64,000 nucleotides of DNA, taken from NCBI GenBank assembly GCA_029858565.1, contig JAOUEV010000011.1, positions 1 through 64,000 on the forward strand. The letters run 5' to 3'. The position numbers and the translations under genes were made by a program. The stretch's first letter is position 1; every line of letters begins with the position of its first letter. Below are positions 1 through 64,000 of the stretch, piece by piece. The notes below the pieces were generated by a model that was not told the DNA's origin, made no database searches, and was given only the letters and a program-made list of their open reading frames with translations. This stretch comes from Nitrospirota bacterium (GTDB taxonomy: Bacteria; Nitrospirota; UBA9217).

Positions 1-71
1 GGTCTGCAAATCCAAGAAAGCCGCCTTCTCAAAAGTTGAATAAGGACGTTATCCTCATGGTATAATGACGG

Positions 72-97
72 GCCGGTATGAAGATACCGGCTTTTTT
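72..97 (+). terminator. Rho-independent terminator
   Basis: An 8-bp perfect stem (GCCGGTAT / ATACCGGC, loop GAAG) is followed by six T residues. It most likely ends transcription of a gene lying to the left of the window. A TATAAT hexamer at 61-66 with TTGAAT at 36-41 (19-bp spacer) sits just before it, so a promoter reading straight into the hairpin is possible but the spacing is poor. Confidence 0.8.
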
Positions 98-175
98 ATT
101 AGCTCATATTGGTGATGGTGTCGTAGAGGCAGATCCTTATATCGCCCCTGCAATTGCCCTGAGGAGGAGAGTTCC

Positions 176-745
176 ATGAAAGTCGTCGCGTTCTTTGGCA
201 GTCCGCGGATCGAGGGGAATACCGACATTCTGCTGCAGGAGGCGCTGAAGCCTGTCCAGGCGGGCGGCCATGAGGTCATTGAGTTCCGTCTGAACCTCCT
301 GAACATCAAACCCTGCCAGGACTGCGGAGGCTGCACAAAGACCGGCGTTTGCGTGATCAATGACGCTATGAAGGATATCTATGAAGCGATCAGGACCGCG
401 GACCGTTTCATCCTTGCGTCACCGATATTTTTCTATACCGTCAGCGCCCAGGCAAAGGCCATGATCGACCGTTGCCAGGCCTTCTGGTGCGAGAAGTATC
501 TCCTGAAAAAGGACATCCCCGCCGGACCCCACGGCCGCAAAGGGCTCCTGCTCGTTGCCGCGGGCATGAACAAGGACGCTGCTGTGCAGTGCGCCGATAC
601 GGTAGCGCGCATTTTTTTCCGCACCATCAGCGTGCCGGAACATGTGATGGTCAGCGCGTTGGGAGCGGACGGGAAAGGTGATGTGCTGAAGAACAGCGCT
701 GTGCTGAAGGAAGCTTATGAGGCGGGAAAGAAGTTAATAAGCTGA
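176..745 (+). CDS. NAD(P)H-dependent FMN reductase / iron-sulfur flavoprotein-like protein
   Basis: A 189-residue flavodoxin-fold protein. The N-terminal GSPRIEGNT loop (residues 8-16) is the FMN phosphate-binding element of the NADPH-dependent FMN reductase family. It is followed by C47, C50, C53 and C59, the compact CX2CX2CX5C pattern seen in archaeal and bacterial iron-sulfur flavoproteins (Isf), so a 4Fe-4S cluster next to FMN is likely. The ASPIFFYTVSAQAK segment is typical of the flavin pocket. Such proteins are cytoplasmic electron carriers or reductases for quinones, peroxide or oxygen; the substrate here cannot be told. GAGGAGAG precedes the ATG with good spacing. The gene stands alone, behind the terminator at 72-97. 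Confidence 0.85.
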   Translation: MKVVAFFGSPRIEGNTDILLQEALKPVQAGGHEVIEFRLNLLNIKPCQDCGGCTKTGVCVINDAMKDIYEAIRTADRFILASPIFFYTVSAQAKAMIDRCQAFWCEKYLLKKDIPAGPHGRKGLLLVAAGMNKDAAVQCADTVARIFFRTISVPEHVMVSALGADGKGDVLKNSAVLKEAYEAGKKLIS

Positions 746-923
746 GTAAGCAGTAAGTGGTAGAGCTGTAAGTAGTCAGTAAGAAGGGCTGGTGAGGAAG
801 AGCAAGGGCTAGTGAAGCGAAAAAGGGCTAGAGGGCTATAAAGAAGGGTAAGGATTAGAGGATCAATGGAACAGTTTGTAAATTCTGAAATCCGAAATCC
901 GCAATCCGCAATCCGCAATCGAA
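746..923. repeat. Low-complexity intergenic stretch with tandem AATCCGC units
   Basis: No gene is apparent. The left part is purine-rich, with repeated AGTAAG and AAGGGCTAG-like words. The right end (about 884-920) is a run of the 7-base unit AATCCGC/AATCCGA repeated about five times. A shorter version of the same run (AATCCGCAATCCGTGATCCGC) lies between nuoJ and nuoK at about 32078-32098, so this is a dispersed intergenic repeat in the genome. Confidence 0.6.
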
Positions 924-1187
924 TCATAATGTCATTTTCACCAGTTCGTGGCCGTTCAATTTCCTGTACAGACCATCAAGCTGTTCCCTGCTCGTGGCGA
1001 TGAACGTCGCGGTGATGGAGAGGTATTTGCCGTTCTTGCTGAGCTGGGATGTGTAGACCACCGGGTCCGGGTCAAGGTGCTTCTCGATGATCTCCTTGAT
1101 CGCCGTTTCAAAGGCCTCGGTGTTGTAGCCCATGACCTTGAGCGGGAAGGGGCAGGGGAACTTGATGATATCTGGCTGGTCGGTCAT
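924..1187 (-). CDS. ybeD: DUF493 (YbeD) family protein
   Basis: An 87-residue small cytosolic protein. It matches the YbeD/DUF493 pattern: an N-terminal FPCPFPLKVMG, a central GKYLSITATF strand, a SREQLDGLYRKL helix and a C-terminal VKMTL. YbeD has a ferredoxin-like alpha-beta fold resembling ACT-type regulatory domains; a regulatory role linked to lipoate metabolism was proposed in E. coli but is not established. The length equals the family norm. It lies 26 bp behind the lipoprotein gene at 1214-1510 on the same strand, so the two may be co-transcribed. The symbol is by family resemblance only. Confidence 0.8.
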   Translation of the reverse strand: MTDQPDIIKFPCPFPLKVMGYNTEAFETAIKEIIEKHLDPDPVVYTSQLSKNGKYLSITATFIATSREQLDGLYRKLNGHELVKMTL

Positions 1188-1213
1188 GAGGAATAATAAT
1201 ACTTCCTGGTGAA

Positions 1214-1510
1214 CTATTCAAATACAAGCTCGTATGCAGCCACAGAAAGGGTGATCGGGATGATGATCAGGTCAAGAGTGGCGCTGAAGGGCAGGTCGAG
1301 CACCGGGTGGTCGGGGGCGGATGCGGTGAACTTTTTGAGTTCCTCCTGGTCGTCCGTTGCGGCGTTATAGTCCAGCCGCGCGCCGCTCATGACTTTCGGC
1401 GTGCCATGGCTGCCGAGCGAGGGCATGGTCCGGATGGTCGCGCAGCCGGAGAGGATAATGGTTGCAAGGAGAATAATAATGAGAGCGAATGCGCGATAAC
1501 GGTTATGCAT
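1214..1510 (-). CDS. YceK/YidQ-type lipoprotein
   Basis: A 98-residue protein starting at the ATG at 1510. A longer in-frame reading upstream runs through an attC-like hairpin and is not credible. Residues 5-20 form a hydrophobic signal segment ending in the lipobox LSGC (lipidated C23). The mature part carries GSHGTPKVMSGARLDYNAA and ends with a second hydrophobic stretch, PFSATLDLIIIPITLSVAAYEL, which matches the DPP/LPFSAVADTLLLP-like ending of the YceK/YidQ (DUF1375) family. It is an envelope lipoprotein of unknown function. The next gene downstream is DUF493. Confidence 0.7.
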   Translation of the reverse strand: MHNRYRAFALIIILLATIILSGCATIRTMPSLGSHGTPKVMSGARLDYNAATDDQEELKKFTASAPDHPVLDLPFSATLDLIIIPITLSVAAYELVFE

Positions 1511-1517
1511 AGTGCTC

Positions 1518-1578
1518 CTGGAACGGCTCGGCTGAGGGGCGCGGTTTTCGTGACCCTCTCGAGCCGAATGGTTAGAAC
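1518..1578 (-). repeat. attC-like imperfect palindrome (left of a possible single cassette)
   Basis: Read on the minus strand, it opens with TTCTAAC and ends with CGTTCCAG. Between them is an imperfect hairpin in which CGGCTCGAGAGGG faces CCCCTCAGCCGAGCCG around GTCACGAAAACCGCG. Size (61 bp), outer AAC/GTT elements and the mismatched hairpin resemble integron attC sites. A sister copy with the same central CGCGAAAACC-type core lies at 2206-2276, on the other side of one AT-rich gene. Confidence 0.4.
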
Positions 1579-1594
1579 GTGTCCGCACTGTTTT

Positions 1595-2200
1595 CTATCT
1601 AAAGAAATTGTCCCAAACAGAATATGCAATCAGGCAACAAGTGGCCAGCAAAAGAATAACAGCGATAGCTTTCAATGCGCGATCAGCCATGGATGATTCT
1701 GTCGGACGGATCAACATCGCGTATGACGTTCTTAGGCCTGGAGTACGATTCGTAATTTCTGCGATTAATTCGATTTGATATTTTGCACTACCTCTTCTTA
1801 TGAGATCAAATATTGTTGCGGCCTCCTGATCTGCCGGTTCAAGGCCAGAGCCAATAATAAAATTACCTTTATCGGTAAAAACCTTGTATCTCAAATTACC
1901 TTTTATCGGTGTAAGTGTTTTGATTTCTCGCACTTGACGCCACGTGGAAAATATCTTCTTTCTCCAACCATGAAACAATATCCCATCTTCAGTCACCTCA
2001 ATGTAGGTTCTCGCGAGGCTGTAATAGGCAGGAAATGGCAATGCAAAACATGCTGTGGATAGAAGAAGAAAAATTATCTTTCCTGTGAGTGAAGGTTCAA
2101 TAAATACGACTACTGTTCCTAGTCCACCCGTACCAAAACAAAGGCCAAATAGCAGGGAGCGATAATTCACGCCACTATGATAGTCGTATTTTTTCTTCAT
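1595..2200 (-). CDS. Hypothetical membrane protein with PH-like domain
   Basis: A 201-residue protein of unrecognised family. Hydrophobic segments lie near residues 14-35, 39-60 and 175-195. The middle region, about 60-135 (YIEVTEDGILFHGWRKKI, then FSTWRQVREIKTL and YKVFTDKGNFIIGSG), has the beta-strand layout and the W-x-V-x-x-I pattern of bacterial pleckstrin-homology-like membrane proteins (compare DUF304-type PH domains). That assignment is by pattern only. The DNA is clearly richer in A+T than its neighbours, and the gene sits between two attC-like hairpins (1518-1578 and 2206-2276), which suggests it arrived as a cassette. ATG at 2200. Confidence 0.65.
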   Translation of the reverse strand: MKKKYDYHSGVNYRSLLFGLCFGTGGLGTVVVFIEPSLTGKIIFLLLSTACFALPFPAYYSLARTYIEVTEDGILFHGWRKKIFSTWRQVREIKTLTPIKGNLRYKVFTDKGNFIIGSGLEPADQEAATIFDLIRRGSAKYQIELIAEITNRTPGLRTSYAMLIRPTESSMADRALKAIAVILLLATCCLIAYSVWDNFFR

Positions 2201-2205
2201 GCTCT

Positions 2206-2276
2206 ATTCTGAACTCCGGGGAGCTAGCGCGCGTGAGGAGCGTGGTTTTCGCGACTCACTCGGCGCTGGTTGGAAT
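2206..2276 (-). repeat. attC-like imperfect palindrome (right of a possible single cassette)
   Basis: Read on the minus strand it runs from ATTCCAAC to GTTCAGAAT and contains GAGTGAGTCGCGAAAACC followed by ACGCTCCTCAC. It shares the GTCRCGAAAACC core with the hairpin at 1518-1578. Its inner boundary sequence GTTCAGAAT loosely matches GTTAGAACG, the complement of the other site's outer end, as expected for the two ends of one cassette. Confidence 0.4.
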
Positions 2277-2335
2277 CTGTGGCCCTGCCTGTTAAAATAC
2301 ATTGAAACAATCCGCTGCTTTTGCTATTATCACTT

Positions 2336-2572
2336 ATGCCGACAGTGCTTGAGGATGGCCCCTATCGTTTCGTCTTTTTCAGTTCTGATAAAGGGGAGCC
2401 GCCTCATATTCACATAAAACGAGAACGCCTGATCGCCAAATTTTGGCTTGATCCGGTAGTACATGCAAAAAATCGGGGCTTTCAAGGACATGAGTTGAAC
2501 CACATTGCACGTCTTGTGGCAAAGCATGCACCGGCCCTTTTGGAGGCGTGGCATGAGTACTTTAGTGCTTGA
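2336..2572 (+). CDS. DUF4160 family protein
   Basis: A 78-residue protein starting MPTVLEDGPYRFVFFSSD. The sequence holds the DUF4160 hallmarks: RFVFFSSDKGEPPHIHIKR near the N-terminus, then KFWLDPVVHAKNRGF, and a helix ENHIARLVAKH-like ending in LLEAWHEYF. DUF4160 proteins are almost always encoded next to a DUF2442 gene, as here (20-bp overlap). The pair has been suggested to act as a toxin-antitoxin-like module, but no activity is established. The start at 2336 was chosen because the family begins with MPT(V/I) a few residues before the G-x-(Y/F)-R-(V/F) block. Confidence 0.8.
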   Translation: MPTVLEDGPYRFVFFSSDKGEPPHIHIKRERLIAKFWLDPVVHAKNRGFQGHELNHIARLVAKHAPALLEAWHEYFSA

Positions 2573-2855
2573 TGTAGAACCTATTGCCGTAGATGTGTCT
2601 GTGACGGATGATGACTTGACTGTACATCTTACCGATGGCCGTCGTATAAGTGTTCCTTTAGCCTGGTACCCTCGTCTGCTCAATGCTTCTCCGGAAGAGC
2701 GGATGCACTGGCAATTGTTAGGCGATGGCTACGCCATTGAATGGCCCGACATGGACGAACATATCGGCCTTGAGGGCTTATTGGCAGGGCGACCAAGCGG
2801 AGAGAATCCGCAATCTCTCAAACGGTGGCTCGATTCACGTCGCAGCAAGCAATAG
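2553..2855 (+). CDS. DUF2442 family protein
   Basis: A 100-residue protein from the ATG at 2553, which follows TTTGGAGGCG with good spacing. The VTDDDLTVHLTDGRRISVPLAWYPRL segment (about residues 17-42) is the DUF2442 signature, in which a strand pair leads into L-x-W-(Y/F)-P-R-L. The C-terminus GYAIEWPDMDEHIGLEGLLAG is also standard. It overlaps the DUF4160 gene by 20 bp and the pair is closed by a strong terminator at 2884-2918, so this is a complete two-gene transcription unit. Role unknown; a toxin-antitoxin-like pairing is a hypothesis only. Confidence 0.85.
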   Translation: MSTLVLDVEPIAVDVSVTDDDLTVHLTDGRRISVPLAWYPRLLNASPEERMHWQLLGDGYAIEWPDMDEHIGLEGLLAGRPSGENPQSLKRWLDSRRSKQ

Positions 2856-2883
2856 CGTCAAAGTATTGCGACAAAGTTGTGAA

Positions 2884-2918
2884 GAGGGGGCGCGTTTTTC
2901 AGCGCCCCCTCTTTTTTT
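2884..2918 (+). terminator. Rho-independent terminator of the DUF4160/DUF2442 pair
   Basis: A 10-bp perfect stem (GAGGGGGCGC / GCGCCCCCTC) with an 8-base loop is followed by seven T residues. It lies 29 bp after the DUF2442 stop codon. Confidence 0.9.
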
Positions 2919-2932
2919 CTCGTACAGCTTCT

Positions 2933-3149
2933 TTAATTAAAACTCACTGCAATGCCTGCGGCATCGTCATAATCATTCGGACCTTGCCCCTGTTGCCATA
3001 CTGCAAATAAGTCAGCCATGCCATTAAATACGGCACCATTGGTTAACTCCGCCTGTATGCTGGTCAACTTGTTATTGGTATCATAAACATTTTGCAGAGA
3101 CCCTGGTTTATGATATGAATAACTTCTTTGCTGCCATTGTAAAGGGTTT
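2933..3149 (-). pseudogene. C-terminal remnant of an unidentified protein
   Basis: On the minus strand an open stretch without any upstream start runs about 70 codons to a TAA at 2935-2933. Its last part reads like a genuine protein end: ELTNGAVFNGMADLFAVW, then QQGQGPNDYDDAAGIAVSFN. Upstream of that, the reading LYNGSKEVIHIINQG continues in a neighbouring frame, consistent with a frameshifted relic. The family is not recognised. The relic lies just beyond the stop of the SGNH hydrolase gene on the same strand. Confidence 0.4.
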
Positions 3150-3668
3150 TCACTTCCCTAGATACTCCTCAACCGCCTTTGCCCAGGCCTCATACCCTTT
3201 GTTCGCCAGATGCACACCGTCATCGGAAAGATAGCCCTTCTTCGGTTTCCCGTTGTTATCCACGAACCTGCTGTATATATCGAGATATTCGGTTCCATGT
3301 TCCCGGCTGATCTCGGCAAGGTGGCGGTTCAGGTCGCGGATCATGTCATTGTTGATCCAGGGCATGTCAACAGGCAGGAGACTCTGGACAACGACCTTCG
3401 CGCTTTTCCACCGGGTGGTGAAATTCCTGACGATCTCGTTGTAGGGGGCGGTGATGTCGTAGCGCTCTGAAAGGACGTTGTTGATCCCGGTCATGAGGAA
3501 CACGTAGTCCGGATCTCCAGCCCGCTCACGGATGTATTCCCTGCGTTCAAGCATTTCCTCGACAGTCTCGCCGGAGATACCGAGGTTAACGACCGAGTGC
3601 CTGGGGAATCGCTCCTGCCAGTCGTACCATTCGGTGAGGGAGTCGCCTATGAATACAAGATGCGCCAT
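3150..3668 (-). CDS. SGNH/GDSL hydrolase
   Basis: A 172-residue hydrolase starting at the ATG at 3668 (MAHLVFIGDSLTEW). Frames open further upstream only through repeat DNA. The four SGNH blocks are present: block I GDSLTEW with nucleophile S10, block II NLGISGET with G30, block III TGINN with N63, and block V SDDGVHLANKGY with D150 and H153. There is no signal peptide, so it is probably cytoplasmic. Family members cleave ester bonds in lipids, acylated sugars or peptidoglycan; the WYDW...VNLGISG layout resembles the sialate-esterase/lysophospholipase-type subgroup, but the substrate is unknown. Neighbours give no clue. Confidence 0.85.
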   Translation of the reverse strand: MAHLVFIGDSLTEWYDWQERFPRHSVVNLGISGETVEEMLERREYIRERAGDPDYVFLMTGINNVLSERYDITAPYNEIVRNFTTRWKSAKVVVQSLLPVDMPWINNDMIRDLNRHLAEISREHGTEYLDIYSRFVDNNGKPKKGYLSDDGVHLANKGYEAWAKAVEEYLGK

Positions 3669-3728
3669 AGATGACGGGAGTGTATGCGAAACAGCGGAAA
3701 ATGGCAATAGAAAACCATACGAGATCGA

Positions 3729-3811
3729 TTTTACCACGGAGGCACGGAGACACGGAGAGTGTCGGTGGTCTGCTGTTCGTCTTTCTTCGTGGCTTCGTGG
3801 CTTCATGAGAG
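3729..3811. repeat. Inverted repeat of the CACGGAG/CTTCGTGG family
   Basis: The left arm at about 3729-3759 reads TTTTACCACGGAGGCACGG and continues with ACACGGAG units. The right arm at about 3781-3811 reads CTTCGTGGCTTCGTGG, roughly its reverse complement. No gene lies between. It belongs to the same class as the repeats around the GxxExxY genes and at 26303-26389. Confidence 0.6.
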
Positions 3812-3891
3812 ACACCGGCTTTTCCAGTAAAGGAGTTTGACAAGGCTGTTTCCTTTGTGATACCGTAATTGCATTCGTTCCTCCGCAAGTA

Positions 3892-3983
3892 CGTCGTTCC
3901 CGCGAATGCGGGAATCCAGGTCTTTTTACATGAAAAGAACTACCCTGTTTCTGGATCCCGGCCTTAACCGCACCGGGATGACG
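3892..3983. repeat. Dispersed inverted repeat (GCGGGAATCCAGG type)
   Basis: Left arm CCGCGAATGCGGGAATCCAG and right arm CTGGATCCCGGCC...CACCGGGATGACG form a roughly 90-bp imperfect palindrome, a type widely scattered in intergenic DNA of many bacteria. Its right end supplies the ATG used here as the start of the M28 peptidase gene. Confidence 0.6.
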
Positions 3984-4922
3984 CACTTATGGAAGAGAAT
4001 CGTCCTGTACCCGGTCGCCGGGATTATCATCCTCATCGTTCCACTGCGTGGTGAAACCATGGACCTTCCATCCTATCTCCGCCTGATCGTGAGCAAGCTG
4101 TCCCGGGACATCGGCGTGCGCTTTTATCAGGACCTGGAACGCATGGAAAAGACCGAGAAATACATTGCCGCCGAGTTCGCGTCCTTGGGCTATCCGGTGA
4201 CAAAGCAGTCGTTCAAGTTTGAGGGCAGGACCTACCACAATGTGATCGCTGAACTGAAAGGGACGGACCCGGACGCGGGCGTCCTTATCATTGGGGCTCA
4301 TTATGATTCGGTGCGCACCACGCCCGGGGCGGATGACAATGCCAGCGGTATCGCGGGCCTGCTGGGGATCGCAAAATTGCTCGCGGGCAAACAGCCGGGC
4401 CGCACGGTGCGCATCGTGGCCTTTGCCCTGGAAGAGCCGCCGGTCTACCGGTCTCGCAATATGGCGAGCTATCACTATGCCAAGAGCCTCCATGACAAGA
4501 AGGAAAAGGTGGAAGGCATGATCTGCCTTGAGATGATCGGTTACTTCACCGACAGGCCGGGATCGCAGCACTATCCGCTGCCGTTCATGAAGCTCAAGTT
4601 CCCGAAGATCGGGAACTTCATCGCCATGGTGGGGAACAGGAAGTCGAAGCAATTTACCGATACCATCGCGTCAAATTTCAAGCAGGCAACGGACCTGCCC
4701 TTCGTGACTTTGAACGCTCCTGCGATCGTGGTGGGCATCGATTTCTCGGACCACTGGTCCTTTGGCAAGTTCAATTACCCCGCGTTCATGGTCACGGACA
4801 CGGCCTTCTACCGCAATCCCAATTACCACGCGCCTTCGGACCTGCCGGACACGCTCGACTACAGCCGTATGGCCAAGGTGGTGGAGGGGCTGGCAGGGGC
4901 AGTAGAAAAAATGAACAAGTAG
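3978..4922 (+). CDS. M28 family zinc peptidase
   Basis: A 314-residue aminopeptidase-type protein. The di-zinc ligand set of family M28 is visible: H108 and D110 in GAHYDS, D119/D120 in GADDNASG, the E152-E153 pair in ALEEPP, E185 in CLEMIGY and H284 in NYHAPSD. A hydrophobic segment at residues 8-23 suggests a membrane anchor or signal, so the enzyme probably works at or outside the inner membrane on peptides. The ATG at 3978 lies in the end of a dispersed repeat and lacks a clear ribosome site; M28 (4059) is the alternative start and would remove the hydrophobic segment. It stands alone between a repeat and the acyl-ligase fusion gene. Confidence 0.8.
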   Translation: MTHLWKRIVLYPVAGIIILIVPLRGETMDLPSYLRLIVSKLSRDIGVRFYQDLERMEKTEKYIAAEFASLGYPVTKQSFKFEGRTYHNVIAELKGTDPDAGVLIIGAHYDSVRTTPGADDNASGIAGLLGIAKLLAGKQPGRTVRIVAFALEEPPVYRSRNMASYHYAKSLHDKKEKVEGMICLEMIGYFTDRPGSQHYPLPFMKLKFPKIGNFIAMVGNRKSKQFTDTIASNFKQATDLPFVTLNAPAIVVGIDFSDHWSFGKFNYPAFMVTDTAFYRNPNYHAPSDLPDTLDYSRMAKVVEGLAGAVEKMNK

Positions 4923-5073
4923 TAAGGGGTAGAGGGGTAAAACACTCTGGCCCTTCTTCTGCTTCACTAGCCCTGTAGCCCTTCAGTTGCCTCATTAGCC
5001 CTTGTTTTTCCCTTTTCTTCCCTGTATTCTGTTTTCATCGGCACTACTTCCCTCGTGGTCCCCAGGAGAGCCC

Positions 5074-7677
5074 ATGATCCTTACCAAGATCCAGGAAGCC
5101 GCGTCGCTCTATCCGGAGAAGGTCGCCATCCAGATCAAGGAAAGCGACTCCTACCGGCAGTATTCCTATCAGGAACTCATTCAGGCAATAGCGTCGGTAA
5201 GCAGGGGCCTGTCGCTCCAGGGGATCCGGAAGGCCGACCGGGTCGCCATTTTGTCCGAGAACCGGCCGGAGTGGGTCATCGCCTATCTCGCTATAACTTC
5301 GCTCGGCGCGGTGGTCGTCCCTCTGGACGCGCAGCTCACGGAAAAAGAGGTCGCGGTGCTGCTGGGCAACTGCGCGGCAAAGGCAGCGTGCGTGTCCTCC
5401 TCCACGCGGGACAAACTTCCCCGGGGCGGGGCGGCAATGGTCATCTCCTTTGATGCGGGCGACGGCGTGCTGTTCTCCGACCTGATGAGGTCCCATCGGA
5501 CGGCGCCCATGCCCGCTGCTCCCTATGACAGCGACCTTGCCGCGATCCTGTACACTTCGGGGACCACGGGCGATCCCAAGGGCGTCATGCTGTCCCACGG
5601 CAACCTTGCCGCGAATTGCGCCAGCGCCATCAAGCTCGATATCATCTATCAGACCGACAACCTGCTCTGCCTTTTGCCGCTGCACCACACCTATCCTGCC
5701 ATGGCCTGCATGCTGCTGACGCTTTCCCTTGGCGGCACCATGACCATGCTGAACAGCCTCAAGGGGCCTGATATCATCGCCTGCATGCAGGAGACCGAGA
5801 TCAGCGTGCTCGTGGGCGTGCCCCAGCTCCTGACCGCGCTGCGCAGGGCGATCTTTGACAAGATCGATGCAAGCCCGAGCCATCTCCGGGTGATCGCCAA
5901 ATCCCTGCTCGGCCTGAGCGGGCTCGTCCGCAGGACCACGGGCGTCCTGATCGGCAGGAAACTGTTCAGCAAGGTGCATGAACGGTTCGGTCCCAAGTTC
6001 CGGCTCATGGCGAGCGGCGGAGCGCGGCTGGACCCCGATGTGTTCACGGACATGTCGAACCTCGGGTTCATGGTGATCGAGGCCTATGGTCTTACCGAGA
6101 CATCGCCCGCGGCGACGTTCAATCCCGTGGGCAAGCAGAAGGCCGGATCCATCGGAGTACCGATCCCTGACGTGGAACTGAGGATCGTTAACCCTGACAA
6201 GACCGGGATGGGCGAGATCGCGATCAAGGGACCGAACGTGATGCTGGGCTACTACAAAAAGCCCGAGGCATCGGCGGAAGTGCTGAAGGACGGCTGGTTC
6301 TACACCGGCGACCTGGGTTACCGGGACAGGGACGGCTACTACTTCATCACCGGCAGGTCCAAGGAGATGATCGTTCTTTCCACGGGCAAGAAGGTCTTTC
6401 CTGACGAACTGGAGAAGTTCTATAAGCAGCTGCCGGCGATCAAGGAGATCTGCATGGTCCAGACCGAACGGGGTCTGGAAGCGGCGGTGGTGCCGGATTT
6501 CGACTATCTCCGGAAGATGAACATCGCCAATGCCCGCGAGACCATCGGTTTCGAGATCGAGGACCTTGCCAAGGACCTGGCGCCGTATAAGCGGATCTCC
6601 GGTCTCAAGGTGTTCAAGGATTCCCTGCCGGTCACGCGGCTCGGTAAACTGCGGCGGGCAAAGGTTCGGGAACAGTATCTCTCCGGCGGGGAGCGTGTAG
6701 AAAAGACCGTGCGCGAGGAGGATATGGGACTGCTTGAAACGGAGACCGGAAAAAAGACGGTCGCCTGTCTCGCGCCGTTCTCGGCAAAGAAACACATTGT
6801 TCCCGACGACAACCTGGAGATCGATCTGGGGCTCGACTCCCTGGCCCGGGTCGAACTGGTGGTAAGTCTTGAGCGGACCTTTGGCGTGGGTCTGCCGGAA
6901 TCCTTCGGGTCTTTGGTCTTTACGGTGCGCGACGTGGTGGAGAAGATGGAGGAGCGTCTTGCCGCCGGGCCGTCGGGGCCGGGCGCGCACGTTCGACTGA
7001 CCTGGTCCGATATCCTGTCTGAGGAGCCTGCAGAAGAGGCAAAGCGGCTGGTGCGGCTCAAGCGAAATCCGCTTTGCGTCGCAGGGTGGGCTGCGGCTAT
7101 CTTCCTCCTGAAGATATTCTTCCTGGTCTACGGCCGCATGACCGTGCGCGGCAGGGAAAATTTGCCGAAGAAGGGGCCGTACCTGCTGACGCCGAACCAC
7201 CTGAGCAATGCCGATGCGTTCCTGCAGGCCGTTGCCATGCCCCTCTCCATCGCGCGGCAGGTCTTCTATCTCGGAGACACCAAGTTCTTCGGCGGGCCGG
7301 TGTCATCGCGCATCGCCCAATACATGCAGGTCATTCCTGTGGACATGGAAGCGAAGCTCTTCAACGCGCTCCAGCTATCGGCATTCATGCTCCGGGAGGG
7401 CAAGGTGCTCTGCGTGTTCCCCGAGGGCGCTCGTTCACGGGACGGAAAGATCAAGGACTTCAAGAAAGGCGTCGGTATCCTTGCTAAGGAACTGAACGTG
7501 CCGCTGGTCCCGGTGGCCATTACCGGTACCTTTGAGTTCCTGCGGCCCGGGAGCAACGTGCCCCGGCCGGCCAGGGTGAGCGTGACCTTCGGCAAACCGC
7601 TCTATCCCGGAGAAATGGGATATGAGGAGATCGTGAAGAGGCTCTACGGGGAAGTGGTGGAGTTGTTGGAGAAGTAA
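5074..7677 (+). CDS. Fused AMP-dependent acyl ligase / acyl carrier / 1-acylglycerol-phosphate-type acyltransferase
   Basis: An 867-residue three-module protein. Residues 1-540 are an acyl-CoA/acyl-ACP synthetase: the ATP loop YTSGTTGDPKGVMLSHGN lies near 160-177, YGLTETSP follows in the middle and YTGDLGYRDRDGYYFITGRSKEM near the hinge. Residues about 560-640 hold an acyl carrier domain with the phosphopantetheine serine in GLDSLARVEL (S589). Residues about 670-867 are a PlsC-type acyltransferase with H709-x4-D714 (NHLSNADAF), FPEGARSRDG and a hydrophobic lead-in (WAAAIFLLKIFFLVYG). The fusion suggests that an activated acyl chain is held on the built-in carrier and passed to a (lyso)phospholipid, as in Aas-type recycling, but with its own ACP. 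Start chosen at 5074 after CAGGAGAGCCC. Confidence 0.88.
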   Translation: MILTKIQEAASLYPEKVAIQIKESDSYRQYSYQELIQAIASVSRGLSLQGIRKADRVAILSENRPEWVIAYLAITSLGAVVVPLDAQLTEKEVAVLLGNCAAKAACVSSSTRDKLPRGGAAMVISFDAGDGVLFSDLMRSHRTAPMPAAPYDSDLAAILYTSGTTGDPKGVMLSHGNLAANCASAIKLDIIYQTDNLLCLLPLHHTYPAMACMLLTLSLGGTMTMLNSLKGPDIIACMQETEISVLVGVPQLLTALRRAIFDKIDASPSHLRVIAKSLLGLSGLVRRTTGVLIGRKLFSKVHERFGPKFRLMASGGARLDPDVFTDMSNLGFMVIEAYGLTETSPAATFNPVGKQKAGSIGVPIPDVELRIVNPDKTGMGEIAIKGPNVMLGYYKKPEASAEVLKDGWFYTGDLGYRDRDGYYFITGRSKEMIVLSTGKKVFPDELEKFYKQLPAIKEICMVQTERGLEAAVVPDFDYLRKMNIANARETIGFEIEDLAKDLAPYKRISGLKVFKDSLPVTRLGKLRRAKVREQYLSGGERVEKTVREEDMGLLETETGKKTVACLAPFSAKKHIVPDDNLEIDLGLDSLARVELVVSLERTFGVGLPESFGSLVFTVRDVVEKMEERLAAGPSGPGAHVRLTWSDILSEEPAEEAKRLVRLKRNPLCVAGWAAAIFLLKIFFLVYGRMTVRGRENLPKKGPYLLTPNHLSNADAFLQAVAMPLSIARQVFYLGDTKFFGGPVSSRIAQYMQVIPVDMEAKLFNALQLSAFMLREGKVLCVFPEGARSRDGKIKDFKKGVGILAKELNVPLVPVAITGTFEFLRPGSNVPRPARVSVTFGKPLYPGEMGYEEIVKRLYGEVVELLEK

Positions 7678-7750
7678 CGAGAGGCGAGAGGCAAGAGACA
7701 AGAGACGAGAGACAAGAGACGAGAGACGAGAGACAAGAGACGAGAGACAA
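7678..7750. repeat. Heptameric tandem repeat GAGACAA/GAGACGA
   Basis: Starting right after the stop of the fusion gene, about ten copies of a 7-base unit (GAGACAA, GAGACGA, GAGGCAA) follow in tandem. Between here and the patatin gene (7751-7902) there is half of an ACGCAGAGTGACGCTGAG repeat and no convincing gene. Confidence 0.75.
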
Positions 7751-7902
7751 CAAGCCCATTCAACGCAGAGTGACGCTGAGAACCCTATGATGAAAGCTGA
7801 AGAAGAGAAATCCTGGAAGCAGGCAGCGAATATCATAGGCGACTTTCATGGAATTTTCAGCATTGAATGAAGTGTCCTCTTTACAGCAGTCGTAACGCAC
7901 TT

Positions 7903-8742
7903 ATGGACATCAAAAAGATACTGTCATATTTCAGCAAGACCAAGGAAGGCCCTCAGCCGAAGATCGCGCTGGTACTGGGCGGCGGATCAGCTCGCGGTTT
8001 CGCGCATATCGGCGTGATCCGGGTGCTGGAGAAGGAGAATATCCCCGTCGACATGATCATCGGAACGAGCGTGGGCAGCCTGATCGGCGCGATCTATGCC
8101 TATGATGTCAACAGCTTCGAACTGGAGTGGAGCGCCTTCAGTCTCGAACGGGACGATATTTTCGATTACGGTCTGGTCACGGCATTCACGGGAATGGGTG
8201 CGGCAAAGGGCGAGAAGCTGGAAGCCTTTGTCCGGAGCAAAATTCCGATCGAGAACATCGAGGACCTGAAAATCCCTTTTGCGGCGGTGGCTACTGATCT
8301 GAAGCAGGGAAAGCGGGTCGTCCTGGACCGGGGGCCGGTGGCACGGGCGGTCCGGGCAAGCTGCGCGATTCCGGGCGTGTTCCAGCCGGTGGAGCAGGAT
8401 GGACGTTTGCTGGTGGACGGCGGCGTGGTGGACAACATCCCGGTTTCCGTTGCCCGTGAGCGCGGCGCGGACATCATCATTGCCGTGGATATCGGTGTGA
8501 GCATCGAGAACAACGACATATCCAACCTCTTCGAGGTCGTTCTCCAGTCGATCCAGATCATGGCGGCCGAGAACGTGAAAGTCAAGGCAAAGGAAGCCGA
8601 CGTGCTCATATCACCGGCACTGGGCAAGGTGGGTATGATGGATTTCAGCAAGAAGAAGCTCTGCATGCAGGCCGGCATCGAGGCGACGCAGAAAGCCTTG
8701 CCCGCCATAAAGGATAAGATCGATGCCTGGAGAAGATCGTGA
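7903..8742 (+). CDS. Patatin-like phospholipase (cytoplasmic copy)
   Basis: A 279-residue patatin-family acyl hydrolase of the RssA type. The oxyanion loop GGGSARGFAHIG (26-37), the nucleophile elbow GTSVGS (S56) and the DGG box with the catalytic aspartate (D172, LLVDGGVVDNIP) are all intact, so a Ser-Asp dyad esterase acting on lipids is expected. There is no signal sequence. It is followed 43 bp later by a second, clearly related patatin gene, so this is a tandem duplication: both share FDYG, TGMG and the C-terminal KCMQAGIEATQKA-type ending. Start set at M of MDIKKIL; the upstream alternative begins in spacer-like sequence. Confidence 0.88.
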   Translation: MDIKKILSYFSKTKEGPQPKIALVLGGGSARGFAHIGVIRVLEKENIPVDMIIGTSVGSLIGAIYAYDVNSFELEWSAFSLERDDIFDYGLVTAFTGMGAAKGEKLEAFVRSKIPIENIEDLKIPFAAVATDLKQGKRVVLDRGPVARAVRASCAIPGVFQPVEQDGRLLVDGGVVDNIPVSVARERGADIIIAVDIGVSIENNDISNLFEVVLQSIQIMAAENVKVKAKEADVLISPALGKVGMMDFSKKKLCMQAGIEATQKALPAIKDKIDAWRRS

Positions 8743-8785
8743 TCCCCCCGGGGACCGTTCCGTCATTCGGCAAGGAGAAACAATC

Positions 8786-9682
8786 ATGAAGCATACAGTC
8801 TCGCTGCTCTTATGTGTTCTGCTGGCGCTTACGTCCTGCAAGACCATGGAGGGACCGGGTAACGGCATTGAACTGCCGCGGCCGAAGGTGGCGCTGGTGC
8901 TCGGCGGAGGAGCTGCCCGGGGCTTCGCGCACATCGGCGTGATACGCGCGCTGGAGCAGGAAAAGATCCCGATCGATATGGTCGTGGGCACGAGTGTGGG
9001 CAGCTTGATCGGAGCGATCTATGCAGCCGACCGAAACAGCTTTGAGCTTGAGTGGACCGCCTTCACCCTGGAGAAGGAGACCCTGTTCGATTACGGGATC
9101 ATGAACGCGTTCACCGGCATGGGTATTGCCAAAGGTGACAAGCTGGAGGAATTCGTCAAAAGCAAGATAACCATCGCGAACATCGAGGGTCTCATGATCC
9201 CCTACGCTGCCGTGGCAACGGACCTGAATCGCGGTGAGCGTGTTGTGCTTGAGAGGGGATCTGTTGCGAAAGCGGTGAGGGCCAGCAGCGCCATTCCGGG
9301 CGTGTTCCAGCCGGTGAACCATCTGGGGAGGAACCTCGTGGACGGCGGCGTGATGGATAATATCCCTGTTGCCGTGGCGCGCGAGCGGGGTGCGGACCTC
9401 ATTATCGCCGTAGACATAAGCGAAAACGTGACCAACTTCAATCTCACCAACCTTCTTGATGTGATGCTCCAGTCCATAACCATCATGGGCGCGGAAAACG
9501 CCAAGGCCAGAAAAAAGGACGCTGATGTGCTTATTGCGCCGGCGGTCGGCGATGTGGGAATGCTGGATTTCACCCAGAAGAAGCGCTGCATGCAGGCCGG
9601 GATCGAGGCGACGCAGAAGGCCATGCCGGAGATCAAGGCGAAGATCGAGGAATGGGGGAGGAAGCGGCTGGCGCAGAAGTGA
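8786..9682 (+). CDS. Patatin-like phospholipase, predicted lipoprotein (tandem copy)
   Basis: A 298-residue patatin-family protein. It differs from its upstream twin by an N-terminal signal with lipobox LTSC (lipidated C18), so this copy should be attached to a membrane facing the periplasm while the first is cytoplasmic. The catalytic parts are GGGAARGFAHIG (40-51), GTSVGS (S70) and LVDGGVMDNIPVAVARERG, all intact. AAGGAGAAACAATC supplies a good ribosome site before the ATG at 8786. The two genes probably form one transcript. The substrate is unknown; phospholipids are usual for the family. Confidence 0.88.
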   Translation: MKHTVSLLLCVLLALTSCKTMEGPGNGIELPRPKVALVLGGGAARGFAHIGVIRALEQEKIPIDMVVGTSVGSLIGAIYAADRNSFELEWTAFTLEKETLFDYGIMNAFTGMGIAKGDKLEEFVKSKITIANIEGLMIPYAAVATDLNRGERVVLERGSVAKAVRASSAIPGVFQPVNHLGRNLVDGGVMDNIPVAVARERGADLIIAVDISENVTNFNLTNLLDVMLQSITIMGAENAKARKKDADVLIAPAVGDVGMLDFTQKKRCMQAGIEATQKAMPEIKAKIEEWGRKRLAQK

Positions 9683-9683
9683 G

Positions 9684-10109
9684 GTGACTCCATGGAGGAT
9701 CATATACGTTCACCACAGAGACACAGAGGAAACCGTCTACTTCCACAGGGAACTGACGGAACGGCTGATTGCCTGCGCTATCGAGGTGCATCGTCATCTC
9801 GGTCCGGGTCTGCTCGAATCCGCCTATGATGAGTGCTTTTGCTACGAGCTTGAAAAGAACGGCATTCCTTCGGAACGTCAAAAAGCACTCCCCTTGACCT
9901 ACAAGGAGATCAAGCTTGACTGCGGATATCGCATGGATGTGGTTGCAGACAGGAAAGTGGTCGTAGAGCTTAAATGTGTTGATAGGATATTGCCGATCCA
10001 TGAGGCCCAGCTGCTGACCTATCTGAAACTGTCGGGATGCAAGGTGGGTCTCCTCATCAATTTTCATGCTGCCACATTGAAAGAAGGGATCAAGAGGCTT
10101 GTCTTGTAG
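9684..10109 (+). CDS. GxxExxY protein (PDDEXK_3-like)
   Basis: About 141 residues. The naming motif is seen as GPGLLESAY, preceded by ELTERLIACAIEVHRHL and followed by YKEIKLDCGYRMDVVADRKVVVELK, where D...V-V-E-L-K is the restriction-nuclease-like core, and by QLLTYLKLSGCKVGLLINF. The function of the family is unknown. No in-frame ATG exists near the expected N-terminus: the GTG at 9684 is used here, and the ATG at 9692 is in another frame, so the start may be damaged. The gene is bracketed by CACAGAGACACAGAGG-type repeats in inverted orientation (9709-9729 and 10113-10141), the left one lying within the reading frame. Confidence 0.75.
   Translation: MTPWRIIYVHHRDTEETVYFHRELTERLIACAIEVHRHLGPGLLESAYDECFCYELEKNGIPSERQKALPLTYKEIKLDCGYRMDVVADRKVVVELKCVDRILPIHEAQLLTYLKLSGCKVGLLINFHAATLKEGIKRLVL
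9709..9729 (+). repeat. Left arm of inverted repeat around GxxExxY gene
   Basis: CCACAGAGACACAGAGG, inverted relative to the copy at 10113-10141. Confidence 0.65.
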
Positions 10110-10112
10110 GGG

Positions 10113-10141
10113 CTCTCAGTGTCTCTGTGCCTCTGTGGTTC
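10113..10141 (-). repeat. Right arm of inverted repeat around GxxExxY gene
   Basis: Reverse-complement reading gives ACCACAGAGGCACAGAGACA, matching the left arm at 9709-9729. It begins three bases after the stop codon of the GxxExxY gene. Confidence 0.65.
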
Positions 10142-10162
10142 CTGAACTGAAAGGCTATTTTC

Positions 10163-11014
10163 ATGATCGCTAAGTTCAAGATCATCCTCGAGATGATCAA
10201 GTTCGAGCACACCATCTTCGCGCTGCCCTTTGCCTTCACCGGCGCGCTTCTGGCCCTGGACGGTCTTCCGTCATGGTCCCAGGCGTTCTGGATCATTGTC
10301 GCCATGGTCGGCGCGCGGTCCGCGGCAATGGGGTTCAACCGCTGGGCTGACCGGAAGATCGACGCCGAGAACCCGCGCACCAGGACCCGGGCACTGCCGC
10401 TGGGCCTGGTGACGCCTGGTCAGGTACTTGTCTTCATCGCGGTCTCGTCAGCAATACTGATGGTCGCAGCGTATATGCTGAATCCTCTGTCCTTTTATCT
10501 GTCCCCGCTGGCGCTGGCCATCGTGTTCTTCTATTCCTATACCAAGAGATTCACCTTCCTGGCGCATGCTTTTCTTGGATTGGCCATCTCAGGCGCGCCT
10601 ATGGGCGCCTGGATCGCCGTGACCGGACGGTTCGAACTTCCCGCGCTCGTCCTCGGGACCGCAGTGCTGTTCTGGCTCCTGGGATTCGATATCCTCTACG
10701 CCCTTCAGGACCTGGATTTCGACCGCGCGTCGGGTCTCCATTCGATCCCGCAGAGATTCGGCATCAGGACGTCGCTCTGGATCTCCCGGGTATCCCATGG
10801 GGTGACCATGTTTGCGCTGTTCTCGCTCTACTGGCTTCTGCCGGTCGGGTTGTACTATTTCTCCGGCGTGCTGACAGCCCTGGGGCTGATCGTATACGAG
10901 CATTCCCTGGTAAAGGAGAACGACCTGTCGAAGCTGAATATGGCGTTCTTCAATATGAACGGATGGATCAGCGTTACAATCTTTATGTTCACCCTCCTCG
11001 ATGTGCTGATGTAA
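10163..11014 (+). CDS. UbiA-family prenyltransferase (4-hydroxybenzoate / menaquinone type)
   Basis: A 283-residue polytopic membrane protein with about eight hydrophobic segments. The first prenyl-diphosphate motif is N59-R-W-x-D63-R-x-I-D67 followed by NPRTRTR; the second is DLDFDRASGLHSIPQRFG. Both Asp-rich motifs bind Mg2+ and the polyprenyl diphosphate. The sequence resembles the UbiA-like 4-hydroxybenzoate octaprenyltransferase subgroup that includes MqnP of the futalosine menaquinone pathway, so it likely attaches the isoprenoid tail of the quinone used by the Nuo complex encoded downstream. Which aromatic acceptor is used cannot be told from sequence alone. It stands alone, flanked by repeat DNA on both sides. 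Confidence 0.85.
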   Translation: MIAKFKIILEMIKFEHTIFALPFAFTGALLALDGLPSWSQAFWIIVAMVGARSAAMGFNRWADRKIDAENPRTRTRALPLGLVTPGQVLVFIAVSSAILMVAAYMLNPLSFYLSPLALAIVFFYSYTKRFTFLAHAFLGLAISGAPMGAWIAVTGRFELPALVLGTAVLFWLLGFDILYALQDLDFDRASGLHSIPQRFGIRTSLWISRVSHGVTMFALFSLYWLLPVGLYYFSGVLTALGLIVYEHSLVKENDLSKLNMAFFNMNGWISVTIFMFTLLDVLM

Positions 11015-11044
11015 ATACTGCTAGAATAGAAAAAACGAATGCGG

Positions 11045-11141
11045 TTTCGCGCGAAGCCGCAAAGTCGCAAAGAACATCGGAACAAGCTCATTCTCTGGAA
11101 CCGGGATTTGCTTTGAGTTTTTGCGCGAGACGCTTTAGTGG
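11045..11141. repeat. CGCGAAGCCGCAAAG-type inverted repeat
   Basis: The left arm at 11045-11075 contains CGCGCGAAGCCGCAAAGTCG. The right arm at about 11110-11141 contains TTTTTGCGCGAGACGCTTTA, an imperfect reverse complement. No gene is enclosed. It belongs to the same class as the repeats at 50605-50773 and 57022-57486. Confidence 0.5.
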
Positions 11142-11191
11142 TTGATTTTTGCAAAGACAGGATTCACTATAAATCACGCTACGAGGTACCC

Positions 11192-13891
11192 ATGCATACG
11201 TCTGCGAATCACCATCAGCCTCAAGCCATCCGGCTTGCCGATTACAGGCCCTATGACTACCGCATAGAGACCGTGAACCTCCAGTTCGAACTGGGCGAGG
11301 ACAGGACCATTGTCAAATCGCTCATGACCGTGGTCTGCATTCACGATACATGCGAGGGTATCCATCCGCTGGTGCTGAACGGCAGCGGACTGAAGCTTCT
11401 CTCCGTGCGGCTCAACGACCGGGCGCTGACCGAGCGGGACTACAAGATCGACGACGAGACCTTGACGATCATCCCGGTGCCGGACCGGTTCTCGCTCGAG
11501 ATCGACACGGAGATCGACCCCGGCGCGAACACCGAGCTGTCCGGTCTCTACCGTTCGGGCAGCATGTTCTGCACCCAGTGCGAGGCCGAGGGTTTCCGGA
11601 AGATCACCTATTTCCCTGACCGGCCCGATGTGCTTACCCGGTTCATGACGACCATCGTGGCGGACAAGGCAAAGTATCCTGTGCTCCTGTCCAACGGGAA
11701 TCTGGTCGGGAAGGGGGACTCGGACAAAGGAAGGCATTTCGCAACCTGGCACGATCCCTTTCCCAAGCCCGCATACCTATTCGCGCTCGTGGCGGGTGAC
11801 CTGGCGCGGATAGAGGACGACTTCATCACCATGTCCGGCAAAAAGGTTGGACTCCATATCTATGTGCAGCACCACAACAAGGATAAATGCGGCCATGCCA
11901 TGCTGTCGCTCAAGGAAGCGATGAAATGGGACGAGAAGGTCTACGGCCGGGAGTATGACCTGGACCTCATGATGATCGTCGCGACCGATGATTTCAATAT
12001 GGGAGCCATGGAGAACAAGGGCCTGAACATATTCAACTCCAAGTATGTGCTCGCAAAGCCCGAGACCGCAACGGACAGCGACTACCAGGGGATCATGGGT
12101 GTGGTGGGGCATGAGTATTTCCATAACTGGTCCGGCGACCGGGTGACCTGCCGCGACTGGTTCCAGCTTTCGCTCAAAGAGGGATTTACGGTGTTCCGTG
12201 ACCAGCAGTTCATGGAGGACATGACCTCTGCCGGTGTCAAGCGGATCAGCGATGTGAGCATCCTCAGGGCCCACCAGTTTCGCGAGGACAGCGGTCCCAT
12301 GGCGCATCCGGTTCGGCCCGATTCCTATGTTGAGATCAACAACTTCTACACGGTAACGGTCTACAACAAGGGCGCGGAAGTGATCAGGATGCTGCGGACC
12401 CTGCTTGGACCGGAAGGTTTCAGAAAGGGAACGGACCTCTACTTTTCCCGCCACGACGGCCAGGCGGTCACCACCGATGATTTCGTCAGGGCATTGGAAG
12501 ACGCGAACAAGACCGACCTTTCGCAGTTCAAACGCTGGTATACCCAGTCCGGGACACCGGAGCTGACAGTGACCCGTCGCTATGAGCCGCGGGATAAGAC
12601 CTACTCATTGACCTTCAAGCAGAGCTGTCCTCCGACCCCGGGCCAGGTACAGAAAGAACCCTTTGTCATCCCCATTGCTGTTGGTTTGCTGGGGAAGGAC
12701 GGGAAGGACCTTATTCTTAATATCGACGCGGGGACACGGGGACGCGGAGATGCGGAGAAGGGAATGCCCGACAGGGGGCGACAGGGCGGCACGACAACAG
12801 CCATCCTCGAACTGCGGGAGGCGGAGCAGACCTTCACTTTCACGGATATTTCGGAAGAGCCGGTGCCGTCGATGCTTCGGGGCTTCTCAGCCCCGGTCAG
12901 GGTGAAGCTCGACCTGACCGATGACGAACGGCTGTTCCTCATGGCCCACGACTCCGATGCCTTCAACCGCTGGGACGCGGGGCAGCAGCTTGCGGTGAAG
13001 CTCATTCTGGATCTGGTAAAGGATTTCCAGGCCGGACGGCAGCTCGCGCTCGATAATCTGTTCATCGACGCGTTCAGGAATATCCTTGAAAGCGAACTGA
13101 AGGACAAGGCGTTCCAGGCTTTCGCGCTCTCGCTTCCGGGCGAGACCTATCTTTCCGATTTCCTCCCGGTCATAGATCCTGACGCCATATTCGAAGCAAG
13201 GACCTTTGTTCAGCAGACCCTGGCGGCGGCGCTGAAGCAGAGCTTTCTCAGGGTCTACCGGACGAACGTAGATACCGGTCCCTATCTGCCGGAGCAGGAG
13301 GCCATGGGCAAGCGGAGCCTCAAGAATATCTGCCTCTCCTATCTTGCGGAACTGGAGGACGAGGACGTGCGGAAGCTCTGCGTGGACCAGTTCAACACCG
13401 CGAACAATATGACGGACCGCGTGGCCGCGCTGGTGAACCTGGCGAACAATGATTGCCGTGAGAAGGATGAAGCGCTCGCGTCATTCGGCGAGCAGTGGAA
13501 GGACGATCCCCTGGTAATGGACAAGTGGTTCGCTATTCAGGCAACCTCGCGGCTGTCGGACACGCTCGGCCGGGTGAAGGCTCTCATGAAGCACCCGGCT
13601 TTCACCATCAAGAACCCGAACAAGGTGCGCGCGCTGATCGGCGCGTTCTCGTCCAACGCCGTCCGGTTCCACGACCTGTCGGGCGAAGGATACCGGTTCC
13701 TCGGGGACAACGTTCTTGCCATAGACCCGCTGAATCCCCAGATCGCCGCCAGGCTTGTTTCCGCTTTTACGCTCTGGAAACGGTATGAGGCCGGCCGCCA
13801 GAAGCTCATGAAGGCCGAACTGGAGCGCATTCTGAATACGCCGAAACTGTCCAAGGATGTATACGAAGTGGTATCGAAGAGCCTGGCGTAA
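11192..13891 (+). CDS. pepN: Aminopeptidase N (M1 family)
   Basis: An 899-residue zinc aminopeptidase of the E. coli PepN type. The exopeptidase motif GAMEN is at 271-275 and the zinc site HEYFH at 307-311 with E330 in the following LKEG. The flanking NWSGDRVTCRDWFQLSLKEG is nearly identical to the E. coli pattern. The C-terminal half keeps the DUF3458-type domains, and the length is typical. Oddity: residues about 512-533 (AGTRGRGDAEKGMPDRGRQGG) are encoded by GCGGGGACACGGGGACGCGG-like DNA that matches the dispersed repeat class of this genome, so a repeat seems to have entered the frame between two beta strands without breaking it. Start at 11192 after ACGAGG. Confidence 0.92.
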   Translation: MHTSANHHQPQAIRLADYRPYDYRIETVNLQFELGEDRTIVKSLMTVVCIHDTCEGIHPLVLNGSGLKLLSVRLNDRALTERDYKIDDETLTIIPVPDRFSLEIDTEIDPGANTELSGLYRSGSMFCTQCEAEGFRKITYFPDRPDVLTRFMTTIVADKAKYPVLLSNGNLVGKGDSDKGRHFATWHDPFPKPAYLFALVAGDLARIEDDFITMSGKKVGLHIYVQHHNKDKCGHAMLSLKEAMKWDEKVYGREYDLDLMMIVATDDFNMGAMENKGLNIFNSKYVLAKPETATDSDYQGIMGVVGHEYFHNWSGDRVTCRDWFQLSLKEGFTVFRDQQFMEDMTSAGVKRISDVSILRAHQFREDSGPMAHPVRPDSYVEINNFYTVTVYNKGAEVIRMLRTLLGPEGFRKGTDLYFSRHDGQAVTTDDFVRALEDANKTDLSQFKRWYTQSGTPELTVTRRYEPRDKTYSLTFKQSCPPTPGQVQKEPFVIPIAVGLLGKDGKDLILNIDAGTRGRGDAEKGMPDRGRQGGTTTAILELREAEQTFTFTDISEEPVPSMLRGFSAPVRVKLDLTDDERLFLMAHDSDAFNRWDAGQQLAVKLILDLVKDFQAGRQLALDNLFIDAFRNILESELKDKAFQAFALSLPGETYLSDFLPVIDPDAIFEARTFVQQTLAAALKQSFLRVYRTNVDTGPYLPEQEAMGKRSLKNICLSYLAELEDEDVRKLCVDQFNTANNMTDRVAALVNLANNDCREKDEALASFGEQWKDDPLVMDKWFAIQATSRLSDTLGRVKALMKHPAFTIKNPNKVRALIGAFSSNAVRFHDLSGEGYRFLGDNVLAIDPLNPQIAARLVSAFTLWKRYEAGRQKLMKAELERILNTPKLSKDVYEVVSKSLA

Positions 13892-13903
13892 GGCGGGGGG
13901 AGC

Positions 13904-15820
13904 TTACAGAAGCAGTTTCTCGAACTCGCCGGCGGACACGGCCTTGCTGAAGTAGAAGCCCTGGCCCATGTCGCACCGGAGCAGGTGCAGGATGTTCCTT
14001 TGCTCTTCGGTCTCCACGCCTTCGGCAATGGTCTTGAGCCCGAGGCTCCGGGCGAGGGTCGTGATGGCGGTGATGATCGAGGCCGAGTCCTGGTCCCTGC
14101 TGACGTCGCGCACAAAGGAAATATCGATCTTCAGATTGTCGACCGGCAGTTTCTTGATGTAGCTGAGTGAAGAATACCCCGTCCCGAAGTCGTCCACCGA
14201 CAGCGTCACTCCCACGTCCTTCAGTCTTTTCAGCGTTTTGATCGCGAAATCCATGTCCTGCATGAACACGGTCTCGGTCACCTCGAGCGTCAAGCGCCGG
14301 GGGTCGAAACCGAAATTGTTGATCGTGTCCCGGACCATCGCCACCAGGTGCTGGTGCCGGAACTGGACCATCGACAGGTTCACGGACACGGGAAAATGGC
14401 GGTTCATCCGCTCCCATTTGCTGATCTGGTTGCACGCGGTCTCGAGGATCCATCGGCCCACCTCGATCACCATGCCGGTCTCCTCGAGAGAGGGAATGAA
14501 CCGTGCCGGTGAAACGACCCCGAGCTCGGCGTTCTGCCAGCGGACGAGCGCTTCAGCGCCCGCGACCTTTCGCGTCTGCAGGTCGCAATAGGGCTGGTAG
14601 TGCAGGAGGTATTCGCTGTTCCTGAGCGCGGCGAACAGCCGCCGTTCAAGAATGAAGAATTCCTTGACCCGGTTCGTGATCTCCTGGTCAAAGAACTGGA
14701 TCATGTTGCGGCCCTGGGCCTTCGCGCTTGCCAGCGCGAGGTCCGCGTTCTTGAGGAGCGTCCAGGCGTCATCCCCGTGGCCGGGATGGACCGCGATGCC
14801 GGTCGAGATGGTGACGATGATGTCGTGACCGCCGGCCGAGATCGTCTGGGACAGCGCTGTGCGAAGCTGCTGCGCGACCGCGCCCGCAAGCACCGGGTTC
14901 CTCTCGTCAACATGGATAACGCAGAACTCGTCGTTCCCTGTTCGCGCCACGATGTCGGCCGGTGAGACCGATGACTGGATCAAGCCGGCGATCTGCTTCA
15001 GTACGTCATCGCCGGCGTCAGAGCCGCACAGGTCGTTCACATGCTTGAACCGGTCGATATCCAGGATCAGGACCGATAGGGACGAACCCGCTGCCATGGC
15101 CGCGCGGACCGACTGTTCCAGCTGGCCGATCAGGGTGCGCCGGTTCGGCAGTCCGGTGAGCGGATCGTACCGGCCAAGATAATCGATGCGGTCCTCCAGG
15201 TGACGTTCCCGCGTCAGGTCACGGGCCGTGGATACCATTCTCGTAACGACACCCTTGTCGTTCCGAAAGGGCACGACACGCTCCCCGATGAGCAGCGGCC
15301 CTCCCTCCCGCGTTCTGCCGTCGATGTCTTTCATGAATTCGCCGCCGGAACGGACCGTATCGCGCATCTGGCGGAACAGGCCGGCATCATTATACCAGGG
15401 CATGCGCGGCGACGGCCATATGTTGACGAGCGTGTCTTTGAGGTAGCCGGTGGACCGTTCCACGGCATCATTGACATACTCGATCCTGCCGGAGGTGGTC
15501 ATGATGGTTATCAGGTCGCTGGATGCATCGGCGGCCTGGCGGAAGCGACCGATCGCGCTGTCCGATCTTCTGCGGCGCAGCACTTCCCGACGGAACAATG
15601 CCGACAGTGCGAATATCACGATAAAGATCGCGAGAGCAAAAGCGAAGGCCAGGGACCACAGTCGAAGAAGGGAAGGGCGATCAAGGCCATCAAGTGAGGG
15701 CAGCGGTGAGTGCTCGATAAAGGAAACGTGAGAGAGAACGAGGCCTCCTGCCGCAGCTGTCAGCAGGAGCATGCCAAGGCTGAGTATACGGAAAAATCTA
15801 TTTTGTTTGAATATCTTCAT
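13904..15820 (-). CDS. Membrane GGDEF/EAL protein with PAS domain
   Basis: A 638-residue c-di-GMP protein. Hydrophobic segments lie at about 9-32 and 51-76, a PAS domain at about 95-205, a GGDEF domain at about 215-380 and an EAL domain at about 388-635. The cyclase signature reads GNDEF (295-299) instead of GGDEF, and the second glycine is normally needed for GTP binding, so cyclase activity is doubtful. The EAL side looks complete: EAL at 423-425 and DDFGTGYSSL with the metal aspartates. It probably degrades c-di-GMP. It converges with pepN (12 bp between stops) and is a paralogue of the protein at 18470-20764. Confidence 0.88.
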   Translation of the reverse strand: MKIFKQNRFFRILSLGMLLLTAAAGGLVLSHVSFIEHSPLPSLDGLDRPSLLRLWSLAFAFALAIFIVIFALSALFRREVLRRRRSDSAIGRFRQAADASSDLITIMTTSGRIEYVNDAVERSTGYLKDTLVNIWPSPRMPWYNDAGLFRQMRDTVRSGGEFMKDIDGRTREGGPLLIGERVVPFRNDKGVVTRMVSTARDLTRERHLEDRIDYLGRYDPLTGLPNRRTLIGQLEQSVRAAMAAGSSLSVLILDIDRFKHVNDLCGSDAGDDVLKQIAGLIQSSVSPADIVARTGNDEFCVIHVDERNPVLAGAVAQQLRTALSQTISAGGHDIIVTISTGIAVHPGHGDDAWTLLKNADLALASAKAQGRNMIQFFDQEITNRVKEFFILERRLFAALRNSEYLLHYQPYCDLQTRKVAGAEALVRWQNAELGVVSPARFIPSLEETGMVIEVGRWILETACNQISKWERMNRHFPVSVNLSMVQFRHQHLVAMVRDTINNFGFDPRRLTLEVTETVFMQDMDFAIKTLKRLKDVGVTLSVDDFGTGYSSLSYIKKLPVDNLKIDISFVRDVSRDQDSASIITAITTLARSLGLKTIAEGVETEEQRNILHLLRCDMGQGFYFSKAVSAGEFEKLLL

Positions 15821-15999
15821 CGCAGGGTGTCTGTCGCCGGCCGGAATGTGCAGGAATTATAGCACAGCTGGGAGGTGCCGTTGAAGAAGAGATATGAACT
15901 GCTTGTGACGGCGGAGGTGCCGGGCGGGGTTTCAACTTGCAATTTGAAAGGACTTATACTATCTTCACGTCAGGAGCGGAGATAGTTAGGAGGTGTTCA

Positions 16000-16506
16000 A
16001 TGGCATTTACAGAGATAAAGACCAGTGAGTTGAAGGACAATCCTTTTACCCTGATCGGCAGCGACTGGATGCTGATCACGGCAGGCTCCCTGGAAAATTT
16101 CAACACCATGACCGCGAGTTGGGGCGGCCTGGGAGTATTATGGGAGCGAAAGGTCAGCTATATATTCATCAGGCCGAACCGCTATACCTACGAGTTCGTC
16201 GAGCGTTCGCCGCTCTTTTCCCTGTCCTTCTTTGAGGAGAGCCAAAGAAAGACGCTCCAGTATTGCGGTACCCATTCCGGCAGGAATACGGATAAGGTGA
16301 AGGAGGCGGGCCTGACTCCCGTCCACGACGGCGGACTCGTCTATTTCAGCGAGGCCAGGCTGGTGCTCGGCTGCAGGAAGGTGTACTTCCAGGATGTCGA
16401 TCCCGGGAAGTTCCTTGATCCGGCGATCAACAGCATGTATCCCCAGAAGGACTACCACCGGATGTACGTGGGTGAGATCGTGAAATGCCTGCGAAAAGGA
16501 GCGTGA
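16000..16506 (+). CDS. Flavin reductase-like domain protein
   Basis: A 168-residue protein starting at the ATG at 16000, preceded by TTAGGAGGTGTTCA, a strong ribosome site. The N-terminal NPFTLIGSDWMLITAG and MTASWGGLGVLWERKV segments are typical of the flavin reductase-like / DIM6-NTAB FMN-binding split-barrel fold. IRPNRYTYEFVERSPLFSLSFF and CGTHSGRNTDK complete the pattern. It probably binds FMN and moves electrons from NAD(P)H to flavin or another acceptor in the cytoplasm. Only two bases separate it from the cupin gene, so the two are co-transcribed. Confidence 0.85.
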   Translation: MAFTEIKTSELKDNPFTLIGSDWMLITAGSLENFNTMTASWGGLGVLWERKVSYIFIRPNRYTYEFVERSPLFSLSFFEESQRKTLQYCGTHSGRNTDKVKEAGLTPVHDGGLVYFSEARLVLGCRKVYFQDVDPGKFLDPAINSMYPQKDYHRMYVGEIVKCLRKGA

Positions 16507-16508
16507 CC

Positions 16509-16871
16509 ATGCCGACCGTGATAAAGTCGCCCAAGATCATCGAGGCTGCGGGGAATAAACCGAAGATCATTGAAGAATATATTGGCAGGGTAAACAGCGG
16601 GACCGAGGAGATGAGCATTGCGCGGATGAAGAGCCCGTCCGGGTGGATTGAGCCGGCACAAAGGCCGGATTTTGATGAATATACCGTTGTGCTGAAGGGG
16701 ATGCTGCGCGTTGAGACCGACAAGGGATCACAGGATATTACCGCGGGGCAGGCAGTGATCATCCGGAAAGGAGAACGGGTGCGGTACAGCACTCCGGGTC
16801 CCGAGGGCGCGGAATATGTGGCCGTATGCATGCCCGCGTTCTCACCGGGGACGGTCCACCGGGAAGAGTAA
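16509..16871 (+). CDS. Cupin domain protein
   Basis: A 120-residue single-domain cupin. The recognisable part is DEYTVVLKGMLRVETDKGSQDITAGQAVIIRKGERVRYSTPGPEGAEYVAVC, the two beta-barrel motifs of cupins. The usual metal histidines of motif 1 are absent (DEYTVVL has no HxH), so metal binding, if any, is not canonical. It immediately follows the flavin reductase gene, which points to a shared but unknown process. Start at 16509; the cysteine-poor N-terminus suggests a cytosolic protein. Confidence 0.8.
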   Translation: MPTVIKSPKIIEAAGNKPKIIEEYIGRVNSGTEEMSIARMKSPSGWIEPAQRPDFDEYTVVLKGMLRVETDKGSQDITAGQAVIIRKGERVRYSTPGPEGAEYVAVCMPAFSPGTVHREE

Positions 16872-16928
16872 AAGCAGTTCCTGATCAGCAGCGGGCAGTT
16901 ATTCTCATCACCAGACGAGGAGCAGGGT

Positions 16929-17950
16929 ATGGCATTGGATCTCGAGTCGCGGTTGCGGGGCACACGGCGGGGGCATATCACTCTTGAGTTCTTTACGAAC
17001 AGCGCCCACTTTCCGATCGCGAACATGTTCCTGGAATTGCTGCACGAAGGTGCGGAACTGATCCTTAAACCCGATCTCTACGTCACGCTCTCCGCCGCGA
17101 TCGCACAGGCCTTTTATCTCGGCACATGGAAGTTCGCGGGAACGCCGCGGCCATTTCTCGGGAACCTGATAGGACCGGCGGTCTATACGATAGCGGAAAC
17201 GGTGATCGAAGGACCGGCGTTCTTCGGCTCCTTGAGCCATATCGCGTACATACTCTTCAGTGTGGTCATCGGACTGCTGCAGGAGGTCCGGCTGACCGCA
17301 GGAAACAGGGCACAGCAGGTCATCTATATCGTTGAGAACGTCGTCCGGACCAGCATTCTGCCGGTCATGTACTGGATCTTCGAAGCCGCGGATGATCCTA
17401 AATACGCGACACTTGCCGGATTTGTGAGCGACGGAAGCCATATGTTCATTATGCTGTCGCTTGTTTTTATTGGCGCGATCCTGGGTCTTGCTGATGTGAT
17501 AGCAGAGTCCTATCAATCGATACTGCGAGAAACAGCTCACGAGCTCCGGAAGTATTCCGAATGGTTCCTGGGCCGGGACCTTCTGGATTCCGCCGTGGCG
17601 GATCCCACGGCGCTCTCTATCCGGCGGCGCGAGCGGACGATGGTCTTTATGGATATCCGGGGATTTACCGGCTGGAGCGAGACACAATCGCCGGAAATGG
17701 TCGTGGAGATGTGGAAGGGTTGATCGGCAGCAGTGAAGTGAAAGGCTATGATGTGATAGGCGACACAGTGAATACCGCCAAGAGGATCTGCGATAAAGCG
17801 TCGGGCGGCGAGGTGCTGCTTTCCGAAAACTCGAAACGCCTTCTCGAAGGTGGCGCTGATTTTGGCGAGCCTGTCCAGATAGCGGCAAAAGGCAAGGCGG
17901 AGCTGCTGACGGTGTACAAACTGCGGAACATCGTGACGAAACCTGTCTGA
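16929..17950 (+). pseudogene. Adenylate/guanylate cyclase broken by an internal deletion
   Basis: The first part (16929-17723) encodes 264 residues: a membrane region with about five hydrophobic segments, then a linker (ETAHELRKYSEWFLGRD) and the start of a class III cyclase domain, RTMVFMDIRGFTGWSE, with the first metal aspartate. It then stops after VVEMWKG. The second part continues in another frame with GLIGSSEVKGYDVIGDTVNTAKRI and EVLLSENSKRLL, the C-terminal half of the same domain (17715-17950). About 100 residues that should lie between them, including the GDG-type second metal aspartate, are missing. The junction near 17705-17722 shows both a deletion and a frame change, so no active cyclase can be made. 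Confidence 0.85.
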
Positions 17951-18037
17951 CGGGTCATGGCGGGTCAAGGAGTTCGCCAGATACCAGGATCAGATCGGAA
18001 AAAGACAGCGGGGAGGGAATTGCTTGATGGGGGAGCG

Positions 18038-18265
18038 TTAATCGGTGATCGAGCAGAGGTTCAACCCCCCGCGAGTTTGGCTGATGAGCGTGTCCTTGCT
18101 GCAGCCGGTGCAGGAAAACTTGTCGCGATTGTTCAGCTCCTGCCTTCTGAGCAGGCATACTTCTTTGACGATCATGTCGTCGAAAAGTTTGCAGAAGAAC
18201 CGTTCAAGGACCTCTCCGCAGCCGGGTTTAAAGCCGCTCTTCAGATCATTTCTCATTCCGCTCAT
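18038..18265 (-). CDS. Small cysteine-rich hypothetical protein
   Basis: About 75 residues from the ATG at 18265, which follows GAGAGGGATGTAGTT (a fair ribosome site); an upstream in-frame ATG at 18328 would add 21 residues. Six cysteines are present, including the C-x2-C pair in KFSCTGCSKDTL. The charged, well-mixed composition (FDDMIVKEVCLLRRQELNN) looks like a real protein, possibly metal binding. No family is recognised, and the opposite strand is also open, so coding status is not certain. The A+T-rich gap to the next gene (18266-18469) holds nothing recognisable. Confidence 0.45.
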   Translation of the reverse strand: MSGMRNDLKSGFKPGCGEVLERFFCKLFDDMIVKEVCLLRRQELNNRDKFSCTGCSKDTLISQTRGGLNLCSITD

Positions 18266-18469
18266 AACTACATCCCTCTCGAGCAAATCCTCTGAGCATC
18301 CTTCGGGGCGCCGCTCGATGCCATACATCCAGTAGGTTCAATTATTATAGGTTTCCCGGCGATTGTCAACCATCCCGATGGGGTATTTTTCGGGTATTAA
18401 TGAGGCAGGGCAATTCCTGGACCTGGTGCACAATACGGCGGGAAACGTCCCGCGCGTCGAAACCGCTCG

Positions 18470-20764
18470 TTAGTCCATAAGGCGTTCGACCTCCTGGGCG
18501 GTCACCGCTCGGCTGAAATAGTATCCCTGGGCCATGTCGCACTTCAGGAGACGCAGGATCTTCCACTGGTCCTCGGTCTCCACACCTTCAGCAATGGTCC
18601 GGAGGCTCAGGCTATGGGCCATATTGATGATGGCTGATACGAGCGATGTGGCGTCAGGATCCGCGGCCACGTCCTTGACAAAGGACTGGTCGATCTTGAC
18701 ATAGTCCACGGGAAAACGCTTGAGATAGCTGAGCGACGAATAGCCGGTGCCGAAGTCATCGATGGATATGGATACGCCGATGGATTTGAGCCGCTTCAGG
18801 ATCGTGATGGCGGACTCCTGGTCTTTCACAAAGGTGCTCTCGGTAACCTCCAGGGTAAGCCGTCGCGGATCGATCGCGTACTCCTTGATGACGCTCTCCA
18901 CGGTCTCGGCAAGGAACTCGTGCCGGAACTGGGAGAAGGACAGGTTTACCGATACGGGCAGCTGCATCTTCCCGTTATCCCATGCCTTGATCTGGGCGCA
19001 GGCGGTCTGGAGCACCCATTTGCCCACATCGATGATCATCCCGGTCTCTTCGAGCATGGGGATGAACTTGACCGGTGACACAAGGCCGAATTCGTCGTTC
19101 TTCCATTTGAGCAGCGCTTCCGTTCCCGCGATGCGGCCTGACGACAGGTAGCAGTAGGGCTGGTAGGTGAGCGTGTACTCCTTGTTCCTGAGCGCGTCCA
19201 CGAGCCGCCGCTCCATGAAGACCAGCTCGGTCACGCCCACGTTCATGTCGGAGGTGTAGAACTGATAGTTGTTCCGTCCCAGCGCCTTTGCCTTGCCCAG
19301 GGCCGTGTCGGCGTTCTTCATGAGCGTGTTCGCGTCCTTGCCGTCGTCAGGGTAGAGGGATATTCCGCAGGCAAGGGTGACCGATATCTCTTCTCCGCCG
19401 GACATGATGATCTGGGGCACGTTCTTCATGATCATCTTCACGAACAGGATGACGTCGGAGGGCTTCTGGATGTCATGGAGAATGATGCCGAACTCATCGC
19501 TGCCGAGACGGGCCACGGTGTCATCTTTGCTCACCGAAACGGACAGGCTCTCGGCGACCTGCTTCAGCATCTTGTTGCCCGCATCGAGCCCGTAGATCTC
19601 GTTGATGTACTTGAACCGGTCGATGTCGATGGTCAGGATCGCCATGGTTCCCGTGCCCTTGGAAGCGCGCGTGCGGTCGCGGTTCAGTCGTTCCACAAAG
19701 ACGCTGCGGTTCGGTAGGCCGGTCAGGTCGTCGTAGGAGGTGAGGAAGGTCAGCTTCTCCCGCATTGTCTTGAGCGGGGTGACATCGCTTGCCGTGACCA
19801 GGGCATGGGTGACGTTTCCCCGCGCGTCGGTGATGGGCGTTACGACCTCGTCCAGCACTGTCTGCTCGCCGTTCTTTTTCCGTATCGTCACTTCGGCCTG
19901 GAAAGAGAATCCCGAAAGGACGGTGTTCCACATTTCACCGAGGAGCTTGGGATCGCCATGTTCCGACCGTAGCAGGTCAAGGCCCCGGGCGATGACCTCG
20001 TCCCGGGTGTAGCCGGTCACATCCTCCACAGCCTTGTTCACGTACTCGACCGTTCCGTCCCGGTCCGTGATGAGCACGATGTCCGCGGACTGCTCCACGG
20101 AAAGGGAAAGTTTCTTCAGCAGTTCCTCGGCCTGCTTCATTTCGGTCATGTCCCGGACAACGACCGCGAACCCCGCGAGCCCGCGGTCCGGCGATCTGCG
20201 GGCAACGACCGCCATATGGGCATGGAACGAGGAGCCGTCCTTGCGAAGCATCCAGACGTTCATTTCATGGCGTCCGTCAGCCGCGCTTGTCCTGAGGGCG
20301 GACTCGATCCTGCCGGCGGTCGCGTCATCCTGAGGAAAGAGGCAGTTGACGGACCTTCGCGTGATCTCGTCCTGGGCGAAACCAAAGAGCCTTTGGGCGC
20401 CGGGATTCCAATTGGCGGTCCTGCCGTCGCTATCCAGCAGGAAGACCGCGGTGTTCTTGACCCCGTCGGTCAGCAACTGCAGGAGTTCGTTCTGCTCTTT
20501 CAGTAAGAGCGCGAGTTCCCGCGCCCGCCTGCTTTCCCTGCGCATCGCCGAAAGGGCGGCGGTAACAATAATGACGGTGAGCACAAGCATGAAACCGAGA
20601 ATGGAAAACGTCATGGCGCCTCCCCGGACAGACGTAGAGGCTTGGGCAAAGGACGAAAGCGGCGTCATGAAGATCAGGAGGAGCGCATGGCACGCGGACC
20701 TCACTGAAATCCTTGCGACATCAGGGAACAGGAGGTTTCTATGGGGACAGCGGTAAGGCTGCAT
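18470..20764 (-). CDS. Double-PAS GGDEF/EAL protein
   Basis: A 764-residue c-di-GMP protein. An N-terminal hydrophobic/signal-like stretch (24-42) and a transmembrane segment (52-74) precede PAS domains at about 92-210 and 215-335, a GGDEF domain at about 340-500 and an EAL domain at about 515-760. The cyclase signature is GSDEF (421-425) rather than GGDEF, so cyclase function is uncertain, though some such variants stay active. The EAL site is intact (EAL 549-551, DDFGTGYSSLSYLKRF). It is highly similar in its last 400 residues to the protein at 13904-15820, so the two are paralogues. An alternative start is M51 (20614). Confidence 0.88.
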   Translation of the reverse strand: MQPYRCPHRNLLFPDVARISVRSACHALLLIFMTPLSSFAQASTSVRGGAMTFSILGFMLVLTVIIVTAALSAMRRESRRARELALLLKEQNELLQLLTDGVKNTAVFLLDSDGRTANWNPGAQRLFGFAQDEITRRSVNCLFPQDDATAGRIESALRTSAADGRHEMNVWMLRKDGSSFHAHMAVVARRSPDRGLAGFAVVVRDMTEMKQAEELLKKLSLSVEQSADIVLITDRDGTVEYVNKAVEDVTGYTRDEVIARGLDLLRSEHGDPKLLGEMWNTVLSGFSFQAEVTIRKKNGEQTVLDEVVTPITDARGNVTHALVTASDVTPLKTMREKLTFLTSYDDLTGLPNRSVFVERLNRDRTRASKGTGTMAILTIDIDRFKYINEIYGLDAGNKMLKQVAESLSVSVSKDDTVARLGSDEFGIILHDIQKPSDVILFVKMIMKNVPQIIMSGGEEISVTLACGISLYPDDGKDANTLMKNADTALGKAKALGRNNYQFYTSDMNVGVTELVFMERRLVDALRNKEYTLTYQPYCYLSSGRIAGTEALLKWKNDEFGLVSPVKFIPMLEETGMIIDVGKWVLQTACAQIKAWDNGKMQLPVSVNLSFSQFRHEFLAETVESVIKEYAIDPRRLTLEVTESTFVKDQESAITILKRLKSIGVSISIDDFGTGYSSLSYLKRFPVDYVKIDQSFVKDVAADPDATSLVSAIINMAHSLSLRTIAEGVETEDQWKILRLLKCDMAQGYYFSRAVTAQEVERLMD

Positions 20765-20973
20765 AATGAATTCCTGCGCAGGCCGGGCGAATGCTCCCGG
20801 GGCTTGCGGAATGTGTCCCGGAAAGATGCACTAATTAATATTGTAGCTTAGCACAGGGCTTTTTAAAAGGTTAATTTCCTGTGATGCTATGTCGGGTGGC
20901 GGGGCAGGGATAGTTCGATAAAGTCTTCCTGTGATACAATTATCGCAGCCAACGAGAATTTCAGGAGAAATGC

Positions 20974-21699
20974 ATGGAGCGGGAACGCGGGAACGATGAC
21001 AGCGAGAGGGACGAACTGGCGCGGAGGGTCCGCAGCATCGAGGAACGGCTGGACAGTCTGGAGGAGCGGGGTCAGGGAGGGGTGATGGCGCATCCGGCCT
21101 GGCCGCTGGCCACAGGACTGACCGCTGTCGTGTTCGCTTACCTGGGGATGGCAGTTCCACGGCACCCCTATCAGTATCTTTTCGCGGCGTTGCTGCTGGC
21201 ACTGTCCTATCACCGTGGCTTTCTCCTGCTCTTCACCGGAAAGTGGCGATGGACCCTGGCGGCAACGAACTTCGTGAATTTGTCCTATTTCTTCATGATC
21301 ATACTCGGCGGAGGGGTGCGGCATCCTCTGTTCTGGTTAAAAGCGCCCGCGGTCATAAAACAGCCGGCGCCGGACGGGACTTCCTGGTACGGCAGGATGG
21401 TGCCTGATTATTCCCTTCAGTGGAGCGACATAGCCGGTCTGTCGGACTGGAGCATCGATGTCACGAAGGTCCAGGCCTTTCTGCTCATTGCGACGCTGGC
21501 AGGCGCTCTCTTCCGTTTCCCGGGATTCACGTCCCTTGCCGCAACAGCACTGCTGATCGTCTCGATCCCCGCGTATCTGGCATTTACCTGGGATTGGGTC
21601 ATGCTGTTCCTGATCCTGGCCAGCATCGCCCTCTATCTTCAGTCGCAGCCTGCACTGCCGCGTTATCGGTACCGGGACGGTCCCGGCCGTTGGTCGTGA
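20974..21699 (+). CDS. Hypothetical integral membrane protein
   Basis: A 241-residue protein with a charged, coiled-coil-like N-terminus (residues 1-34, ERDELARRVRSIEERLDSLEE) followed by about six hydrophobic segments and a short basic tail. AGGAGAAATGC gives a clear ribosome site. The N-terminal coil suggests oligomerisation or contact with a partner in the cytoplasm. No family is recognised. It converges with the methyltransferase gene on the other strand, and nothing in the surroundings suggests a role. Confidence 0.75.
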   Translation: MERERGNDDSERDELARRVRSIEERLDSLEERGQGGVMAHPAWPLATGLTAVVFAYLGMAVPRHPYQYLFAALLLALSYHRGFLLLFTGKWRWTLAATNFVNLSYFFMIILGGGVRHPLFWLKAPAVIKQPAPDGTSWYGRMVPDYSLQWSDIAGLSDWSIDVTKVQAFLLIATLAGALFRFPGFTSLAATALLIVSIPAYLAFTWDWVMLFLILASIALYLQSQPALPRYRYRDGPGRWS

Positions 21700-21730
21700 T
21701 GAATGCCGGACACCGCTGGACAGGAGCAGA

Positions 21731-22417
21731 TCAGAGCTCGATCTCGTTGAGCTGGGGATAGACGAAGAGCGTGAAGTCGTACTGGACGCGGTCGTGGCGG
21801 AGCGCGAAGTAGGGCGACAGGTTCTCGAGAGAGAATCGCACCATATCTTCGGGCGACGTATAATTGAGTTCCGGGTCCTTTATGGGGGTGTGGGAGGAAA
21901 GCGCGTTCAGCGCAAGCCCTTTGTTGCAATGCTTGAAGAGCGTCATGAGCGTGTTCAGGAGGTCGTCCTTGACCCCGGGGACCAGGTAATTGAATACCCC
22001 GCAAATGACGATATAATCGTAGAACCCCTCGAGCGGATCTACCTCCTCTTCAATATCCATTACCTCAAACGTGCATTCGGGATATTTCTGCCGGGCAAGT
22101 TCGATGAAGTTCTCGTTCATGTCGACTCCGGTATAGCGCACGTCGATCCCTCTGCGTTTCAGGAACCGGTAGAAATCCCCGGTGCCGCAGCCGTAATCCA
22201 ATACCGAGGCATTGCGCAGCTGCTCCAGGGGAGCGATCTCCGAAAGCGAATGATACCGGCGAAGCTGTCCCTTCGGCGTCCAGCGGAGCGCCTCCGGCCG
22301 GTCTCCGAACTTCTTCAGATGAAAGTTGTAAAAAGAAAGCAGCTGGTCTCGCGAGTAGGGATCCATGTACCGGGCCTCCGAAGGTTCAATGCGCCATAGT
22401 ACGCTATTTCCATTCAC
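21731..22417 (-). CDS. SAM-dependent class I methyltransferase
   Basis: A 228-residue protein. SAM-binding motif I is VLDYGCGTGDFYRFL (about residues 71-85), motif II is RYTGVDMNENFIELAR, and DYIVICGVFNYL is the post-II strand. The family is broad (Methyltransf_11/25 type) and the substrate is unknown. ATG at 22417; M18 (22366) is an alternative. The gene is transcribed away from the nuo promoter region, so 22418-22522 is a divergent intergenic region. Confidence 0.82.
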   Translation of the reverse strand: MNGNSVLWRIEPSEARYMDPYSRDQLLSFYNFHLKKFGDRPEALRWTPKGQLRRYHSLSEIAPLEQLRNASVLDYGCGTGDFYRFLKRRGIDVRYTGVDMNENFIELARQKYPECTFEVMDIEEEVDPLEGFYDYIVICGVFNYLVPGVKDDLLNTLMTLFKHCNKGLALNALSSHTPIKDPELNYTSPEDMVRFSLENLSPYFALRHDRVQYDFTLFVYPQLNEIEL

Positions 22418-22522
22418 GCTGCAAGCGACCGAGGAAAAAGCTCTTGCTATTTACGCAGTGATAAGTTAATTTTATTTTCCGGGGGCGGTCAGGCTGCACG
22501 ATAACTTTTCGTAACGTTTTGC

Positions 22523-22551
22523 TTGACAAACCTGCCTCGTTCGCTTATGAT
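22523..22551 (+). promoter_or_regulatory. Sigma-70 promoter of the nuo operon
   Basis: TTGACA (22523-22528) and TATGAT (22546-22551) are spaced by exactly 17 bp and stand 59 bp before nuoA. This is a near-consensus housekeeping promoter; the expected transcript start is near 22558. Confidence 0.85.
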
Positions 22552-22609
22552 TTCTTCGGTTTTTAAAACATCTGCTAACTAAAAATTTAATACAAGCGAA
22601 GGAGTTGCC

Positions 22610-22984
22610 ATGACTCCAGGTTCTTACCTGCCCGGACATTTTCTACCGGTCGCAATCTTCCTGTTCCTCGGCGTCGCTGTCGGCGTCGGTATGCTTGTTT
22701 TCAGCAGACTGGTCAGCCCCCGGAAGCCTTACCGGGAAAAGCTGGTCACCTACGAATCAGGCATCACCCCGTTCATGGACGCCAACCAGAAGTTCTCCAT
22801 CCGTTACTATCTCGTCGCAATGCTTTTCCTCATTTTCGATATCGAAGCGGTTTTTCTCTATCCCTGGGCAGTTGCCTATAACAAGATCGGCCTGTACGGG
22901 TTGGTGGAAATGGTTATCTTCGTCATCATCCTGCTCGTAGGATATTTTTACGCCTGGAAGAAAGGTGCACTGGAATGGGAATAA
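22610..22984 (+). CDS. nuoA: NADH-quinone oxidoreductase subunit A
   Basis: A 124-residue membrane subunit of complex I with three transmembrane helices. The conserved loop [20 protein letters not shown] and the [24 protein letters not shown]-like block (here [20 protein letters not shown]) are diagnostic. GAAGGAGTTGCC precedes the ATG. It is the first gene of a 14-subunit operon, overlapping nuoB by 10 bp. Confidence 0.95.
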
Positions 22985-23460
22985 TCCAGCATGTCTTTGA
23001 AGAAGGCTACATGACCACGAAAGCCGACGAACTCCTGAATTATTTCCGCTCCTGCTCGGTCTGGCCCATGACCTTTGGGCTGGCCTGCTGCGCCATCGAG
23101 ATGATCCAGTATTATTCCGCGCCCCAGCATGACTTCGACCGTTTCGGCACGGTGCCCCGGCCTTCACCCCGGCAGTCCGACCTCCTGCTTGTCGCCGGCA
23201 CGCTGACCAAGAAGATGGCTCCGATCGTCCGCCGGGTATATGACCAGATGCCGGAGCCGAGATACGTTATCGCCATGGGGAGTTGCGCCAGCTCCGGCGG
23301 CATATTCAACACCTACAGCGTGGTCCAGGGTGTGGACAACATCCTTCCCGTTGATGTGTACATCCCGGGATGCCCGCCGAGGCCCGAAGCGCTTATGTAC
23401 GGCATCATGAAGCTCCAGGAAAAGATCCGGAAGGAACACTATATCCGGAAAGAGAAGTAG
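22975..23460 (+). CDS. nuoB: NADH-quinone oxidoreductase subunit B
   Basis: A 161-residue peripheral-arm subunit that carries cluster N2, the last iron-sulfur cluster before quinone. The ligand cysteines are seen as the unusual adjacent pair C38-C39 in ACCAIEM, C104 in GSCASSGG and C133 in [10 protein letters not shown]. It overlaps nuoA by 10 bp, which suggests coupled translation. A 98-bp gap without an open gene follows before nuoC. Confidence 0.95.
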
Positions 23461-23558
23461 CCTTCCGAGGGATTCTCCGACCAGTCCCGCGAAAAGCGCG
23501 GCTGTCGAGGAGCATGCTCGGTCAGGCCTAATGACCGCAGGATACGAGAGAGACCATT

Positions 23559-24029
23559 ATGGACCCGGAACAGATCGCGAAGACCATTGAAGAGAGATTT
23601 CCCGGCGAAGTGCTGGGAACGGCGACCCATGCGGGGCAGGTGGGCGTCAGCGTGAAACCGGAGCGCATCGTAGATATCTGCCGGTTCCTGCACGATGAAC
23701 CGTCCATCCGGATGGACCTTTTGAACGACCTGACCGCGGTGGATTTTTCCGCATACCCAGGTGACGGCGGTCCGCGGTTCGAGGTGGTCTACAATATGAT
23801 ATCGACCGAGCACCGCCACAGGATTCGGCTCAAGGCGCGTGTGACCGAGGACAATCCCCGGATCGACACGGTCACGACCGTCTGGAACACTGCCAATTGG
23901 CATGAGCGGGAGACCTATGACCTCATGGGTATCATCTTCAACGGTCATCCGGACCTGCGCAGGATACTGCTCGCCGAGGATTGGGAAGGCCATCCGCTTA
24001 GGAAGGAATATCCGCTGAAAGGATATTGA
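23559..24029 (+). CDS. nuoC: NADH-quinone oxidoreductase subunit C
   Basis: A 156-residue 30-kDa-type subunit of the peripheral arm. The hallmark ERETYDLMGIIFNGHPDLRRILLAEDWEGHPLRKEYPL is near the C-terminus. Here nuoC and nuoD are separate genes with 6 bp between them, unlike the fused NuoCD of E. coli. GAGAGAGACC precedes the ATG. Confidence 0.93.
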   Translation: MDPEQIAKTIEERFPGEVLGTATHAGQVGVSVKPERIVDICRFLHDEPSIRMDLLNDLTAVDFSAYPGDGGPRFEVVYNMISTEHRHRIRLKARVTEDNPRIDTVTTVWNTANWHERETYDLMGIIFNGHPDLRRILLAEDWEGHPLRKEYPLKGY

Positions 24030-24035
24030 GGTACC

Positions 24036-25238
24036 ATGTCCTCTACTGATACGGAAACAACAAAAGAGATTGTCCAGAAAGAACTTACCCTGAACATGGG
24101 GCCCCAGCATCCGGCCACCCACGGCGTGCTGCGCCTGGTGGTCGACCTGCAGGGGGAAACCGTGGTCGGCGTCGATCCCCGGCCCGGCTATCTCCACCGG
24201 GGCATTGAAAAGTGGATGGAGCACCGGACCTACCACCAGATCATTCCCATCACCGACCGTCTCGAGTACATCACCTGCATGAACAACAACCTCGGCTGGG
24301 TCGTCGCGGTCGAGAAGCTGGCCGGCATCACCGTGCCGGACCGGGCCCAGTTCATCCGGACGCTCATGGCGGAGCTGACCCGGCTTTCCGGACACCTCCT
24401 GTGGCTCGGCACGCATGCGCTCGATATCGGGGCCATGACCGTATGTCTGTACTGCTGCCGCGAGCGCGAACTGATCCTCGACCTTACCGAAATGGTCACC
24501 GGAGCACGCCAGACCGTAAGCTATGTCAGGATCGGCGGTGTGCGGAACGATGTGAACCGGGACTTCCTCGATAAGTGCCGCGAGTTCGTGGATATCTTCC
24601 CCAAAAAGCTCGAAGACTACGACACCCTGATCCGCGAGAACCGCATCTGGCTCAAGCGGACCAAGGGCATCGGCAAGTTCTCGGCCGAGGACGCCGTGAA
24701 CTATGGCCTTACCGGCGCCACGCTCCGAGGCTCCGGTGTGAATTACGACCTTCGCAAGGTCGAGCCCTATGCGGCCTACGACAAGGTGGAGTTCGATGTT
24801 CCCCTCGGCACCGAGGGGGATGTCTATGATCGGTACATTGTGCGGATCAATGAGATGCGCCAAAGCCTTCGGATCGTCAGGCAGTGCCTGGACATGCTTC
24901 CTGCCGGTCCTGTCATGACCGATGATCCGCGGTACGCGGTGCCCGACAAGGCAACGGTCATGACGAATATGGAAGCGTTGGCGCACCAGTTCGTGCTGAT
25001 GAGCAAGTGGGTGAACATGCCCAAAGGCGAGGTCTATGTGGCGACCGAGGCGCCGAAGGGCGAGCTCGGCTTTTATATCGTAAGCGATGGCAGCGGCCGG
25101 CCCTACCGTGTCAAGATCCGCGCGCCATCGTTCGTCCACATCGGAGCGCTTCCAAAGATGGTGACCGGCCACATGGTGGCAGACGTGATCGCCTGCATCG
25201 GCACGATCGACATCGTGCTGGGCGAGTGCGACCGCTGA
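24036..25238 (+). CDS. nuoD: NADH-quinone oxidoreductase subunit D
   Basis: A 400-residue 49-kDa subunit, distantly related to the large subunit of NiFe hydrogenases, that helps form the quinone pocket with NuoB. The N-terminal NMGPQHPATHGVLRL, then RPGYLHRGIEKWMEHRTY, and the C-terminal end GTIDIVLGECDR are all standard. The nickel-site cysteines of hydrogenases are absent, as expected. It is followed after 24 bp by a gene that is not a Nuo subunit. Confidence 0.95.
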   Translation: MSSTDTETTKEIVQKELTLNMGPQHPATHGVLRLVVDLQGETVVGVDPRPGYLHRGIEKWMEHRTYHQIIPITDRLEYITCMNNNLGWVVAVEKLAGITVPDRAQFIRTLMAELTRLSGHLLWLGTHALDIGAMTVCLYCCRERELILDLTEMVTGARQTVSYVRIGGVRNDVNRDFLDKCREFVDIFPKKLEDYDTLIRENRIWLKRTKGIGKFSAEDAVNYGLTGATLRGSGVNYDLRKVEPYAAYDKVEFDVPLGTEGDVYDRYIVRINEMRQSLRIVRQCLDMLPAGPVMTDDPRYAVPDKATVMTNMEALAHQFVLMSKWVNMPKGEVYVATEAPKGELGFYIVSDGSGRPYRVKIRAPSFVHIGALPKMVTGHMVADVIACIGTIDIVLGECDR

Positions 25239-25262
25239 CCCGGGGGAGGAGAGAGGATCACT

Positions 25263-25742
25263 ATGGTCAAGGTAAAGGATATTGAGAACCTGTCAATCTT
25301 CAAGGGGCTCACCGACGACGAGCTCAAGGCTATCGCGGAGATCATCACTCCCGATATTTTTCCTGCCGGCAAGCAGATATTCGAAGAGGGCGAGGTCACC
25401 TGCCCCTGTGTGTACATCATCCAGAAGGGCAAGGTGGACGTCCAAAAGCGGAGCAAGGAAGGTGACCTGCTCACTCTGTCGGTCCAGCGCGAGGGGAGCT
25501 TTTTCGGCGAACTGTCGTTCATTGACAACAAGCCCCACTCCGCGACGATGACAACTGCGTCGGAAGAATCAGTGGTCATGAGGATCGACCGGAGCGACTT
25601 TGATAAGCTGGTCCAGCGCTATCCCGCAGCCGGGTACAAGGTCCTCATGAACATCACCCTGGACATCGCCAAGATCGCGCGGCGGATGAACACGCAGTTC
25701 ATGGATATGTCCGATTACGTGTACGGTAGAACGAAGAGGTAG
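25263..25742 (+). CDS. Cyclic nucleotide-binding domain protein inside the nuo operon
   Basis: A 159-residue protein consisting almost only of a Crp-type cNMP-binding fold (about 10-125) with a short helical tail (126-159) and no helix-turn-helix. The phosphate-binding cassette reads FGELSFIDNKPHSATM (81-96): the acidic E83 is kept, but the arginine that grips the cyclic phosphate (P-R-S-A) is a histidine (H92). Classical cAMP binding is therefore unlikely and another ligand or a structural role is possible. It is tightly packed between nuoD (24 bp) and nuoE (7 bp) and must be co-transcribed, so it may tune or help assemble complex I. Confidence 0.85.
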   Translation: MVKVKDIENLSIFKGLTDDELKAIAEIITPDIFPAGKQIFEEGEVTCPCVYIIQKGKVDVQKRSKEGDLLTLSVQREGSFFGELSFIDNKPHSATMTTASEESVVMRIDRSDFDKLVQRYPAAGYKVLMNITLDIAKIARRMNTQFMDMSDYVYGRTKR

Positions 25743-25749
25743 GGATACG

Positions 25750-26268
25750 ATGAGCGACGTTATTGAGGATAGCCGCTTTTGCCGGTCCGGAGGCGACAAG
25801 ATCATGTTCAGCGATGCGGTGGTCGAGGCCATCAACCAGGTGCGCCAGAAATATCCGGACTCGCAGGGAGCGGTACTGCCGTCCCTCCATATCATCCAGA
25901 AGGCGTACGGCCACCTGTCGTATGAGGCCATGCGCTTCGTGTCCCAGCATCTCCGGGTTCCGGAATCTGACGTGTTCGGGACCGCGACGTTCTATTCGCT
26001 CTACCGCTGGAAGTCCGCGGGAAAGCACCAGATCCAGATCTGCCACAACCTGTCCTGCTCGCTTCTCGGCGCCGAATCGCTGATCAAACACCTGGAGCAG
26101 AAGCTCGGCGTGTGCGAGGGCCAGGTGACCAAGGACGGGCGATTCTCCTTCATCCGCATGGAATGCATCGGGCGATGCGACGGCGCCCCTGCCATGCTGA
26201 TAGATGATGATTACCACGGCGAACTGACGCCGCAGAAGATCGACGAAGTTCTCAAGAAATACGAATAG
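25750..26268 (+). CDS. nuoE: NADH-quinone oxidoreductase subunit E
   Basis: A 172-residue thioredoxin-fold subunit of the NADH-oxidising module. The 2Fe-2S cluster N1a ligands are C98-x4-C103 (CHNLSC) and C139-x3-C143 (CIGRC), the standard set. The N-terminal LHIIQKAYGHLSYEAM helix bundle fits. A 140-bp gap containing an inverted repeat separates it from nuoF. Confidence 0.94.
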   Translation: MSDVIEDSRFCRSGGDKIMFSDAVVEAINQVRQKYPDSQGAVLPSLHIIQKAYGHLSYEAMRFVSQHLRVPESDVFGTATFYSLYRWKSAGKHQIQICHNLSCSLLGAESLIKHLEQKLGVCEGQVTKDGRFSFIRMECIGRCDGAPAMLIDDDYHGELTPQKIDEVLKKYE

Positions 26269-26302
26269 ACGTTTTTCCTCAAAGTTACGGACTGTAAAAG
26301 AC

Positions 26303-26389
26303 TTTTTACCGCAGAGGGCGCAGAGGACGCCGAGTAAACCGGGTTGTCTGGATTCTCACTCTGCGATCTCCGCGATCTCGGCGGTAAAA
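26303..26389. repeat. Inverted repeat between nuoE and nuoF
   Basis: The left arm TTTTTACCGCAGAGGGCGCA (from 26303) and the right arm ending TCTCGGCGGTAAAA (to 26389) are imperfect reverse complements enclosing about 25 bases. It is the CGCAGAG member of the repeat family seen around GxxExxY genes. It lies inside the nuo transcript, so it could fold in the mRNA and affect expression between the D/E and F/G parts. Confidence 0.7.
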
Positions 26390-26408
26390 TGATGAGGACG
26401 TCATCTCT

Positions 26409-27665
26409 ATGGAAAAGATGCTCCTGAAACGGGTAGATATCCCCAATGCGAACGACATCGACGTGGCGCTCAAGCACGGTGCCTACGGGGCGCTGTCTGC
26501 GGCCTTCGGCATGCGGCCGGTGGACGTGGTAAATGAGGTAAAACGTGCGACCCTCCGCGGACGCGGCGGCGCGGGCTTTCCCACAGGGCTCAAGTGGGAA
26601 CTCTGCGCACGCGTTCCCGGATCGCTCAAGTATCTCCTGTGCAACGCCGACGAGGGTGAGCCGGGCACTATCAAGGACCGGTTCATCCTGCACCAGGACC
26701 CGCATCTTCTGATCGAGGGCATGGTGATATCGGGCTACGCTATTGGGGCAGAGCGCGGCTATATCTACCTTCGCTACGAGTATCCCAAGGCGATCGGCAT
26801 TCTTGAGAAAGCCATTGAACAAGCCTACGCAAAAGGCTATCTGGGCAAGAACATCCTGGGCAAGGGCGTGAATTTCGACCTGTCGGTGCATCGAGGGGCG
26901 GGCGCCTACATCTGCGGCGAGGAAACGGCGCTGATCGAGTCCCTGGAAGGCAAACGCGGCCAGCCCCGTATCCGTCCGCCGTTCCCTGCGAGCCAGGGCG
27001 CCTGGCGCAAACCCACGGTGATCAACAACGTCGAGACCCTTTCGAACATCCCCTTCATCATCGGCATGGGCGGCGACGCCTATGCCAAGATCGGCGCGGA
27101 AACCGCTCCGGGGCCGAAGATCTACGGCGTCAGCGGTCATGTGAACAAGCCCGGAGTCTATGAACTGCCTATGGGGACCACGCTTCGCGAGATAATCTAT
27201 ACACACTGCGGCGGCATCAAGGGCGGTAAGAAGCTCAAGGCCGTGATCCCCGGTGGCGCGTCAACACCTATTCTGACCGAGAGCCACCTGGACGTGAAAA
27301 TGGATTTCAATTCGCTCGTCGCCGCGGGATCCATGCTCGGATCCGGCGCGGTGATGGTCATGGACGAGACCGTGGACATGGTGAACGTGGCCTATGTCCT
27401 GGTCAGGTTCTTTGCCCACGAGTCCTGCGGCAAGTGTACCCCCTGCCGCGAAGGAACAGCGTGGCTCTACCAGGTGTATACCCGGCTGATGCATGGAGAG
27501 GGGAAAGAGGGCGATATCGATCTCCTGCTGTATATCTGCGAGACCGTCAAGGGCAAGTGCTTCTGCCCCCTGGGTGAAGGCGCGATCCAGCCGGTATTGT
27601 CGAGCATCAAACATTTCCGCGCCGACTATGAAGCGCGCATAAAGAGCGGCGTGGTCAGTCACTAA
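26409..27665 (+). CDS. nuoF: NADH-quinone oxidoreductase subunit F (NADH-binding)
   Basis: A 418-residue flavoprotein that oxidises NADH. The NADH/FMN loop RGRGGAGFPTG is at 50-60, NADEGEPGT and GAGAYICGEETALIESLEG follow, and cluster N3 ligands are C340, C343, C346 (SCGKCTPCREG) and C386 (CPLGEG). Length is typical. The upstream gap holds an inverted repeat; 21 bp separate it from nuoG. Confidence 0.95.
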   Translation: MEKMLLKRVDIPNANDIDVALKHGAYGALSAAFGMRPVDVVNEVKRATLRGRGGAGFPTGLKWELCARVPGSLKYLLCNADEGEPGTIKDRFILHQDPHLLIEGMVISGYAIGAERGYIYLRYEYPKAIGILEKAIEQAYAKGYLGKNILGKGVNFDLSVHRGAGAYICGEETALIESLEGKRGQPRIRPPFPASQGAWRKPTVINNVETLSNIPFIIGMGGDAYAKIGAETAPGPKIYGVSGHVNKPGVYELPMGTTLREIIYTHCGGIKGGKKLKAVIPGGASTPILTESHLDVKMDFNSLVAAGSMLGSGAVMVMDETVDMVNVAYVLVRFFAHESCGKCTPCREGTAWLYQVYTRLMHGEGKEGDIDLLLYICETVKGKCFCPLGEGAIQPVLSSIKHFRADYEARIKSGVVSH

Positions 27666-27686
27666 TCAGAACTAAGGATACCCCGT

Positions 27687-29867
27687 ATGGAAAACACGGT
27701 AACGGTCACGATCGACGGCATTACAGTGAAGGTAAAACCCACGGCGACCATTCTGGACGCGGCAAAGCAGGCTGGCGTGCGGATCCCGGTGCTGTGCGCC
27801 GATGACAAGCTGCATCCGTATGGTTCCTGCAGGATATGCCTGGTGGAGATCGAAAAATCGCCCCGGAAGTTCACCCCTTCGTGCACTACTCCGGTTGCCG
27901 ACAATATGGTGGTCAAGACCATGACCCCGGACCTTTTCGAGGCCCGCAAGCGGATCCTTGAACTGCTTCTGTGTCATCATCCGCTCGACTGCCCGGTGTG
28001 CGATAAAGCGGGGAACTGCCAGCTCCAGGACCTTGTCCATGAGTACGGTCTGGGGCCGAGCAAGTTCACCGAGAAAAAACGCGTTGTGCCGCCGAACTAT
28101 AAATCCGCGGTCATTGATCGTGAAGTTGCCCGCTGCGTGCTTTGCGGCAAATGCGTTCGTGTCTGCCGGGAACAGAATGCCGTGGGAGAACTGGCCTTCA
28201 CGCGCCGCGGCAAGGAATCCAAGGTGAGCACGGATTTCGACCAGCAGCTGGACTGCGAGTTCTGCGGAGAGTGCGTGGAGATCTGCCCGGTCGGCGCGCT
28301 GACAACAAAGCAGTTCAAGTATCGCGGCAGGACCTGGAACATGGAGCGGACGCAGTCCGTCTGCAATTACTGCGGCTGCGGTTGCCGCATGGTGTACGAG
28401 ACACGCCAGGGGAGGATCGTGCGGGTCCGGTCCGCGGCGCGCAACTACCTCTGCGGCAAGGGCAGATTCGGCTGGGATGCGGTGCACCATGCAGACCGGC
28501 TTACAACCCCGCTGGTCCGGGTTTCCGGTGAATTGGTCCCCGCGACCTGGGATGAAGCCCTTGCCATGGTCGTTACCAATCTGAACGTGATCAAGAACAA
28601 GCGGGGCGCCGACAGTATCGGCGGTCTTGGCTCGGTCCGGACCACCAACGAAGAGAGCTATCTTTTTCAGAAGTTCATGCGGTCGGCGATCGGCACGAAT
28701 AATGTGGACATGCTGGCACGTCTCAAGGTCCCCAAGGGACTGAACACGACGTTCTTCTCCGGAGAACTGTCGAATATCAGCGGTCATGATGTGGTCCTGG
28801 TGCTGGACGGAGATGTGGCGGAGCTCAATCCGCTGACCGGCATCGAGATCGTCCGGGCGGTGAACCGGAACTACAAGAAGCTCATCCTGGTGAACAGCGG
28901 CTACAACAAACTGAACAGGATCGCTTCCTGCGTGCTCGAGTACGTGAGCCCCGACGCAGCGCTGGCCGACCTTCTTCCTGCGCTCAAGAGCGGGCAGGGG
29001 ACGGGTGCCGTTGCCGATGCGGCGGCGATCCTGAAGGAAGCAACGAGCGTGGCGGTGATCATTCCGGCGCGGCTCCCGGATGGGACCTATTACCAGGTGC
29101 GCGAACTCCTGTCGCTCCTCAAGGGGGCTACCACGTATCCTGTTGTAAAGCGGAGCAACTTCCTGGGTGCCCTGGACATGGGCGTGCTGCCCGGATACTA
29201 TCCCGGATACCAGAAGGTATCGCCTGATGTCGTGTCCCGTTTCGCGTCAGCATGGAACTGCATGCTGCCGGAAATCCCCGGGAAGAATGCACTGGAGATG
29301 CTCGATGCCATCAAACAGGGTTCAATAGCGGCGCTGTATATCATGGGCGATGATCCGGCGGGGAGCGACGCGGGGCTGAAACCGGTCCTTGAGAAGCTTG
29401 AATTCCTGGTTGTGCAGGATATCTTCCTGACCGAAACGGCCAAAATGGCCGATGTCGTGCTTCCGGCAGTAAGCAGCGCAGAAAAAGCGGGGACCCTGAC
29501 CAGCCTCGAACGCCGGCTGCAGGGGATATCTCCTGCAGAGGAGCCGCTTGGAGATGCACAGCCGGACTGGAACATTCTCCAGACCGTGGCGAAAAAGATG
29601 GGGAGCGCCATGCATTACGCTTCACCGTCAGATATCATGAAAGAGATCCGCGCGCTCGTTCCCCTGTATGCTGATCTCGCCGTGGGGAGCGTTTGGCCCG
29701 CGGAAAAATCGCCGCTCCATGGATCGGAGACGAATCTGTCGCTCCTTTCGGATTCAGTCGAGAAGAACGATGTGATCACCTCAGAACGACTGCTGTTCTC
29801 GTCGGGCACCACGACGACCCGATCAAAGGAACTGACGACGGTCTGTACCTTTAAGGTGGAGGCCTAG
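27687..29867 (+). CDS. nuoG: NADH-quinone oxidoreductase subunit G
   Basis: A 726-residue iron-sulfur subunit. An N-terminal 2Fe-2S domain has C37, C48, C51 and C66. The His-Cys segment HHPLDCPVCDKAGNCQLQDL (N5) and two ferredoxin-type motifs CVLCGKCVRVC and CEFCGECVEIC follow. Next comes CNYCGCGCRMVY with a fourth cysteine in YLCGKGRFGW, the extra N7-type cluster site, and a molybdopterin-oxidoreductase-like domain without cofactor. The last hundred residues are divergent. It lies 9 bp before nuoH. Confidence 0.94.
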   Translation: MENTVTVTIDGITVKVKPTATILDAAKQAGVRIPVLCADDKLHPYGSCRICLVEIEKSPRKFTPSCTTPVADNMVVKTMTPDLFEARKRILELLLCHHPLDCPVCDKAGNCQLQDLVHEYGLGPSKFTEKKRVVPPNYKSAVIDREVARCVLCGKCVRVCREQNAVGELAFTRRGKESKVSTDFDQQLDCEFCGECVEICPVGALTTKQFKYRGRTWNMERTQSVCNYCGCGCRMVYETRQGRIVRVRSAARNYLCGKGRFGWDAVHHADRLTTPLVRVSGELVPATWDEALAMVVTNLNVIKNKRGADSIGGLGSVRTTNEESYLFQKFMRSAIGTNNVDMLARLKVPKGLNTTFFSGELSNISGHDVVLVLDGDVAELNPLTGIEIVRAVNRNYKKLILVNSGYNKLNRIASCVLEYVSPDAALADLLPALKSGQGTGAVADAAAILKEATSVAVIIPARLPDGTYYQVRELLSLLKGATTYPVVKRSNFLGALDMGVLPGYYPGYQKVSPDVVSRFASAWNCMLPEIPGKNALEMLDAIKQGSIAALYIMGDDPAGSDAGLKPVLEKLEFLVVQDIFLTETAKMADVVLPAVSSAEKAGTLTSLERRLQGISPAEEPLGDAQPDWNILQTVAKKMGSAMHYASPSDIMKEIRALVPLYADLAVGSVWPAEKSPLHGSETNLSLLSDSVEKNDVITSERLLFSSGTTTTRSKELTTVCTFKVEA

Positions 29868-29876
29868 GAGAGAACC

Positions 29877-30953
29877 ATGCCAGATATGCAGATCATCCTT
29901 CCGTACGTTTTCTCGCTCGGGATTCCGGCGGTGCTGCTGGTGAGCTTCATCATGCTGAACGCCATGTACCTGCAGTTGATGGAACGAAAGGTGCTTGCCT
30001 GGATGCAGAACCGCGTGGGTCCCATGCGGACGGGTCCCTGGGGTCTTCTTCAGCCGGTCGCTGACGCGGTAAAGTTCATATTCAAGGAAGATATTATTCC
30101 CGCCAAGGCGGACAAATGGGTATTCAGCGCAGCTCCCCTCATCCTGCTGGTGATGGCTTTCGGCGGATTCGTGGCGATTCCCTTCGGGTCGTCGGTGCAG
30201 GTCTTCGGCAAGACCATCCCGCTCTGGGTCTCCGATCTCAATGTGGGTATTCTGTACATCCTGTCCATGGCGAGCGTCGGCACGTACGGTGTGATCATGG
30301 CGGGGTGGGCATCGAACAATAAGTACTCTCTCATGGGCGGATTCCGATCAGCGGCGCAGATGATCAGCTACGAGATCCCCATGGCATTCGCCGTACTGAC
30401 CGTGGTCCTGATGGCAGGATCGCTGAACCTGAGCGATATCGTGAACGCCCAATCAAAGCAGTGGTTCATTTACGCCCTGCCGGTCGGCCCTGTTGCGTTC
30501 GTGCTCTATCTTATATCCGGCATAGCCGAGACGAACCGCGTGCCCTTCGACCTGCCGGAAGCGGAGAGCGAACTCGTGGCAGGGTATTTCACCGAATACA
30601 GCGGCATACGGTTCGGTCTGTTCTTCATGGCGGAGTATATGAACATGCTGATCGTCTCTCTTCTGGTCAGCATCATGTTCCTCGGCGGATGGCTTCCGGT
30701 ACAGCTCTTTCCTGATTGGCTCGGTTCTGTCGGCCTTGTGACAGGGATCAACCGGCTTCTTGCGATGATCCCGGGGGTTATTTGGCTCTTGCTGAAATTA
30801 TACGGTTTCATGTTCTTCTATATCTGGCTTCGGGCGACCCTTCCGCGTTATCGCTATGATCAGCTCATGGCGGTTTCCTGGAAGTTCCTGCTGCCGGTTT
30901 CACTCGGAACCCTGCTCGTGACCGCGTTCATGAAACAGGCAGGGTGGCTCTAA
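29877..30953 (+). CDS. nuoH: NADH-quinone oxidoreductase subunit H
   Basis: A 358-residue membrane subunit with eight or nine helices that contacts the quinone channel. Diagnostic stretches are RKVLAWMQNRVGPMRTGPWG, ADAVKFIFKED, AETNRVPFDLPEAESELVAGY and FFYIWLRATLPRYRYDQLM. It begins 9 bp after nuoG. A 93-bp gap precedes nuoI. Confidence 0.95.
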   Translation: MPDMQIILPYVFSLGIPAVLLVSFIMLNAMYLQLMERKVLAWMQNRVGPMRTGPWGLLQPVADAVKFIFKEDIIPAKADKWVFSAAPLILLVMAFGGFVAIPFGSSVQVFGKTIPLWVSDLNVGILYILSMASVGTYGVIMAGWASNNKYSLMGGFRSAAQMISYEIPMAFAVLTVVLMAGSLNLSDIVNAQSKQWFIYALPVGPVAFVLYLISGIAETNRVPFDLPEAESELVAGYFTEYSGIRFGLFFMAEYMNMLIVSLLVSIMFLGGWLPVQLFPDWLGSVGLVTGINRLLAMIPGVIWLLLKLYGFMFFYIWLRATLPRYRYDQLMAVSWKFLLPVSLGTLLVTAFMKQAGWL

Positions 30954-31046
30954 GGTCAGTTGCCAGCGCATTGTCGGCAGAATGGTTACTGCTGATGACC
31001 GCTGAAAAGGACTGATCCCCTGGAATTACTGAGAAAGGTCGGATCC

Positions 31047-31523
31047 ATGAGCAATAAGTTAAAAAAAGCGATCAAAACGATCTTCCTGGTCGAGATCGTA
31101 CAGGGCCTTGCGCTCACGCTCAAGACCATGTTCACGCCGTCGGTCACCCGTCAATACCCGACCGTCAAGCGGAAGGCCTTTGCCGGGTCCCGGGGGCTCC
31201 ATTACATGGACCGTGATGATTCCGGTCTGAAGGAACGGTGCATCGGCTGCGGTCTCTGCGAAGCGGTCTGTCCTTCCAAAGCGATCACCGTTGTCACGAT
31301 CCCGGGACCGGAACGGGAAAAACTGGTCGCATCCTACGAACTTGATCTGCTGCGCTGCGTATTCTGCGGTTTTTGCGTTGACGCTTGTCCTGTGAATGCT
31401 ATAAAAATGACGCCCGATTTTGAACTCGCCTGTTACCAGCGCCGGGATGTGTTCTATACCAAGGAACGGCTCATGGATGTCGGCGACCGGTATCTGCACA
31501 GGAAGACGGGAGGGAGCAAATGA
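31047..31523 (+). CDS. nuoI: NADH-quinone oxidoreductase subunit I
   Basis: A 158-residue ferredoxin-like subunit with two 4Fe-4S motifs, CIGCGLCEAVCP and CVFCGFCVDACP (clusters N6a and N6b), linking NuoG to NuoB. The YPTVKRKAFAGSRGLHYMDRDDSG lead is typical. It overlaps nuoJ by 4 bp (ATGA-type junction), consistent with coupled translation. Confidence 0.95.
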   Translation: MSNKLKKAIKTIFLVEIVQGLALTLKTMFTPSVTRQYPTVKRKAFAGSRGLHYMDRDDSGLKERCIGCGLCEAVCPSKAITVVTIPGPEREKLVASYELDLLRCVFCGFCVDACPVNAIKMTPDFELACYQRRDVFYTKERLMDVGDRYLHRKTGGSK

Positions 31524-32017
31524 TCAATCAAATCGTCTTCCTGTATTTTGCCGCAGTCATTGTCCTGTCAGCGGTCCTCACGATCACCCGCAGGAATCCC
31601 GTGCATAGCGTTCTGTTCATGCTCCTGCTTTTTTTCCACATCGCCGGTGTTTTCGTGCTTTTGAACGCAGAGTTTCTTGCAGCGGTACAGCTCATTGTCT
31701 ATGCAGGTGCAATCCTGATCCTGTATCTGTTCGTCGTGATGCTGCTGAACGTCGATCGTGAGAGCAAATCGGACCGTGCCAACAGATTCTGGCCCTGGAT
31801 CGTGGCATTCGGATTGGTCATTTTCGCGGAGATCGGCCTGCTGGTAGCGCGAGGTTCCTTCCCTCTCGAGGGCGGACAAATCATGAATAAAACGGGCATC
31901 AAAGAGCTCGGCATCGACCTCTACACAAAATATCTCGTTCCCTTTGAGATCGCATCGGTCATCCTTCTGGTGGGGCTGGTCGGCGCCGTAATGCTGGCGA
32001 AAAAGAAAAACGATTAG
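31520..32017 (+). CDS. nuoJ: NADH-quinone oxidoreductase subunit J
   Basis: A 165-residue, five-helix membrane subunit. RNPVHSVLFMLLLFF and EFLAAVQLIVYAGAILILYLFVVMLLN (the pi-bulge helix of complex I) identify it. The protein ends VMLAKKKND. The 98-bp gap to nuoK contains the AATCCGC-type repeat described at 746-923. Confidence 0.93.
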   Translation: MINQIVFLYFAAVIVLSAVLTITRRNPVHSVLFMLLLFFHIAGVFVLLNAEFLAAVQLIVYAGAILILYLFVVMLLNVDRESKSDRANRFWPWIVAFGLVIFAEIGLLVARGSFPLEGGQIMNKTGIKELGIDLYTKYLVPFEIASVILLVGLVGAVMLAKKKND

Positions 32018-32115
32018 CTGCTGCGGATTTCAGATCGGGCATGTCTCGTGGTGTTCCGAGGGGCCTGAAATCAGAAATCCGCAATCCGTGATCCGCAAAC
32101 GAACCGGAGGCTTTT

Positions 32116-32418
32116 ATGATCCCTCTTTCCTGGTATGTCCTGCTGAGCGCTGCGCTGTTCACGATCGGGGTCGTAGGCGTGCTGACGCGCCGGAACGTAT
32201 TCATCATCCTCATGTCCATCGAGCTCATGTTGAATGCCGCCAATATCAACCTCGTCGCGTTCTCGCATTATCTCCAGAACCTGACCGGCCAGATCTTCGT
32301 TATTTTTGTCATTACCGTTGCAGCCGCAGAGGCTGCGGTTGCGCTGGCGCTGATCATCCTCCTGGCAAGGAACAGGGGAACCGTGTATGTCGACGAGTTC
32401 AATATCATGAAGGGATAG
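32116..32418 (+). CDS. nuoK: NADH-quinone oxidoreductase subunit K
   Basis: A 100-residue, three-helix membrane subunit. Helix 2 has the conserved glutamate in [18 protein letters not shown] and helix 3 the second one in [14 protein letters not shown], both part of the proton path. The length equals the family norm. AACCGGAGGCTTTT precedes the ATG. Confidence 0.95.
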
Positions 32419-32512
32419 TATCGGAGAAACGTGAAGAGTGGTCGGGGATTAAGAATCCGGGTTGAATAAGAAATGACCCAATCTCTGATCACATCCATCT
32501 CCCGGGGTGACC

Positions 32513-34432
32513 ATGCTTAAATACATCCTCATACCGCTTCTACCGTTCTTCGGATTTCTGATCGCCGGACTCTTCGGGAAATACCTGAAGGAGCGTGCGG
32601 CGACCGTCGCTGTCGGCGGAGTGCTGGGCGCTTTTGTTTTTGCCGTGAGCGCGTTCATTGATGTCGCGAACGGGACGATCATCGACGAGAACTTCTATTC
32701 CTGGATACTCATCGGGAATCTTTCGGTGAACGTGGGATTCCAGATCGACCAGCTGACCGCGGTCATGCTCATGGTCGTGACCTTCCTGAGCACGCTCATC
32801 CATATCTATTCCATCGGGTATATGCACGGAGATAAGGGATTCTCCCGATTTTTCGCCTACCTCGAACTGTTCACCTTCTTCATGCTTGTGCTGGTCATGG
32901 GCAACAATTTCCTGGTCATGTTCGTGGGCTGGGAGGGTGTTGGTCTCTGTTCCTATCTCCTTATCGGGTTCTGGTACGAAAAGAAGTCCGCTGCTGACGC
33001 GGGCGTCAAGGCCTTTGTCACGAACCGCGTCGGGGATTTCGGCTTTGTGCTCGGCATGATGCTCATTTTCACGACCTTCGGGACTCTCGACTTCACCGAC
33101 GTGTTTGCCCAGGCCACCCCGCAGCTGGCGGCGCAGAACATTGACCTTCTGGGTATAGAGGTCGGCATTGTGACGCTTATCTGTCTGCTGCTTTTCGTAG
33201 GGGCCACAGGCAAGTCCGCGCAGATTCCGCTCTATGTCTGGCTGCCTGACGCCATGGAGGGCCCGACGCCGGTCAGCGCCCTGATCCACGCTGCAACGAT
33301 GGTGACCGCGGGAGTGTTCATGGTCGCCCGCTGCGCGCCGCTCTTCTCGCTTTCCCATACGGCGATGAACGTCGTGGCGGTCACCGGAGCCGTGACCGCG
33401 CTGTTCGCAGCAACGATAGGGCTGGTCCAGAACGACATCAAACGGGTCATCGCCTATTCCACGATCAGCCAGCTCGGTTATATGTTCCTCGGACTTGGTG
33501 TTGGCGCGTTCAGCGCCGGCATATTCCATCTTACGACCCATGCATTCTTCAAGGGCCTGCTCTTCCTTGCCTCGGGCAGCGTGATCCACGCCCTTTCCGG
33601 CGAGCAGGATATGCGCAAGATGGGTTCGCTCCGGCGCAAGATCAAGATAACCTATGCCGTGTTCCTGATCGGGTCCCTTGCTCTTGCGGGAATTTTCCCT
33701 TTTGCTGGATTCTTCAGCAAGGATGAGATCCTCTGGAGCGTGTATAACGCCGGATCGCTCGGCCGCTCGCTCTGGATGGTCGGGCTGACCGGAGCCTTCA
33801 TGACGGCATTCTATTCCTTCCGGCTCATCTATCTCACGTTCTTCGGAAAATCACGCATGGACCATGATGTTGAACACCATGTCCATGAGTCCCCTCCGGT
33901 CATGACCGTGCCGCTTATGATACTGGCCTTCTTCTCGATCACCATCGGATTCATCGGTATGCCGCTGATCCCGCATGCGAACCTTTTTGCCAACTTCCTC
34001 GCCCCGGTGTTCCCCCATGTTCAGCACGGCGGAACCGATCATGGGCTCGAGATCGGATTGATGATCTTTTCCGTGCTCGTGGCCGCGACGGGCATCGTCA
34101 TGGCCTACGTTTGGTATGTCCGTGACACCAGAATTCCCGATAAGCTGGCGGAAAAGTTCAGCGGGGTCTATACGCTGCTCCTGAACAAATACCGGGTAGA
34201 TGAGCTGTATAACTACCTTTTTGTGGACGGTCTGGTCCACAAACTCGCGGGGGTACTGCACCGCATTGGAGATGTGAAGATCGTTGACGGAGCGGTAAAT
34301 GGCGTCGCCCGTCTGATCGGACAGGCCAGCGAACGGGGCAGGAAAATGCAGACCGGTTTTGTTCAGGAATACGCATTCATCATGGGATTGGGTCTCGTGG
34401 TGCTCATCGGCATGTACTATGTTGTGAAATAG
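32513..34432 (+). CDS. nuoL: NADH-quinone oxidoreductase subunit L
   Basis: A 639-residue antiporter-like proton-pumping subunit with about 16 helices and the long lateral helix at the C-terminus. Conserved blocks include WEGVGLCSYLLIGFWYEK, GATGKSAQIPLYVWLPDAMEGPTPVSALIHAATMVTAGV and DIKRVIAYSTISQLGYM. The ATG at 32513 is taken as start; an in-frame GTG two codons earlier (32507) is possible. Confidence 0.95.
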   Translation: MLKYILIPLLPFFGFLIAGLFGKYLKERAATVAVGGVLGAFVFAVSAFIDVANGTIIDENFYSWILIGNLSVNVGFQIDQLTAVMLMVVTFLSTLIHIYSIGYMHGDKGFSRFFAYLELFTFFMLVLVMGNNFLVMFVGWEGVGLCSYLLIGFWYEKKSAADAGVKAFVTNRVGDFGFVLGMMLIFTTFGTLDFTDVFAQATPQLAAQNIDLLGIEVGIVTLICLLLFVGATGKSAQIPLYVWLPDAMEGPTPVSALIHAATMVTAGVFMVARCAPLFSLSHTAMNVVAVTGAVTALFAATIGLVQNDIKRVIAYSTISQLGYMFLGLGVGAFSAGIFHLTTHAFFKGLLFLASGSVIHALSGEQDMRKMGSLRRKIKITYAVFLIGSLALAGIFPFAGFFSKDEILWSVYNAGSLGRSLWMVGLTGAFMTAFYSFRLIYLTFFGKSRMDHDVEHHVHESPPVMTVPLMILAFFSITIGFIGMPLIPHANLFANFLAPVFPHVQHGGTDHGLEIGLMIFSVLVAATGIVMAYVWYVRDTRIPDKLAEKFSGVYTLLLNKYRVDELYNYLFVDGLVHKLAGVLHRIGDVKIVDGAVNGVARLIGQASERGRKMQTGFVQEYAFIMGLGLVVLIGMYYVVK

Positions 34433-34501
34433 CGTCGTACCGTTCAATATGCGAAGTTCATATTAACGATCTCGAACCTTTTTGCTGATCGGAGTTACTT
34501 T

Positions 34502-36040
34502 ATGCTCGAACTCATACCGAACCAGCTTGGCTTTCCGCTCCTCAGCCTGATGATCTTTGTGCCGTTGGCAGGCGCAGTGATCCTTCTTGCTGTGCGTGAT
34601 GCCCGCGCGGCACGCTGGATCGCGCTCCTCTTCTCGATCGCCGAGATAGGACTTTCCGTTCCGTTGCTTGCGAATTTCGATGGTTCGATCGCTCACATGC
34701 AGTTCGGCGAATCACTTCCCTGGATCAAGGACTGGCATATCAATTACCGGATCGGCGTTGATGGGATCAGTGTGCTGTTCGTGGGGCTCACGGCGCTATT
34801 GACCACGATATCCATCATGGTCTCCTGGACCGCGATCCAGGACCGGGTGCGCGAATTCATGATCGCCGTGCTGTTCCTCGAGGCAGGCATGATCGGAGTG
34901 TTCGTCGCGCTCGACCTTTTCCTGTTCTACATCTTCTGGGAAGCGATGCTGATACCGATGTACCTTCTGATCGGCGTATGGGGCGGGCCGAACCGGCTCT
35001 ATGCGGCAATTAAGTTCTTTCTCTACACGCTGGTCGGAAGCGTCCTGATGCTGGTCGCGATCCTGGCGGTCTATTTCAGCGCCGGCGGGACCTTTGATGT
35101 CCTGGCGCTGATGAACCATCCTTTCGGCCATACGTTCCAGATGTGGGCTTTTGCGGCGTTCTTTGCCGCGTTCGCGGTCAAGGTGCCCATGTTCCCGTTC
35201 CACACCTGGCTGCCCGACGCCCATGTGGAGGCGCCGACCGCGGGTTCAATTATTCTTGCCGGCATCCTCATCAAAATGGGGGCGTACGGTTTCCTGCGGT
35301 TCTCCCTGCCGTTCTTCCCGTCAGCGGCTATATCGTGGACACCGGCGATCATGACATTATCGGTCGTCGCGATCATTTATGGCGCCTACATGGCTTTCGC
35401 ACAGACGGATTTCAAGAAGCTGATCGCCTATTCCAGCGTGAGCCACATGGGATTCGTCACGCTCGGCATATTCGCCCTGAACAGCCAGGGGGTGGAGGGC
35501 GGTCTGCTCCAGATGATCAACCATGGTGTTTCCACCGGAGCGTTGTTCCTTGCCGTGGGTGTGATATACGAACGGACCCATACCAGGATGATCGCCGATT
35601 ACGGCGGGATCGCCGCCAAAGTTCCGGTCTATGCAGCGTACCTGCTGATCATCACGCTTTCGTCCATCGGTCTGCCGGGCACGAATGGATTCGTCGGTGA
35701 ATTCACCATCCTTCTCGGCGCATTCCAGTACAAAGCGGTCTATGCCGTTATCGCGTCGCTGGGGATCATTTTGGGCGCCGGCTACATGCTATGGCTCTAT
35801 CAGCGCGTTGCGTTTGGCACCGTCACGAACCCTCATAACGAGCATCTGCAGGACATGAATTTGCGGGAGATCGCTGCCGCATTGCCGCTCCTCGTGCTCG
35901 TGTTCGGCGTAGGGCTTTATCCCAACGCGGCATTCCAGGTGATGCACGCTTCGACAGAGAACTTGATCAAACACGTCCAGGCCAAGGCCGCGTTGGCGCC
36001 GGTCGCGGCGCAGGCGGCGAACGCACTGCTCGGACAATAA
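34502..36040 (+). CDS. nuoM: NADH-quinone oxidoreductase subunit M
   Basis: A 512-residue antiporter-like proton-pumping subunit with about 14 helices. FWEAMLIPMYLLIGVWGGPNR, KVPMFPFHTWLPDAHVEAPTAGS and DFKKLIAYSSVSHMGFV carry the conserved glutamate and lysine residues of the pump. The length is close to the E. coli protein. 15 bp separate it from nuoN. Confidence 0.95.
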   Translation: MLELIPNQLGFPLLSLMIFVPLAGAVILLAVRDARAARWIALLFSIAEIGLSVPLLANFDGSIAHMQFGESLPWIKDWHINYRIGVDGISVLFVGLTALLTTISIMVSWTAIQDRVREFMIAVLFLEAGMIGVFVALDLFLFYIFWEAMLIPMYLLIGVWGGPNRLYAAIKFFLYTLVGSVLMLVAILAVYFSAGGTFDVLALMNHPFGHTFQMWAFAAFFAAFAVKVPMFPFHTWLPDAHVEAPTAGSIILAGILIKMGAYGFLRFSLPFFPSAAISWTPAIMTLSVVAIIYGAYMAFAQTDFKKLIAYSSVSHMGFVTLGIFALNSQGVEGGLLQMINHGVSTGALFLAVGVIYERTHTRMIADYGGIAAKVPVYAAYLLIITLSSIGLPGTNGFVGEFTILLGAFQYKAVYAVIASLGIILGAGYMLWLYQRVAFGTVTNPHNEHLQDMNLREIAAALPLLVLVFGVGLYPNAAFQVMHASTENLIKHVQAKAALAPVAAQAANALLGQ

Positions 36041-36055
36041 TCCCGGAGAGGTATC

Positions 36056-37510
36056 ATGCTGACATCGGTCCAGGAAATTCTTAAGCAACTTGTCCCCATT
36101 TACCCGGAATTTGTGCTCATCGCATTCGCGCTCTCCGTGCTGGTTGTCGATATGTTCCTGAACGGCCGGTACACGCATCTTTTGGGATGGTACAGCCTCA
36201 TCGGCATCGTCATAGCCGCGAGCATGACAATAATCCTCGGGGGAGTGCAAGGGGCCTTTTTCTCCGGCACGGTTCTGCTTGACCCGTTCTCTCAGTTCTT
36301 TAAGCTTGTGTTCTACCTGGCCTGCGGGCTGGGCATACTGATCGCCATGAAGTATCTTGATATCGAGGATATCCATCGCGGCGAATATTATGCCTTGATG
36401 CTGTTCGCGACCGCCGGCATGATGCTTATGGCCTCGGCAGGGGACCTGATAACGATCTATCTCGGCCTGGAACTGATGGCGCTGTCCATCTATGTCCTTG
36501 CCGGATTCATGCGCAAGGACAGCCGGTCGAATGAGGCGGGGATCAAGTACCTGCTGCTGGGCGCTTTTTCCTCGGGCATCATGCTCTACGGCATGTCGCT
36601 CTTGTATGGACTCGCCGGGACAACGAACCTGGACGGAATCCTGGCTTTCCTCCGTACCGCTGACCTGAAGAACCCCGTACTGTTCCTTTCCATGGTAATG
36701 CTGATGGTCAGTTTCGGGTTCAAGGTGGCTGCTGTTCCGTTCCATATGTGGGTTCCCGATGTCTATGAAGGCGCTCCGACCTCGGTCACCGCGTTCATGT
36801 CTGCGGGCCCCAAAGTGGCGGGATTCGCCGTGTTATTGAGGGTCTTCACGCATACGCTTGACCCGCTTCACGCGGACATCTCCCTGCTCCTGTCCGGCCT
36901 CGCTGTTCTGACCATGGCGGTTGGAAATGTCATGGCGTTGAGCCAGACAAATATAAAACGTATGCTGGCGTACTCTTCCATTGCCCATGCAGGGTATGCT
37001 CTGGTAGGGGTCGCCGCAGGAGGGCAGGAGGGAGCGGCCAGCGTGATGCTCTATGTTCTGATCTACGCGGTCATGAATATGGGGGCTTTTGGCGTAGTGA
37101 TCATGCTCCGGAAAGCAGGGATGCGCGGCGAGGAGATTTCGGACTTTGCGGGACTTGGGAAAACGAACAAGACCGCGGCGTTCCTCATGCTCATATTCCT
37201 TTTCTCTCTCACCGGGATACCGCCCATGGCGGGATTCGTCGGTAAGTTCTATATCTTCAAGTCTGCGGTGCAGGCCGGGATGATCTGGCTTGCGATCGTG
37301 GGGGTCCTGTTTTCCGCGATCAGCGCTTATTTCTATCTGCGGGTCATCATGCTGATGTATATGTACGATCCCAAGGAAGAGTTCGGACTCGTCCAATCGC
37401 CGGCACTTGCGCTCGCTCTTGCCATCTCGGTGACCGCGGTCATTGTCATCGGAGTATATCCGACCCCGGTGCTGGAGTTCGCACGGGCATCGGTAGCCGG
37501 GCTCCTGTAA
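36056..37510 (+). CDS. nuoN: NADH-quinone oxidoreductase subunit N
   Basis: A 484-residue antiporter-like subunit, the last of the nuo operon. Recognisable parts are YLGLELMALSIYVLAGF, FKVAAVPFHMWVPDVYEGAPTSVTAFMSAGPKVAGFA and NIKRMLAYSSIAHAGYALVG. CCGGAGAGGTATC precedes the ATG. No clear terminator is visible after it; a decayed gene follows. Confidence 0.95.
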   Translation: MLTSVQEILKQLVPIYPEFVLIAFALSVLVVDMFLNGRYTHLLGWYSLIGIVIAASMTIILGGVQGAFFSGTVLLDPFSQFFKLVFYLACGLGILIAMKYLDIEDIHRGEYYALMLFATAGMMLMASAGDLITIYLGLELMALSIYVLAGFMRKDSRSNEAGIKYLLLGAFSSGIMLYGMSLLYGLAGTTNLDGILAFLRTADLKNPVLFLSMVMLMVSFGFKVAAVPFHMWVPDVYEGAPTSVTAFMSAGPKVAGFAVLLRVFTHTLDPLHADISLLLSGLAVLTMAVGNVMALSQTNIKRMLAYSSIAHAGYALVGVAAGGQEGAASVMLYVLIYAVMNMGAFGVVIMLRKAGMRGEEISDFAGLGKTNKTAAFLMLIFLFSLTGIPPMAGFVGKFYIFKSAVQAGMIWLAIVGVLFSAISAYFYLRVIMLMYMYDPKEEFGLVQSPALALALAISVTAVIVIGVYPTPVLEFARASVAGLL

Positions 37511-37548
37511 TTCACCGGTTCGAGGATATTTTGAGTCTCAGCGGTCCT

Positions 37549-37910
37549 ATGCGATATTTCCTGATCGCTGTCGCTTTTGTCCTGTCCCTTGTCTGTTCCG
37601 CATTTGCCGTTGAACCTGATGTTTCCGGGACAACGGTTGATACAATGCTGCCGCAGGTCCAGACGACATTTCTTCCTATCGGCTACTTGTTTACTCCGCT
37701 CATTGCTGATCAGAAACAGCCCCGCTTCTACGTCAGTTATCGCAGATAAGCTTATCATGATGGCCAGTTCTATACCGACCGTATTTTCTAATACGGCATC
37801 GGCATCTATCTCGGGTATTGAAGTGGCCGGAGTTATCCCCTTCGACGGGATCGATCCTTTCCCGTATGATCTGCCTCATAGCTCACCGCGACACGTGCAT
37901 GCTATACTAA
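37549..37910 (+). pseudogene. Decayed exported protein, DUF1207-like N-terminus
   Basis: An ATG at 37549 opens a signal peptide (MRYFLIAVAFVLSLVCSAFA) followed by FLPIGYLFTPLIADQKQPRF and YVSYRR, then a stop at 37749. The F-x-P-L-(I/L)-A-D-x-K-Q-P-R-F pattern is the start of DUF1207 outer-membrane-associated proteins. Past the stop, other frames continue with YHDGQFYTDRIF and YGIGIYLG, broken by further stops, as expected of a decayed gene. The full protein would be about 350 residues, so most is lost. It follows nuoN by 38 bp. Confidence 0.5.
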
Positions 37911-37914
37911 GAAC

Positions 37915-38616
37915 ATGAAACCGGAAGGCAAAGGATACATTCTCAAGGAATACGGCTCCTGGAGCGTCCTGCTGGTAGCGTTCATCACCGGCTTGGCAGT
38001 TGCCAGGGAATTTCCCTGGCAGGCGCTGCCGGTGTTTGGATCCCTGGGTCTTTTGATCAATTCCAAGCAGGCATTCACCAAGTGGACAAGACAGCCCGCA
38101 GACCGCAAGCATCTGGTTGTTTTTTTCGGTCAGATCACTGTTGGCGCTATCATCCTGATTGCTGTATACAGCCGTGGAATACCGCAGCTTCTCCCGCTTC
38201 TGGTCTTTCCCGCTGCATACCTGCTGATGAATCGTCTGGCAGGTGAGCATTTCATCGTGACCGAGTTGCTGGGATTCGCGCTGCTGAGCCTTTCCGCGGT
38301 CCTCTCGAAATTTCTGGTCGTGGATGGTGTTGATGTGCGGCTCTTTGTCGCCGCCGCTCTCTATTTTACCGCCGGGGTTTTCAAGGTTAAAGCGGTCTTG
38401 TTAAGGAAAACGCGGGATCGTGTGTTGTCGGTGTTGTATATCTTTTTTGCAGCTTACGCCTACCGTCGTTTCCATCTTTCGCTTCTGATACTCCTTCCGC
38501 TGGCAGAAAACATCATCATGGCTGCCACGCTCTACAAGGTCAGACTTCAGACCACTGGCTGGATCGAAGTGGCAAAGAGCATTACTTTTCTTCTTCTGAT
38601 GGCCTGGCTGTTCTAG
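37915..38616 (+). CDS. YwiC-like membrane protein
   Basis: A 233-residue polytopic membrane protein with about seven hydrophobic segments. The N-terminal KEYGSWSVLLVAFITGLAVA corresponds to the (R/K)EHGAWxML start of the YwiC-like family, known from Bacillus YwiC and its relatives. The function is unknown; the name comes from a gene next to anaerobic-respiration genes in Bacillus subtilis. The start codon lies close behind the decayed DUF1207-like gene and lacks a strong ribosome site. Confidence 0.7.
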   Translation: MKPEGKGYILKEYGSWSVLLVAFITGLAVAREFPWQALPVFGSLGLLINSKQAFTKWTRQPADRKHLVVFFGQITVGAIILIAVYSRGIPQLLPLLVFPAAYLLMNRLAGEHFIVTELLGFALLSLSAVLSKFLVVDGVDVRLFVAAALYFTAGVFKVKAVLLRKTRDRVLSVLYIFFAAYAYRRFHLSLLILLPLAENIIMAATLYKVRLQTTGWIEVAKSITFLLLMAWLF

Positions 38617-38987
38617 GGGGGATATGACCTTGTCGGCCTAATAGGTCAGGTTCTATTCCTTAGTAAAAGATTGACCGGTTTTATTCCAGGTATCCTACCT
38701 TCTCCCGCAGGGTGTCGCAGGTGAATATTACCCATCATTAGTCTCATCCAGACATTTATTCAGGTCTAGCACTTCCGTTATTTGCCTCGCCATGCTTTTT
38801 CTGGTTGATTTTATCTGTCGGCTATACTATTCTTAACATTGATATTTTGCAACGTAATGGCGATGTGCGACCAGTCATATAATCTGCAGAGCTTTCCAGA
38901 TATTTGTACGAAAGAAGCAAGGAGCAAAGATTCCAGCTCCTGCCGGTCCGACAGCTGGTCGTGCAGAAAAAAGGAGGAAAAGTATTC
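38617..38987. other. Intergenic region without a gene
   Basis: About 370 bases. Both strands were read and no protein with a plausible start and composition was found. TATACT at 38823-38828 and TATAAT at 38878-38883 resemble -10 boxes, but neither has a good -35 at the right distance. A strong ribosome site, AAAAGGAGGAAAA, lies at the end for the next gene. Confidence 0.5.
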
Positions 38988-39320
38988 ATGGAGTTGGATG
39001 TGCGGATCAATGACAAGTCGACATCGATCATCATTGGTGATCCTTATCGACCTGATGTCGAAGGGATCACCCGAAGGATCTCTGAGATGGCAGCAGCGGG
39101 GGGCATCCGATTAAACGATCTTGATGTGCGCGGTCTGTTGCCGCAGATGGTTCGCGGGGTCGCCGGATGCGAAGAAGGTTGTCCCGCCAACGCCAAGGAT
39201 CTTGTTGAGAAAGGCTACGGCCCCTTCGAACTGGAGTACATTGAAGGGGGAATATTGACGGCTCAGGCGAGGACCAAGGAAGGGCTGACGCTGCTCTTGA
39301 AGCTGTTTCCCGATTTTTAA
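38988..39320 (+). CDS. Conserved hypothetical protein with CEEGCPANA motif
   Basis: A 110-residue soluble protein from the ATG at 38988, behind AAGGAGGAAAAGTATTC. The centre has VAGCEEGCPANAKDLVEKG (a C-x3-C pair) and the C-terminus reads GPFELEYIEGGILTAQARTKEGLTLLLKLFPDF. It looks like a compact alpha-beta protein conserved among anaerobic bacteria, but I cannot name a family or function with confidence. The cysteine pair could bind metal. It is followed by an MBL-fold hydrolase gene 92 bp on. Confidence 0.75.
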   Translation: MELDVRINDKSTSIIIGDPYRPDVEGITRRISEMAAAGGIRLNDLDVRGLLPQMVRGVAGCEEGCPANAKDLVEKGYGPFELEYIEGGILTAQARTKEGLTLLLKLFPDF

Positions 39321-39412
39321 AAAAGCCTTCCAGCAGACGGGAATGCTTTCGTATCTGATCCGGCGATACCGGAAGATTATTGCACCAGGCTGGGAATTGG
39401 AGGAGGGCGGAG

Positions 39413-40252
39413 ATGAAGATCACATGCTGGGGCGCGCGGGGTTCCATAGCCGTTTCAGGCAGGGAATACGAGAAGTACGGCGGTGATACGACCTGTATAG
39501 AGATCAGGAGCAGCGAGAACGACATCATTATCATCGATGCCGGCACCGGGATGCGAAAGCTGGGAAACAAGCTGCTGACAGAAGAAAAACGCTCCTATAA
39601 CCTTCTTCTTACCCATGCGCACTGGGACCATCTCATGGGTTTCCCGTTCTTCAAGCCCATTTACATGAAAGGCACAAGGATCGACATGTACGGCTGTCCC
39701 TTTACGCAGGATTCGATCAAGGCGATCTTCGCCAGGTCCATGGTTGCTCCCTATTTTCCCGTGGAGTTCAACCAGATCCAGGCAGAGATTACCTCTGCGG
39801 GGATCTGCTCCGAGGGATTTCATATCGGCCCCATGCACATCGAACCGATACACCTTAGCCATCCGAACCAGGGCATCGGATATAAGTTCAGCGAGAACGG
39901 CAAGAGTTTCGTGTTCCTGACCGATAATGAACTCACGCTGAAGCACAGCGGCGGGTGCGAGTACGGCGACTATCTCCGCTTTTCGGAAGGCGCAGATCTG
40001 CTGATCCATGACGCGGAATATACCGAAGCTCAGTACAAGATGACCAAGGGGTGGGGGCATTCGGTCTATACCGATGCCCTTCGCCTTGCAATGGAATCGG
40101 GAGTGAAACAGTTCGGCCTGTTCCATCACAACCAGGAGCGGCTGGATGAGGACCTCGATCGCATGGTAGAGGACTGCAAAAGCATAGCCGCTCAGCAGGG
40201 GAAATCGCTTCAGATATTTGCTGCGCAGGCAGGTCAGGAGATGGTCCTTTAG
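39413..40252 (+). CDS. MBL-fold metallohydrolase
   Basis: A 279-residue metallo-beta-lactamase-fold protein. The metal motif is THAHWDHLMG (H-x-H-x-D-H), with H in HLSHPNQGIGY and D in LIHDAEYT as further ligands, and H in GLFHHNQE. The N-terminal GARGSIAVSGREYEKYGGDTTCIEI marks the subgroup close to PhnP/cAMP phosphodiesterase-like and RNase Z-like enzymes, often encoded near response regulators in delta-type bacteria. It probably cleaves a phosphodiester bond. GGAGGGCGGAG precedes the ATG. Confidence 0.85.
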   Translation: MKITCWGARGSIAVSGREYEKYGGDTTCIEIRSSENDIIIIDAGTGMRKLGNKLLTEEKRSYNLLLTHAHWDHLMGFPFFKPIYMKGTRIDMYGCPFTQDSIKAIFARSMVAPYFPVEFNQIQAEITSAGICSEGFHIGPMHIEPIHLSHPNQGIGYKFSENGKSFVFLTDNELTLKHSGGCEYGDYLRFSEGADLLIHDAEYTEAQYKMTKGWGHSVYTDALRLAMESGVKQFGLFHHNQERLDEDLDRMVEDCKSIAAQQGKSLQIFAAQAGQEMVL

Positions 40253-40386
40253 CAAACAGGTCGGAGTGAAGCGAGTGAACCTCGTCCGGCGGTCATTGTC
40301 CCGGCCGGGAGGGGTTTATCCTCGCGGATTCATGTACGCCAGTCCATTCTGTTATCCTTTTGTGCCCCGAAGCCACCGGCCAGTTG

Positions 40387-41739
40387 ATGCCTATGATCGA
40401 TCAGCAGCGAATACGAGTTTTGATCGCCGATGATGAAAAGAACCTCCGTGAGGTGTTGCAGGCGGAGCTTTCCCGTGAATCTTTTGCGGTGTCGACGGCA
40501 GATTCCGGAAAAACTGCCCTGGAGCTTCTGGCAAAGAACGAGTATGACGTGCTTGTCCTTGATCTGAATATGCCGGGGATCGACGGCCTTGCGGTTCTCA
40601 AGAGGATCTCTGAACTGGACTCCCTTGTGGAGACGGTCGTCCTGACGGCGAACGCAACGGTTGCCTCTGCCGTCGATGCCATGAAGTACGGCGCCTACGA
40701 TTATCTGCGCAAGCCGGTTGACCTGGATGAGCTTGAAACGGTCATTAAAAAGGCTTATGAGTCCAAAAAGCTTCGCAGCGAACATCTTCTGCTTAAGACC
40801 CAGCTGCAACGTCAGGCCGATGACGCAAAACTCGTGTTTACCAGCCCGGTCATGCGCGCGCTTCTTGACACGGTGGGGAAAATGGCCGGGACCGAGTATT
40901 CGATCCTCATCACGGGCGAGAGCGGCACAGGCAAGGAATTGATCGCCCGCTCGCTCCATCAGCGGTCGAGCCGGGCCGACGGCCCGTTCGTGGCGATCAA
41001 TTGCGGGGCAATCCCCGAAGGCATGATCGAGAGCGAGCTGTTTGGCTATGAGAAGGGCGCCTTCACCGGAGCGTATGGAAGGAAGCTGGGAATACTCGAG
41101 CTCGCTCAGGGAGGTACGCTGTTCCTCGATGAGATTGGCGATATGCCCCTGCAGCTGCAGGTAAAGCTGCTTCGTGTCATCGAGACGTCCAGGTATTATC
41201 GTCTTGGCGGCACGCGTGAGCTGACCTCCAATGTCAGATATCTTTCGGCCACGAACAAGGACTTGAAGCAGGAAAGCATGCGCGGCACATTCCGGCAGGA
41301 CCTGTACTACCGCATTACCGGACTGACGATCGCTGTGCCGCCGCTTCGCGACCGTGTTGAGGATATTTCCCTGCTGGTCGAGCATTTTCGCATGGCGGAG
41401 CTCGTGTTCCGTCAGAAACGGTTCAGCCGCGAGGCGCTCTCCGTGCTCGAACGCTACGGGTGGCCGGGAAATGTGCGGGAACTGCAGAACGTGGTCCAGA
41501 GGGCGTTACTGCTTTCCCGGAGCGATGTTGTCATGCCTTCCGACCTGCCGCCGGACCTTGAAGGGGCCGGTCCTGTAATTCCAACGGGGAAAACGAGAAA
41601 GCTCGAAGAGGTCGAACGCGAGCATATTCTACGGGTTCTCGCGGAGACCGGCGGCCGCAGAGAGCAGGCCGCGGCGATCCTCGGGATACACGCGCGAACG
41701 CTTCGTCGCAAGCTTGCCGAGTACGGCATAACTGCATGA
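40387..41739 (+). CDS. NtrC-family sigma-54 response regulator
   Basis: A 450-residue regulator: receiver domain (about 9-122, phospho-acceptor D59 in LVLDLNMPG), AAA+ domain with GESGTGKE (Walker A), the sigma-54 contact loop GAFTGA and LFLDEIGDM (Walker B), and a C-terminal Fis-type helix-turn-helix (EQAAAILGIHARTLRRKL). All parts look intact. It is followed by a large histidine kinase gene (68 bp gap), probably its partner. A sigma-54 promoter-like sequence lies 3.5 kb downstream before the two-CW genes, a plausible target. The start could also be M3; the TTG further upstream is less likely. Confidence 0.9.
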   Translation: MPMIDQQRIRVLIADDEKNLREVLQAELSRESFAVSTADSGKTALELLAKNEYDVLVLDLNMPGIDGLAVLKRISELDSLVETVVLTANATVASAVDAMKYGAYDYLRKPVDLDELETVIKKAYESKKLRSEHLLLKTQLQRQADDAKLVFTSPVMRALLDTVGKMAGTEYSILITGESGTGKELIARSLHQRSSRADGPFVAINCGAIPEGMIESELFGYEKGAFTGAYGRKLGILELAQGGTLFLDEIGDMPLQLQVKLLRVIETSRYYRLGGTRELTSNVRYLSATNKDLKQESMRGTFRQDLYYRITGLTIAVPPLRDRVEDISLLVEHFRMAELVFRQKRFSREALSVLERYGWPGNVRELQNVVQRALLLSRSDVVMPSDLPPDLEGAGPVIPTGKTRKLEEVEREHILRVLAETGGRREQAAAILGIHARTLRRKLAEYGITA

Positions 41740-41807
41740 CCGTTCCCGGTTCCTTGCAGAATGAACGCATTGAGAACCTTCTGCCGCAAAACGGATATTC
41801 CTGATCA

Positions 41808-44800
41808 ATGACCCTACTGCAAACGATAGATAAAACGCGCCCGCTGGTCTGGTTCCTGGTCGCGCTGGTCCTGTTCCTGTCGGCCGGTACCGGCATGTTC
41901 GTGGTCCAGCAGCGGACCCATTTGCTCGGGGAGGCCGAGGATTACGCAGACCGCGAACTGAACCTGCTCGGAGCGATCATTGCCCAGGACCTGATCAAAC
42001 ACAACTTCATCGGAGTTCGCAAATACCTTGCCGCTTTTGTGAAGCAATATCCTGATGTCTATTCGATCAAGGTTACCGCGCCGAATGGTTTTGTCCTGAC
42101 CGAACAGAGCCGTACCGGATTTCCCGAAAAATCCTTTACCCGTTCCTACTGTGTTGATATCGAACCGCCAACTGACAAATGCGCGGATATCGAACTCGTC
42201 CATGATCTCGATCCGATCCAGCGCCATATCTCTAGAATGACGAAACAGGCGATAGTGGCCATGGTATTCTTCGCTGGTTTCATGGGAGCGATCCTCTGGA
42301 CCGTGCTCCGAAGGACGGCCTTTCTACCCCTTGAGCAGGCCCTTGCAGACCTGAATACCACAAAGGAGAACCTGGAACTCCGCGTAGCCCAGCGCACCGC
42401 TGACTGGATGATGGCGAATAAGGAGCTTAAGCAGGAGATCCTGGAGCGGGAAACTGTGGAGAAACAGGTTCTGGAATCGGAGGCGAAATTCAAGAGTTTT
42501 GCAGAACAGGCGATCGTCGGTATTTATCTGATCCAGGACGGAAAATTCAAGTACTGCAACCCGCGCTTTGCTGAAATGTTCGGCTATGAGCAGCCCTCAG
42601 AGCTTATGGACGCGGATTTCCTTCACCTCGTTCATCCTGATGATATTACGCTCGTTGCCGAACGGATGGCGAAGAGACTGAATAACGAGATCCCATCAAC
42701 CCATTATCACTTTCGCGGCATTCGGAAGACCGGCGAGGTCATTCACCTTGAGGTGTTCGGCTCCACCATGGATTACGCCGGAAAGCGGTCGGCTATCGGA
42801 ACGATCCTGGATGTCTCCGAGCGTGTTCTTGCCGACGAAGCGCTGCAGGCAAGTGAGTCAAAGTACCGCCAGGTCCTGGATAACATCAATGAGATCATCT
42901 ATATGGTCTCACTGCGGGAAGATGCACTCCTGGGAGATGTCGTGTTCGTGGGAGGCCAGGTCTCCTCCATTGTCGGCATTCCTGCCGAAGCCTTCCTTGG
43001 GGATCCCCGACTCTGGATCAGCCTGGTACATTCCGAGGACATGGAAGGTCTTCGGGATTCAACGAAGCGCATGATCAGGGACCGGGTGAAGGTCACCAGG
43101 AACTACCGTATCCTGAACAGTGTGACGGGACAGCATGTGTGGCTGGAAGACAAGGTCACCCCGCAGTTTGATGCCGCGGGAAGGGTTATCGGGTGTTTTG
43201 GCGTCGCGCGGGATGTAACGAAGCGAAGAAAGATCGAGGATGAACTGCTTTGGACAAGCGATACTCAGGCAGTGATCAACAGGCTGTTGAACCTTTCCAT
43301 GGAGGATCAGCCTCTTGATGAGGTGCTGCGCAGGACGCTGGAGATCATTCTGTCCAGTTCCCGTTATGCCCACCATTCCATGGGGGCGATCCTGCTGATG
43401 GATGGTGATGACGACAAGCTTCGCATGCGGGTCCAGCATGGGCTTCCCCCGGAGATCCTATCCGCCTGCGCAGTTCTGCCGGTCGGCACCTGCCTGTGCG
43501 GACGGGCAGCAGCGACCCGTGAGGTCCAGTTCTCCGCGTCGGTGGACGACAACCATGAGACTCGTTACCCCGGGATCATACCTCACGGCCACTACTGTGT
43601 GCCGATCCTGCTGGCCAACCGGACCCTTGGCGTCCTTTCCGTGCATCTTGACGCAGGGCATCATCGCGATATGCGGGAAGAGGAGTTCCTCGTGGCGGTA
43701 GCCCAGGCTCTCGGTGGCATCATAGAGCGCAAGAGGATGGAAGAGGAACGGGAACGGATGATCAGCGATCTGCGAACGCTCCTGGATACCATCTCCGCGT
43801 CCCGCCGTGATTGGCAGGAAACTTTTGACAGCATCAAGGACATGATATCGATCCATGACAGCGATTTCACGATCATCCGTGCGAACAAAGCGTTCGCGCA
43901 GAACTTCGGCATGGAGCCGCGTGACGTCGTCGACAAGAAGTGCTATGAATTGTTCCACCACGGGCGCTCACCGATACTTCGCTGCCCTCATCAGCGGGCG
44001 CTGGACACAAAGGAGCCTGTCACCGAGGAGGTCCATGACCCCGCATCCGGTCGCATATACCTGATGTCCACTTTCCCCTATGCATCGCCGGAATCGAATA
44101 TCCGGGGATCCATTCATATCGCCCGGGACATCACCGAAATGAAGGAAAAAGAAATGCGGCTGATCATGAGCGAACGCCTTGCTTCTCTCGGACAGATGGC
44201 CTCGGGGGTCGCTCATGAGATCAACAACCCCCTGGCTGCCATAGCCGGGTGTGTTGACGGTCTGAGCAGACGGATCAATCGAGGCGAATATGATCCCGAG
44301 CTCTTTCTGAAGTATCTGGGGATCATCAAGGACGAGATCAACCGGAGCAAGAACATTACCACCAGCATGCTGTCCGTGGTGCGCAAGAGCTCCTATGAGA
44401 AGAAACAGGTCAACATCATTGATGCGTTCGAAAAAGCCCTGGAGATCATCGGGTTCCAGGGACGCCTGAAAAATGTCGAGGTAAGGCGGACCTACAGTGC
44501 AGACCTGCCTCAGGTCTATGGAAGCGAAGGCGAACTGAAGCAGGTGTTCCTGATACTCCTGACGAACGCCCTTGATGCCATGGACGACAAGGGGATCCTT
44601 TCCGTGAACACTGCGTTCCACGAACGGATCCTTTTCGTTGATATCTCCGACACCGGACCAGGGATCGCGCCGGATCTGCGCACCCGTATATTTGATCCCT
44701 TTTTTACCACCAAATCCGAGCGTGGCGGCACCGGACTTGGACTTCCCATCGCGAGCCGTATCATTGAGGCTCATAGCGGATCTATTGAGATCCTTACCGA

Positions 44801-44846
44801 TGCCCGACCGGGTACAACGGTCCGCGTCTCTCTCCCGCTCACCTGA
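41808..44846 (+). CDS. Multi-sensor histidine kinase (PAS-PAS-GAF-PAS)
   Basis: A 1012-residue sensor kinase. Transmembrane segments lie at about 13-33 and 147-168 with a periplasmic domain between them. Then come PAS domains (about 220-345 and 350-480), a GAF domain (about 495-640), another PAS (about 675-785) and the catalytic core. The phospho-histidine is H803 in GVAHEINNPLAAIAG (NtrB-like HisKA); the N box is LTNALDAMDD and the G boxes are DTGPGI and GGTGLGL. The PAS at about 680-740 has CHRAHQR-type cysteines (CYELFHHGRSPILRCPHQRA), a pattern often seen in redox or metal-linked PAS domains. It follows the NtrC-type regulator gene, so the two form a likely pair. Confidence 0.9.
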   Translation: MTLLQTIDKTRPLVWFLVALVLFLSAGTGMFVVQQRTHLLGEAEDYADRELNLLGAIIAQDLIKHNFIGVRKYLAAFVKQYPDVYSIKVTAPNGFVLTEQSRTGFPEKSFTRSYCVDIEPPTDKCADIELVHDLDPIQRHISRMTKQAIVAMVFFAGFMGAILWTVLRRTAFLPLEQALADLNTTKENLELRVAQRTADWMMANKELKQEILERETVEKQVLESEAKFKSFAEQAIVGIYLIQDGKFKYCNPRFAEMFGYEQPSELMDADFLHLVHPDDITLVAERMAKRLNNEIPSTHYHFRGIRKTGEVIHLEVFGSTMDYAGKRSAIGTILDVSERVLADEALQASESKYRQVLDNINEIIYMVSLREDALLGDVVFVGGQVSSIVGIPAEAFLGDPRLWISLVHSEDMEGLRDSTKRMIRDRVKVTRNYRILNSVTGQHVWLEDKVTPQFDAAGRVIGCFGVARDVTKRRKIEDELLWTSDTQAVINRLLNLSMEDQPLDEVLRRTLEIILSSSRYAHHSMGAILLMDGDDDKLRMRVQHGLPPEILSACAVLPVGTCLCGRAAATREVQFSASVDDNHETRYPGIIPHGHYCVPILLANRTLGVLSVHLDAGHHRDMREEEFLVAVAQALGGIIERKRMEEERERMISDLRTLLDTISASRRDWQETFDSIKDMISIHDSDFTIIRANKAFAQNFGMEPRDVVDKKCYELFHHGRSPILRCPHQRALDTKEPVTEEVHDPASGRIYLMSTFPYASPESNIRGSIHIARDITEMKEKEMRLIMSERLASLGQMASGVAHEINNPLAAIAGCVDGLSRRINRGEYDPELFLKYLGIIKDEINRSKNITTSMLSVVRKSSYEKKQVNIIDAFEKALEIIGFQGRLKNVEVRRTYSADLPQVYGSEGELKQVFLILLTNALDAMDDKGILSVNTAFHERILFVDISDTGPGIAPDLRTRIFDPFFTTKSERGGTGLGLPIASRIIEAHSGSIEILTDARPGTTVRVSLPLT

Positions 44847-45207
44847 CACCTACGCTTCCTGTTAATCCAACGCATGAACCTGCCGCTTTCATAATTTCAT
44901 GACGCCTGATGCAGGGTGAACCCTAGCGACCATGCCCGGTCCTTGTCCTATCCATACGGTCCGGCAGGAAACATTATTCTCTTCAGGTACGATAAAAACG
45001 TGCAGGGTTATTACTTCAACAGTCGTCGTCTTCTCTGCGCTGTCAGCGATGACCGACCTCCCATCTCTTTTGTTTTCCGAGATATACGGAATGTAATCAG
45101 TTCAAATAGATAATTACATGGGGACAAAATGTCCTGAATGGAACTTTTTGTCCCCTAAAATAAGAGCCATTGAAAAAATAAATACATAAAAACAATAAGA
45201 TAGATAA
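44847..45207. other. AT-rich intergenic region with a 10-bp inverted repeat
   Basis: No gene is convincing here. At 45120-45129 and 45146-45155 lie the exact inverted copies GGGGACAAAA and TTTTGTCCCC with a 16-base loop; there is no T-run after it on either strand, so it is a weak terminator at best. The sequence becomes strongly A+T rich from about 45090 towards the sigma-54-like promoter. Confidence 0.6.
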
Positions 45208-45224
45208 TGGCAATAATATTGCTT
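45208..45224 (+). promoter_or_regulatory. Putative sigma-54 promoter
   Basis: TGGCAATAATATTGCT fits the -24/-12 pattern TGGCA-N6-TTGCW with exactly ten bases between the GG and GC doublets. It lies 73 bp before the first two-CW gene and downstream of an NtrC-type activator gene. The A+T-rich setting raises the chance of a coincidental match. Confidence 0.5.
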
Positions 45225-45296
45225 AATTGTGCAGAGTAAATATGTACGCAGCTGACCGGTTCATTTAGAACGAACATCCTAGGGGGAGGAATTTGT

Positions 45297-45659
45297 ATGA
45301 AAAAGAATTGCTGGGAGCATAAGAAATGCGGCAGGCAGCCGGGAGGACACAAGACGCAGGAACTGGGTGTATGCCCTGTGACGACCCATCAGGCCCTTAC
45401 CGGCGTGCACGGCGGCAGCCATGCCGGGCGCGCGTGCTGGGTCGTGGCCGGTTCTCTGTGCGGCGGCAAGATCCAGGGTGCCTATGCCCAGAAACTGAAT
45501 AACTGCTGGCGGTGCGATTTTATGATCGCGGTCAAGCAGGAAGAGGATAGTGCGCCATTCGGTTTTTCGGCAACCCGTCTTGGAATGGAAAAGACACTGT
45601 CAAAGTCCATCAACGGCAGCAGGGCTGAATCCCAGGCGGAAGAAGTTTCAGGGCATTGA
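45297..45659 (+). CDS. Two-CW domain protein (first copy)
   Basis: A 120-residue soluble cysteine-rich protein. The two-CW domain is complete: NCWEHKKCGRQPGG at the start, LGVCPV, then GRACWVVAGSLCGG and the C-terminal NNCWRCDFMIAVKQEE. The domain has two C-W pairs and about eight cysteines, presumably metal or cluster ligands, and often appears next to or fused with signalling modules in delta-type bacteria; its function is unknown. GGGGGAGGAATTTGT precedes the ATG. A homologous gene follows 81 bp later. The C-terminal tail after residue 85 is not conserved between the two. Confidence 0.85.
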   Translation: MKKNCWEHKKCGRQPGGHKTQELGVCPVTTHQALTGVHGGSHAGRACWVVAGSLCGGKIQGAYAQKLNNCWRCDFMIAVKQEEDSAPFGFSATRLGMEKTLSKSINGSRAESQAEEVSGH

Positions 45660-45740
45660 TGTATTCCTGAAAAAAGCTCAGACAGCCGGAAAGACCCACG
45701 ATAAGAGAAGCATCGTTATTGTTTATCAGGGGAGGGAACG

Positions 45741-46124
45741 ATGAATCTGCGTAAAATGAACTGTTGGGAGTATAAGAAATGCGGAAGGCAGCCCCAGGGT
45801 AACCATGTGTCTGACCGGGGAGTCTGTCCTGCGGCGCTGGAGGAATCTCTGGACGGGACCCACGACGGCACAAATGCAGGCCGGTCCTGCTGGATCGTCT
45901 GCGGTACCCTGTGCCAGGGTCAGGTGCAGGGCACCTTTGCGCAAAAGTTCAAGAGCTGTGAACAGTGCGATTTCTATCTGCTCGTCAAGAGCGAGGAGCG
46001 TGCAACGTTTACCTTGTCGGTTGTGTTGCTGAACAGGATGCGGAAGGGGAGAACCGAGGCCATCGTCTGCGGGGCACAGACGAAACAGCCGTCAACGATA
46101 GGCACCTCATGGACACAGCCCTAA
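45741..46124 (+). CDS. Two-CW domain protein (second copy)
   Basis: A 127-residue paralogue of the preceding protein: NCWEYKKCGRQPQGNH, RGVCPAALEESLDG, GRSCWIVCGTLCQG and CEQCDFYLLVKSEE. All C-W positions are kept. The last 16 bp overlap the start of the HD-GYP response regulator gene, so expression is probably coupled and the pair likely acts in the same signalling pathway, perhaps as redox or metal sensors feeding c-di-GMP turnover (inference). AGGGGAGGGAACG precedes the ATG. Confidence 0.85.
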   Translation: MNLRKMNCWEYKKCGRQPQGNHVSDRGVCPAALEESLDGTHDGTNAGRSCWIVCGTLCQGQVQGTFAQKFKSCEQCDFYLLVKSEERATFTLSVVLLNRMRKGRTEAIVCGAQTKQPSTIGTSWTQP

Positions 46125-47212
46125 ACATACTGCTGGTCGATGATGAGGAAAGGATACTCGAGTTCTTCCAGGACATGCTCCGCGACATGGGTTATGCCGT
46201 CACCGCGGTAACCTCTGCCTCTCTGGCCCTTGAGGCAGTTGTAAGGGAAAAATTCGATCTGGCGTTCCTTGATCAGTTCCTCGGACCCCTGCGGGGGCTC
46301 GAGCTCATGGACCGGATCCGCGAGAAGGACCCGAACATCTACTTTGTCATGGTAACTGCCAATGGCAGCCCCGAACTTGCTGTCGAAGCGCTCCAGCGGG
46401 GCGCCTCGGACTTCGTGGTCAAACCGTTCTTCGAAAGCGATATCATACGAAGCATAGATTATGTGAGGAAAAAGCGCGATCTGGACGGGCAGCAGCGAAT
46501 GATCATGGCTGAGCTCGAACAGCGTGTGCGTGAGAAGACCGAAGAACTGATCCACGTGAACTTCTCCGTTCTCACAAGCCTTGCGCGGGCCGTGGAAAAA
46601 AAGGACCTGGGCACCTACGGGCACAGCATGAGGGTCAGCAGGTACGCGGGGCAGATCGCCGAGGAACTTCAGCTGTCTGCCGCGATGCGCAATGACCTGG
46701 GGACCGCCGCGTTGTTGCACGATATCGGAAAGATAGGGATCAGCGATACGATCCTGGGAAAACCGGGTCCGCTCACTGAGATTGAAATGGCCGAAGTTCG
46801 GCGCCATCCCGAGAACGGGGTCGAGATACTGAGACCCATGAAGCACTATCAGTCAGTGCTTCCGGCAATACAGTACCATCATGAGCATTTTAACGGGCGC
46901 GGTTACCCACACGGACTTGCCGGCGAAGAGATACCGCTGCTGGCGCGCATCATTGCCGTTGCCGACACCTATGACGCGATCCTCTCTGATCGTCCTTATC
47001 GGTCTGCGGCGAACCACGATCAAGCAATGAGCGTTCTGAAAGAACATGCGGGAACCCAGTTCGACCCTTTGGTCGTGCAGGCGATGGAAAGAGCCATATC
47101 GATCAGCAGCTTCGAAAGAGAAAGACCCCTGACAGTAATGCCGCAGGTAAACAGTTATCCCTGTTCAGTTGATAGCACCACAGGTCAGGCTCGTTATCGG
47201 ATCATCACTTGA
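46109..47212 (+). CDS. HD-GYP domain response regulator
   Basis: A 367-residue protein: receiver domain (about 5-122, phospho-acceptor D55 in LAFLDQFLGP) and an HD-GYP phosphodiesterase domain (about 150-345). The catalytic signature is complete: H171 in YGHSMRVSRYA, H203-D204 in LLHDIGKIG, HHE (256-258) and NGRGYPHGL (GYP 264-266). It should hydrolyse c-di-GMP when phosphorylated. The start at 46109 overlaps the end of the second two-CW gene by 16 bp; an upstream in-frame start would lie inside that gene. The C-terminal 25 residues are low in conservation. Confidence 0.88.
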   Translation: MDTALNILLVDDEERILEFFQDMLRDMGYAVTAVTSASLALEAVVREKFDLAFLDQFLGPLRGLELMDRIREKDPNIYFVMVTANGSPELAVEALQRGASDFVVKPFFESDIIRSIDYVRKKRDLDGQQRMIMAELEQRVREKTEELIHVNFSVLTSLARAVEKKDLGTYGHSMRVSRYAGQIAEELQLSAAMRNDLGTAALLHDIGKIGISDTILGKPGPLTEIEMAEVRRHPENGVEILRPMKHYQSVLPAIQYHHEHFNGRGYPHGLAGEEIPLLARIIAVADTYDAILSDRPYRSAANHDQAMSVLKEHAGTQFDPLVVQAMERAISISSFERERPLTVMPQVNSYPCSVDSTTGQARYRIIT

Positions 47213-47341
47213 TTAAGGAGCAGCGTACTGCAGGCAGATCTTTCAATGAGAAGGAAAGTAGCGCTATCCTGTGCGAAAACGAAATTATTGTGATCGATCT
47301 GCTATAAACTGTCATCACCAATAAATACCCCGACGAAAGAA

Positions 47342-47370
47342 TTGACATCATCATAGGATGCGTTTAAAAA
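47342..47370 (+). promoter_or_regulatory. Possible promoter of the chemoreceptor gene
   Basis: TTGACA at 47342-47347 and TAAAAA at 47365-47370 are spaced by 17 bp, 64 bp before the start codon of the chemoreceptor gene. The -35 is perfect and the -10 weak. Confidence 0.45.
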
Positions 47371-47433
47371 TAACAAATATGTTGGTATGTGCTAATAAAT
47401 ATAGTTATCTTTGGTTTGAAGTGGAGGTATTGC

Positions 47434-49131
47434 ATGAAGAAGTGGAATGACCTGCGGATCGGCAGGAAGATGATGATAGGATTCGGAAGCGTCCTGGTGC
47501 TGCTCGTCGCGGTAGGAATGTTCTCTCTGACGGGCATTAACAAAATGTTCGGAAGCAGCCTTTCGGTGACCGCGGTCAACAAGGTGAGCGGGGAACTGCT
47601 TCAGCGAGAAGTGGACCATCTCAAATGGGCGCAGGAAGTGGAGCGTTATTCGAACAGTGCGGAAAAAGGCAAGGAGCTGAAAGTCCAGCTCGATCCTACG
47701 CAGTGCGGTTTTGGAAAATGGTACTACGGAGCCGGGAGAAAAGAGGCCGAGGCGCTTATGCCCGAACTCAAGGGTCCGCTGGCAGCGATCGAAGACCACC
47801 ACCGCAAACTGCATGAATCCGCCGGAGCGATACAGGATCTGCATAGCGGCGGTCAGATACCGGAGGCCAGGAACCTTTTCGCAACAGGGACCATGGCGCA
47901 TCTGAAGGAGGTACAGACACTTCTGAAGACCATGGTGGACGCGTCCAAAGAGACGATCGGCCGCACAGAGGCCGGCATGCTCAATACATCGCTGGTCTCA
48001 CGTATTACTGTGGCGGCATGCATCGTGCTGGCGCTCGCTCTGGGATCGCTGCTGGGCTGGCTCATCACCCGCTCCGTGACGAAACCGCTCGAACAAGGGG
48101 TGCTTTTCGCCGAGTCGGTCGCGAAGGGCGACCTGACCAGGCGTCTGGATATCGACCAGAAGGACCAGGTCGGACGGCTTGCCGAGGCGCTGAACACCAT
48201 GACCGTTCGGCTTAATGATGTGGTCATCAGCGTAAAAGAAGCATCATTGAACGTTTCAATGGTGAGCCAGGAACTGTCGGTGGATTCCGAACAGATATCC
48301 CAGGGAGCAACCGAGCAGGCGGCGACCGCAGAGGAGGCATCGGCGTCGATCGAGGAAATGAACGCGGCTACGCGGATGAACTCGGAAAATGCCCGCCAGA
48401 CCGAGCAGATCGCGGTCAAGGCCGAGTCGGACGCGCAGGAAAGCAGTGCCGCTGTGGCGGAAACGCTGCAGGCCATGAAGGCCATCGCGGTGAAGATCAC
48501 CATTATCGACGAGATAGCACGCCAGACCAATCTCCTCGCCTTGAACGCGGCCATCGAGGCCGCCCGCGCCGGGAACCATGGAAAAGGTTTTGCCGTGGTG
48601 GCGGCCGAGGTGCGGAAGCTCGCGGAGCGGAGCCAGGCGGCGGCAGGCGAGATCGGACACCTGTCCACCTCCAGCGTTGCGACTGCTGAAAAAGCCGGTG
48701 CCATGCTGGCGAAGCTTCTTCCGGACATTCAGCGGACCTCCGGTCTGGTCCAGGAGATCAGCGCGTCGTCCAGGGAACAGGCGACCGGAGCCGACCAGAT
48801 CAATCTTTCGATCCAGCAGCTGAACAATGTCATCCAGCAGAATGCCGGCGCCGCCGAAGAAATGGCCGCCACGGCCCAGGAACTGTCGACCCAGGCGGAT
48901 CAGCTGAAGCACGTAACGGGATTCTTTATCGTAGACAGCAGGATAGAGCATAAGCATGATACGCGCAAGTCCTCGCGCCACAGCTCAGGGAAGTCCGCGC
49001 TCCACCGGGGAATGCACGAACGCAGGACCGGACAGGTCCTTGCCGCGGACAAGCGGAAGCATTCACCGGCACCAGCCCCGCAACTGGTGAGCGCTGCGGT
49101 GACCGCGGAAGGGGAATTCGAGCGGTTCTAG
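47434..49131 (+). CDS. Methyl-accepting chemotaxis protein with extracytoplasmic CZB-like domain
   Basis: A 565-residue chemoreceptor. Transmembrane segments are at about 14-34 and 187-212, a HAMP follows (about 213-265), and the signalling domain has the hairpin tip [41 protein letters not shown]. Between the membrane segments the protein shows H62-x2-W65, DPTQC91-GFGKWYY, H122/H123 and LH127, the zinc-ligand pattern of chemoreceptor zinc-binding (CZB) domains. CZB domains are best known in the cytoplasm (sensing zinc or hypochlorous acid through the cysteine); here the placement is periplasmic. The C-terminal tail (about 510-565) is basic and unusual. GTGGAGGTATTGC precedes the ATG. Confidence 0.88.
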
Positions 49132-49243
49132 GACGATTGCCGGAGTATGCATGGCCAGCCGTCCTGTCCCATCATTCTAAGTAATATCCTTCCTTCATAT
49201 GGCCGAAGATGCAGGAGAGTCTTCCGCCATCATCCCCGTTTCC

Positions 49244-50557
49244 TTATACCTTGATATTCAGCACCGGCAGCCCGAGCCGCTGCCGCTTGCTCTCCCCCTT
49301 GAACAATCCCGTCTTCCGAAGGGGCACGTCGCCCCGTTCCCCCTCGTGCTGCGCCTGGAGCTTTGTTGCCAGGCTCGCGGCATGCTGGATCGTGTGCTTG
49401 CCGAACTTCTTCGAGACCTCGTCGACCGCTGTGTAGACCCGGGACATCTTCTCGATCCGCGCCGTGTCCTCGAAGAGCGTGTACTGGATGCCGCTCTCGG
49501 GGACCAGGCCGCAGAGCACCACGCCGGTCTGGCGGTAGGGCGTCCGCGGCCTGAAGAGCCGCTGGAACCCGTCGCGCAGCAGGCCGAAGAGCTCTGCAGG
49601 ATAGGCCGTGGGCCGGGTCAACTTAAGTTCCACCCCGGAGCTTGTATAGTCCTGCTGGCGCAGAAAAACGATCAGTCGGGTAGCCGCGAGCCGGTACCGC
49701 CGCGCTTTGATGCAGGCGTTCTCCAGGTTCTTGGCGATCTGGGCAAAGACAAAGGCTTCGTCCATCGACGCCGGGGTGAAGGTCTTTGCCTTGCTGATGG
49801 ACTGGTACCGGTCCTTTGTTTCGACCGTGACCGGGTACACGCTCCTGCCGTTCAGCTCGTGCCAGATCTCGCGATAGGGTTTGGAAAGGTTCTGCTCCAC
49901 GAACCGCTCGTCCGCCCGCGCGAACTGGAGCGCGGTCCTGATGTTGTGCTTGTTCAGGAAGGCGGCGGTGTTCGGTCCGATGCCCCAGACCTTTTCCACA
50001 GGCAGGTCCCGGAGGAACAGGTGGATCTCCCTGCCGGGGATCATGGTGATGCCCGCGGGCTTTTTGTGCTTTGACCCGATCTTGGCCAGGACCTTTGAAA
50101 GGGAAACTCCCACGGACACGGTAATGCCCAGCTCCCGTTCGATGGTCTCCTGCATCTCCCTGGCGATCTCCTCGTAGGGACCGTGGAAACTCCTTCGGAG
50201 GCCGGTCAGGTCCACAAAGGCCTCGTCAATGGAGTACTCCTCCACGTCAGGCGAGAAGCGCCGCAGGATCTCGAACATGCGGACCGAAAAGAGGCTGTAG
50301 GTCTCGTAATCCGAAGGCAGGATCACCGCGTCAGGACAGAGCTTTTTCACGTCCGAAAGCCGCACACCGCGCTGCACGCCCTTGGCTTTTGCCTCGTAGC
50401 TTGCAGCCGCCACGATGCCGCGCTCCTTGCCCGTGATCACCGGCCTGCCCTTGAGCTCGGGATGGATGGCCTGCTCGCAGGATGCGAAGAAAGCGTCAGC
50501 GTCGAGATGCAGGATGGCGCGGGGCCAGGAGGAGAGGGAGAGGAATTGATCGTTCAT
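49244..50557 (-). CDS. Y-family DNA polymerase (DinB/UmuC type)
   Basis: A 437-residue translesion polymerase. The N-terminal LHLDADAFFASCEQ holds the first metal aspartate, YSIDEAFVDLTG the catalytic D-E pair, and GVSLSKVLAKIGSKHKKPAG and VWGIGPNTAAFL the rest of the palm and thumb. The C-terminal little-finger region is present, so the enzyme should be active. Start taken at M of MNDQF (50557); M at 50569 is an alternative. It is the distal member of a minus-strand DNA-damage-tolerance cluster that includes a pyrimidine-dimer glycosylase and a UmuD-like protein. A repeat element (50605-50773) separates it from the glycosylase gene. Whether it pairs functionally with the UmuD-like protein is inference. 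Confidence 0.88.
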   Translation of the reverse strand: MNDQFLSLSSWPRAILHLDADAFFASCEQAIHPELKGRPVITGKERGIVAAASYEAKAKGVQRGVRLSDVKKLCPDAVILPSDYETYSLFSVRMFEILRRFSPDVEEYSIDEAFVDLTGLRRSFHGPYEEIAREMQETIERELGITVSVGVSLSKVLAKIGSKHKKPAGITMIPGREIHLFLRDLPVEKVWGIGPNTAAFLNKHNIRTALQFARADERFVEQNLSKPYREIWHELNGRSVYPVTVETKDRYQSISKAKTFTPASMDEAFVFAQIAKNLENACIKARRYRLAATRLIVFLRQQDYTSSGVELKLTRPTAYPAELFGLLRDGFQRLFRPRTPYRQTGVVLCGLVPESGIQYTLFEDTARIEKMSRVYTAVDEVSKKFGKHTIQHAASLATKLQAQHEGERGDVPLRKTGLFKGESKRQRLGLPVLNIKV

Positions 50558-50604
50558 GTTCAGGCTCATTACGAAATAACAAAAAAAGACAACTGCCGAG
50601 TCTG

Positions 50605-50773
50605 TATCGCGCAAAGTCGCAAAGAACGGCGGAGGCGAATAGCAAATATCCGATTGTTTTGAAATATCAAGGGCCAGTTTCTATTCTGGAACTGCATGCA
50701 AAAAAAGGAAAATGGGTTCAGGAACTGACTGATCTCTCGATCTTTCTTTGCGTCTTAGCGGCTTTGCGCGAGA
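50605..50773. repeat. Inverted repeat element of about 170 bp
   Basis: The left arm TCGCGCAAAGTCGCAAAG (from 50605) and the right arm TTTGCGTCTTAGCGGCTTTG (ending 50773) are imperfect reverse complements enclosing about 110 bases with no gene. The arms match those around the GxxExxY gene at 57022-57486, so it looks like an empty version of that element. Confidence 0.65.
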
Positions 50774-50803
50774 AGAGAGGTGTTGGCTTGCTTGATCTTA
50801 TGG

Positions 50804-51232
50804 TCAGACCCGTTCCCACTCCTCGACCCCGCCGGGGACGATCCGGAACAGGGGATGGGGCCTTGGCCGGGCAAGCGCCTTGTGCAAGGCGTAGGTCTTC
50901 CTGTCCCGTGTCCGCAATTTCCCCAGCAGATGCTCCCATTCATGGTCTATCTGACCTTTCCGTATCTTCAACTTCCCGCATCGTCCGGCTTTTACGATCT
51001 TTGCGCCATTGAACCGGTACCCGCGTTGTTCAGCTTCCTTCAGCACTTCAGCCAGATAGCACCCGATGGCGCGGATGGGATCGCTGCATTCGCGGAAACG
51101 GTCCAACTGGGGGTGGGATCGATAGCCTTTTGTTCTGCCGAGCAGGACCTTCTGCGCAAGCAACCCTTCGCGCCACAGGGCCACGAGGCCTTTTGCGTCA
51201 AGATATTGCGGATGGATGGACCAAAGTCGCAT
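50804..51232 (-). CDS. Pyrimidine dimer DNA glycosylase (T4 endonuclease V-like family)
   Basis: A 142-residue protein that begins MRLWSIHPQYLDAKGLVALWREGLLAQKVL, the signature of bacterial Pyr_excise family proteins, and continues with KGYRSHPQLDRF, where the H-P-Q-L-x-R-F part is also conserved. These enzymes remove one base of a UV-induced pyrimidine dimer and cut the backbone. Its place beside a Y-family polymerase and UmuD-like gene fits a UV-damage role. ATG at 51232 after TGAGGCATCGTA. The region upstream (51233-51290) leads directly into the attC-like half site, so the cassette array begins right behind this gene. Confidence 0.82.
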   Translation of the reverse strand: MRLWSIHPQYLDAKGLVALWREGLLAQKVLLGRTKGYRSHPQLDRFRECSDPIRAIGCYLAEVLKEAEQRGYRFNGAKIVKAGRCGKLKIRKGQIDHEWEHLLGKLRTRDRKTYALHKALARPRPHPLFRIVPGGVEEWERV

Positions 51233-51290
51233 TACGATGCCTCAGGCTGTTTCAAAAGCGACAGCAAGGATTCTCTCGTGATCAGGAACC

Positions 51291-51352
51291 GGCGTTTGTA
51301 AACGCGCGAAGCGCCGCTTTTGCGAGTCGTTGTTGAGCACGTTGTTATGGGC
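51291..51352 (-). repeat. attC-like half site (end of array)
   Basis: Read on the minus strand: GCCCATAACAACGTGCTCAA, then CAACGACTCGC and GCGGCGCTTCGCGC. The left half is very attC-like; the right end (GCGTTTACAAACGCC) does not show a standard GTTRRRY core, so the site may be truncated. Confidence 0.5.
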
Positions 51353-51365
51353 ATCCATTGCGTGA

Positions 51366-51752
51366 CTAGCTCATGGCGACAAATGCGGCGCAAACAAGAA
51401 GAATTATGGAAATCGGCGCCCACAGCATTCGCTCTTTTTTGCTTGGCGTGATCGAATTCAGGACTGTGGCGACAAGACTGAATGCAACAACAAACCATAT
51501 CGCCGATCTCGAATATGTCGAATAATCGCTAATAATAATACCTGCGCGCGACAAAACGACGAGCGCCGCAAAAACAAGAACCACGATCTGAACCAGTGCG
51601 GCAATTCGCATTCGAGGAGGAAGCTGTCCGGGGAATTTACCACCCATTGTCATCGTTCCCCAGGGCGCACCTAGTGCGAGCGCGAACTGGAACAGAACCG
51701 CAAAAGCAGTCAGCACAGTGAAAAGGTATGCAGCAAAAGTTGGAGCATGCAT
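51366..51752 (-). CDS. Small four-helix membrane protein (cassette gene)
   Basis: A 128-residue membrane protein with four hydrophobic segments. The sequence LALGAPWGTMTMGGKFPGQL followed by PPRMRIAALVQIVVL, and the ending ITPSKKERMLWAPISIILL, mark a small membrane protein family repeatedly found in integron cassettes and other accessory DNA; its function is unknown. The ATG at 51752 follows the cassette boundary by a few bases (GCGTTGCAATCACCA), as usual for cassettes that lack their own long leader. It is bounded by attC-like sites at 51291-51352 and 51758-51815. Confidence 0.8.
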   Translation of the reverse strand: MHAPTFAAYLFTVLTAFAVLFQFALALGAPWGTMTMGGKFPGQLPPRMRIAALVQIVVLVFAALVVLSRAGIIISDYSTYSRSAIWFVVAFSLVATVLNSITPSKKERMLWAPISIILLVCAAFVAMS

Positions 51753-51757
51753 TGGTG

Positions 51758-51815
51758 ATTGCAACGCTGAGTTTACACGCCGCGTAGCGGTCGGCGTGGA
51801 ACGATAGGTTAGGAT
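51758..51815 (-). repeat. attC-like site
   Basis: Minus-strand reading runs ATCCTAAC ... CACGCCG ... CGGCGTG ... GCGTTGCAAT over 58 bp: outer AAC/GTT boxes and an inner stem with an unpaired centre. The TAA stop codon of the 871-residue gene lies inside its first box, a common arrangement in cassettes. Confidence 0.65.
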
Positions 51816-54424
51816 TTGTCATCCTGCTCTTTTGTAATTTTCTCTTCCAACTTATGCTCTTCTATTATCTGCTTAGCCTCGCGTTCATAGGACTCAGATA
51901 GTTCGCGTAAAACAGTAGCAAATCTTGCAAAGCCTGCATCCTCCACAGCTTTGGCTTTGTTTAGCCATTCTGCAGCTAATTCATATTCAGGTTTCCCAGT
52001 GGGATCAACCCAATGAACACCTCTTGAGTTATAAACTTCTGTGCGAAATCCCCTTCGCATATCTTCAGCATCTCTTGCATTTAAGACTCTGGCAACCGCC
52101 CGATTGATCCACAATCCATCAGGATCGGCAGGGCAATTCAGTAAGACACCACCAACGTGGATCATGGCTACTGCAAGATGGCCAGATTCCTTGCATTGCT
52201 TTTTAACAATAGCAAACCACGATTCAAATTCTTCAACAGAATAACTGCCATTGTCTTGTAAGCCTGGTGGCCGACGCCACTCGTGTAAAAGTCGCCATGC
52301 ATTACTAGCAATAGCCGCTCTTTTCTCATCGACTTCCTCAACCTGTTGATCTTCATTCTTAGATCGATAGATAAGGCGAATGACCTCAACAAAAAACTCT
52401 GGCTTCGTAGCGAGGCGTTTTTCAAGCAACTTCGGCTCAGCACCATCAGGTCTTGTAAGCAACGGCAAGTAAGCCCATTCCACTTTGAAAAGATCATCAT
52501 CCTGGACCTGCGGATCATTTTGCAGGGCCTTTATAAGCTCCGTAATATTATATGTATCCATCGTCTGCCCAGACTCTTGCACGGAAACTGCGCTTAGCAG
52601 CGCTCTTACGGTTCTTGCGCTATCCAGTGGCATCTTGTTAAATAACCGCGAATGCAGGCAGCCGATTGCTGACTGTGGCCGTGAAACTTCAAGTAATTTG
52701 TCGATTGCATATAATGGGTCGCTTTCAGTTTGGTAAGGATTGACATGTACCTTTTGCCAGTACGTCTGTTCATGTGTTCCTAGCCACTGGGTAGCTCGCA
52801 CCCACGTGTCAGTCTCGAAAGGTAAATAAACAAGGAAGAGACAATTTTGCGCCAACGACCAGCTTGACCTATCGATTGCGTCAACCCACGCCCAGCCTTG
52901 CGCATGAAAACGGCTTAAAATGAAACTGGCAATGAATTGCCTATATTTGATATTTTCATTATCTAAATATTGGGGAAGTAACCCGATATCAATTTCTTTT
53001 TTATCGATTAAACCCAACGCCCAACCGACTTGGTTTGGCGATTCAACTGTCGCAGCAAACTTAAGAATACCCTGAAGTCCGCTGGCGTCGAATAACGAAC
53101 GAACCGCTTGATAGCGCTTATCGCCGAGTTTCCTGCGCTGCTCTTCCCAATTGCCTCGCTCGTCATAGAGATCAAAATCTCGTTTACTGAAAAGTCTCTG
53201 ATGCTGGCCGTCAAGACTTTGCGGAGCCAGTTTGTTTGCAGTTGCCTCAATTTGATCTACCTTGTCAGGACTGAGCGCCCACTTTGCATCAGCAAATTTG
53301 CGGTGTTTCTGTACAAAATCCATTAGACCAATCCAAATCGGTAAGCGCTGATCTTCCGAAAGTTCGGCGACCGCTGCCGATGCTAAATGCTCTAATAGTG
53401 CATCAAATGATGGTTTTGGTAAATTATCAATATTGCTGACAAGCTCTTTAAGTCTATCCAAATTATCGCGAGCCATTTCGATGGCAAATTCCGCATATAC
53501 AGTCACCTGATCCCAATATTCTTGATTTGTAACTTTTGGTTGCCAGTCTTCGGGAATCGTGATATGCCAACGTGGTTTATAGGCGCCACTAGACGTCTGA
53601 TGCTGATTTGGCAGAAAATCGATAACGACTTTCCATGCCACACCTGGGAAGTCTTCTTTAATCGCTTTGATTGAAGAAATGCGCGTTTCAATACGCGCCA
53701 AGGTCTGTGGGTACCACGGCAACAATATCTGTACTATCGAATTGGATGGACGATTCGCCCATCTACCCCCAGGATCATGTGATGCGAGTTCCGCTAAAAT
53801 GACGATTGATCTTGTTAAGAATTTATCACTCCAGGACAGGCTTTCTAACGCCCACAGCAAGCCAGTCATATAGTTTTTGCCACTAATGCCCTTACCTTCC
53901 TGCGCAAATAAATTATCAAAAGGGCATGGCGTTTGTTGTAATGCCGCCTCGACTTGACTTAGGAATTCATCTGGAGCGGCTTCGGCCACGGTTGGCAATA
54001 AATCATTAATGCTAGCCCATAGTTTCCAATCCGCTTGATTGAAAATGTCGCGAATAGTCATAACGGCAGTCGATTCTGCCTTATATCGTGAGACATTTGT
54101 TAATTTATCGCCATAGTTCCCAAGAAGCGCCAAGGTTTCAGCCATTCCCTTACGTAGGCCTAACGAGTATTTGAGTATCTTCCCCTGCATGCTTGCAACA
54201 TAACGCTCCTCGGCAGGCAGCTCAAATTGTGGATCCAATTCTTTAAGTACCTCGACAGCGCACTCTTTGAATTTGTCTAGATGAGCATCAAATACTCTAG
54301 AACCAAATGATTCAAAGAGCATTTTGCGATCTGATACCGCCCAATGGCCGTTTCTAAGCGACAATGGATTGCCCTCTTCTTGGAGGACTTCGCGTAGATC
54401 ACCTATCCAAGTTTTATAATCCAT
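51809..54424 (-). CDS. Large helical-repeat protein, predicted sensor part of a nuclease-linked defence pair
   Basis: An 871-residue cytosolic protein of mostly helical, repeat-like composition, rich in W and L. Stretches such as AEERYVASMQGKILKYSLGL, RKGMAETLALLGN, TGLLWALESLSW and ASHDPGGRWANRPSNSI are the kind of conserved C-terminal region I associate with large nuclease-NTPase proteins of genomic islands (Avs-like). That link is by memory of pattern, not by search. No Walker A motif is visible. Its ATG overlaps the stop of the upstream nuclease-like gene by 11 bp and has AAGAGG before it, so both are translated together. The junction reads as if one longer protein had been split. It forms one 3.8-kb cassette with its partner. 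Confidence 0.7.
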   Translation of the reverse strand: MDYKTWIGDLREVLQEEGNPLSLRNGHWAVSDRKMLFESFGSRVFDAHLDKFKECAVEVLKELDPQFELPAEERYVASMQGKILKYSLGLRKGMAETLALLGNYGDKLTNVSRYKAESTAVMTIRDIFNQADWKLWASINDLLPTVAEAAPDEFLSQVEAALQQTPCPFDNLFAQEGKGISGKNYMTGLLWALESLSWSDKFLTRSIVILAELASHDPGGRWANRPSNSIVQILLPWYPQTLARIETRISSIKAIKEDFPGVAWKVVIDFLPNQHQTSSGAYKPRWHITIPEDWQPKVTNQEYWDQVTVYAEFAIEMARDNLDRLKELVSNIDNLPKPSFDALLEHLASAAVAELSEDQRLPIWIGLMDFVQKHRKFADAKWALSPDKVDQIEATANKLAPQSLDGQHQRLFSKRDFDLYDERGNWEEQRRKLGDKRYQAVRSLFDASGLQGILKFAATVESPNQVGWALGLIDKKEIDIGLLPQYLDNENIKYRQFIASFILSRFHAQGWAWVDAIDRSSWSLAQNCLFLVYLPFETDTWVRATQWLGTHEQTYWQKVHVNPYQTESDPLYAIDKLLEVSRPQSAIGCLHSRLFNKMPLDSARTVRALLSAVSVQESGQTMDTYNITELIKALQNDPQVQDDDLFKVEWAYLPLLTRPDGAEPKLLEKRLATKPEFFVEVIRLIYRSKNEDQQVEEVDEKRAAIASNAWRLLHEWRRPPGLQDNGSYSVEEFESWFAIVKKQCKESGHLAVAMIHVGGVLLNCPADPDGLWINRAVARVLNARDAEDMRRGFRTEVYNSRGVHWVDPTGKPEYELAAEWLNKAKAVEDAGFARFATVLRELSESYEREAKQIIEEHKLEEKITKEQDDKS

Positions 54425-55436
54425 CGATCAGCCTCTTTATAACATCTAAATCGGATTCATTGCTTTCATCCCACTGACCGACGAGAGCGGCTATGGCCAA
54501 AGCAAGTGGGCTAACTTGTGCGGTCAAGCTGCTTGTTGAGCGTGGCACATCTGGTTTTACATACTCTGCCGGAATGCTTGCAGCCGGCCTTTGTTTGAAA
54601 GCGTCTCTTAAATCTTGAGGAAGCTTTTCAAGCGTTACAGTTCCTGCATCCTGATTCCAAGTCTCGACAATATCAACGACCCTCGACCAGGCCCACTGTG
54701 GGTAACTCGAGTTAAATTGAGAAATATGAGAGTGAAGCAACGATAAGACTACTCCTACTTCTTTGCCTAGATCGTATCCTAGCAAATAGAATCTATTTAA
54801 AAAGATATATAGCACTTCATCAGCAACTTTCTTGTTGCCATTTGCACCTTTCAGATGATGCCGAAATACATCGAGTTTCTCTTTTGCTTTTGATGGGCTA
54901 AATCTTGTCTGGTTAACATTTCTGAAAAATTCAGCACTATCTTTGGTGTGACGTGCTTGATCAAGCAACCACACTACGTTATGAGCATCTGTTTCATTTA
55001 AAGGACCTGTAATTAGCGCTATGGCGTCTTTACGCTTGTCAAATAGCACGGTGTTATTAAAATCGCTCCATGCTGCATACATGACTTCAGCAAGAACAGT
55101 ATTGCCCTTGGTAAAACCAATGGAGTGCTTGATCTGCCCAAGGAGTTTGCATTCCTCTCTTGTGTTGCCATTTCGCACATAAACGACAAGATCATCTGTA
55201 TCAAAGCCGTCTATTTTTCCTTGAAGCTTTACTTGTCTTATCGGCCAACATGGCAGAGCGGGGGCGTATCCGCCGGTTAGCATTAGCGCAACAAAGGAAG
55301 CTTGAACGTGAGCTTCAAAATGAAATCCAACACCCCCCGTCGAGCGTGGATTGCTCAGCAGCTTTTTTGCTTTTGAGCTTACTCCACTCTTCATGCGTCG
55401 ACGCTTTCTAGTTTTAGAAGCAGATTTTCTTTTCAA
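54414..55436 (-). CDS. PDDEXK-like nuclease domain protein (Cap4/Avs-like effector)
   Basis: A 340-residue protein with a very basic N-terminus (KRKSASKTRKRRRMK). Residues 34-105 look like a PDDEXK nuclease core: E41 in FHFEAHVQ, D81-D82 in GFDTDDLVVYV and the Q101-I-K103 of LLGQIKHS, the order E...D...QxK found in Cap4-type DNA nucleases. The rest is helical and ends LALAIAALVGQWDESNESDL, which in fused relatives would run on into the following protein. No P-loop is seen. Start: a TTG at 55436 preceded by GCGGGGAA; the ATG at 55394 is an alternative. The probable role is DNA cleavage on sensing an invader together with the 871-residue partner (inference). Confidence 0.68.
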   Translation of the reverse strand: MKRKSASKTRKRRRMKSGVSSKAKKLLSNPRSTGGVGFHFEAHVQASFVALMLTGGYAPALPCWPIRQVKLQGKIDGFDTDDLVVYVRNGNTREECKLLGQIKHSIGFTKGNTVLAEVMYAAWSDFNNTVLFDKRKDAIALITGPLNETDAHNVVWLLDQARHTKDSAEFFRNVNQTRFSPSKAKEKLDVFRHHLKGANGNKKVADEVLYIFLNRFYLLGYDLGKEVGVVLSLLHSHISQFNSSYPQWAWSRVVDIVETWNQDAGTVTLEKLPQDLRDAFKQRPAASIPAEYVKPDVPRSTSSLTAQVSPLALAIAALVGQWDESNESDLDVIKRLIDGL

Positions 55437-55549
55437 GTATTCCCCGCAATAAATTATTAAAATATCCGACCGCGTCAGTCATTCTTGCTAAGCTTGAATA
55501 TTCAGACCTGGAATCAAAGAGCACAATGACCAGGTGCTTCTAAGTCGGG

Positions 55550-55608
55550 ATACTAACGCGCGCGTCACACGCCGCAAGGCGTGTCGTTGTGGACGCGCAG
55601 GTTATGAT
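55550..55608 (-). repeat. attC-like site (best-formed)
   Basis: Exactly 59 bp. On the minus strand: ATCATAAC, GCGCGTC, a 7-base bulge, ACACGCC, loop TTGC, GGCGTGT, GACGCGC, then GCGTTAGTAT. Two stems with an asymmetric bulge and AAC/GTT outer boxes are the defining shape of integron attC sites. Confidence 0.75.
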
Positions 55609-55611
55609 ATC

Positions 55612-55983
55612 TCATTCCACAATTTGAAGTTCTGTCGCGGTCCAAATACCTTTTGGCCGAACTAGACGTTTCAGCTTGATAATGTAGTTCTTGGTTTCTG
55701 AACACTGTACTACAGCTTCATTGGCAGACTCAGATGACAATTTGCACTTCTCGAAAGGGACCTTGGCTTTAATTGTAGAAATAAGATCCGCGTGAGCGAC
55801 GTCAACTGGTTCTAATCTCCAGGGTTGATGCCCGTTATCAACTTCTGTCTGTAACCGCTTTTCTTTTTCTATGTCAACTGGTAATGCAATCTTTTCAGTT
55901 TTCTGAACGGGCTGGCAATTCGCCTGATATGTATTTGCGAAGACAAGGAGAAGGAAAGTAAGAAACATTGGAAAACTTATCAT
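55612..55983 (-). CDS. Hypothetical exported protein (cassette gene)
   Basis: A 123-residue protein with an N-terminal signal peptide (MISFPMFLTFLLLVFANTYQANC), probably cleaved near residue 23, and a soluble domain with two cysteines (C80, C93) that could form a disulfide in the periplasm. No family is recognised. The stop codon lies three bases before the well-formed attC-like site at 55550-55608. The DNA is A+T rich, unlike the flanking repair genes. The start is only 31 bp from the stop of the preceding cassette gene, with a truncated attC-like sequence between. Confidence 0.65.
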   Translation of the reverse strand: MISFPMFLTFLLLVFANTYQANCQPVQKTEKIALPVDIEKEKRLQTEVDNGHQPWRLEPVDVAHADLISTIKAKVPFEKCKLSSESANEAVVQCSETKNYIIKLKRLVRPKGIWTATELQIVE

Positions 55984-55995
55984 TTTGACCTCATT

Positions 55996-56021
55996 GTCGG
56001 TGTGGAACGAATCGTTATACC
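55996..56021 (-). repeat. Truncated attC-like site
   Basis: Minus-strand reading GGTATAACGATTCGTTCC then ACACCGAC gives a left attC half; the right half is missing, which has fused two neighbouring cassettes. GGTATAAC is an exact complement of GTTATACC at the start of its own cassette (56415-56422). Confidence 0.55.
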
Positions 56022-56404
56022 TTCGACTTTGTTTTAAAAAAGGAAGTAATTCTCTTTATAATTCCGACGCTTGGTTTGAAACCAAAATGTTCAAGAATTA
56101 GATTGGATGTAATTTCCTTATCTTCTTCAATATCTTTTACAATTATTTTGGCAAATCGAGGCCAATCAGCTTGAGATATCCCCTTGTAGTAGCGCCATTC
56201 GTGATTTCTCGCATCTTGCCAGCAATCCCAGAAGTTTAATGCGAGGAAAAGCTTCTTGAACTCTGGTCCGCTATTCCGGGGAAGGTTCTGATCAAATTTA
56301 TCGAACCCCTCTCCGACCTTTTTAAAGTCACCACGACTGTGGCTTTCTATATCGTGCGATAGACTCTCAATTAAATATTTCTTAGCCTCACTATAAGTAA
56401 ACAC
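56015..56404 (-). CDS. Hypothetical protein (cassette gene)
   Basis: A 129-residue protein with a GTG start (56404), placed 10 bases inside the cassette boundary. The centre FLALNFWDCWQDARNHEWRY and YKGISQADWPRFAKIIVKDI is rich in tryptophan and helical, a pattern I have seen in other uncharacterised cassette or island proteins, but no family name can be given. The basic C-terminus (KRITSFFKTKSKV) ends at the truncated attC-like site. It is the first gene of the array in the direction of transcription. Confidence 0.6.
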   Translation of the reverse strand: MFTYSEAKKYLIESLSHDIESHSRGDFKKVGEGFDKFDQNLPRNSGPEFKKLFLALNFWDCWQDARNHEWRYYKGISQADWPRFAKIIVKDIEEDKEITSNLILEHFGFKPSVGIIKRITSFFKTKSKV

Positions 56405-56414
56405 TTTTGCCTCG

Positions 56415-56454
56415 GGTATAACAAGGTGTTGACGGGACGGAACCCGTTATATAC
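56415..56454 (-). repeat. Cassette-array boundary, attC/attI-like
   Basis: Minus-strand reading begins GTATATAAC and ends GTTATACC, an inverted pair around about 23 bases including GGGTTCCGTCCCG. It marks the upstream end of the array and is too short for a full attC; it could be a shortened attC or an attI-like insertion point. Confidence 0.5.
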
Positions 56455-56466
56455 ATATATATGAAC

Positions 56467-56574
56467 TTATCTACCGGTATATAATTTTATCTATCTGTAG
56501 ATAAGAGGCGTTCATCTACCGGTAGATGATTTCTCGGATATCCGCATTTCTAAGGTTCATCTACCTGTATATAA
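56467..56574. repeat. Four 18-bp palindromic repeats
   Basis: Copies at 56467-56484, 56487-56504, 56512-56529 and 56557-56574 share the pattern T(T/C)ATCTACCGGTAGAT(A/G)A. The third, TCATCTACCGGTAGATGA, is a perfect palindrome. The fourth overlaps the 3' end of the 115-residue gene. Start-to-start spacings are 20, 25 and 45 bp. They lie between that gene and the first cassette and could be binding sites for a dimeric DNA-binding protein. Confidence 0.8.
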
Positions 56575-56897
56575 CTTTCCAGGGGCGTGCCAACGATCTT
56601 GCCGTATTTCGCGAGCCAGAGCCTCTTCTCCGGGTCCCATCGTCCGCCAGCTGTTTTTGCCTGCGCCCGGGCTGGCAGGTCGGAAACTTCGATGCGCAAG
56701 GGGACAAGGGTGTCCGGGGTATAGCGCCGGGGCGGCGGGGTCCAGTTGGTCCGCTCGACGACCAGCTCGACCGTTTTGAGCCGCTGCCGCGACTGCTCGT
56801 CATATTTGAACCGGATGCAGACCAGGGCATCGCCGTACTTTTCCGCAAGGCCTTTGGTGCCGGGCTGTCCCGGCCTGAGGATCAGGCGTGTTCTCAT
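56550..56897 (-). CDS. Hypothetical protein of the UmuD/polymerase neighbourhood
   Basis: A 115-residue basic protein starting MRTRLILRPGQPGTKGLAEK, with ALVCIRFKYDEQSRQRLKTV and ELVVERTNWTPP in the middle and a KTAGGRWDPEKRLWLAKYG block near the end. I recognise the start as a small conserved protein often encoded near LexA/UmuD-like or polymerase genes or mobile elements, with no known function; the GGRWDPEKRLW block may bind nucleic acid (inference). Start at 56897 after GGGAGAGCGGA. It lies in the same direction as the UmuD-like gene upstream and the polymerase downstream, so it was probably part of one operon before the cassette array and the GxxExxY element were inserted. Confidence 0.72.
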   Translation of the reverse strand: MRTRLILRPGQPGTKGLAEKYGDALVCIRFKYDEQSRQRLKTVELVVERTNWTPPPRRYTPDTLVPLRIEVSDLPARAQAKTAGGRWDPEKRLWLAKYGKIVGTPLESYIQVDEP

Positions 56898-57021
56898 TCC
56901 GCTCTCCCTGCGACCGGTTGCGGAACTACGGCTAGAGTAGCATTGATCAGGAAATTCCGCAAGCCGGAAGTTGTCATTTCTTGCATGTAAAGAAACGAAC
57001 GGCAAAAGCAAAGCAACGGCG

Positions 57022-57051
57022 TCTCTCGCAAAGCCGCCAAGCCGCAAAGGG
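57022..57051 (+). repeat. Left arm of inverted repeat around second GxxExxY gene
   Basis: Contains TCTCGCAAAGCCGCCAAG followed by CCGCAAAGG. Inverted relative to the copy at 57454-57486. Confidence 0.7.
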
Positions 57052-57067
57052 ATAAGAACGTCAAAGG

Positions 57068-57445
57068 CTACAGCCGGTTGACTACCCGTTCGATCCCATC
57101 CTTGATAAGGCTGACGTTAAAATTAACCAACATGGCGAGTTTCAAACCAGTCAACTTCAAATAGGTCGTGACCTGCTTTTTGTGAACAGGCTGAACTTTC
57201 TCCACGGATTTCAACTCAACGATAACCAAATCATTCACGATCAGATCTGCACGAAAGCCAAGGTCCAGTTTCACTTCTTCATACTGCACCGCTACCTCGA
57301 CCTCTTTCGCGCACTTCAGGCCTGCTTTGTTCAATTCATAAATGAGAATTTCAAGATAGACCGATTCCAAAAGACCTGGTCCGAGCTTTTTATGAATTCT
57401 GTAACAACAATCGACAATGATCTTCGATAACTGATTTTCGTCCAC
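57068..57445 (-). CDS. GxxExxY protein (PDDEXK_3-like)
   Basis: A 125-residue protein with all family marks: GPGLLESVY (the GxxExxY motif), YEEVKLDLGFRADLIVNDLVIVELKSVEKV (nuclease-like core D...ELK) and QVTTYLKLTGLKLAMLVNF. It has a normal ATG start (MDENQLSKII). Function unknown; the fold relates to restriction-type nucleases. It is flanked by inverted CGCAAAGCCGC-type repeats at 57022-57051 and 57454-57486, and lies between the UmuD-like gene and the 115-residue gene, as if inserted as a unit of about 465 bp. It is a paralogue of the gene at 9684-10109. Confidence 0.85.
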   Translation of the reverse strand: MDENQLSKIIVDCCYRIHKKLGPGLLESVYLEILIYELNKAGLKCAKEVEVAVQYEEVKLDLGFRADLIVNDLVIVELKSVEKVQPVHKKQVTTYLKLTGLKLAMLVNFNVSLIKDGIERVVNRL

Positions 57446-57453
57446 GGTTCCCG

Positions 57454-57486
57454 CCTTTCTTTGCGGCTTAGCGGCTTAGCGCGAGA
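57454..57486 (-). repeat. Right arm of inverted repeat around second GxxExxY gene
   Basis: Its reverse complement contains TCTCGCGCTAAGCCGCTAAG followed by CCGCAAAG, matching the left arm at 57022-57051 at most positions. Confidence 0.7.
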
Positions 57487-57520
57487 AAAATGCATTTGTT
57501 GTTCTGCATTGATGATGATG

Positions 57521-57994
57521 CTATTTGTACTTCCTCACCACCGCCGTCACCACTCCGGCTACTTTCAGCTCCTGCTTCGGCCGGATGGGCGGGTACTTGG
57601 GGTTCGCGGCAACGAGGGTGACGGTGTCCCCGCGCTTGCGGAGGTATTTCATGGTCCATTCGCCGTCCACCTGGGCGATGACGATGTCGCCGCTCTTTGC
57701 CTGGAGGCTCCGGTCGATCAGGACCATGTCACCGGGCATGATCCCCGCGCCGGTCATGGAATCGCCTGACACGTTCAGCAGGAAGGTGGCCTCGCGGTTC
57801 TGGATCAGCAGATCGTCGAGCGACAGGGTGTCGACCAGTTCCTCCTCGGCAGGAGAGGGGAAGCCGGCCTCGACCCGGCCCAGGACCGTGACCTTGCCGC
57901 GGTCCCGTTGATCAGCGAACCTCGCCAGAAACGTGAACGCGGCGCTCTTGTTCGGGAGTCCGGTCGCCTTGCTTGTTGTTATCGCGGTAATCAT
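57521..57994 (-). CDS. UmuD/LexA-like autoproteolytic SOS protein
   Basis: A 157-residue S24-family protein of UmuD type, without a DNA-binding domain. The self-cleavage site is A43-G44 in RVEAGFPSPAEE, the nucleophile is S79 in SGDSMTGAGI and the general base is K116 in EWTMKYL. After RecA-stimulated cleavage it would act as a partner of a translesion polymerase, presumably the Y-family enzyme at 49244-50557. The start at 57994 is set by the promoter: the -10 box ends at 58002, so the expected transcript start falls at or within a base or two of this ATG and the mRNA would be leaderless. An earlier ATG at 58003 overlaps the -10 box and cannot be used. Confidence 0.9.
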   Translation of the reverse strand: MITAITTSKATGLPNKSAAFTFLARFADQRDRGKVTVLGRVEAGFPSPAEEELVDTLSLDDLLIQNREATFLLNVSGDSMTGAGIMPGDMVLIDRSLQAKSGDIVIAQVDGEWTMKYLRKRGDTVTLVAANPKYPPIRPKQELKVAGVVTAVVRKYK

Positions 57995-58001
57995 GGCATC
58001 C

Positions 58002-58030
58002 ATTATAGGTGAACAAGTGTTCACCGTCAA
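58002..58030 (-). promoter_or_regulatory. SOS-type promoter of the UmuD-like gene
   Basis: On the minus strand TTGACG (58030-58025) and TATAAT (58007-58002) are spaced by 17 bp. The spacer is filled by the palindrome described at 58008-58025, so a bound repressor would block RNA polymerase. Confidence 0.85.
58008..58025 (-). promoter_or_regulatory. LexA-type operator
   Basis: GGTGAACACTTGTTCACC has perfect 8-bp inverted arms and contains GAAC-N4-GTTC, the core of the LexA box of Gram-positive bacteria and some other phyla. It lies between the -35 and -10 of the UmuD-like gene. No lexA gene is in the window. Confidence 0.8.
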
Positions 58031-58042
58031 GAGGTATTTCGG

Positions 58043-58126
58043 CTGTCATTGCGAGCGACCGGGGGAGCGCGGCAATCTCGTCATTAAATACGAGATTGCT
58101 TCGTCATTTCATTCCTCGCAATTACA
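58043..58126. repeat. Dispersed inverted repeat (CATTGCGAG / CTCGCAAT type)
   Basis: The left arm TGTCATTGCGAGCGACC...CAATCTCG and the right arm CGAGATTGCTTCGTC...CCTCGCAATTAC form an imperfect 84-bp palindrome, a type common in intergenic regions of many bacteria. It separates the UmuD-like gene from the divergent SRAP gene; nothing else is seen in 58031-58219 except a TATAAT at 58178-58183. Confidence 0.65.
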
Positions 58127-58219
58127 TAATAATCAGCGCTGCGGTATATTCATGTCATTGGATCGGGCGGTGGATGTTATAATTCAAAGGGAGAGGATAA
58201 AGAAGATCAGGATACGATC

Positions 58220-58891
58220 ATGTGCGGCCGCTTTGAGATCCATTCAGCCTTCAAGATCATTGCCGAGCTCTTCGGCATCGACGACCGGTTCTTTGACCTC
58301 CAGCCGAACTACAATGTGGCCCCGTCGCAGGATATCGTCATGGTGGTCAGGGAAGGGGACCGAAAGGCGCTCCGCTTCTGCCGCTGGGGCCTGCTGCCTC
58401 CCTGGGCAAAGGACCCGGCTGAAGGCCACAAGATGATCAATGCCCGGGCTGAGACCGTTGCGGAGAAGCCGAGCTTCCGCACCGCGTTCAAAAGCCATCG
58501 CTGCCTTGTTGTCGCAGACGGGTTCTTTGAATGGCGCAAAGAAGGGACAATAAAAAAGCCGGTCTATGTCAGGCTCCGGTCGCGCCGGCCTTTCGGTTTC
58601 GCGGGCCTGTACTCGGTCTGGACCGATCCCCAGGGCGAAGGGATCTGCACGGCTACGATCATCACCACTGATGCGAACGACCTCCTGCGGCCGGTCCACG
58701 ACCGCATGCCGGTGATCGTTCCGCGCGACAAGCAGGACCTCTGGCTCGATCCCAGGGTGAGCGATCCCGGACTGCTGCGGCCGGTCCTCACACCCTATCC
58801 CGCGGACGAGATGGAGTGCTTCGCGGTCTCGCCGAAGATGAACTCGGTGAAGGTCAATCTTCCGGAGAACATCGAACCGTTTTCAGGGTGA
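58220..58891 (+). CDS. SOS response-associated peptidase family protein (SRAP, YedK/HMCES-like)
   Basis: A 223-residue protein whose second residue is the catalytic cysteine (MCGRFEIH). The other active-site residues are visible: N in MINARAETVAEKPSF, E in DGFFEWRK and H in RPVHDRMPVIVP. SRAP proteins bind abasic sites in single-stranded DNA through a cross-link to Cys2 and shield them from error-prone repair. Its position next to an SOS-controlled UmuD-like gene on the opposite strand fits this role. No LexA-type box is seen immediately before it. ATG at 58220. Confidence 0.92.
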   Translation: MCGRFEIHSAFKIIAELFGIDDRFFDLQPNYNVAPSQDIVMVVREGDRKALRFCRWGLLPPWAKDPAEGHKMINARAETVAEKPSFRTAFKSHRCLVVADGFFEWRKEGTIKKPVYVRLRSRRPFGFAGLYSVWTDPQGEGICTATIITTDANDLLRPVHDRMPVIVPRDKQDLWLDPRVSDPGLLRPVLTPYPADEMECFAVSPKMNSVKVNLPENIEPFSG

Positions 58892-58966
58892 TTAGAATTT
58901 GTTTTTCACAACGAATCTGGTAATATGGGACCGTTTCCATCCTTTGGTAGTGCCGGCGGAAGGCTC

Positions 58967-60601
58967 ATGCGCATCAGTCTCAGTCTGAAATATGTGCTCT
59001 CCCTCACCCTGATCGTGCTCCTGGTGCTCTCGGGCATCTTCTGGGTGCTGACGCGCAGCCACGAGAAGCTTGTCATGGCGCAGATCGAGATGCAGGCGCG
59101 CTCGCTGTTCCAGCAGATCGTCATCACCCGGCGCTGGGTCGCGGACCATGGCGGCGTGTTCGTGGAGAAGCTCCCCTGGGTGCAGCCGAACCCCTTTCTT
59201 CCCAATCCCATCATCACCGATCAGCGCGGCAGGGCCTTTGTCAAGGAAAACCCGGCAATGGTCACGAAACAGCTTTCAAAATACGCCCAGCGCGAAGGGC
59301 TGTATTTCTTCCATATCACGAGCCTCAAACTGATGAATCCCGACAATGCTCCCGATGACTTCGAGATCGCGGCGCTCAAACGTTTTGAGAGCGGCGAGGT
59401 CCCCGAGGTGGCCGGAACGGAAAAGCTGGGCGATACCCATTACTACCGGTACATCGCGCCGCTCAAGGTGGAGCGGGCCTGCCTCGATTGCCATGCCGAC
59501 CAGGGCTACAAGATCGGCGATATCCGGGGCGCCATCAGCGTTTCGGTCCCCATGGATTTTGCCGTGACCGTGATCGAACGGGAGCGTATCATCATCATCG
59601 CCGGTCTTCTTCTGGTCGGCGGGGTGCTGGTCGTCACCCTGTTTTTGGCCACGCGGAGGATCGTTCTGGCCCCCCTGGGCAGGATCCGCGCCCAGATGGC
59701 CGGGTTCTCGTCCCACAGCACTCAGGCAGTCGAGCTGGTGCGGACCGGGGACGAGCTTGAGGACCTGAGCCGGGCATTCGGCGAAATGGCCGGGGCCGTG
59801 CGCGACTACCATTCCTGCCTTCAGGAGAAGATCGCGAACGCCACGCGCGAACTCACGGAAAAGAACATCGCCCTGGAAAAGCTGCACCGGGGCAAGTCCG
59901 ACTTCATCGCCAAGACCTCCCATGAGCTGCGCACGCCGCTCACGTCCATCAAGGGCGCCATGGACTATCTTTCCGTGAAGCTCTCGATGCGCGATACCGA
60001 TGAAGACCGCGACATGCTCGTGTTCTTCGAGACGATCAAGAAGAGCGCCGACCGCCTCATCCGGCTGGTGAACAACATCCTCGAGTACGAGCGCGTCGAA
60101 CTGGGCCGCAGGGAAATGAACATCCGGGACGTCAATCTGAAGGAGCTGTTCCATGAGGTGGTGACCGCCTTCATCCCGCTGGCCGTGGAGAAGGACGTCA
60201 AGATCCGGCTGAAGGCCGAGGACATCACCTGCGGCGTCGATGCCGACCGGATGCGCCAGGTGCTTACGAACCTGCTGTCGAACGCGCTGGTCTTCAGCCC
60301 GTCGGGTTCGGCCATTACCCTCACGCTTGAGAGCAGGAACGGCATGGTCCACGGATCGGTCGAGGACGCGGGCTGCGGGATCCCGGAATCGGAGCGATCG
60401 TCGATCTTCAAGGAGTTCTATACACGGAACGTTTCCGGCGGGACCGGACTGGGCCTGGCGATCTGCAAGAGCATCATCGAGGCGCACGGAGGCGAGATCG
60501 GCGTGACCGGCTCGGACAAGGGCGGCAGCAGGTTCTGGTTCATGGTGCCGGAACAGAGAAAAGGGGAACACGTCGATGAAAAAACGGCTGCTTGTCGTTG
60601 A
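58967..60601 (+). CDS. Histidine kinase with Tll0287-like (DUF3365) heme-binding sensor domain
   Basis: A 544-residue sensor kinase. A first membrane segment at about 8-28, an extracytoplasmic domain at about 30-203 of the Tll0287/DUF3365 type with the c-type heme motif C172-L-D-C175-H176, a second segment at about 206-228, a HAMP-like linker, HisKA with H319 (SHELRTPLTSIKG) and an ATPase domain (NLLSNALVFSP, DAGCGIP, GGTGLGLAI). The heme suggests sensing of redox state or a gas. Start at 58967 (MRISLSLKY) so that the membrane segment is at the N-terminus. It overlaps the response regulator gene by 26 bp, so the two are a cognate pair. Confidence 0.88.
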   Translation: MRISLSLKYVLSLTLIVLLVLSGIFWVLTRSHEKLVMAQIEMQARSLFQQIVITRRWVADHGGVFVEKLPWVQPNPFLPNPIITDQRGRAFVKENPAMVTKQLSKYAQREGLYFFHITSLKLMNPDNAPDDFEIAALKRFESGEVPEVAGTEKLGDTHYYRYIAPLKVERACLDCHADQGYKIGDIRGAISVSVPMDFAVTVIERERIIIIAGLLLVGGVLVVTLFLATRRIVLAPLGRIRAQMAGFSSHSTQAVELVRTGDELEDLSRAFGEMAGAVRDYHSCLQEKIANATRELTEKNIALEKLHRGKSDFIAKTSHELRTPLTSIKGAMDYLSVKLSMRDTDEDRDMLVFFETIKKSADRLIRLVNNILEYERVELGRREMNIRDVNLKELFHEVVTAFIPLAVEKDVKIRLKAEDITCGVDADRMRQVLTNLLSNALVFSPSGSAITLTLESRNGMVHGSVEDAGCGIPESERSSIFKEFYTRNVSGGTGLGLAICKSIIEAHGGEIGVTGSDKGGSRFWFMVPEQRKGEHVDEKTAACR

Positions 60602-61250
60602 TGACGATCCGGACATCCTGCGGGTCCTGAAAGCGAACCTTGAACTGTACGGTTATGAAGCTGCTGTTGCCGGGACCTGGGCCGAAGCGAGGAAGAGCCT
60701 CGACGCCCAGCTGCCGGCGCTCATCATCCTGGACCTCACCCTGCCTGACGGAGACGGCATCGAGATATGCAGGGAACTGAAGCGCACCTATCCCAAGATC
60801 CCCATCATCATGCTGACCGCGCGGGACCGCGTGTCCGACAAGGTCCTGGGACTCGAGACCGGCGCGGACGACTACATTGTCAAACCCTTCGAGACCCTGG
60901 AGCTCATGGCGCGCATCAAGGCCTGTTTGCGGCGGACCCAGCCCGCCGAGGAAAAGCTCGTCATCGGCGACCTGACGATCGACCTGAAAGGACGGGTCGT
61001 GCTCGTGAACGGCGCGCCCGTGGACCTGACGCCGAAGGAGTATGACCTGCTCTGCTTTTTCGCCGCGAACCAGGACGAACCGCTCAGCAGGGAATTCATC
61101 CGCAAGTCCATCTGGAAGGACACGCAGATCTATTCCTGGAGCAGGGTCATCGATGTGCACATCCAGCATCTGCGCCAGAAGATCGAGAAGAACCCCCTCG
61201 ACCCCGCTCACCTCATCACCGTGCCCGGCGTGGGATACAAGTTCAAGTAA
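60576..61250 (+). CDS. OmpR/PhoB-family response regulator
   Basis: A 224-residue regulator: receiver domain with D10/D11, phospho-acceptor D53 (LIILDLTLPDGDG) and K103 in IVKPFETLELMARI, then a winged-helix DNA-binding domain (about 130-224) with DLTPKEYDLLCFFAANQDEPLSR and VIDVHIQHLRQKIEKNP. It is translationally coupled to the heme kinase gene (26-bp overlap). A decayed copy of its last 95 bases lies at 61542-61636. Confidence 0.92.
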   Translation: MKKRLLVVDDDPDILRVLKANLELYGYEAAVAGTWAEARKSLDAQLPALIILDLTLPDGDGIEICRELKRTYPKIPIIMLTARDRVSDKVLGLETGADDYIVKPFETLELMARIKACLRRTQPAEEKLVIGDLTIDLKGRVVLVNGAPVDLTPKEYDLLCFFAANQDEPLSREFIRKSIWKDTQIYSWSRVIDVHIQHLRQKIEKNPLDPAHLITVPGVGYKFK

Positions 61251-61943
61251 GAACCGTTGCTCTTTCTTTCACCGGTCGTTTGTTGTGGCACGCCAGGAGT
61301 TCATGATGCTGCAGGTTGGTTATCCTTGAAACGGCAGTTGCGAATTGCGGTCAGCCTGAATCGGCTGAATCAGATGGAGCTTGGCTTTACAGAAACAGCG
61401 GGCGCGGCACGGCGCTGTGAATATGCGGTGCCGGCCACCACGCTCCTGGATGGGATCCTGACGATTGCCCTGCATTACCGGGATTGTGAGGATGCCGGGA
61501 ATGTCTTTGACGAACTAAAGAACCTGTCGGGCAGGGGTACTGATGTGCACATCCCGCATCTGCGCCGGAAGTCGAGAAGAATCCTCTTGAACCTGCGCAC
61601 CGCATCACTGTCCCTGGCATGGGGCGCAAGTTCAAGCAGGCTCCGGCCTTCACTTCAGATCTTTCGGAATTCCGACCCGAGCCGGCCAGGGGAATGACCT
61701 CGTCCTGATGATAAGTATGCTAAACTATAAGTATCTTATGCGAAGCGATATTTGCAGGCATGCTATTCTGTTGAACAGGAAGGATGCTGTTTCCCGGTCA
61801 GGTGACTGCCGTGACAGCATCGGGACGCAGTCCGCAGCAATTTCCCGCGGAATCCCTTCACCACGCCGGATCAGCATTTAAGCAGTGACGCCGGCGCCCG
61901 TTGGCCGTCAGCGCAGGTTTTCCGCAGAACGATAAGGGAAAAT
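61251..61943. other. Intergenic region with decayed coding DNA
   Basis: About 690 bases. An open frame at 61257-61697 exists but its composition and content do not look like a working gene; its middle matches the 3' end of the neighbouring regulator gene in degraded form (see 61542-61636). The rest (61700-61943) has ACTATAAGTATCTTATG-like AT-rich sequence and no recognisable gene. Confidence 0.6.
61542..61636 (+). pseudogene. Fragment of an OmpR-family winged helix
   Basis: GATGTGCACATCC, CATCTGCGCC, then GTCGAGAAGAA and GGGGCGCAAGTTCAAG follow the order of the 3' end of the regulator gene at 61152-61250 with scattered changes and single-base losses. Translated in pieces it gives DVHIPHLRRK where the intact gene has DVHIQHLRQK. 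It is a relic of a tandem duplicate or a recombination product. Confidence 0.7.
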
Positions 61944-63902
61944 ATGCTTTCCAAAGAGTTCGACGCACAGGACGGGAATTCGCGGCAGGCCTACCGCCTT
62001 CTGTTCGAAAGGTCGCAGGACCGGAAACGCATGGAGCAGGACCTTCGGCTGTTCAATGAGATCGTAACCAATATGGCCGAAGGCGTCGTGCTGACGCGGA
62101 CGTCGGACGGGACGATCGTGTATGCCAATCCGACCTTCAACCGGCTGTTCGGCTACGGCCCGGGCGAACTCGATGGCCGGAATGTATCGGTGCTGAACGC
62201 TCCGGGAACCGAGGATTCTGCCGAGGTCGCCGGGCGTATCCAGGAGGAACTGGCGCGCACGGGCGTCTGGAAAGGCGTGATCCGCAATGCAAGAAAAGAC
62301 GGGACCATCTTCTGGTGCGATGCCTCGGTCTCAACACTGGAACATCACCGCTACGGCAATGTATGGATCGGCGTGCACCAGGACATCACGGCGCGTGTGC
62401 TGGCGGAGGAGGAGTATCATCGCCTGAACCGGGAGCTGGAAGATCGCGTGCGCATCAGGACAGCCGAACTCGAAAAAGCCAATCAAACGATCGTTGCCGC
62501 GCTCGAGAATCGAAAAGAGATGGAGGCGGAGCTGCGGCGGGAAAAGAGCAAACTTGAAGGTGTCATCGCCGCCATCGGCGACGGTTTGAGCATCCAGGAC
62601 CGCGATTTCACCATTCTCTTTCAGAACAACGCGCAGCGCGCCTTCATCGGCGACCACGTGGGCGAGAAATGCCACGCGGCCTACGAAGGGAAGGACCGCG
62701 TGTGCGACGGCTGCCCCATGCAGCGGTCGTTCCTGGACGGCGCAGTCCATTCGGCGGAACGGAGGGCCGTGATAAACGGCGAGGAGCGTTTTTTCGACGT
62801 CACCGCATCGCCGGTCAGAAGCGCCGATGGGAGCATGATGGCGGGGATCGAGATCGTCAGAGAGGTTACGGAGAAAAGACGGGCAATGCAGGCCATGCGG
62901 GAGTCCGAGCAGCGGTTCCGCTCCCTGTTCGAGACCATGAAGGACGGGGTGTGCGTTGCGGGCATTGACGGCCGAATCATCATGACGAATCCGGCCATGC
63001 GCGCCATGCTGGGACGGTCCGAAGAGGAGGTCGGCGGCATGGACATGCGCCAGATCCACCCCCAGGACGCGCTCCCGCTGGTGCGCGCCGAGTTCGAGGC
63101 CCATGCCCGTCGCGAACGTCATTTCACGAGGGATATTCCGGTGATGCGGAAGGACGGGAGCGTCTGGTATGCCGACGTCACCACGGCCTGGCTCACCATC
63201 GACGGCGTGCCGCACATGGGAGGCATCTTCCATGACGTTACGGAGCGGAGGGAGCATGTCCGGCAGCTTACCGATGCGCTCCAGCAGAAGGAAATCCTGC
63301 TTCGGGAGGTGTACCATCGCGTCAAGAACAATCTCCAGGTGGTTGCGAGCATGCTCTATCTCCAGTCAGGGACACTGGAGGACCCGGAGGCCCTGCGGAC
63401 CTTCCTGGAAAGCCGCGACCGGGTGATGGCCATGTCGCTTGTGCACGAGCAGCTCTACCGCTCCGAGAACTTCGCGCAGATCGACTTCTCCGGATACCTG
63501 CGCCGGCTCGTTGTATCGCTTTCCCAGACCCATGAAACCGCCTGCAGGTCCGTTGAAATGATCGTGACAACGGGGGACCTGCCGCATTTGAGCATCGACC
63601 AGGCCGTGCCTTGCGGCCTGATCGTGAACGAGCTGGTCCAGAACGCCATGAAGCACGCGTTCCCCTCCGGCCGTCGGGGAAAAGTCGTTGTCGAGGCGGC
63701 CGGCCGGACCGACGGCCTGATCGAGTTTTCCGTTTCCGACGACGGCGCCGGGTTTTCCGCTCTGCCGACGGACCGGTCCCTGGGAATGCAGCTCGTGCAG
63801 TCCCTGGTCCGGCAGCTTGGCGGCGTACTGGAAGCAAAAAATAAAGGAGGAGCGCGGTTCGTCGTCCGGTTCCCGGCGGTGGCTGCGCAACGATCCATAT
63901 GA
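61944..63902 (+). CDS. Multi-PAS histidine kinase (HisKA_2 type)
   Basis: A 652-residue cytosolic sensor kinase without membrane segments. PAS domains lie at about 35-155, 210-315 and 325-440, the second with CHAAYEGKDRVCDGCPM cysteines as in many redox-type PAS domains. The phospho-transfer domain is HisKA_2 (REVYHRVKNNLQVVASML, H near residue 460), followed by an ATPase domain with VNELVQNAMKHAF and DDGAGF. Such kinases often pass phosphate to receiver-only or antiterminator proteins, and the next gene begins with a receiver domain, overlapping by ATGA. Confidence 0.88.
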   Translation: MLSKEFDAQDGNSRQAYRLLFERSQDRKRMEQDLRLFNEIVTNMAEGVVLTRTSDGTIVYANPTFNRLFGYGPGELDGRNVSVLNAPGTEDSAEVAGRIQEELARTGVWKGVIRNARKDGTIFWCDASVSTLEHHRYGNVWIGVHQDITARVLAEEEYHRLNRELEDRVRIRTAELEKANQTIVAALENRKEMEAELRREKSKLEGVIAAIGDGLSIQDRDFTILFQNNAQRAFIGDHVGEKCHAAYEGKDRVCDGCPMQRSFLDGAVHSAERRAVINGEERFFDVTASPVRSADGSMMAGIEIVREVTEKRRAMQAMRESEQRFRSLFETMKDGVCVAGIDGRIIMTNPAMRAMLGRSEEEVGGMDMRQIHPQDALPLVRAEFEAHARRERHFTRDIPVMRKDGSVWYADVTTAWLTIDGVPHMGGIFHDVTERREHVRQLTDALQQKEILLREVYHRVKNNLQVVASMLYLQSGTLEDPEALRTFLESRDRVMAMSLVHEQLYRSENFAQIDFSGYLRRLVVSLSQTHETACRSVEMIVTTGDLPHLSIDQAVPCGLIVNELVQNAMKHAFPSGRRGKVVVEAAGRTDGLIEFSVSDDGAGFSALPTDRSLGMQLVQSLVRQLGGVLEAKNKGGARFVVRFPAVAAQRSI

Positions 63903-64000
63903 CGACCCCGAAGATCCTGGTGGTGGAAGACGAAGGCCTCATCGCGATGGAGATCTCCGATCGTTTGCGGAAGCTGGGCTATACAGTAACGGATACGGTT
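63899..64000 (+). CDS. Response regulator receiver domain protein (partial)
   Basis: The first 34 codons are in the window: MTTPKILVVEDEGLIAMEIS leads into DRLRKLGYTV, the start of a receiver domain with the acidic pair E-D at positions 10-11. The ATG overlaps the stop of the preceding kinase gene (ATGA), so the two are translationally coupled partners. The rest lies beyond the window end, so the output domain is unknown. Confidence 0.85.
   Translation, partial: MTTPKILVVEDEGLIAMEISDRLRKLGYTVTDTV

Follow-up and report, generated by a model that had tools for sequence, protein, structure and literature searches.

The locus studied here is probably an integron platform, made up of a platform gene, palindromic repeats and an attI docking site, followed by about four cassettes and lying, with no local integrase gene, between a lexA/umuD-like gene and dinB; the cassettes would have entered attI as circles, through an integron integrase that acted, at least partly, in trans from other loci. 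The array belongs to contig C142 of a 3.9 Mb draft genome from an uncultured Nitrospirota family, of which we examined 14 genomes, all with attC sites; the window is the whole stretch of 64,000 nucleotides that was analysed. A first-pass annotation had called the region a CALIN. This description is apt insofar as the region is an integron array without an adjacent integrase, as indicated by its attC matches and by the different genes that relatives hold there; the locus is nevertheless more than a bare CALIN, because a boundary that had been taken for an attC site is a predicted attI site, accompanied by repeats and a conserved platform gene.

The region runs on the minus strand throughout, in the order LexA/UmuD-like gene, GxxExxY gene, 115-aa gene, palindromic repeats, five ORFs, pyrimidine-dimer glycosylase gene and DinB-like gene. 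Its features are the following.

57521-58030, minus strand: LexA/UmuD-like S24 peptidase gene, upstream flank (169 aa; PF00717, E 1e-30)
57068-57445, minus strand: GxxExxY / PDDEXK_3 gene (TIGR04256, PF13366)
56550-56897, minus strand: platform gene for a 115-aa protein whose C-terminal part is DUF5710-like (55% identity with its counterpart beside intI on contig C128)
56440-56577, minus strand: palindromic repeats (iterons) lying between the platform gene and the docking site, e.g. CATCTACCGGTAGATG (three 23-nt copies 45 nt apart)
56415-56437, minus strand: attI-like docking site, crossover GTT at 56422 (matrix score 15.5-16.0 bits)
56015-56404, minus strand: cassette 1 gene (ORF, 129 aa)
55991-56021, minus strand: truncated attC of cassette 1, reduced to its R''-L'' half (over 22 nt it matches the left half of the cassette 3 attC, 51758-51814, at 82% identity)
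55612-55983, minus strand: cassette 2 gene (ORF, 123 aa, apparent signal peptide)
55550-55607, minus strand: attC of cassette 2 (47.7 bits, E 3e-10)
54414-55436, minus strand: cassette 3, first ORF (340 aa; matches the N-terminal part of a 1180-aa ORF from genome G087 at 63% identity)
51809-54424, minus strand: cassette 3, second ORF (871 aa; 53% identical to the rest of the G087 ORF)
51758-51814, minus strand: attC of cassette 3 (36.2 bits, E 4e-7)
51366-51764, minus strand: cassette 4 gene (ORF, 132 aa, apparent membrane protein)
51296-51347, minus strand: probably a decayed attC, closing the array (11.3 bits and E 0.22 with filters off)
50804-51232, minus strand: pyrimidine dimer DNA glycosylase gene, downstream flank (PF03013, E 1.7e-22)
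49244-50614, minus strand: DinB/Pol IV-like Y-family polymerase gene, downstream flank (PF00817, E 2.6e-49)

The setting is as the first-pass annotation had described it, i.e. five AT-rich genes on one strand within a DNA-repair cluster: the five minus-strand ORFs (129, 123, 340, 871 and 132 aa) lie in a region of 43-46% GC between flanks of mostly 54-62%, and the array separates the lexA-like gene from dinB. The product of the LexA/UmuD-like gene scores above the cut-off of the NCBIfam UmuD subfamily and reaches 113 bits with the lexA model; no N-terminal DNA-binding part was recognised in this 169-aa protein, and a full-length LexA-like ORF occupies the same place in a related genome (G011). 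The GxxExxY gene, enclosed by 28-nt inverted repeats (57022-57049 and 57459-57486), stands in the position held by intI in the Desulfuromonadales versions of the locus.

The attC sites were sought with a covariance model built from 12 sites, all outside the window (from the same genome and four loci of relatives, at intI-bearing or cassette loci), which took the place of a hand-written scanner that was both too insensitive and unspecific. Aligned, the training sites display the classical attC architecture of paired R boxes, a central stem and one-sided unpaired bases, with two-sided changes in 10 of 16 base pairs. Across the 64 kb window the model returns four matches in all up to E 10, namely 55550-55607 and 51758-51814 in the region and, outside it, 1517-1577 and 2221-2275, which make up a second array. 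A covariance-model search of this kind had been proposed at the outset, and its answer for the region, E 3e-10 and 4e-7, comes from a model never trained on the window. As a specificity control we applied the model to 118 genomes from the phylum. It finds sites in every one of the 14 family genomes; of the 104 genomes from outside the family, 15 contain between one and four, and 89 contain none at E 1e-4. Chance palindromes are ruled out by the model together with this phylum-wide control. An ordinary operon, with fortuitous palindromes and no integron, would fit genes that all lie on one strand and cassette genes that match no known family; given the strength of the two attC matches, beside which only the second array appears up to E 10 in 64 kb, and the different genes at the locus in relatives, we regard it as wholly improbable.

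The earlier proposal of attC-like palindromes at five boundaries stands for two strong attC sites, and the other boundaries resolve into a weak, decayed attC, a half attC and an attI-like site. The site at 55550, described as a 59-bp attC with an asymmetric bulge, is indeed about 58-59 nt long, and its bottom strand folds as an attC with such a bulge (z = -3.3); the bottom-strand folding that had been suggested as a check is less favourable to 51758-51814, whose fold is no better than that of shuffles (z = -1.2). The latter site is 93% identical over 43 bp to the attC at the dinB locus of a related genome (G006). At 56014 and 56415 the model finds no attC match, even with filters off, which rules out both as full attC sites. 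With the right half of its attC gone, cassette 1 is fused to cassette 2.

Complementary start and end boxes are the trace that a circular cassette leaves on insertion. The two pairs noted in the first-pass annotation, 56415-56422 with 56014-56021 and 55550-55557 with 51808-51815, are real: the start box of cassette 1, GTTATACC, is complementary to its own end box, GGTATAAC at 56014-56021, at 8/8 positions, and the boxes of cassette 3 are complementary at 7/8, i.e. two of the four window cassettes are attC-bounded with a start box complementary to their own R''. The same complementarity recurs in relatives, where, over 22 other family cassettes, own start and own end are complementary at 50 of the 88 variable positions; permutation gives 28.7 on average, and 0 of 20,000 permutations attain 50.

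Upstream of the first cassette, the relatives of the locus have the 115-aa gene, then palindromic repeats and then the motif AATAACTNGTTRR. An attI matrix trained on 38-41 sites with this motif, none of them in the window (training minimum 14.4, median 25.4), places the GTT at 56422 first among about 128,000 window positions, with the runner-up at 8.0 bits, and the distance of this GTT from the 115-aa gene is about the same as in relatives. Because of this ranking and offset we assign the box at 56415-56422 to the junction of attI and the first cassette, and an attI site is predicted at the locus by sequence and position; the window attI is imperfect and the array partly decayed. The iteron region contains 4 palindromes against 0.65 in shuffles, and in most of 27 loci more repeats occur between gene and attI than in shuffled sequence. 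Their half-site varies by clade, an agreement that could come from linkage alone.

The docking site bears on whether an integrase from elsewhere merely used a secondary site here, with no true platform. About 20 contigs of the host genome carry attC sites, about 40 in all, and most of its dispersed arrays have no attI-like head, which rules out that all of them start at attI; off-target or fragmentary arrays may accordingly be common in this genome. Off-target insertion at the window locus is nevertheless unlikely, being disfavoured already by the attI ranking and further by the finding of attI, iterons and platform gene in the right order and spacing, both here and in three relatives (G003, G007 and G011).

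The five cassette ORFs have no Pfam, NCBIfam or PADLOC match, and for cassette 3 as a known anti-phage system no PADLOC model matches up to E 1. The two ORFs of cassette 3 overlap by 11 nt; in G087, from another family of the phylum, the single 1180-aa ORF covers both, and an attC (27.6 bits, E 1.7e-4) lies no more than 8 nt beyond its stop. The search for the same cassettes at other loci that had been recommended thus yields a counterpart of cassette 3 that has an attC of its own and lies at a different locus, in a different family. The 871-aa ORF is also 44% identical to a Shewanella plasmid protein, and on a Shewanella baltica conjugative plasmid a 1187-aa homologue of cassette 3 adjoins an Abi gene and a superinfection-exclusion gene; these plasmid neighbours suggest a defence function for cassette 3.

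Among the 14 family genomes, 9 have an intI-less array in the lexA-like/dinB interval or, at contig breaks, next to dinB or to the platform gene; of the remainder, the sister species G001 has the interval without an array and without the 115-aa gene, and the other four are not judgeable or do not have lexA-dinB linkage. Cassette content at the locus is almost entirely different among relatives, and neither of the outcomes named beforehand as telling against an integron, a lack of attC hits and a fixed gene order in relatives, is what we see. The dinB-proximal cassette alone is common within a genus (75% in G006 and G009; identical over a short overlap in G011 and G013), as expected for growth at the attI end. 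One dispersed locus, compared with the sister species, gave no alignable region. That integrons are little described in this lineage is a fair statement, the IntegronFinder 2.0 survey having only two CALIN for the phylum (PMC9024848).

Neither an intI gene nor a remnant of one was found next to the platform gene, whether in the window or in five relatives, and no intI adjoins the array, as it would in a complete integron. The first-pass observation that no integrase is seen holds for the region and fails for the genome, where the whole-genome search it called for finds two intact intI genes above the TIGR02249 cut-off, on contigs C128 and C137. The C128 IntI aligns over 304 residues, catalytic motifs included, to a solved IntI (2a3v), and is extended by about 165 residues at the N-terminus; its contig carries a complete layout of intI, a divergent homologue of the 115-aa gene (55% identical to that of the window), repeats, attI, and cassettes with attC. 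Since no intI remnants were found in the window and five relatives, with both attI and the platform gene still conserved, the integrase would have acted at least partly in trans. At the intI-less loci of relatives attI stays strong, and the platform gene is under purifying selection, with a dN/dS of 0.12-0.16 between the window and close lexA-linked copies and of about 0.09-0.17 among close copies. In 5 of the 14 draft family genomes intI is absent or only a fragment (G001, with a 72-aa fragment, G004, G005, G007 and G008), and one of these, G007, is a 97% complete draft assembly with 33 attC sites in which no intI was found; for the attC-bearing family genomes without an intact intI in these draft assemblies, a source of integrase in trans is hypothetical.

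Scanning one genome per species, we found relatives of the 115-aa gene in Nitrospirota, Geobacteraceae/Desulfuromonadales, Rokubacteria, Desulfobacteria and others. An intI lies directly upstream of the homologue in 33 of the 80 loci kept, from several phyla (some of the loci without an upstream intI are cut by contig ends), and 31 of these 33 pairs are divergent. The platform protein scores 20.7 bits against PF18974 (DUF5710), below the gathering cut-off of 26.5, and weak matches to this family recur in all 10 members. Its AlphaFold model is locally confident (pLDDT 90.6, pTM 0.51); a fold search found no relative of solved structure, and its top viral matches were DUF5710 proteins at E 0.08-0.15. 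No description of the gene was found in the literature searched, which excludes most subscription journals, and a review names LexA as the sole conserved host factor (PMC8946536). The platform protein may bind the palindromic repeats beside attI and assist or regulate cassette recombination or expression. A tentative extension, which we consider possible but doubtful, is a split two-locus integron, in which a dedicated attI-side gene of Nitrospirota, Geobacterales and allied groups binds the iterons and works with the integrase, and such platforms are served in trans by another integron of the same chromosome.

Five Desulfuromonadales loci (L105, L120, L121, L122 and L158) have the order lexA, intI, platform gene and array, with a full LexA gene on the far side of intI, i.e. 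the window layout plus intI. Because of this cis order, the layout is accounted for just as well by loss of a local intI: an intI between the lexA-like and platform genes could have disappeared ahead of the family's radiation, or on several occasions, and the array would have done nothing but decay since then. The half attC and the weak attC in the window, and the lack of any intI found in G007 and G008, agree with such a fossil, and we hold it to be a serious possibility, though not the probable course of events. It sits poorly with cassettes that differ between species of one genus (G006 and G009 have only the last one in common), with the conservation of attI and platform gene without intI, and with the absence of an intI remnant from any gap examined. 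Cassette turnover within a genus without a local intI favours at least past service of the platform in trans. As judged from sequence alone, the array has probably been served from elsewhere or was orphaned long ago, and given the half attC that fuses cassettes 1 and 2 and the imperfect attI, the window copy may now be slow or frozen.

Like a CALIN, the locus has two bona fide attC sites and same-strand cassettes with no intI nearby, and it reaches the two-attC threshold of IntegronFinder 2.0 (PMC9024848) with sites called by our own covariance model; it differs in keeping an attI-like site, a conserved platform gene and repeats at a fixed locus across the family. With sedentary chromosomal integrons of the Vibrio and Xanthomonas type it has in common a chromosomal, attI-headed array, attC sites related within the lineage, and a link to LexA, which regulates known integrases (PMC8946536) and whose likeness is encoded beside the window locus; unlike them, it has no cis integrase, a short array, many dispersed attC loci, and an additional gene that separates the intI position from attI. 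As far as their description allows comparison, the rulAB integron-like elements of Pseudomonas (PMC4542609) are similar in that an error-prone polymerase operon hosts integron-type elements, but they insert into rulB itself, whereas the window's attC array lies between the lexA/umuD-like gene and dinB. The integrons of Geobacter and other Desulfuromonadales (IntI of about 460-480 aa) have the same platform gene, repeats and attI-like motif, and in the five loci a lexA-like gene next to intI; their intI is in cis, unlike the window.

Together, these results extend cassette arrays to a bacterial family with almost nothing in surveys, in every examined genome of which we find sites, and point to a conserved gene of integrons, distinct from intI, that is accompanied by repeat sites of its own beside attI. 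A review gives off-target insertion and loss of intI as origins of CALIN (PMC8618304); the locus provides a natural setting in which to ask if an attI array can be maintained by an integrase acting in trans, a question relevant to these proposed origins.

About 40 attC sites (the sites at which cassettes recombine) are spread over roughly 20 contigs of the window's own draft genome, G000 (C18-C143; loci L088-L103), mostly with one to three sites per locus, and most of these loci have no attI, the docking site of an array, at their head; dispersal is similar in three relatives of the same family (G006, G007 and G009). On C121 (L085), C108 (L086) and C41 (L087), copies of the 115-aa platform gene, which adjoins intI in other genomes, are truncated or interrupted by stop codons and are followed by repeats; on C41 and C108 attC sites come next, on C121 an attI-like site, and these three loci are probably decayed platforms.

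The window itself contains a second cassette array, at 1517-3080, in which two attC sites flank a 201-aa ORF:

1517-1577, attC site
2221-2275, attC site

Its attI core, CAATAACAAGTTGACC (GTT at 3068), is weak, scoring only 4.9 bits, and upstream of it lie repeat half-sites of the same type as at C41.

In relatives, cassette 3, the large cassette of the main array, forms a single ORF; in the window it consists of two ORFs that overlap at 54414-54424, so that its second part lies in a different frame, with a separate start codon located at the junction. Copies of a 28-nt repeat, TCTCTCGCAAAGCCGCCAAGCCGCAAAG, also present in G007, occur at three positions of the window:

57022-57049 and 57459-57486, inverted repeats flanking the GxxExxY gene
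50746-50773, further copy near dinB

The cassette array on C128, one of two contigs carrying intI, stops at the contig end, where the sequence begins attC-like and then diverges (L010, 6088-6215), possibly because an attC site has been interrupted by an intron or IS. On C26 (L011, 61-3226), an IS91-like transposase and a tyrosine recombinase adjoin an attC site, and a similar recombinase adjoins attI in the relative G013 (L079, 4897-5706); such enzymes, lying beside attC or attI, could mobilise cassettes.

Follow-up and report, generated by a model that had tools for sequence, protein, structure and literature searches.

GxxExxY genes and the heptamer arrays that bracket them form a mobile or once-mobile family with gene-less derivatives

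Among described systems, one of the closest to the locus reported here is the REPtron, in which the gene for a nuclease-type enzyme, TnpA-REP (RAYT), is flanked by type-matched, dispersed repeats (REPs or REPINs). Many of these repeats form intergenic inverted pairs with short loops, enzyme and repeat co-evolve, the gene is under housekeeping-like selection, and TnpA-REP is thought to recognise REPs and drive their spread (PMC8266576). TnpA-REP is an HUH Y1 enzyme, and REPs are 20- to 50-nt palindromes preceded by GTAG. MITEs, e.g., Chunjie of Geobacter uraniireducens, are short, non-coding, and intergenic, with inverted-repeat ends. IS66 elements have inverted repeats that start with GTAAGCG and are flanked by 8-bp duplications (PMC11946415), and IS66 elements carrying a passenger gene have been reported (PMC12888890). 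Here, we describe genes that are clear members of the GxxExxY family (TIGR04256/PF13366, PDDEXK_3), whose family names are silent on the repeat arrays and gene-less copies that accompany them.

The stretch of DNA that we analyzed (the window) spans 64,000 nt of a Nitrospirota genome and contains two GxxExxY genes. When arms within 1 kb of each other are considered, the best inverted repeat in the whole window is 57022-57049/57459-57486, with 28-nt arms that are 89% complementary and 409 nt apart. These arms, each made of three CGCAAAG-type heptamers with 1-nt spacers (plus strand on the left, minus strand on the right), bracket a 125-residue GxxExxY gene on the minus strand (57068-57445). The second gene (9693-10109, plus strand) overlaps with its 5' end a left arm of two CACAGAG heptamers on the plus strand (about 9712-9728) and is followed by a right arm of three CACAGAG-type heptamers on the minus strand (about 10115-10139). 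An earlier note on this DNA had described both genes as bracketed by inverted copies of low-complexity arms. The bracketing is confirmed here, but "low-complexity" understates the arms, which consist of heptamers set apart by spacers and have a sharply placed outer boundary. Of the four gene-less pairs listed by the same note, three were recovered, at 3735-3807 (CACGGAG/CACGAAG, by heptamer-array search), 26304-26389 (CGCAGAG type with 2-nt spacers, by inverted-repeat and array searches), and 50610-50768 (CGCAAAG type). The fourth, at 11045-11141, has only one good arm, a perfect CGCAAAG-type left array on the plus strand (11050-11072); its partner (to 11141) is too degraded to confirm, with no detectable right array and folding no better than that of shuffled sequences. 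The window holds 16 arrays of at least two units, where third-order Markov sequence would give 2.3. Its 3-unit arrays, with a single exception, fall within the six places of the earlier note, with a plus-strand array on the left and a minus-strand array on the right. Other repeats are also present in the window. Palindromic TATCTACCGGTAGATA-like repeats cluster near a small gene at 56446-56575, possibly as an operator array or mini-satellite, and other short sequences, each recurring many times in the genome and its relatives, are found at 888-927, 1521-1578, 2227-2276, and 7669-7751.

Across elements, an arm consists of two to four heptamers of the form C-[AG]-C-N-[AG]-A-[GT], separated by spacers of 1 to 3 nt, on the plus strand to the left and on the minus strand to the right. 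Unit type and spacer length vary between elements and agree within each of them, the two arms of one element showing 95% agreement at unit positions 5 and 7, and 94.5% in spacer length. Spacer bases agree at 46% within an element and at 41% when arms of one type are mispaired. Since the spacer bases hardly match although their length is kept, the arms look like protein-binding iterons and not like a conserved stem. Base pairing is thus not the conserved property of the arms, which are more simply read as spaced recognition sites for a protein. Gene-less and gene-bearing pairs share the same edges: the outer flank is A-rich, the first heptamer is preceded by approximately CCnTTTTC[TA]C, and AAAGGC follows the last one. 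A second quasi-periodic inverted repeat, with TGCAAAAT/ATTTTGCA units, was seen in two loci (L192, 3837-3964; L201, about 290-490) at the same intergenic sites as heptamer pairs in related genomes, and is possibly a diverged arm type.

Alternatively, the arms might be RNA or DNA stems (terminators, mRNA-stabilising or attenuation hairpins) that are scattered by ordinary means, with GxxExxY using one pair as a regulatory flank. The intergenic location of the pairs fits such a role, as do their outer flanks, which are A-rich on the left and T-rich on the right and resemble bidirectional terminators, and the significant folding of one gene-less pair (26304-26389, with a z of -4.0 for the single-strand DNA fold). 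We nevertheless consider stems improbable because the spacer bases hardly pair while spacer length is kept, no Rfam family was found in the window, arm type tracks the nuclease tree, and target-site duplications and gene remnants occur in the G072 family (the latter two points are detailed below).

Arms and gene go together well beyond the window. Inverted arms are present at all seven GxxExxY genes of this genome, with the unit types CACAGAG, CACGGAT (two genes), CACGGAAgaGGCGGAT, CGCAAAG, CACGAAG, and CGCAGAG. Genome-wide, there are 191 strict 3-unit arrays versus eight for the same pattern read backward, and about 100 gene-less arm pairs. In 460 kb of this genome that were fully read, we counted 34 left-right pairs, of which only two have loops longer than 150 bp, and each of these two holds one of the window's GxxExxY genes. 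Four-helix-bundle TIGR02436 genes, a candidate second passenger of the arms, were rejected since none of their seven loci in this genome has arms. For a cross-phylum sample, 80 loci from GTDB genomes were combined with those of the family genomes, giving 144 distinct loci. Array scores reached at least 15 bits upstream of 104, downstream of 108, and on both sides of 94 of these, versus 0.56% of random windows. The inverted alignment of upstream to downstream flank scored at least 30 at 105 of the 144 loci and in none of 119 control flanks taken 585-800 bp away, and at 91 of the 144 loci (seven expected) the true partner arm ranked among the best 5% of all candidate partners. The repeats are thus more common near GxxExxY genes than elsewhere when flanks are aligned across genomes, which speaks for the mobile or once-mobile unit suggested by the earlier note. 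Similarly flanked genes occur in Nitrospirota, desulfobacterial and geobacterial genomes, Bacteroidota, Chloroflexota, Planctomycetota, Verrucomicrobiota, and others; a unit with CACAGAG-type arms in Bacteroides finegoldii (L224, 3880-4440) lies between radA and the gene for an FAD-dependent protein. Plasmid records gave eight matches, none with a near-identical empty partner, and phage records searched for units gave none. The GxxExxY gene and the heptamer arrays on its two sides make up one small genetic unit, which is mobile or was so once.

The protein encoded between the arms has the features of a nuclease. The 125-residue protein scores 138.8 bits against TIGR04256 and the protein of 9693-10109 scores 150.5 bits (cut-off of 35 for both), while the match of the former to PF13366 (PDDEXK_3) is 134 bits. 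The family signature, G24xxE27xxY30, is invariant, and 11 residues are conserved in all of 32 diverse sequences: H18, G22, G24, E27, Y30, D67, E77, K79, Q91, Y95, and N108. An AlphaFold model (pLDDT of 93.9) has its best Foldseek matches in LHK-Exo, Cas4, and lambda exonuclease; a PDB search by sequence gave no match. Both the fold and the invariant catalytic residues (D67, E77xK79, and Q91xxxY95) are those of the PD-(D/E)XK superfamily, and the QxxxY motif is presumably that of the RecB/Cas4 group. The nuclease-like core anticipated in the earlier note is therefore present, and its residues make up a complete, predicted active site. Wherever dS is measurable and not near zero, dN/dS is 0.03-0.10; one nearly identical pair gives 0.56, on too few changes. 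Judged by these ratios, the GxxExxY protein is maintained, under purifying selection.

Arm type follows the nuclease. When arm characters are mapped on the protein tree, unit positions 5 and 7 require 17 changes versus 35.6 ± 1.4 after shuffling, and spacer length 21 versus 51.9 ± 2.9. In the family to which the window belongs, whose genomes have several types in common, the corresponding numbers are 10 versus 22.8 and 7 versus 20.7. Such agreement is partly expected if arms are merely inherited with the gene, but it still marks gene and arms as one unit. Well-supported pairs of protein and arm type that are independent of each other were too few to trace covariation at single residues. Gene-less arrays show a related pattern. 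The rare CACGAAT-type arrays number 55, 51, and 69 in the three family genomes that own a CACGAAT-type GxxExxY gene, versus 0-28 in the other 11 of the 14 family genomes (exact p = 0.003, only a guide since related genomes are not fully independent). Spacer lengths behave likewise, the arrays listed for G001 having mostly 3-nt spacers, like its GxxExxY gene (L166), and those listed for G005 mostly 2-nt spacers, like its own (L167). Around the latter gene, which is of CACGAAT type, several gene-less CACGAAT-type pairs lie within a few kilobases (G005:C2:19845-25112), as if spread were partly local.

Not all comparisons are as clear. Outside the window's family, GxxExxY was found in two of 11 array-rich genomes versus six of 123 (p = 0.13), a weak association, and an intact GxxExxY gene is missing from several array-rich genomes. 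The latter fits derivatives outliving the gene, yet it weakens nuclease-driven spread. At one syntenic site (site G; the second GxxExxY gene of L156, and L162, L197, and L196), apparently orthologous units have changed the sequence of both arms together, from CACTGAGgaCACTGAA to CACGGAAgaGGCGGAT, and the two 23-nt arms are perfectly identical in G000. The site G arms thus apparently underwent concerted evolution.

Orthologous sites with and without a unit were found. One such site lies between ubiA and a patatin-like gene: G000, G010, G005, and G006 carry the unit there, G002 and G003 have an empty site (68 bp and 38 bp, respectively, versus 519 bp), and G009 has a gene-less pair of another type instead. 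Three further GxxExxY sites have empty counterparts, in G010, G012, and G001, and gene-less pairs are present or absent at sites compared between the congeneric G005 and G006. Orthologous sites are thus polymorphic for units, by either gain or loss. The earlier note had proposed looking for such presence and absence together with target duplications. Empty sites were found, and duplications were detected in G072 (below). At 123 elements outside G072 there was no excess over mispaired flanks; the intergenic DNA of species-level relatives is too diverged for junctions.

Beside a UmuD/LexA-like gene (57000-58030 in the window), GxxExxY units occur in five genera (G000/G010, G001, G005, and G012). 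Their proteins fall into two or more unrelated clades, which differ in arm type, and this suggests a repeatedly used site. This occupancy, along with the stand-alone nature of the PD-(D/E)XK nuclease, is what a homing-like, selfish nuclease would lead one to expect, i.e., GxxExxY would cut unoccupied sites, repair would copy the unit in, and hairpins would be footprints of homing. This seems to us very improbable since nothing recognisable beyond A/T richness is common to the insertion sites, and young copies carry the 8-bp duplications typical of transposition.

These young copies come from G072, a genome of another family of the same phylum, in which one young pair is present in about 20 copies. 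Their ends are exact (GTAAAAGTTCAGCTAAC-arm ... arm-GTGAACTATTAC), with termini GTAAAAGTTCAG.../...TGAACTATTAC (the end pair is also given as GTAAAAGTTCAG/GTAATAGTTCAC). Perfect 8-bp direct repeats flank about half of the 22 copies with resolved boundaries, and one more copy matches at seven of eight positions. The copies are 102-192 bp long and still contain at least one end of a GxxExxY gene: the gene start (ATGGAAATTAATCAAATAACAGAAAAGATA, MEINQITEKI) is found between the arms, and longer copies also hold the gene end. In the 192-bp copy (L275), MEINQITEKIIGAAIEIHK is joined to FDVSVLRDGIKRIANRL and the stop. Hence, the gene-less copies of G072 derive, by internal deletion, from a GxxExxY unit that moved, which is direct evidence for the claim of the earlier note that gene-less copies are non-autonomous derivatives. 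Empty sites and these derivatives with their duplications together support mobility. A relic GxxExxY gene with stops was found between arms in G028. Separately, a nested short inverted-repeat element (GAGGCTCTTGCAAAAGTC...GACTTTTGCAAGAGCCTC) is inserted inside several G072 copies (L231, L270, L271, L276, and L285).

In their GTAA termini and 8-bp duplications, the G072 copies are like IS66, and this family could therefore have been mobilized in trans by a DDE transposase. More generally, the units might be MITE-like and moved in trans by DDE transposases of unrelated insertion sequences (IS66-type in G072), with GxxExxY as a passenger, of which there is precedent in IS66, and with the arms as its own regulatory or protective sites that are carried along. 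We regard this as rather unlikely. The GTAA ends are external to the arms, and the other hairpins examined (those in G000, G001, G036, and G068, plus two in G072) lack them; no duplications like those of G072 were found at the 123 other elements; and if GxxExxY were a passenger, there would be no reason to expect the number, unit type, and spacer length of gene-less copies to match the resident GxxExxY gene.

The explanation that we prefer, with a probability of roughly 0.55, is that the unit's own nuclease acts on the arms and promotes spread. The PD-(D/E)XK nuclease would read the arms as spaced iterons, bind them as its cognate sites, and cut or nick at or beside them. Cutting would promote the copying or transposition of anything with matching arms into A/T-rich intergenic DNA, possibly in cooperation with a host or IS-encoded strand-transfer enzyme, and gene-less arm pairs would be the unit's non-autonomous derivatives. 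We thus infer three roles for GxxExxY, namely arm binding, DNA cleavage, and the driving of spread, and it is likely that GxxExxY itself moves units and derivatives. Specificity matching, selection, and the finding of no other gene in arm pairs count in favor of nuclease-driven spread. Against it count the lack of a strand-transfer domain in a 125-residue nuclease, the IS66-like ends and duplications in G072, the weak association of arrays with GxxExxY outside the family, the null result for duplications at 123 elements, and the arms that changed together in apparently orthologous genes at site G. It is possible that nuclease-driven and IS-driven movement are combined.

GxxExxY units share with REPtrons the type-matched, dispersed repeats that flank a nuclease-type gene, the many intergenic inverted pairs with short loops, the co-evolution of enzyme and repeat, and the housekeeping-like selection on the gene. 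They differ in that the enzyme has a PD-(D/E)XK and not an HUH fold, the repeats are spaced-heptamer arrays with an outer consensus ...TTTT-C-[TA]-C and no GTAG, and several repeat types coexist in one genome. By analogy, GxxExxY units resemble REPtrons in function but are not REPtrons by membership. Like MITEs, the gene-less copies are short, non-coding, and intergenic with inverted-repeat ends, and those of G072 derive by internal deletion, with 8-bp duplications, from a parent that is a putative autonomous unit. Unlike MITEs, they end in heptamer arrays whose type follows a nuclease and not a known transposase, with duplications detected in one genome only. The likeness to IS66, in termini and duplications, is limited to one family; other elements examined lack such ends, no IS66 proteins were found in the element, and the part of G072 that was searched yielded no complete IS bearing them. 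In the open literature (subscription papers lay outside the search), we found no description of the repeats or of a repeat-nuclease link: GxxExxY is mentioned only in two papers on other subjects, and neither PDDEXK_3 nor six arm sequences were found.

Since the arm-flanked gene is accompanied in host genomes by hundreds of gene-less copies, some of which are proven deletion derivatives, gene and repeats are one mobile or once-mobile family, for which our search of the open literature gave no name. In this one genome, the repeats make up roughly 100 insertions between genes. With odds somewhat short of even, the 125-residue stand-alone nuclease may be the specificity factor and cutter of an undescribed class of mobile repeats, in which iterons co-evolve with it in sequence and spacing and compatible types run in parallel within a genome. 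PD-(D/E)XK enzymes have so far been known in transposition as TnsA, a partner in Tn7. If the nuclease is the mobiliser, GxxExxY units would be a second solution to what REP/RAYT does, and the matched types of gene and repeat would amount to a specificity code, written in heptamer and spacer length, that is testable on small proteins.
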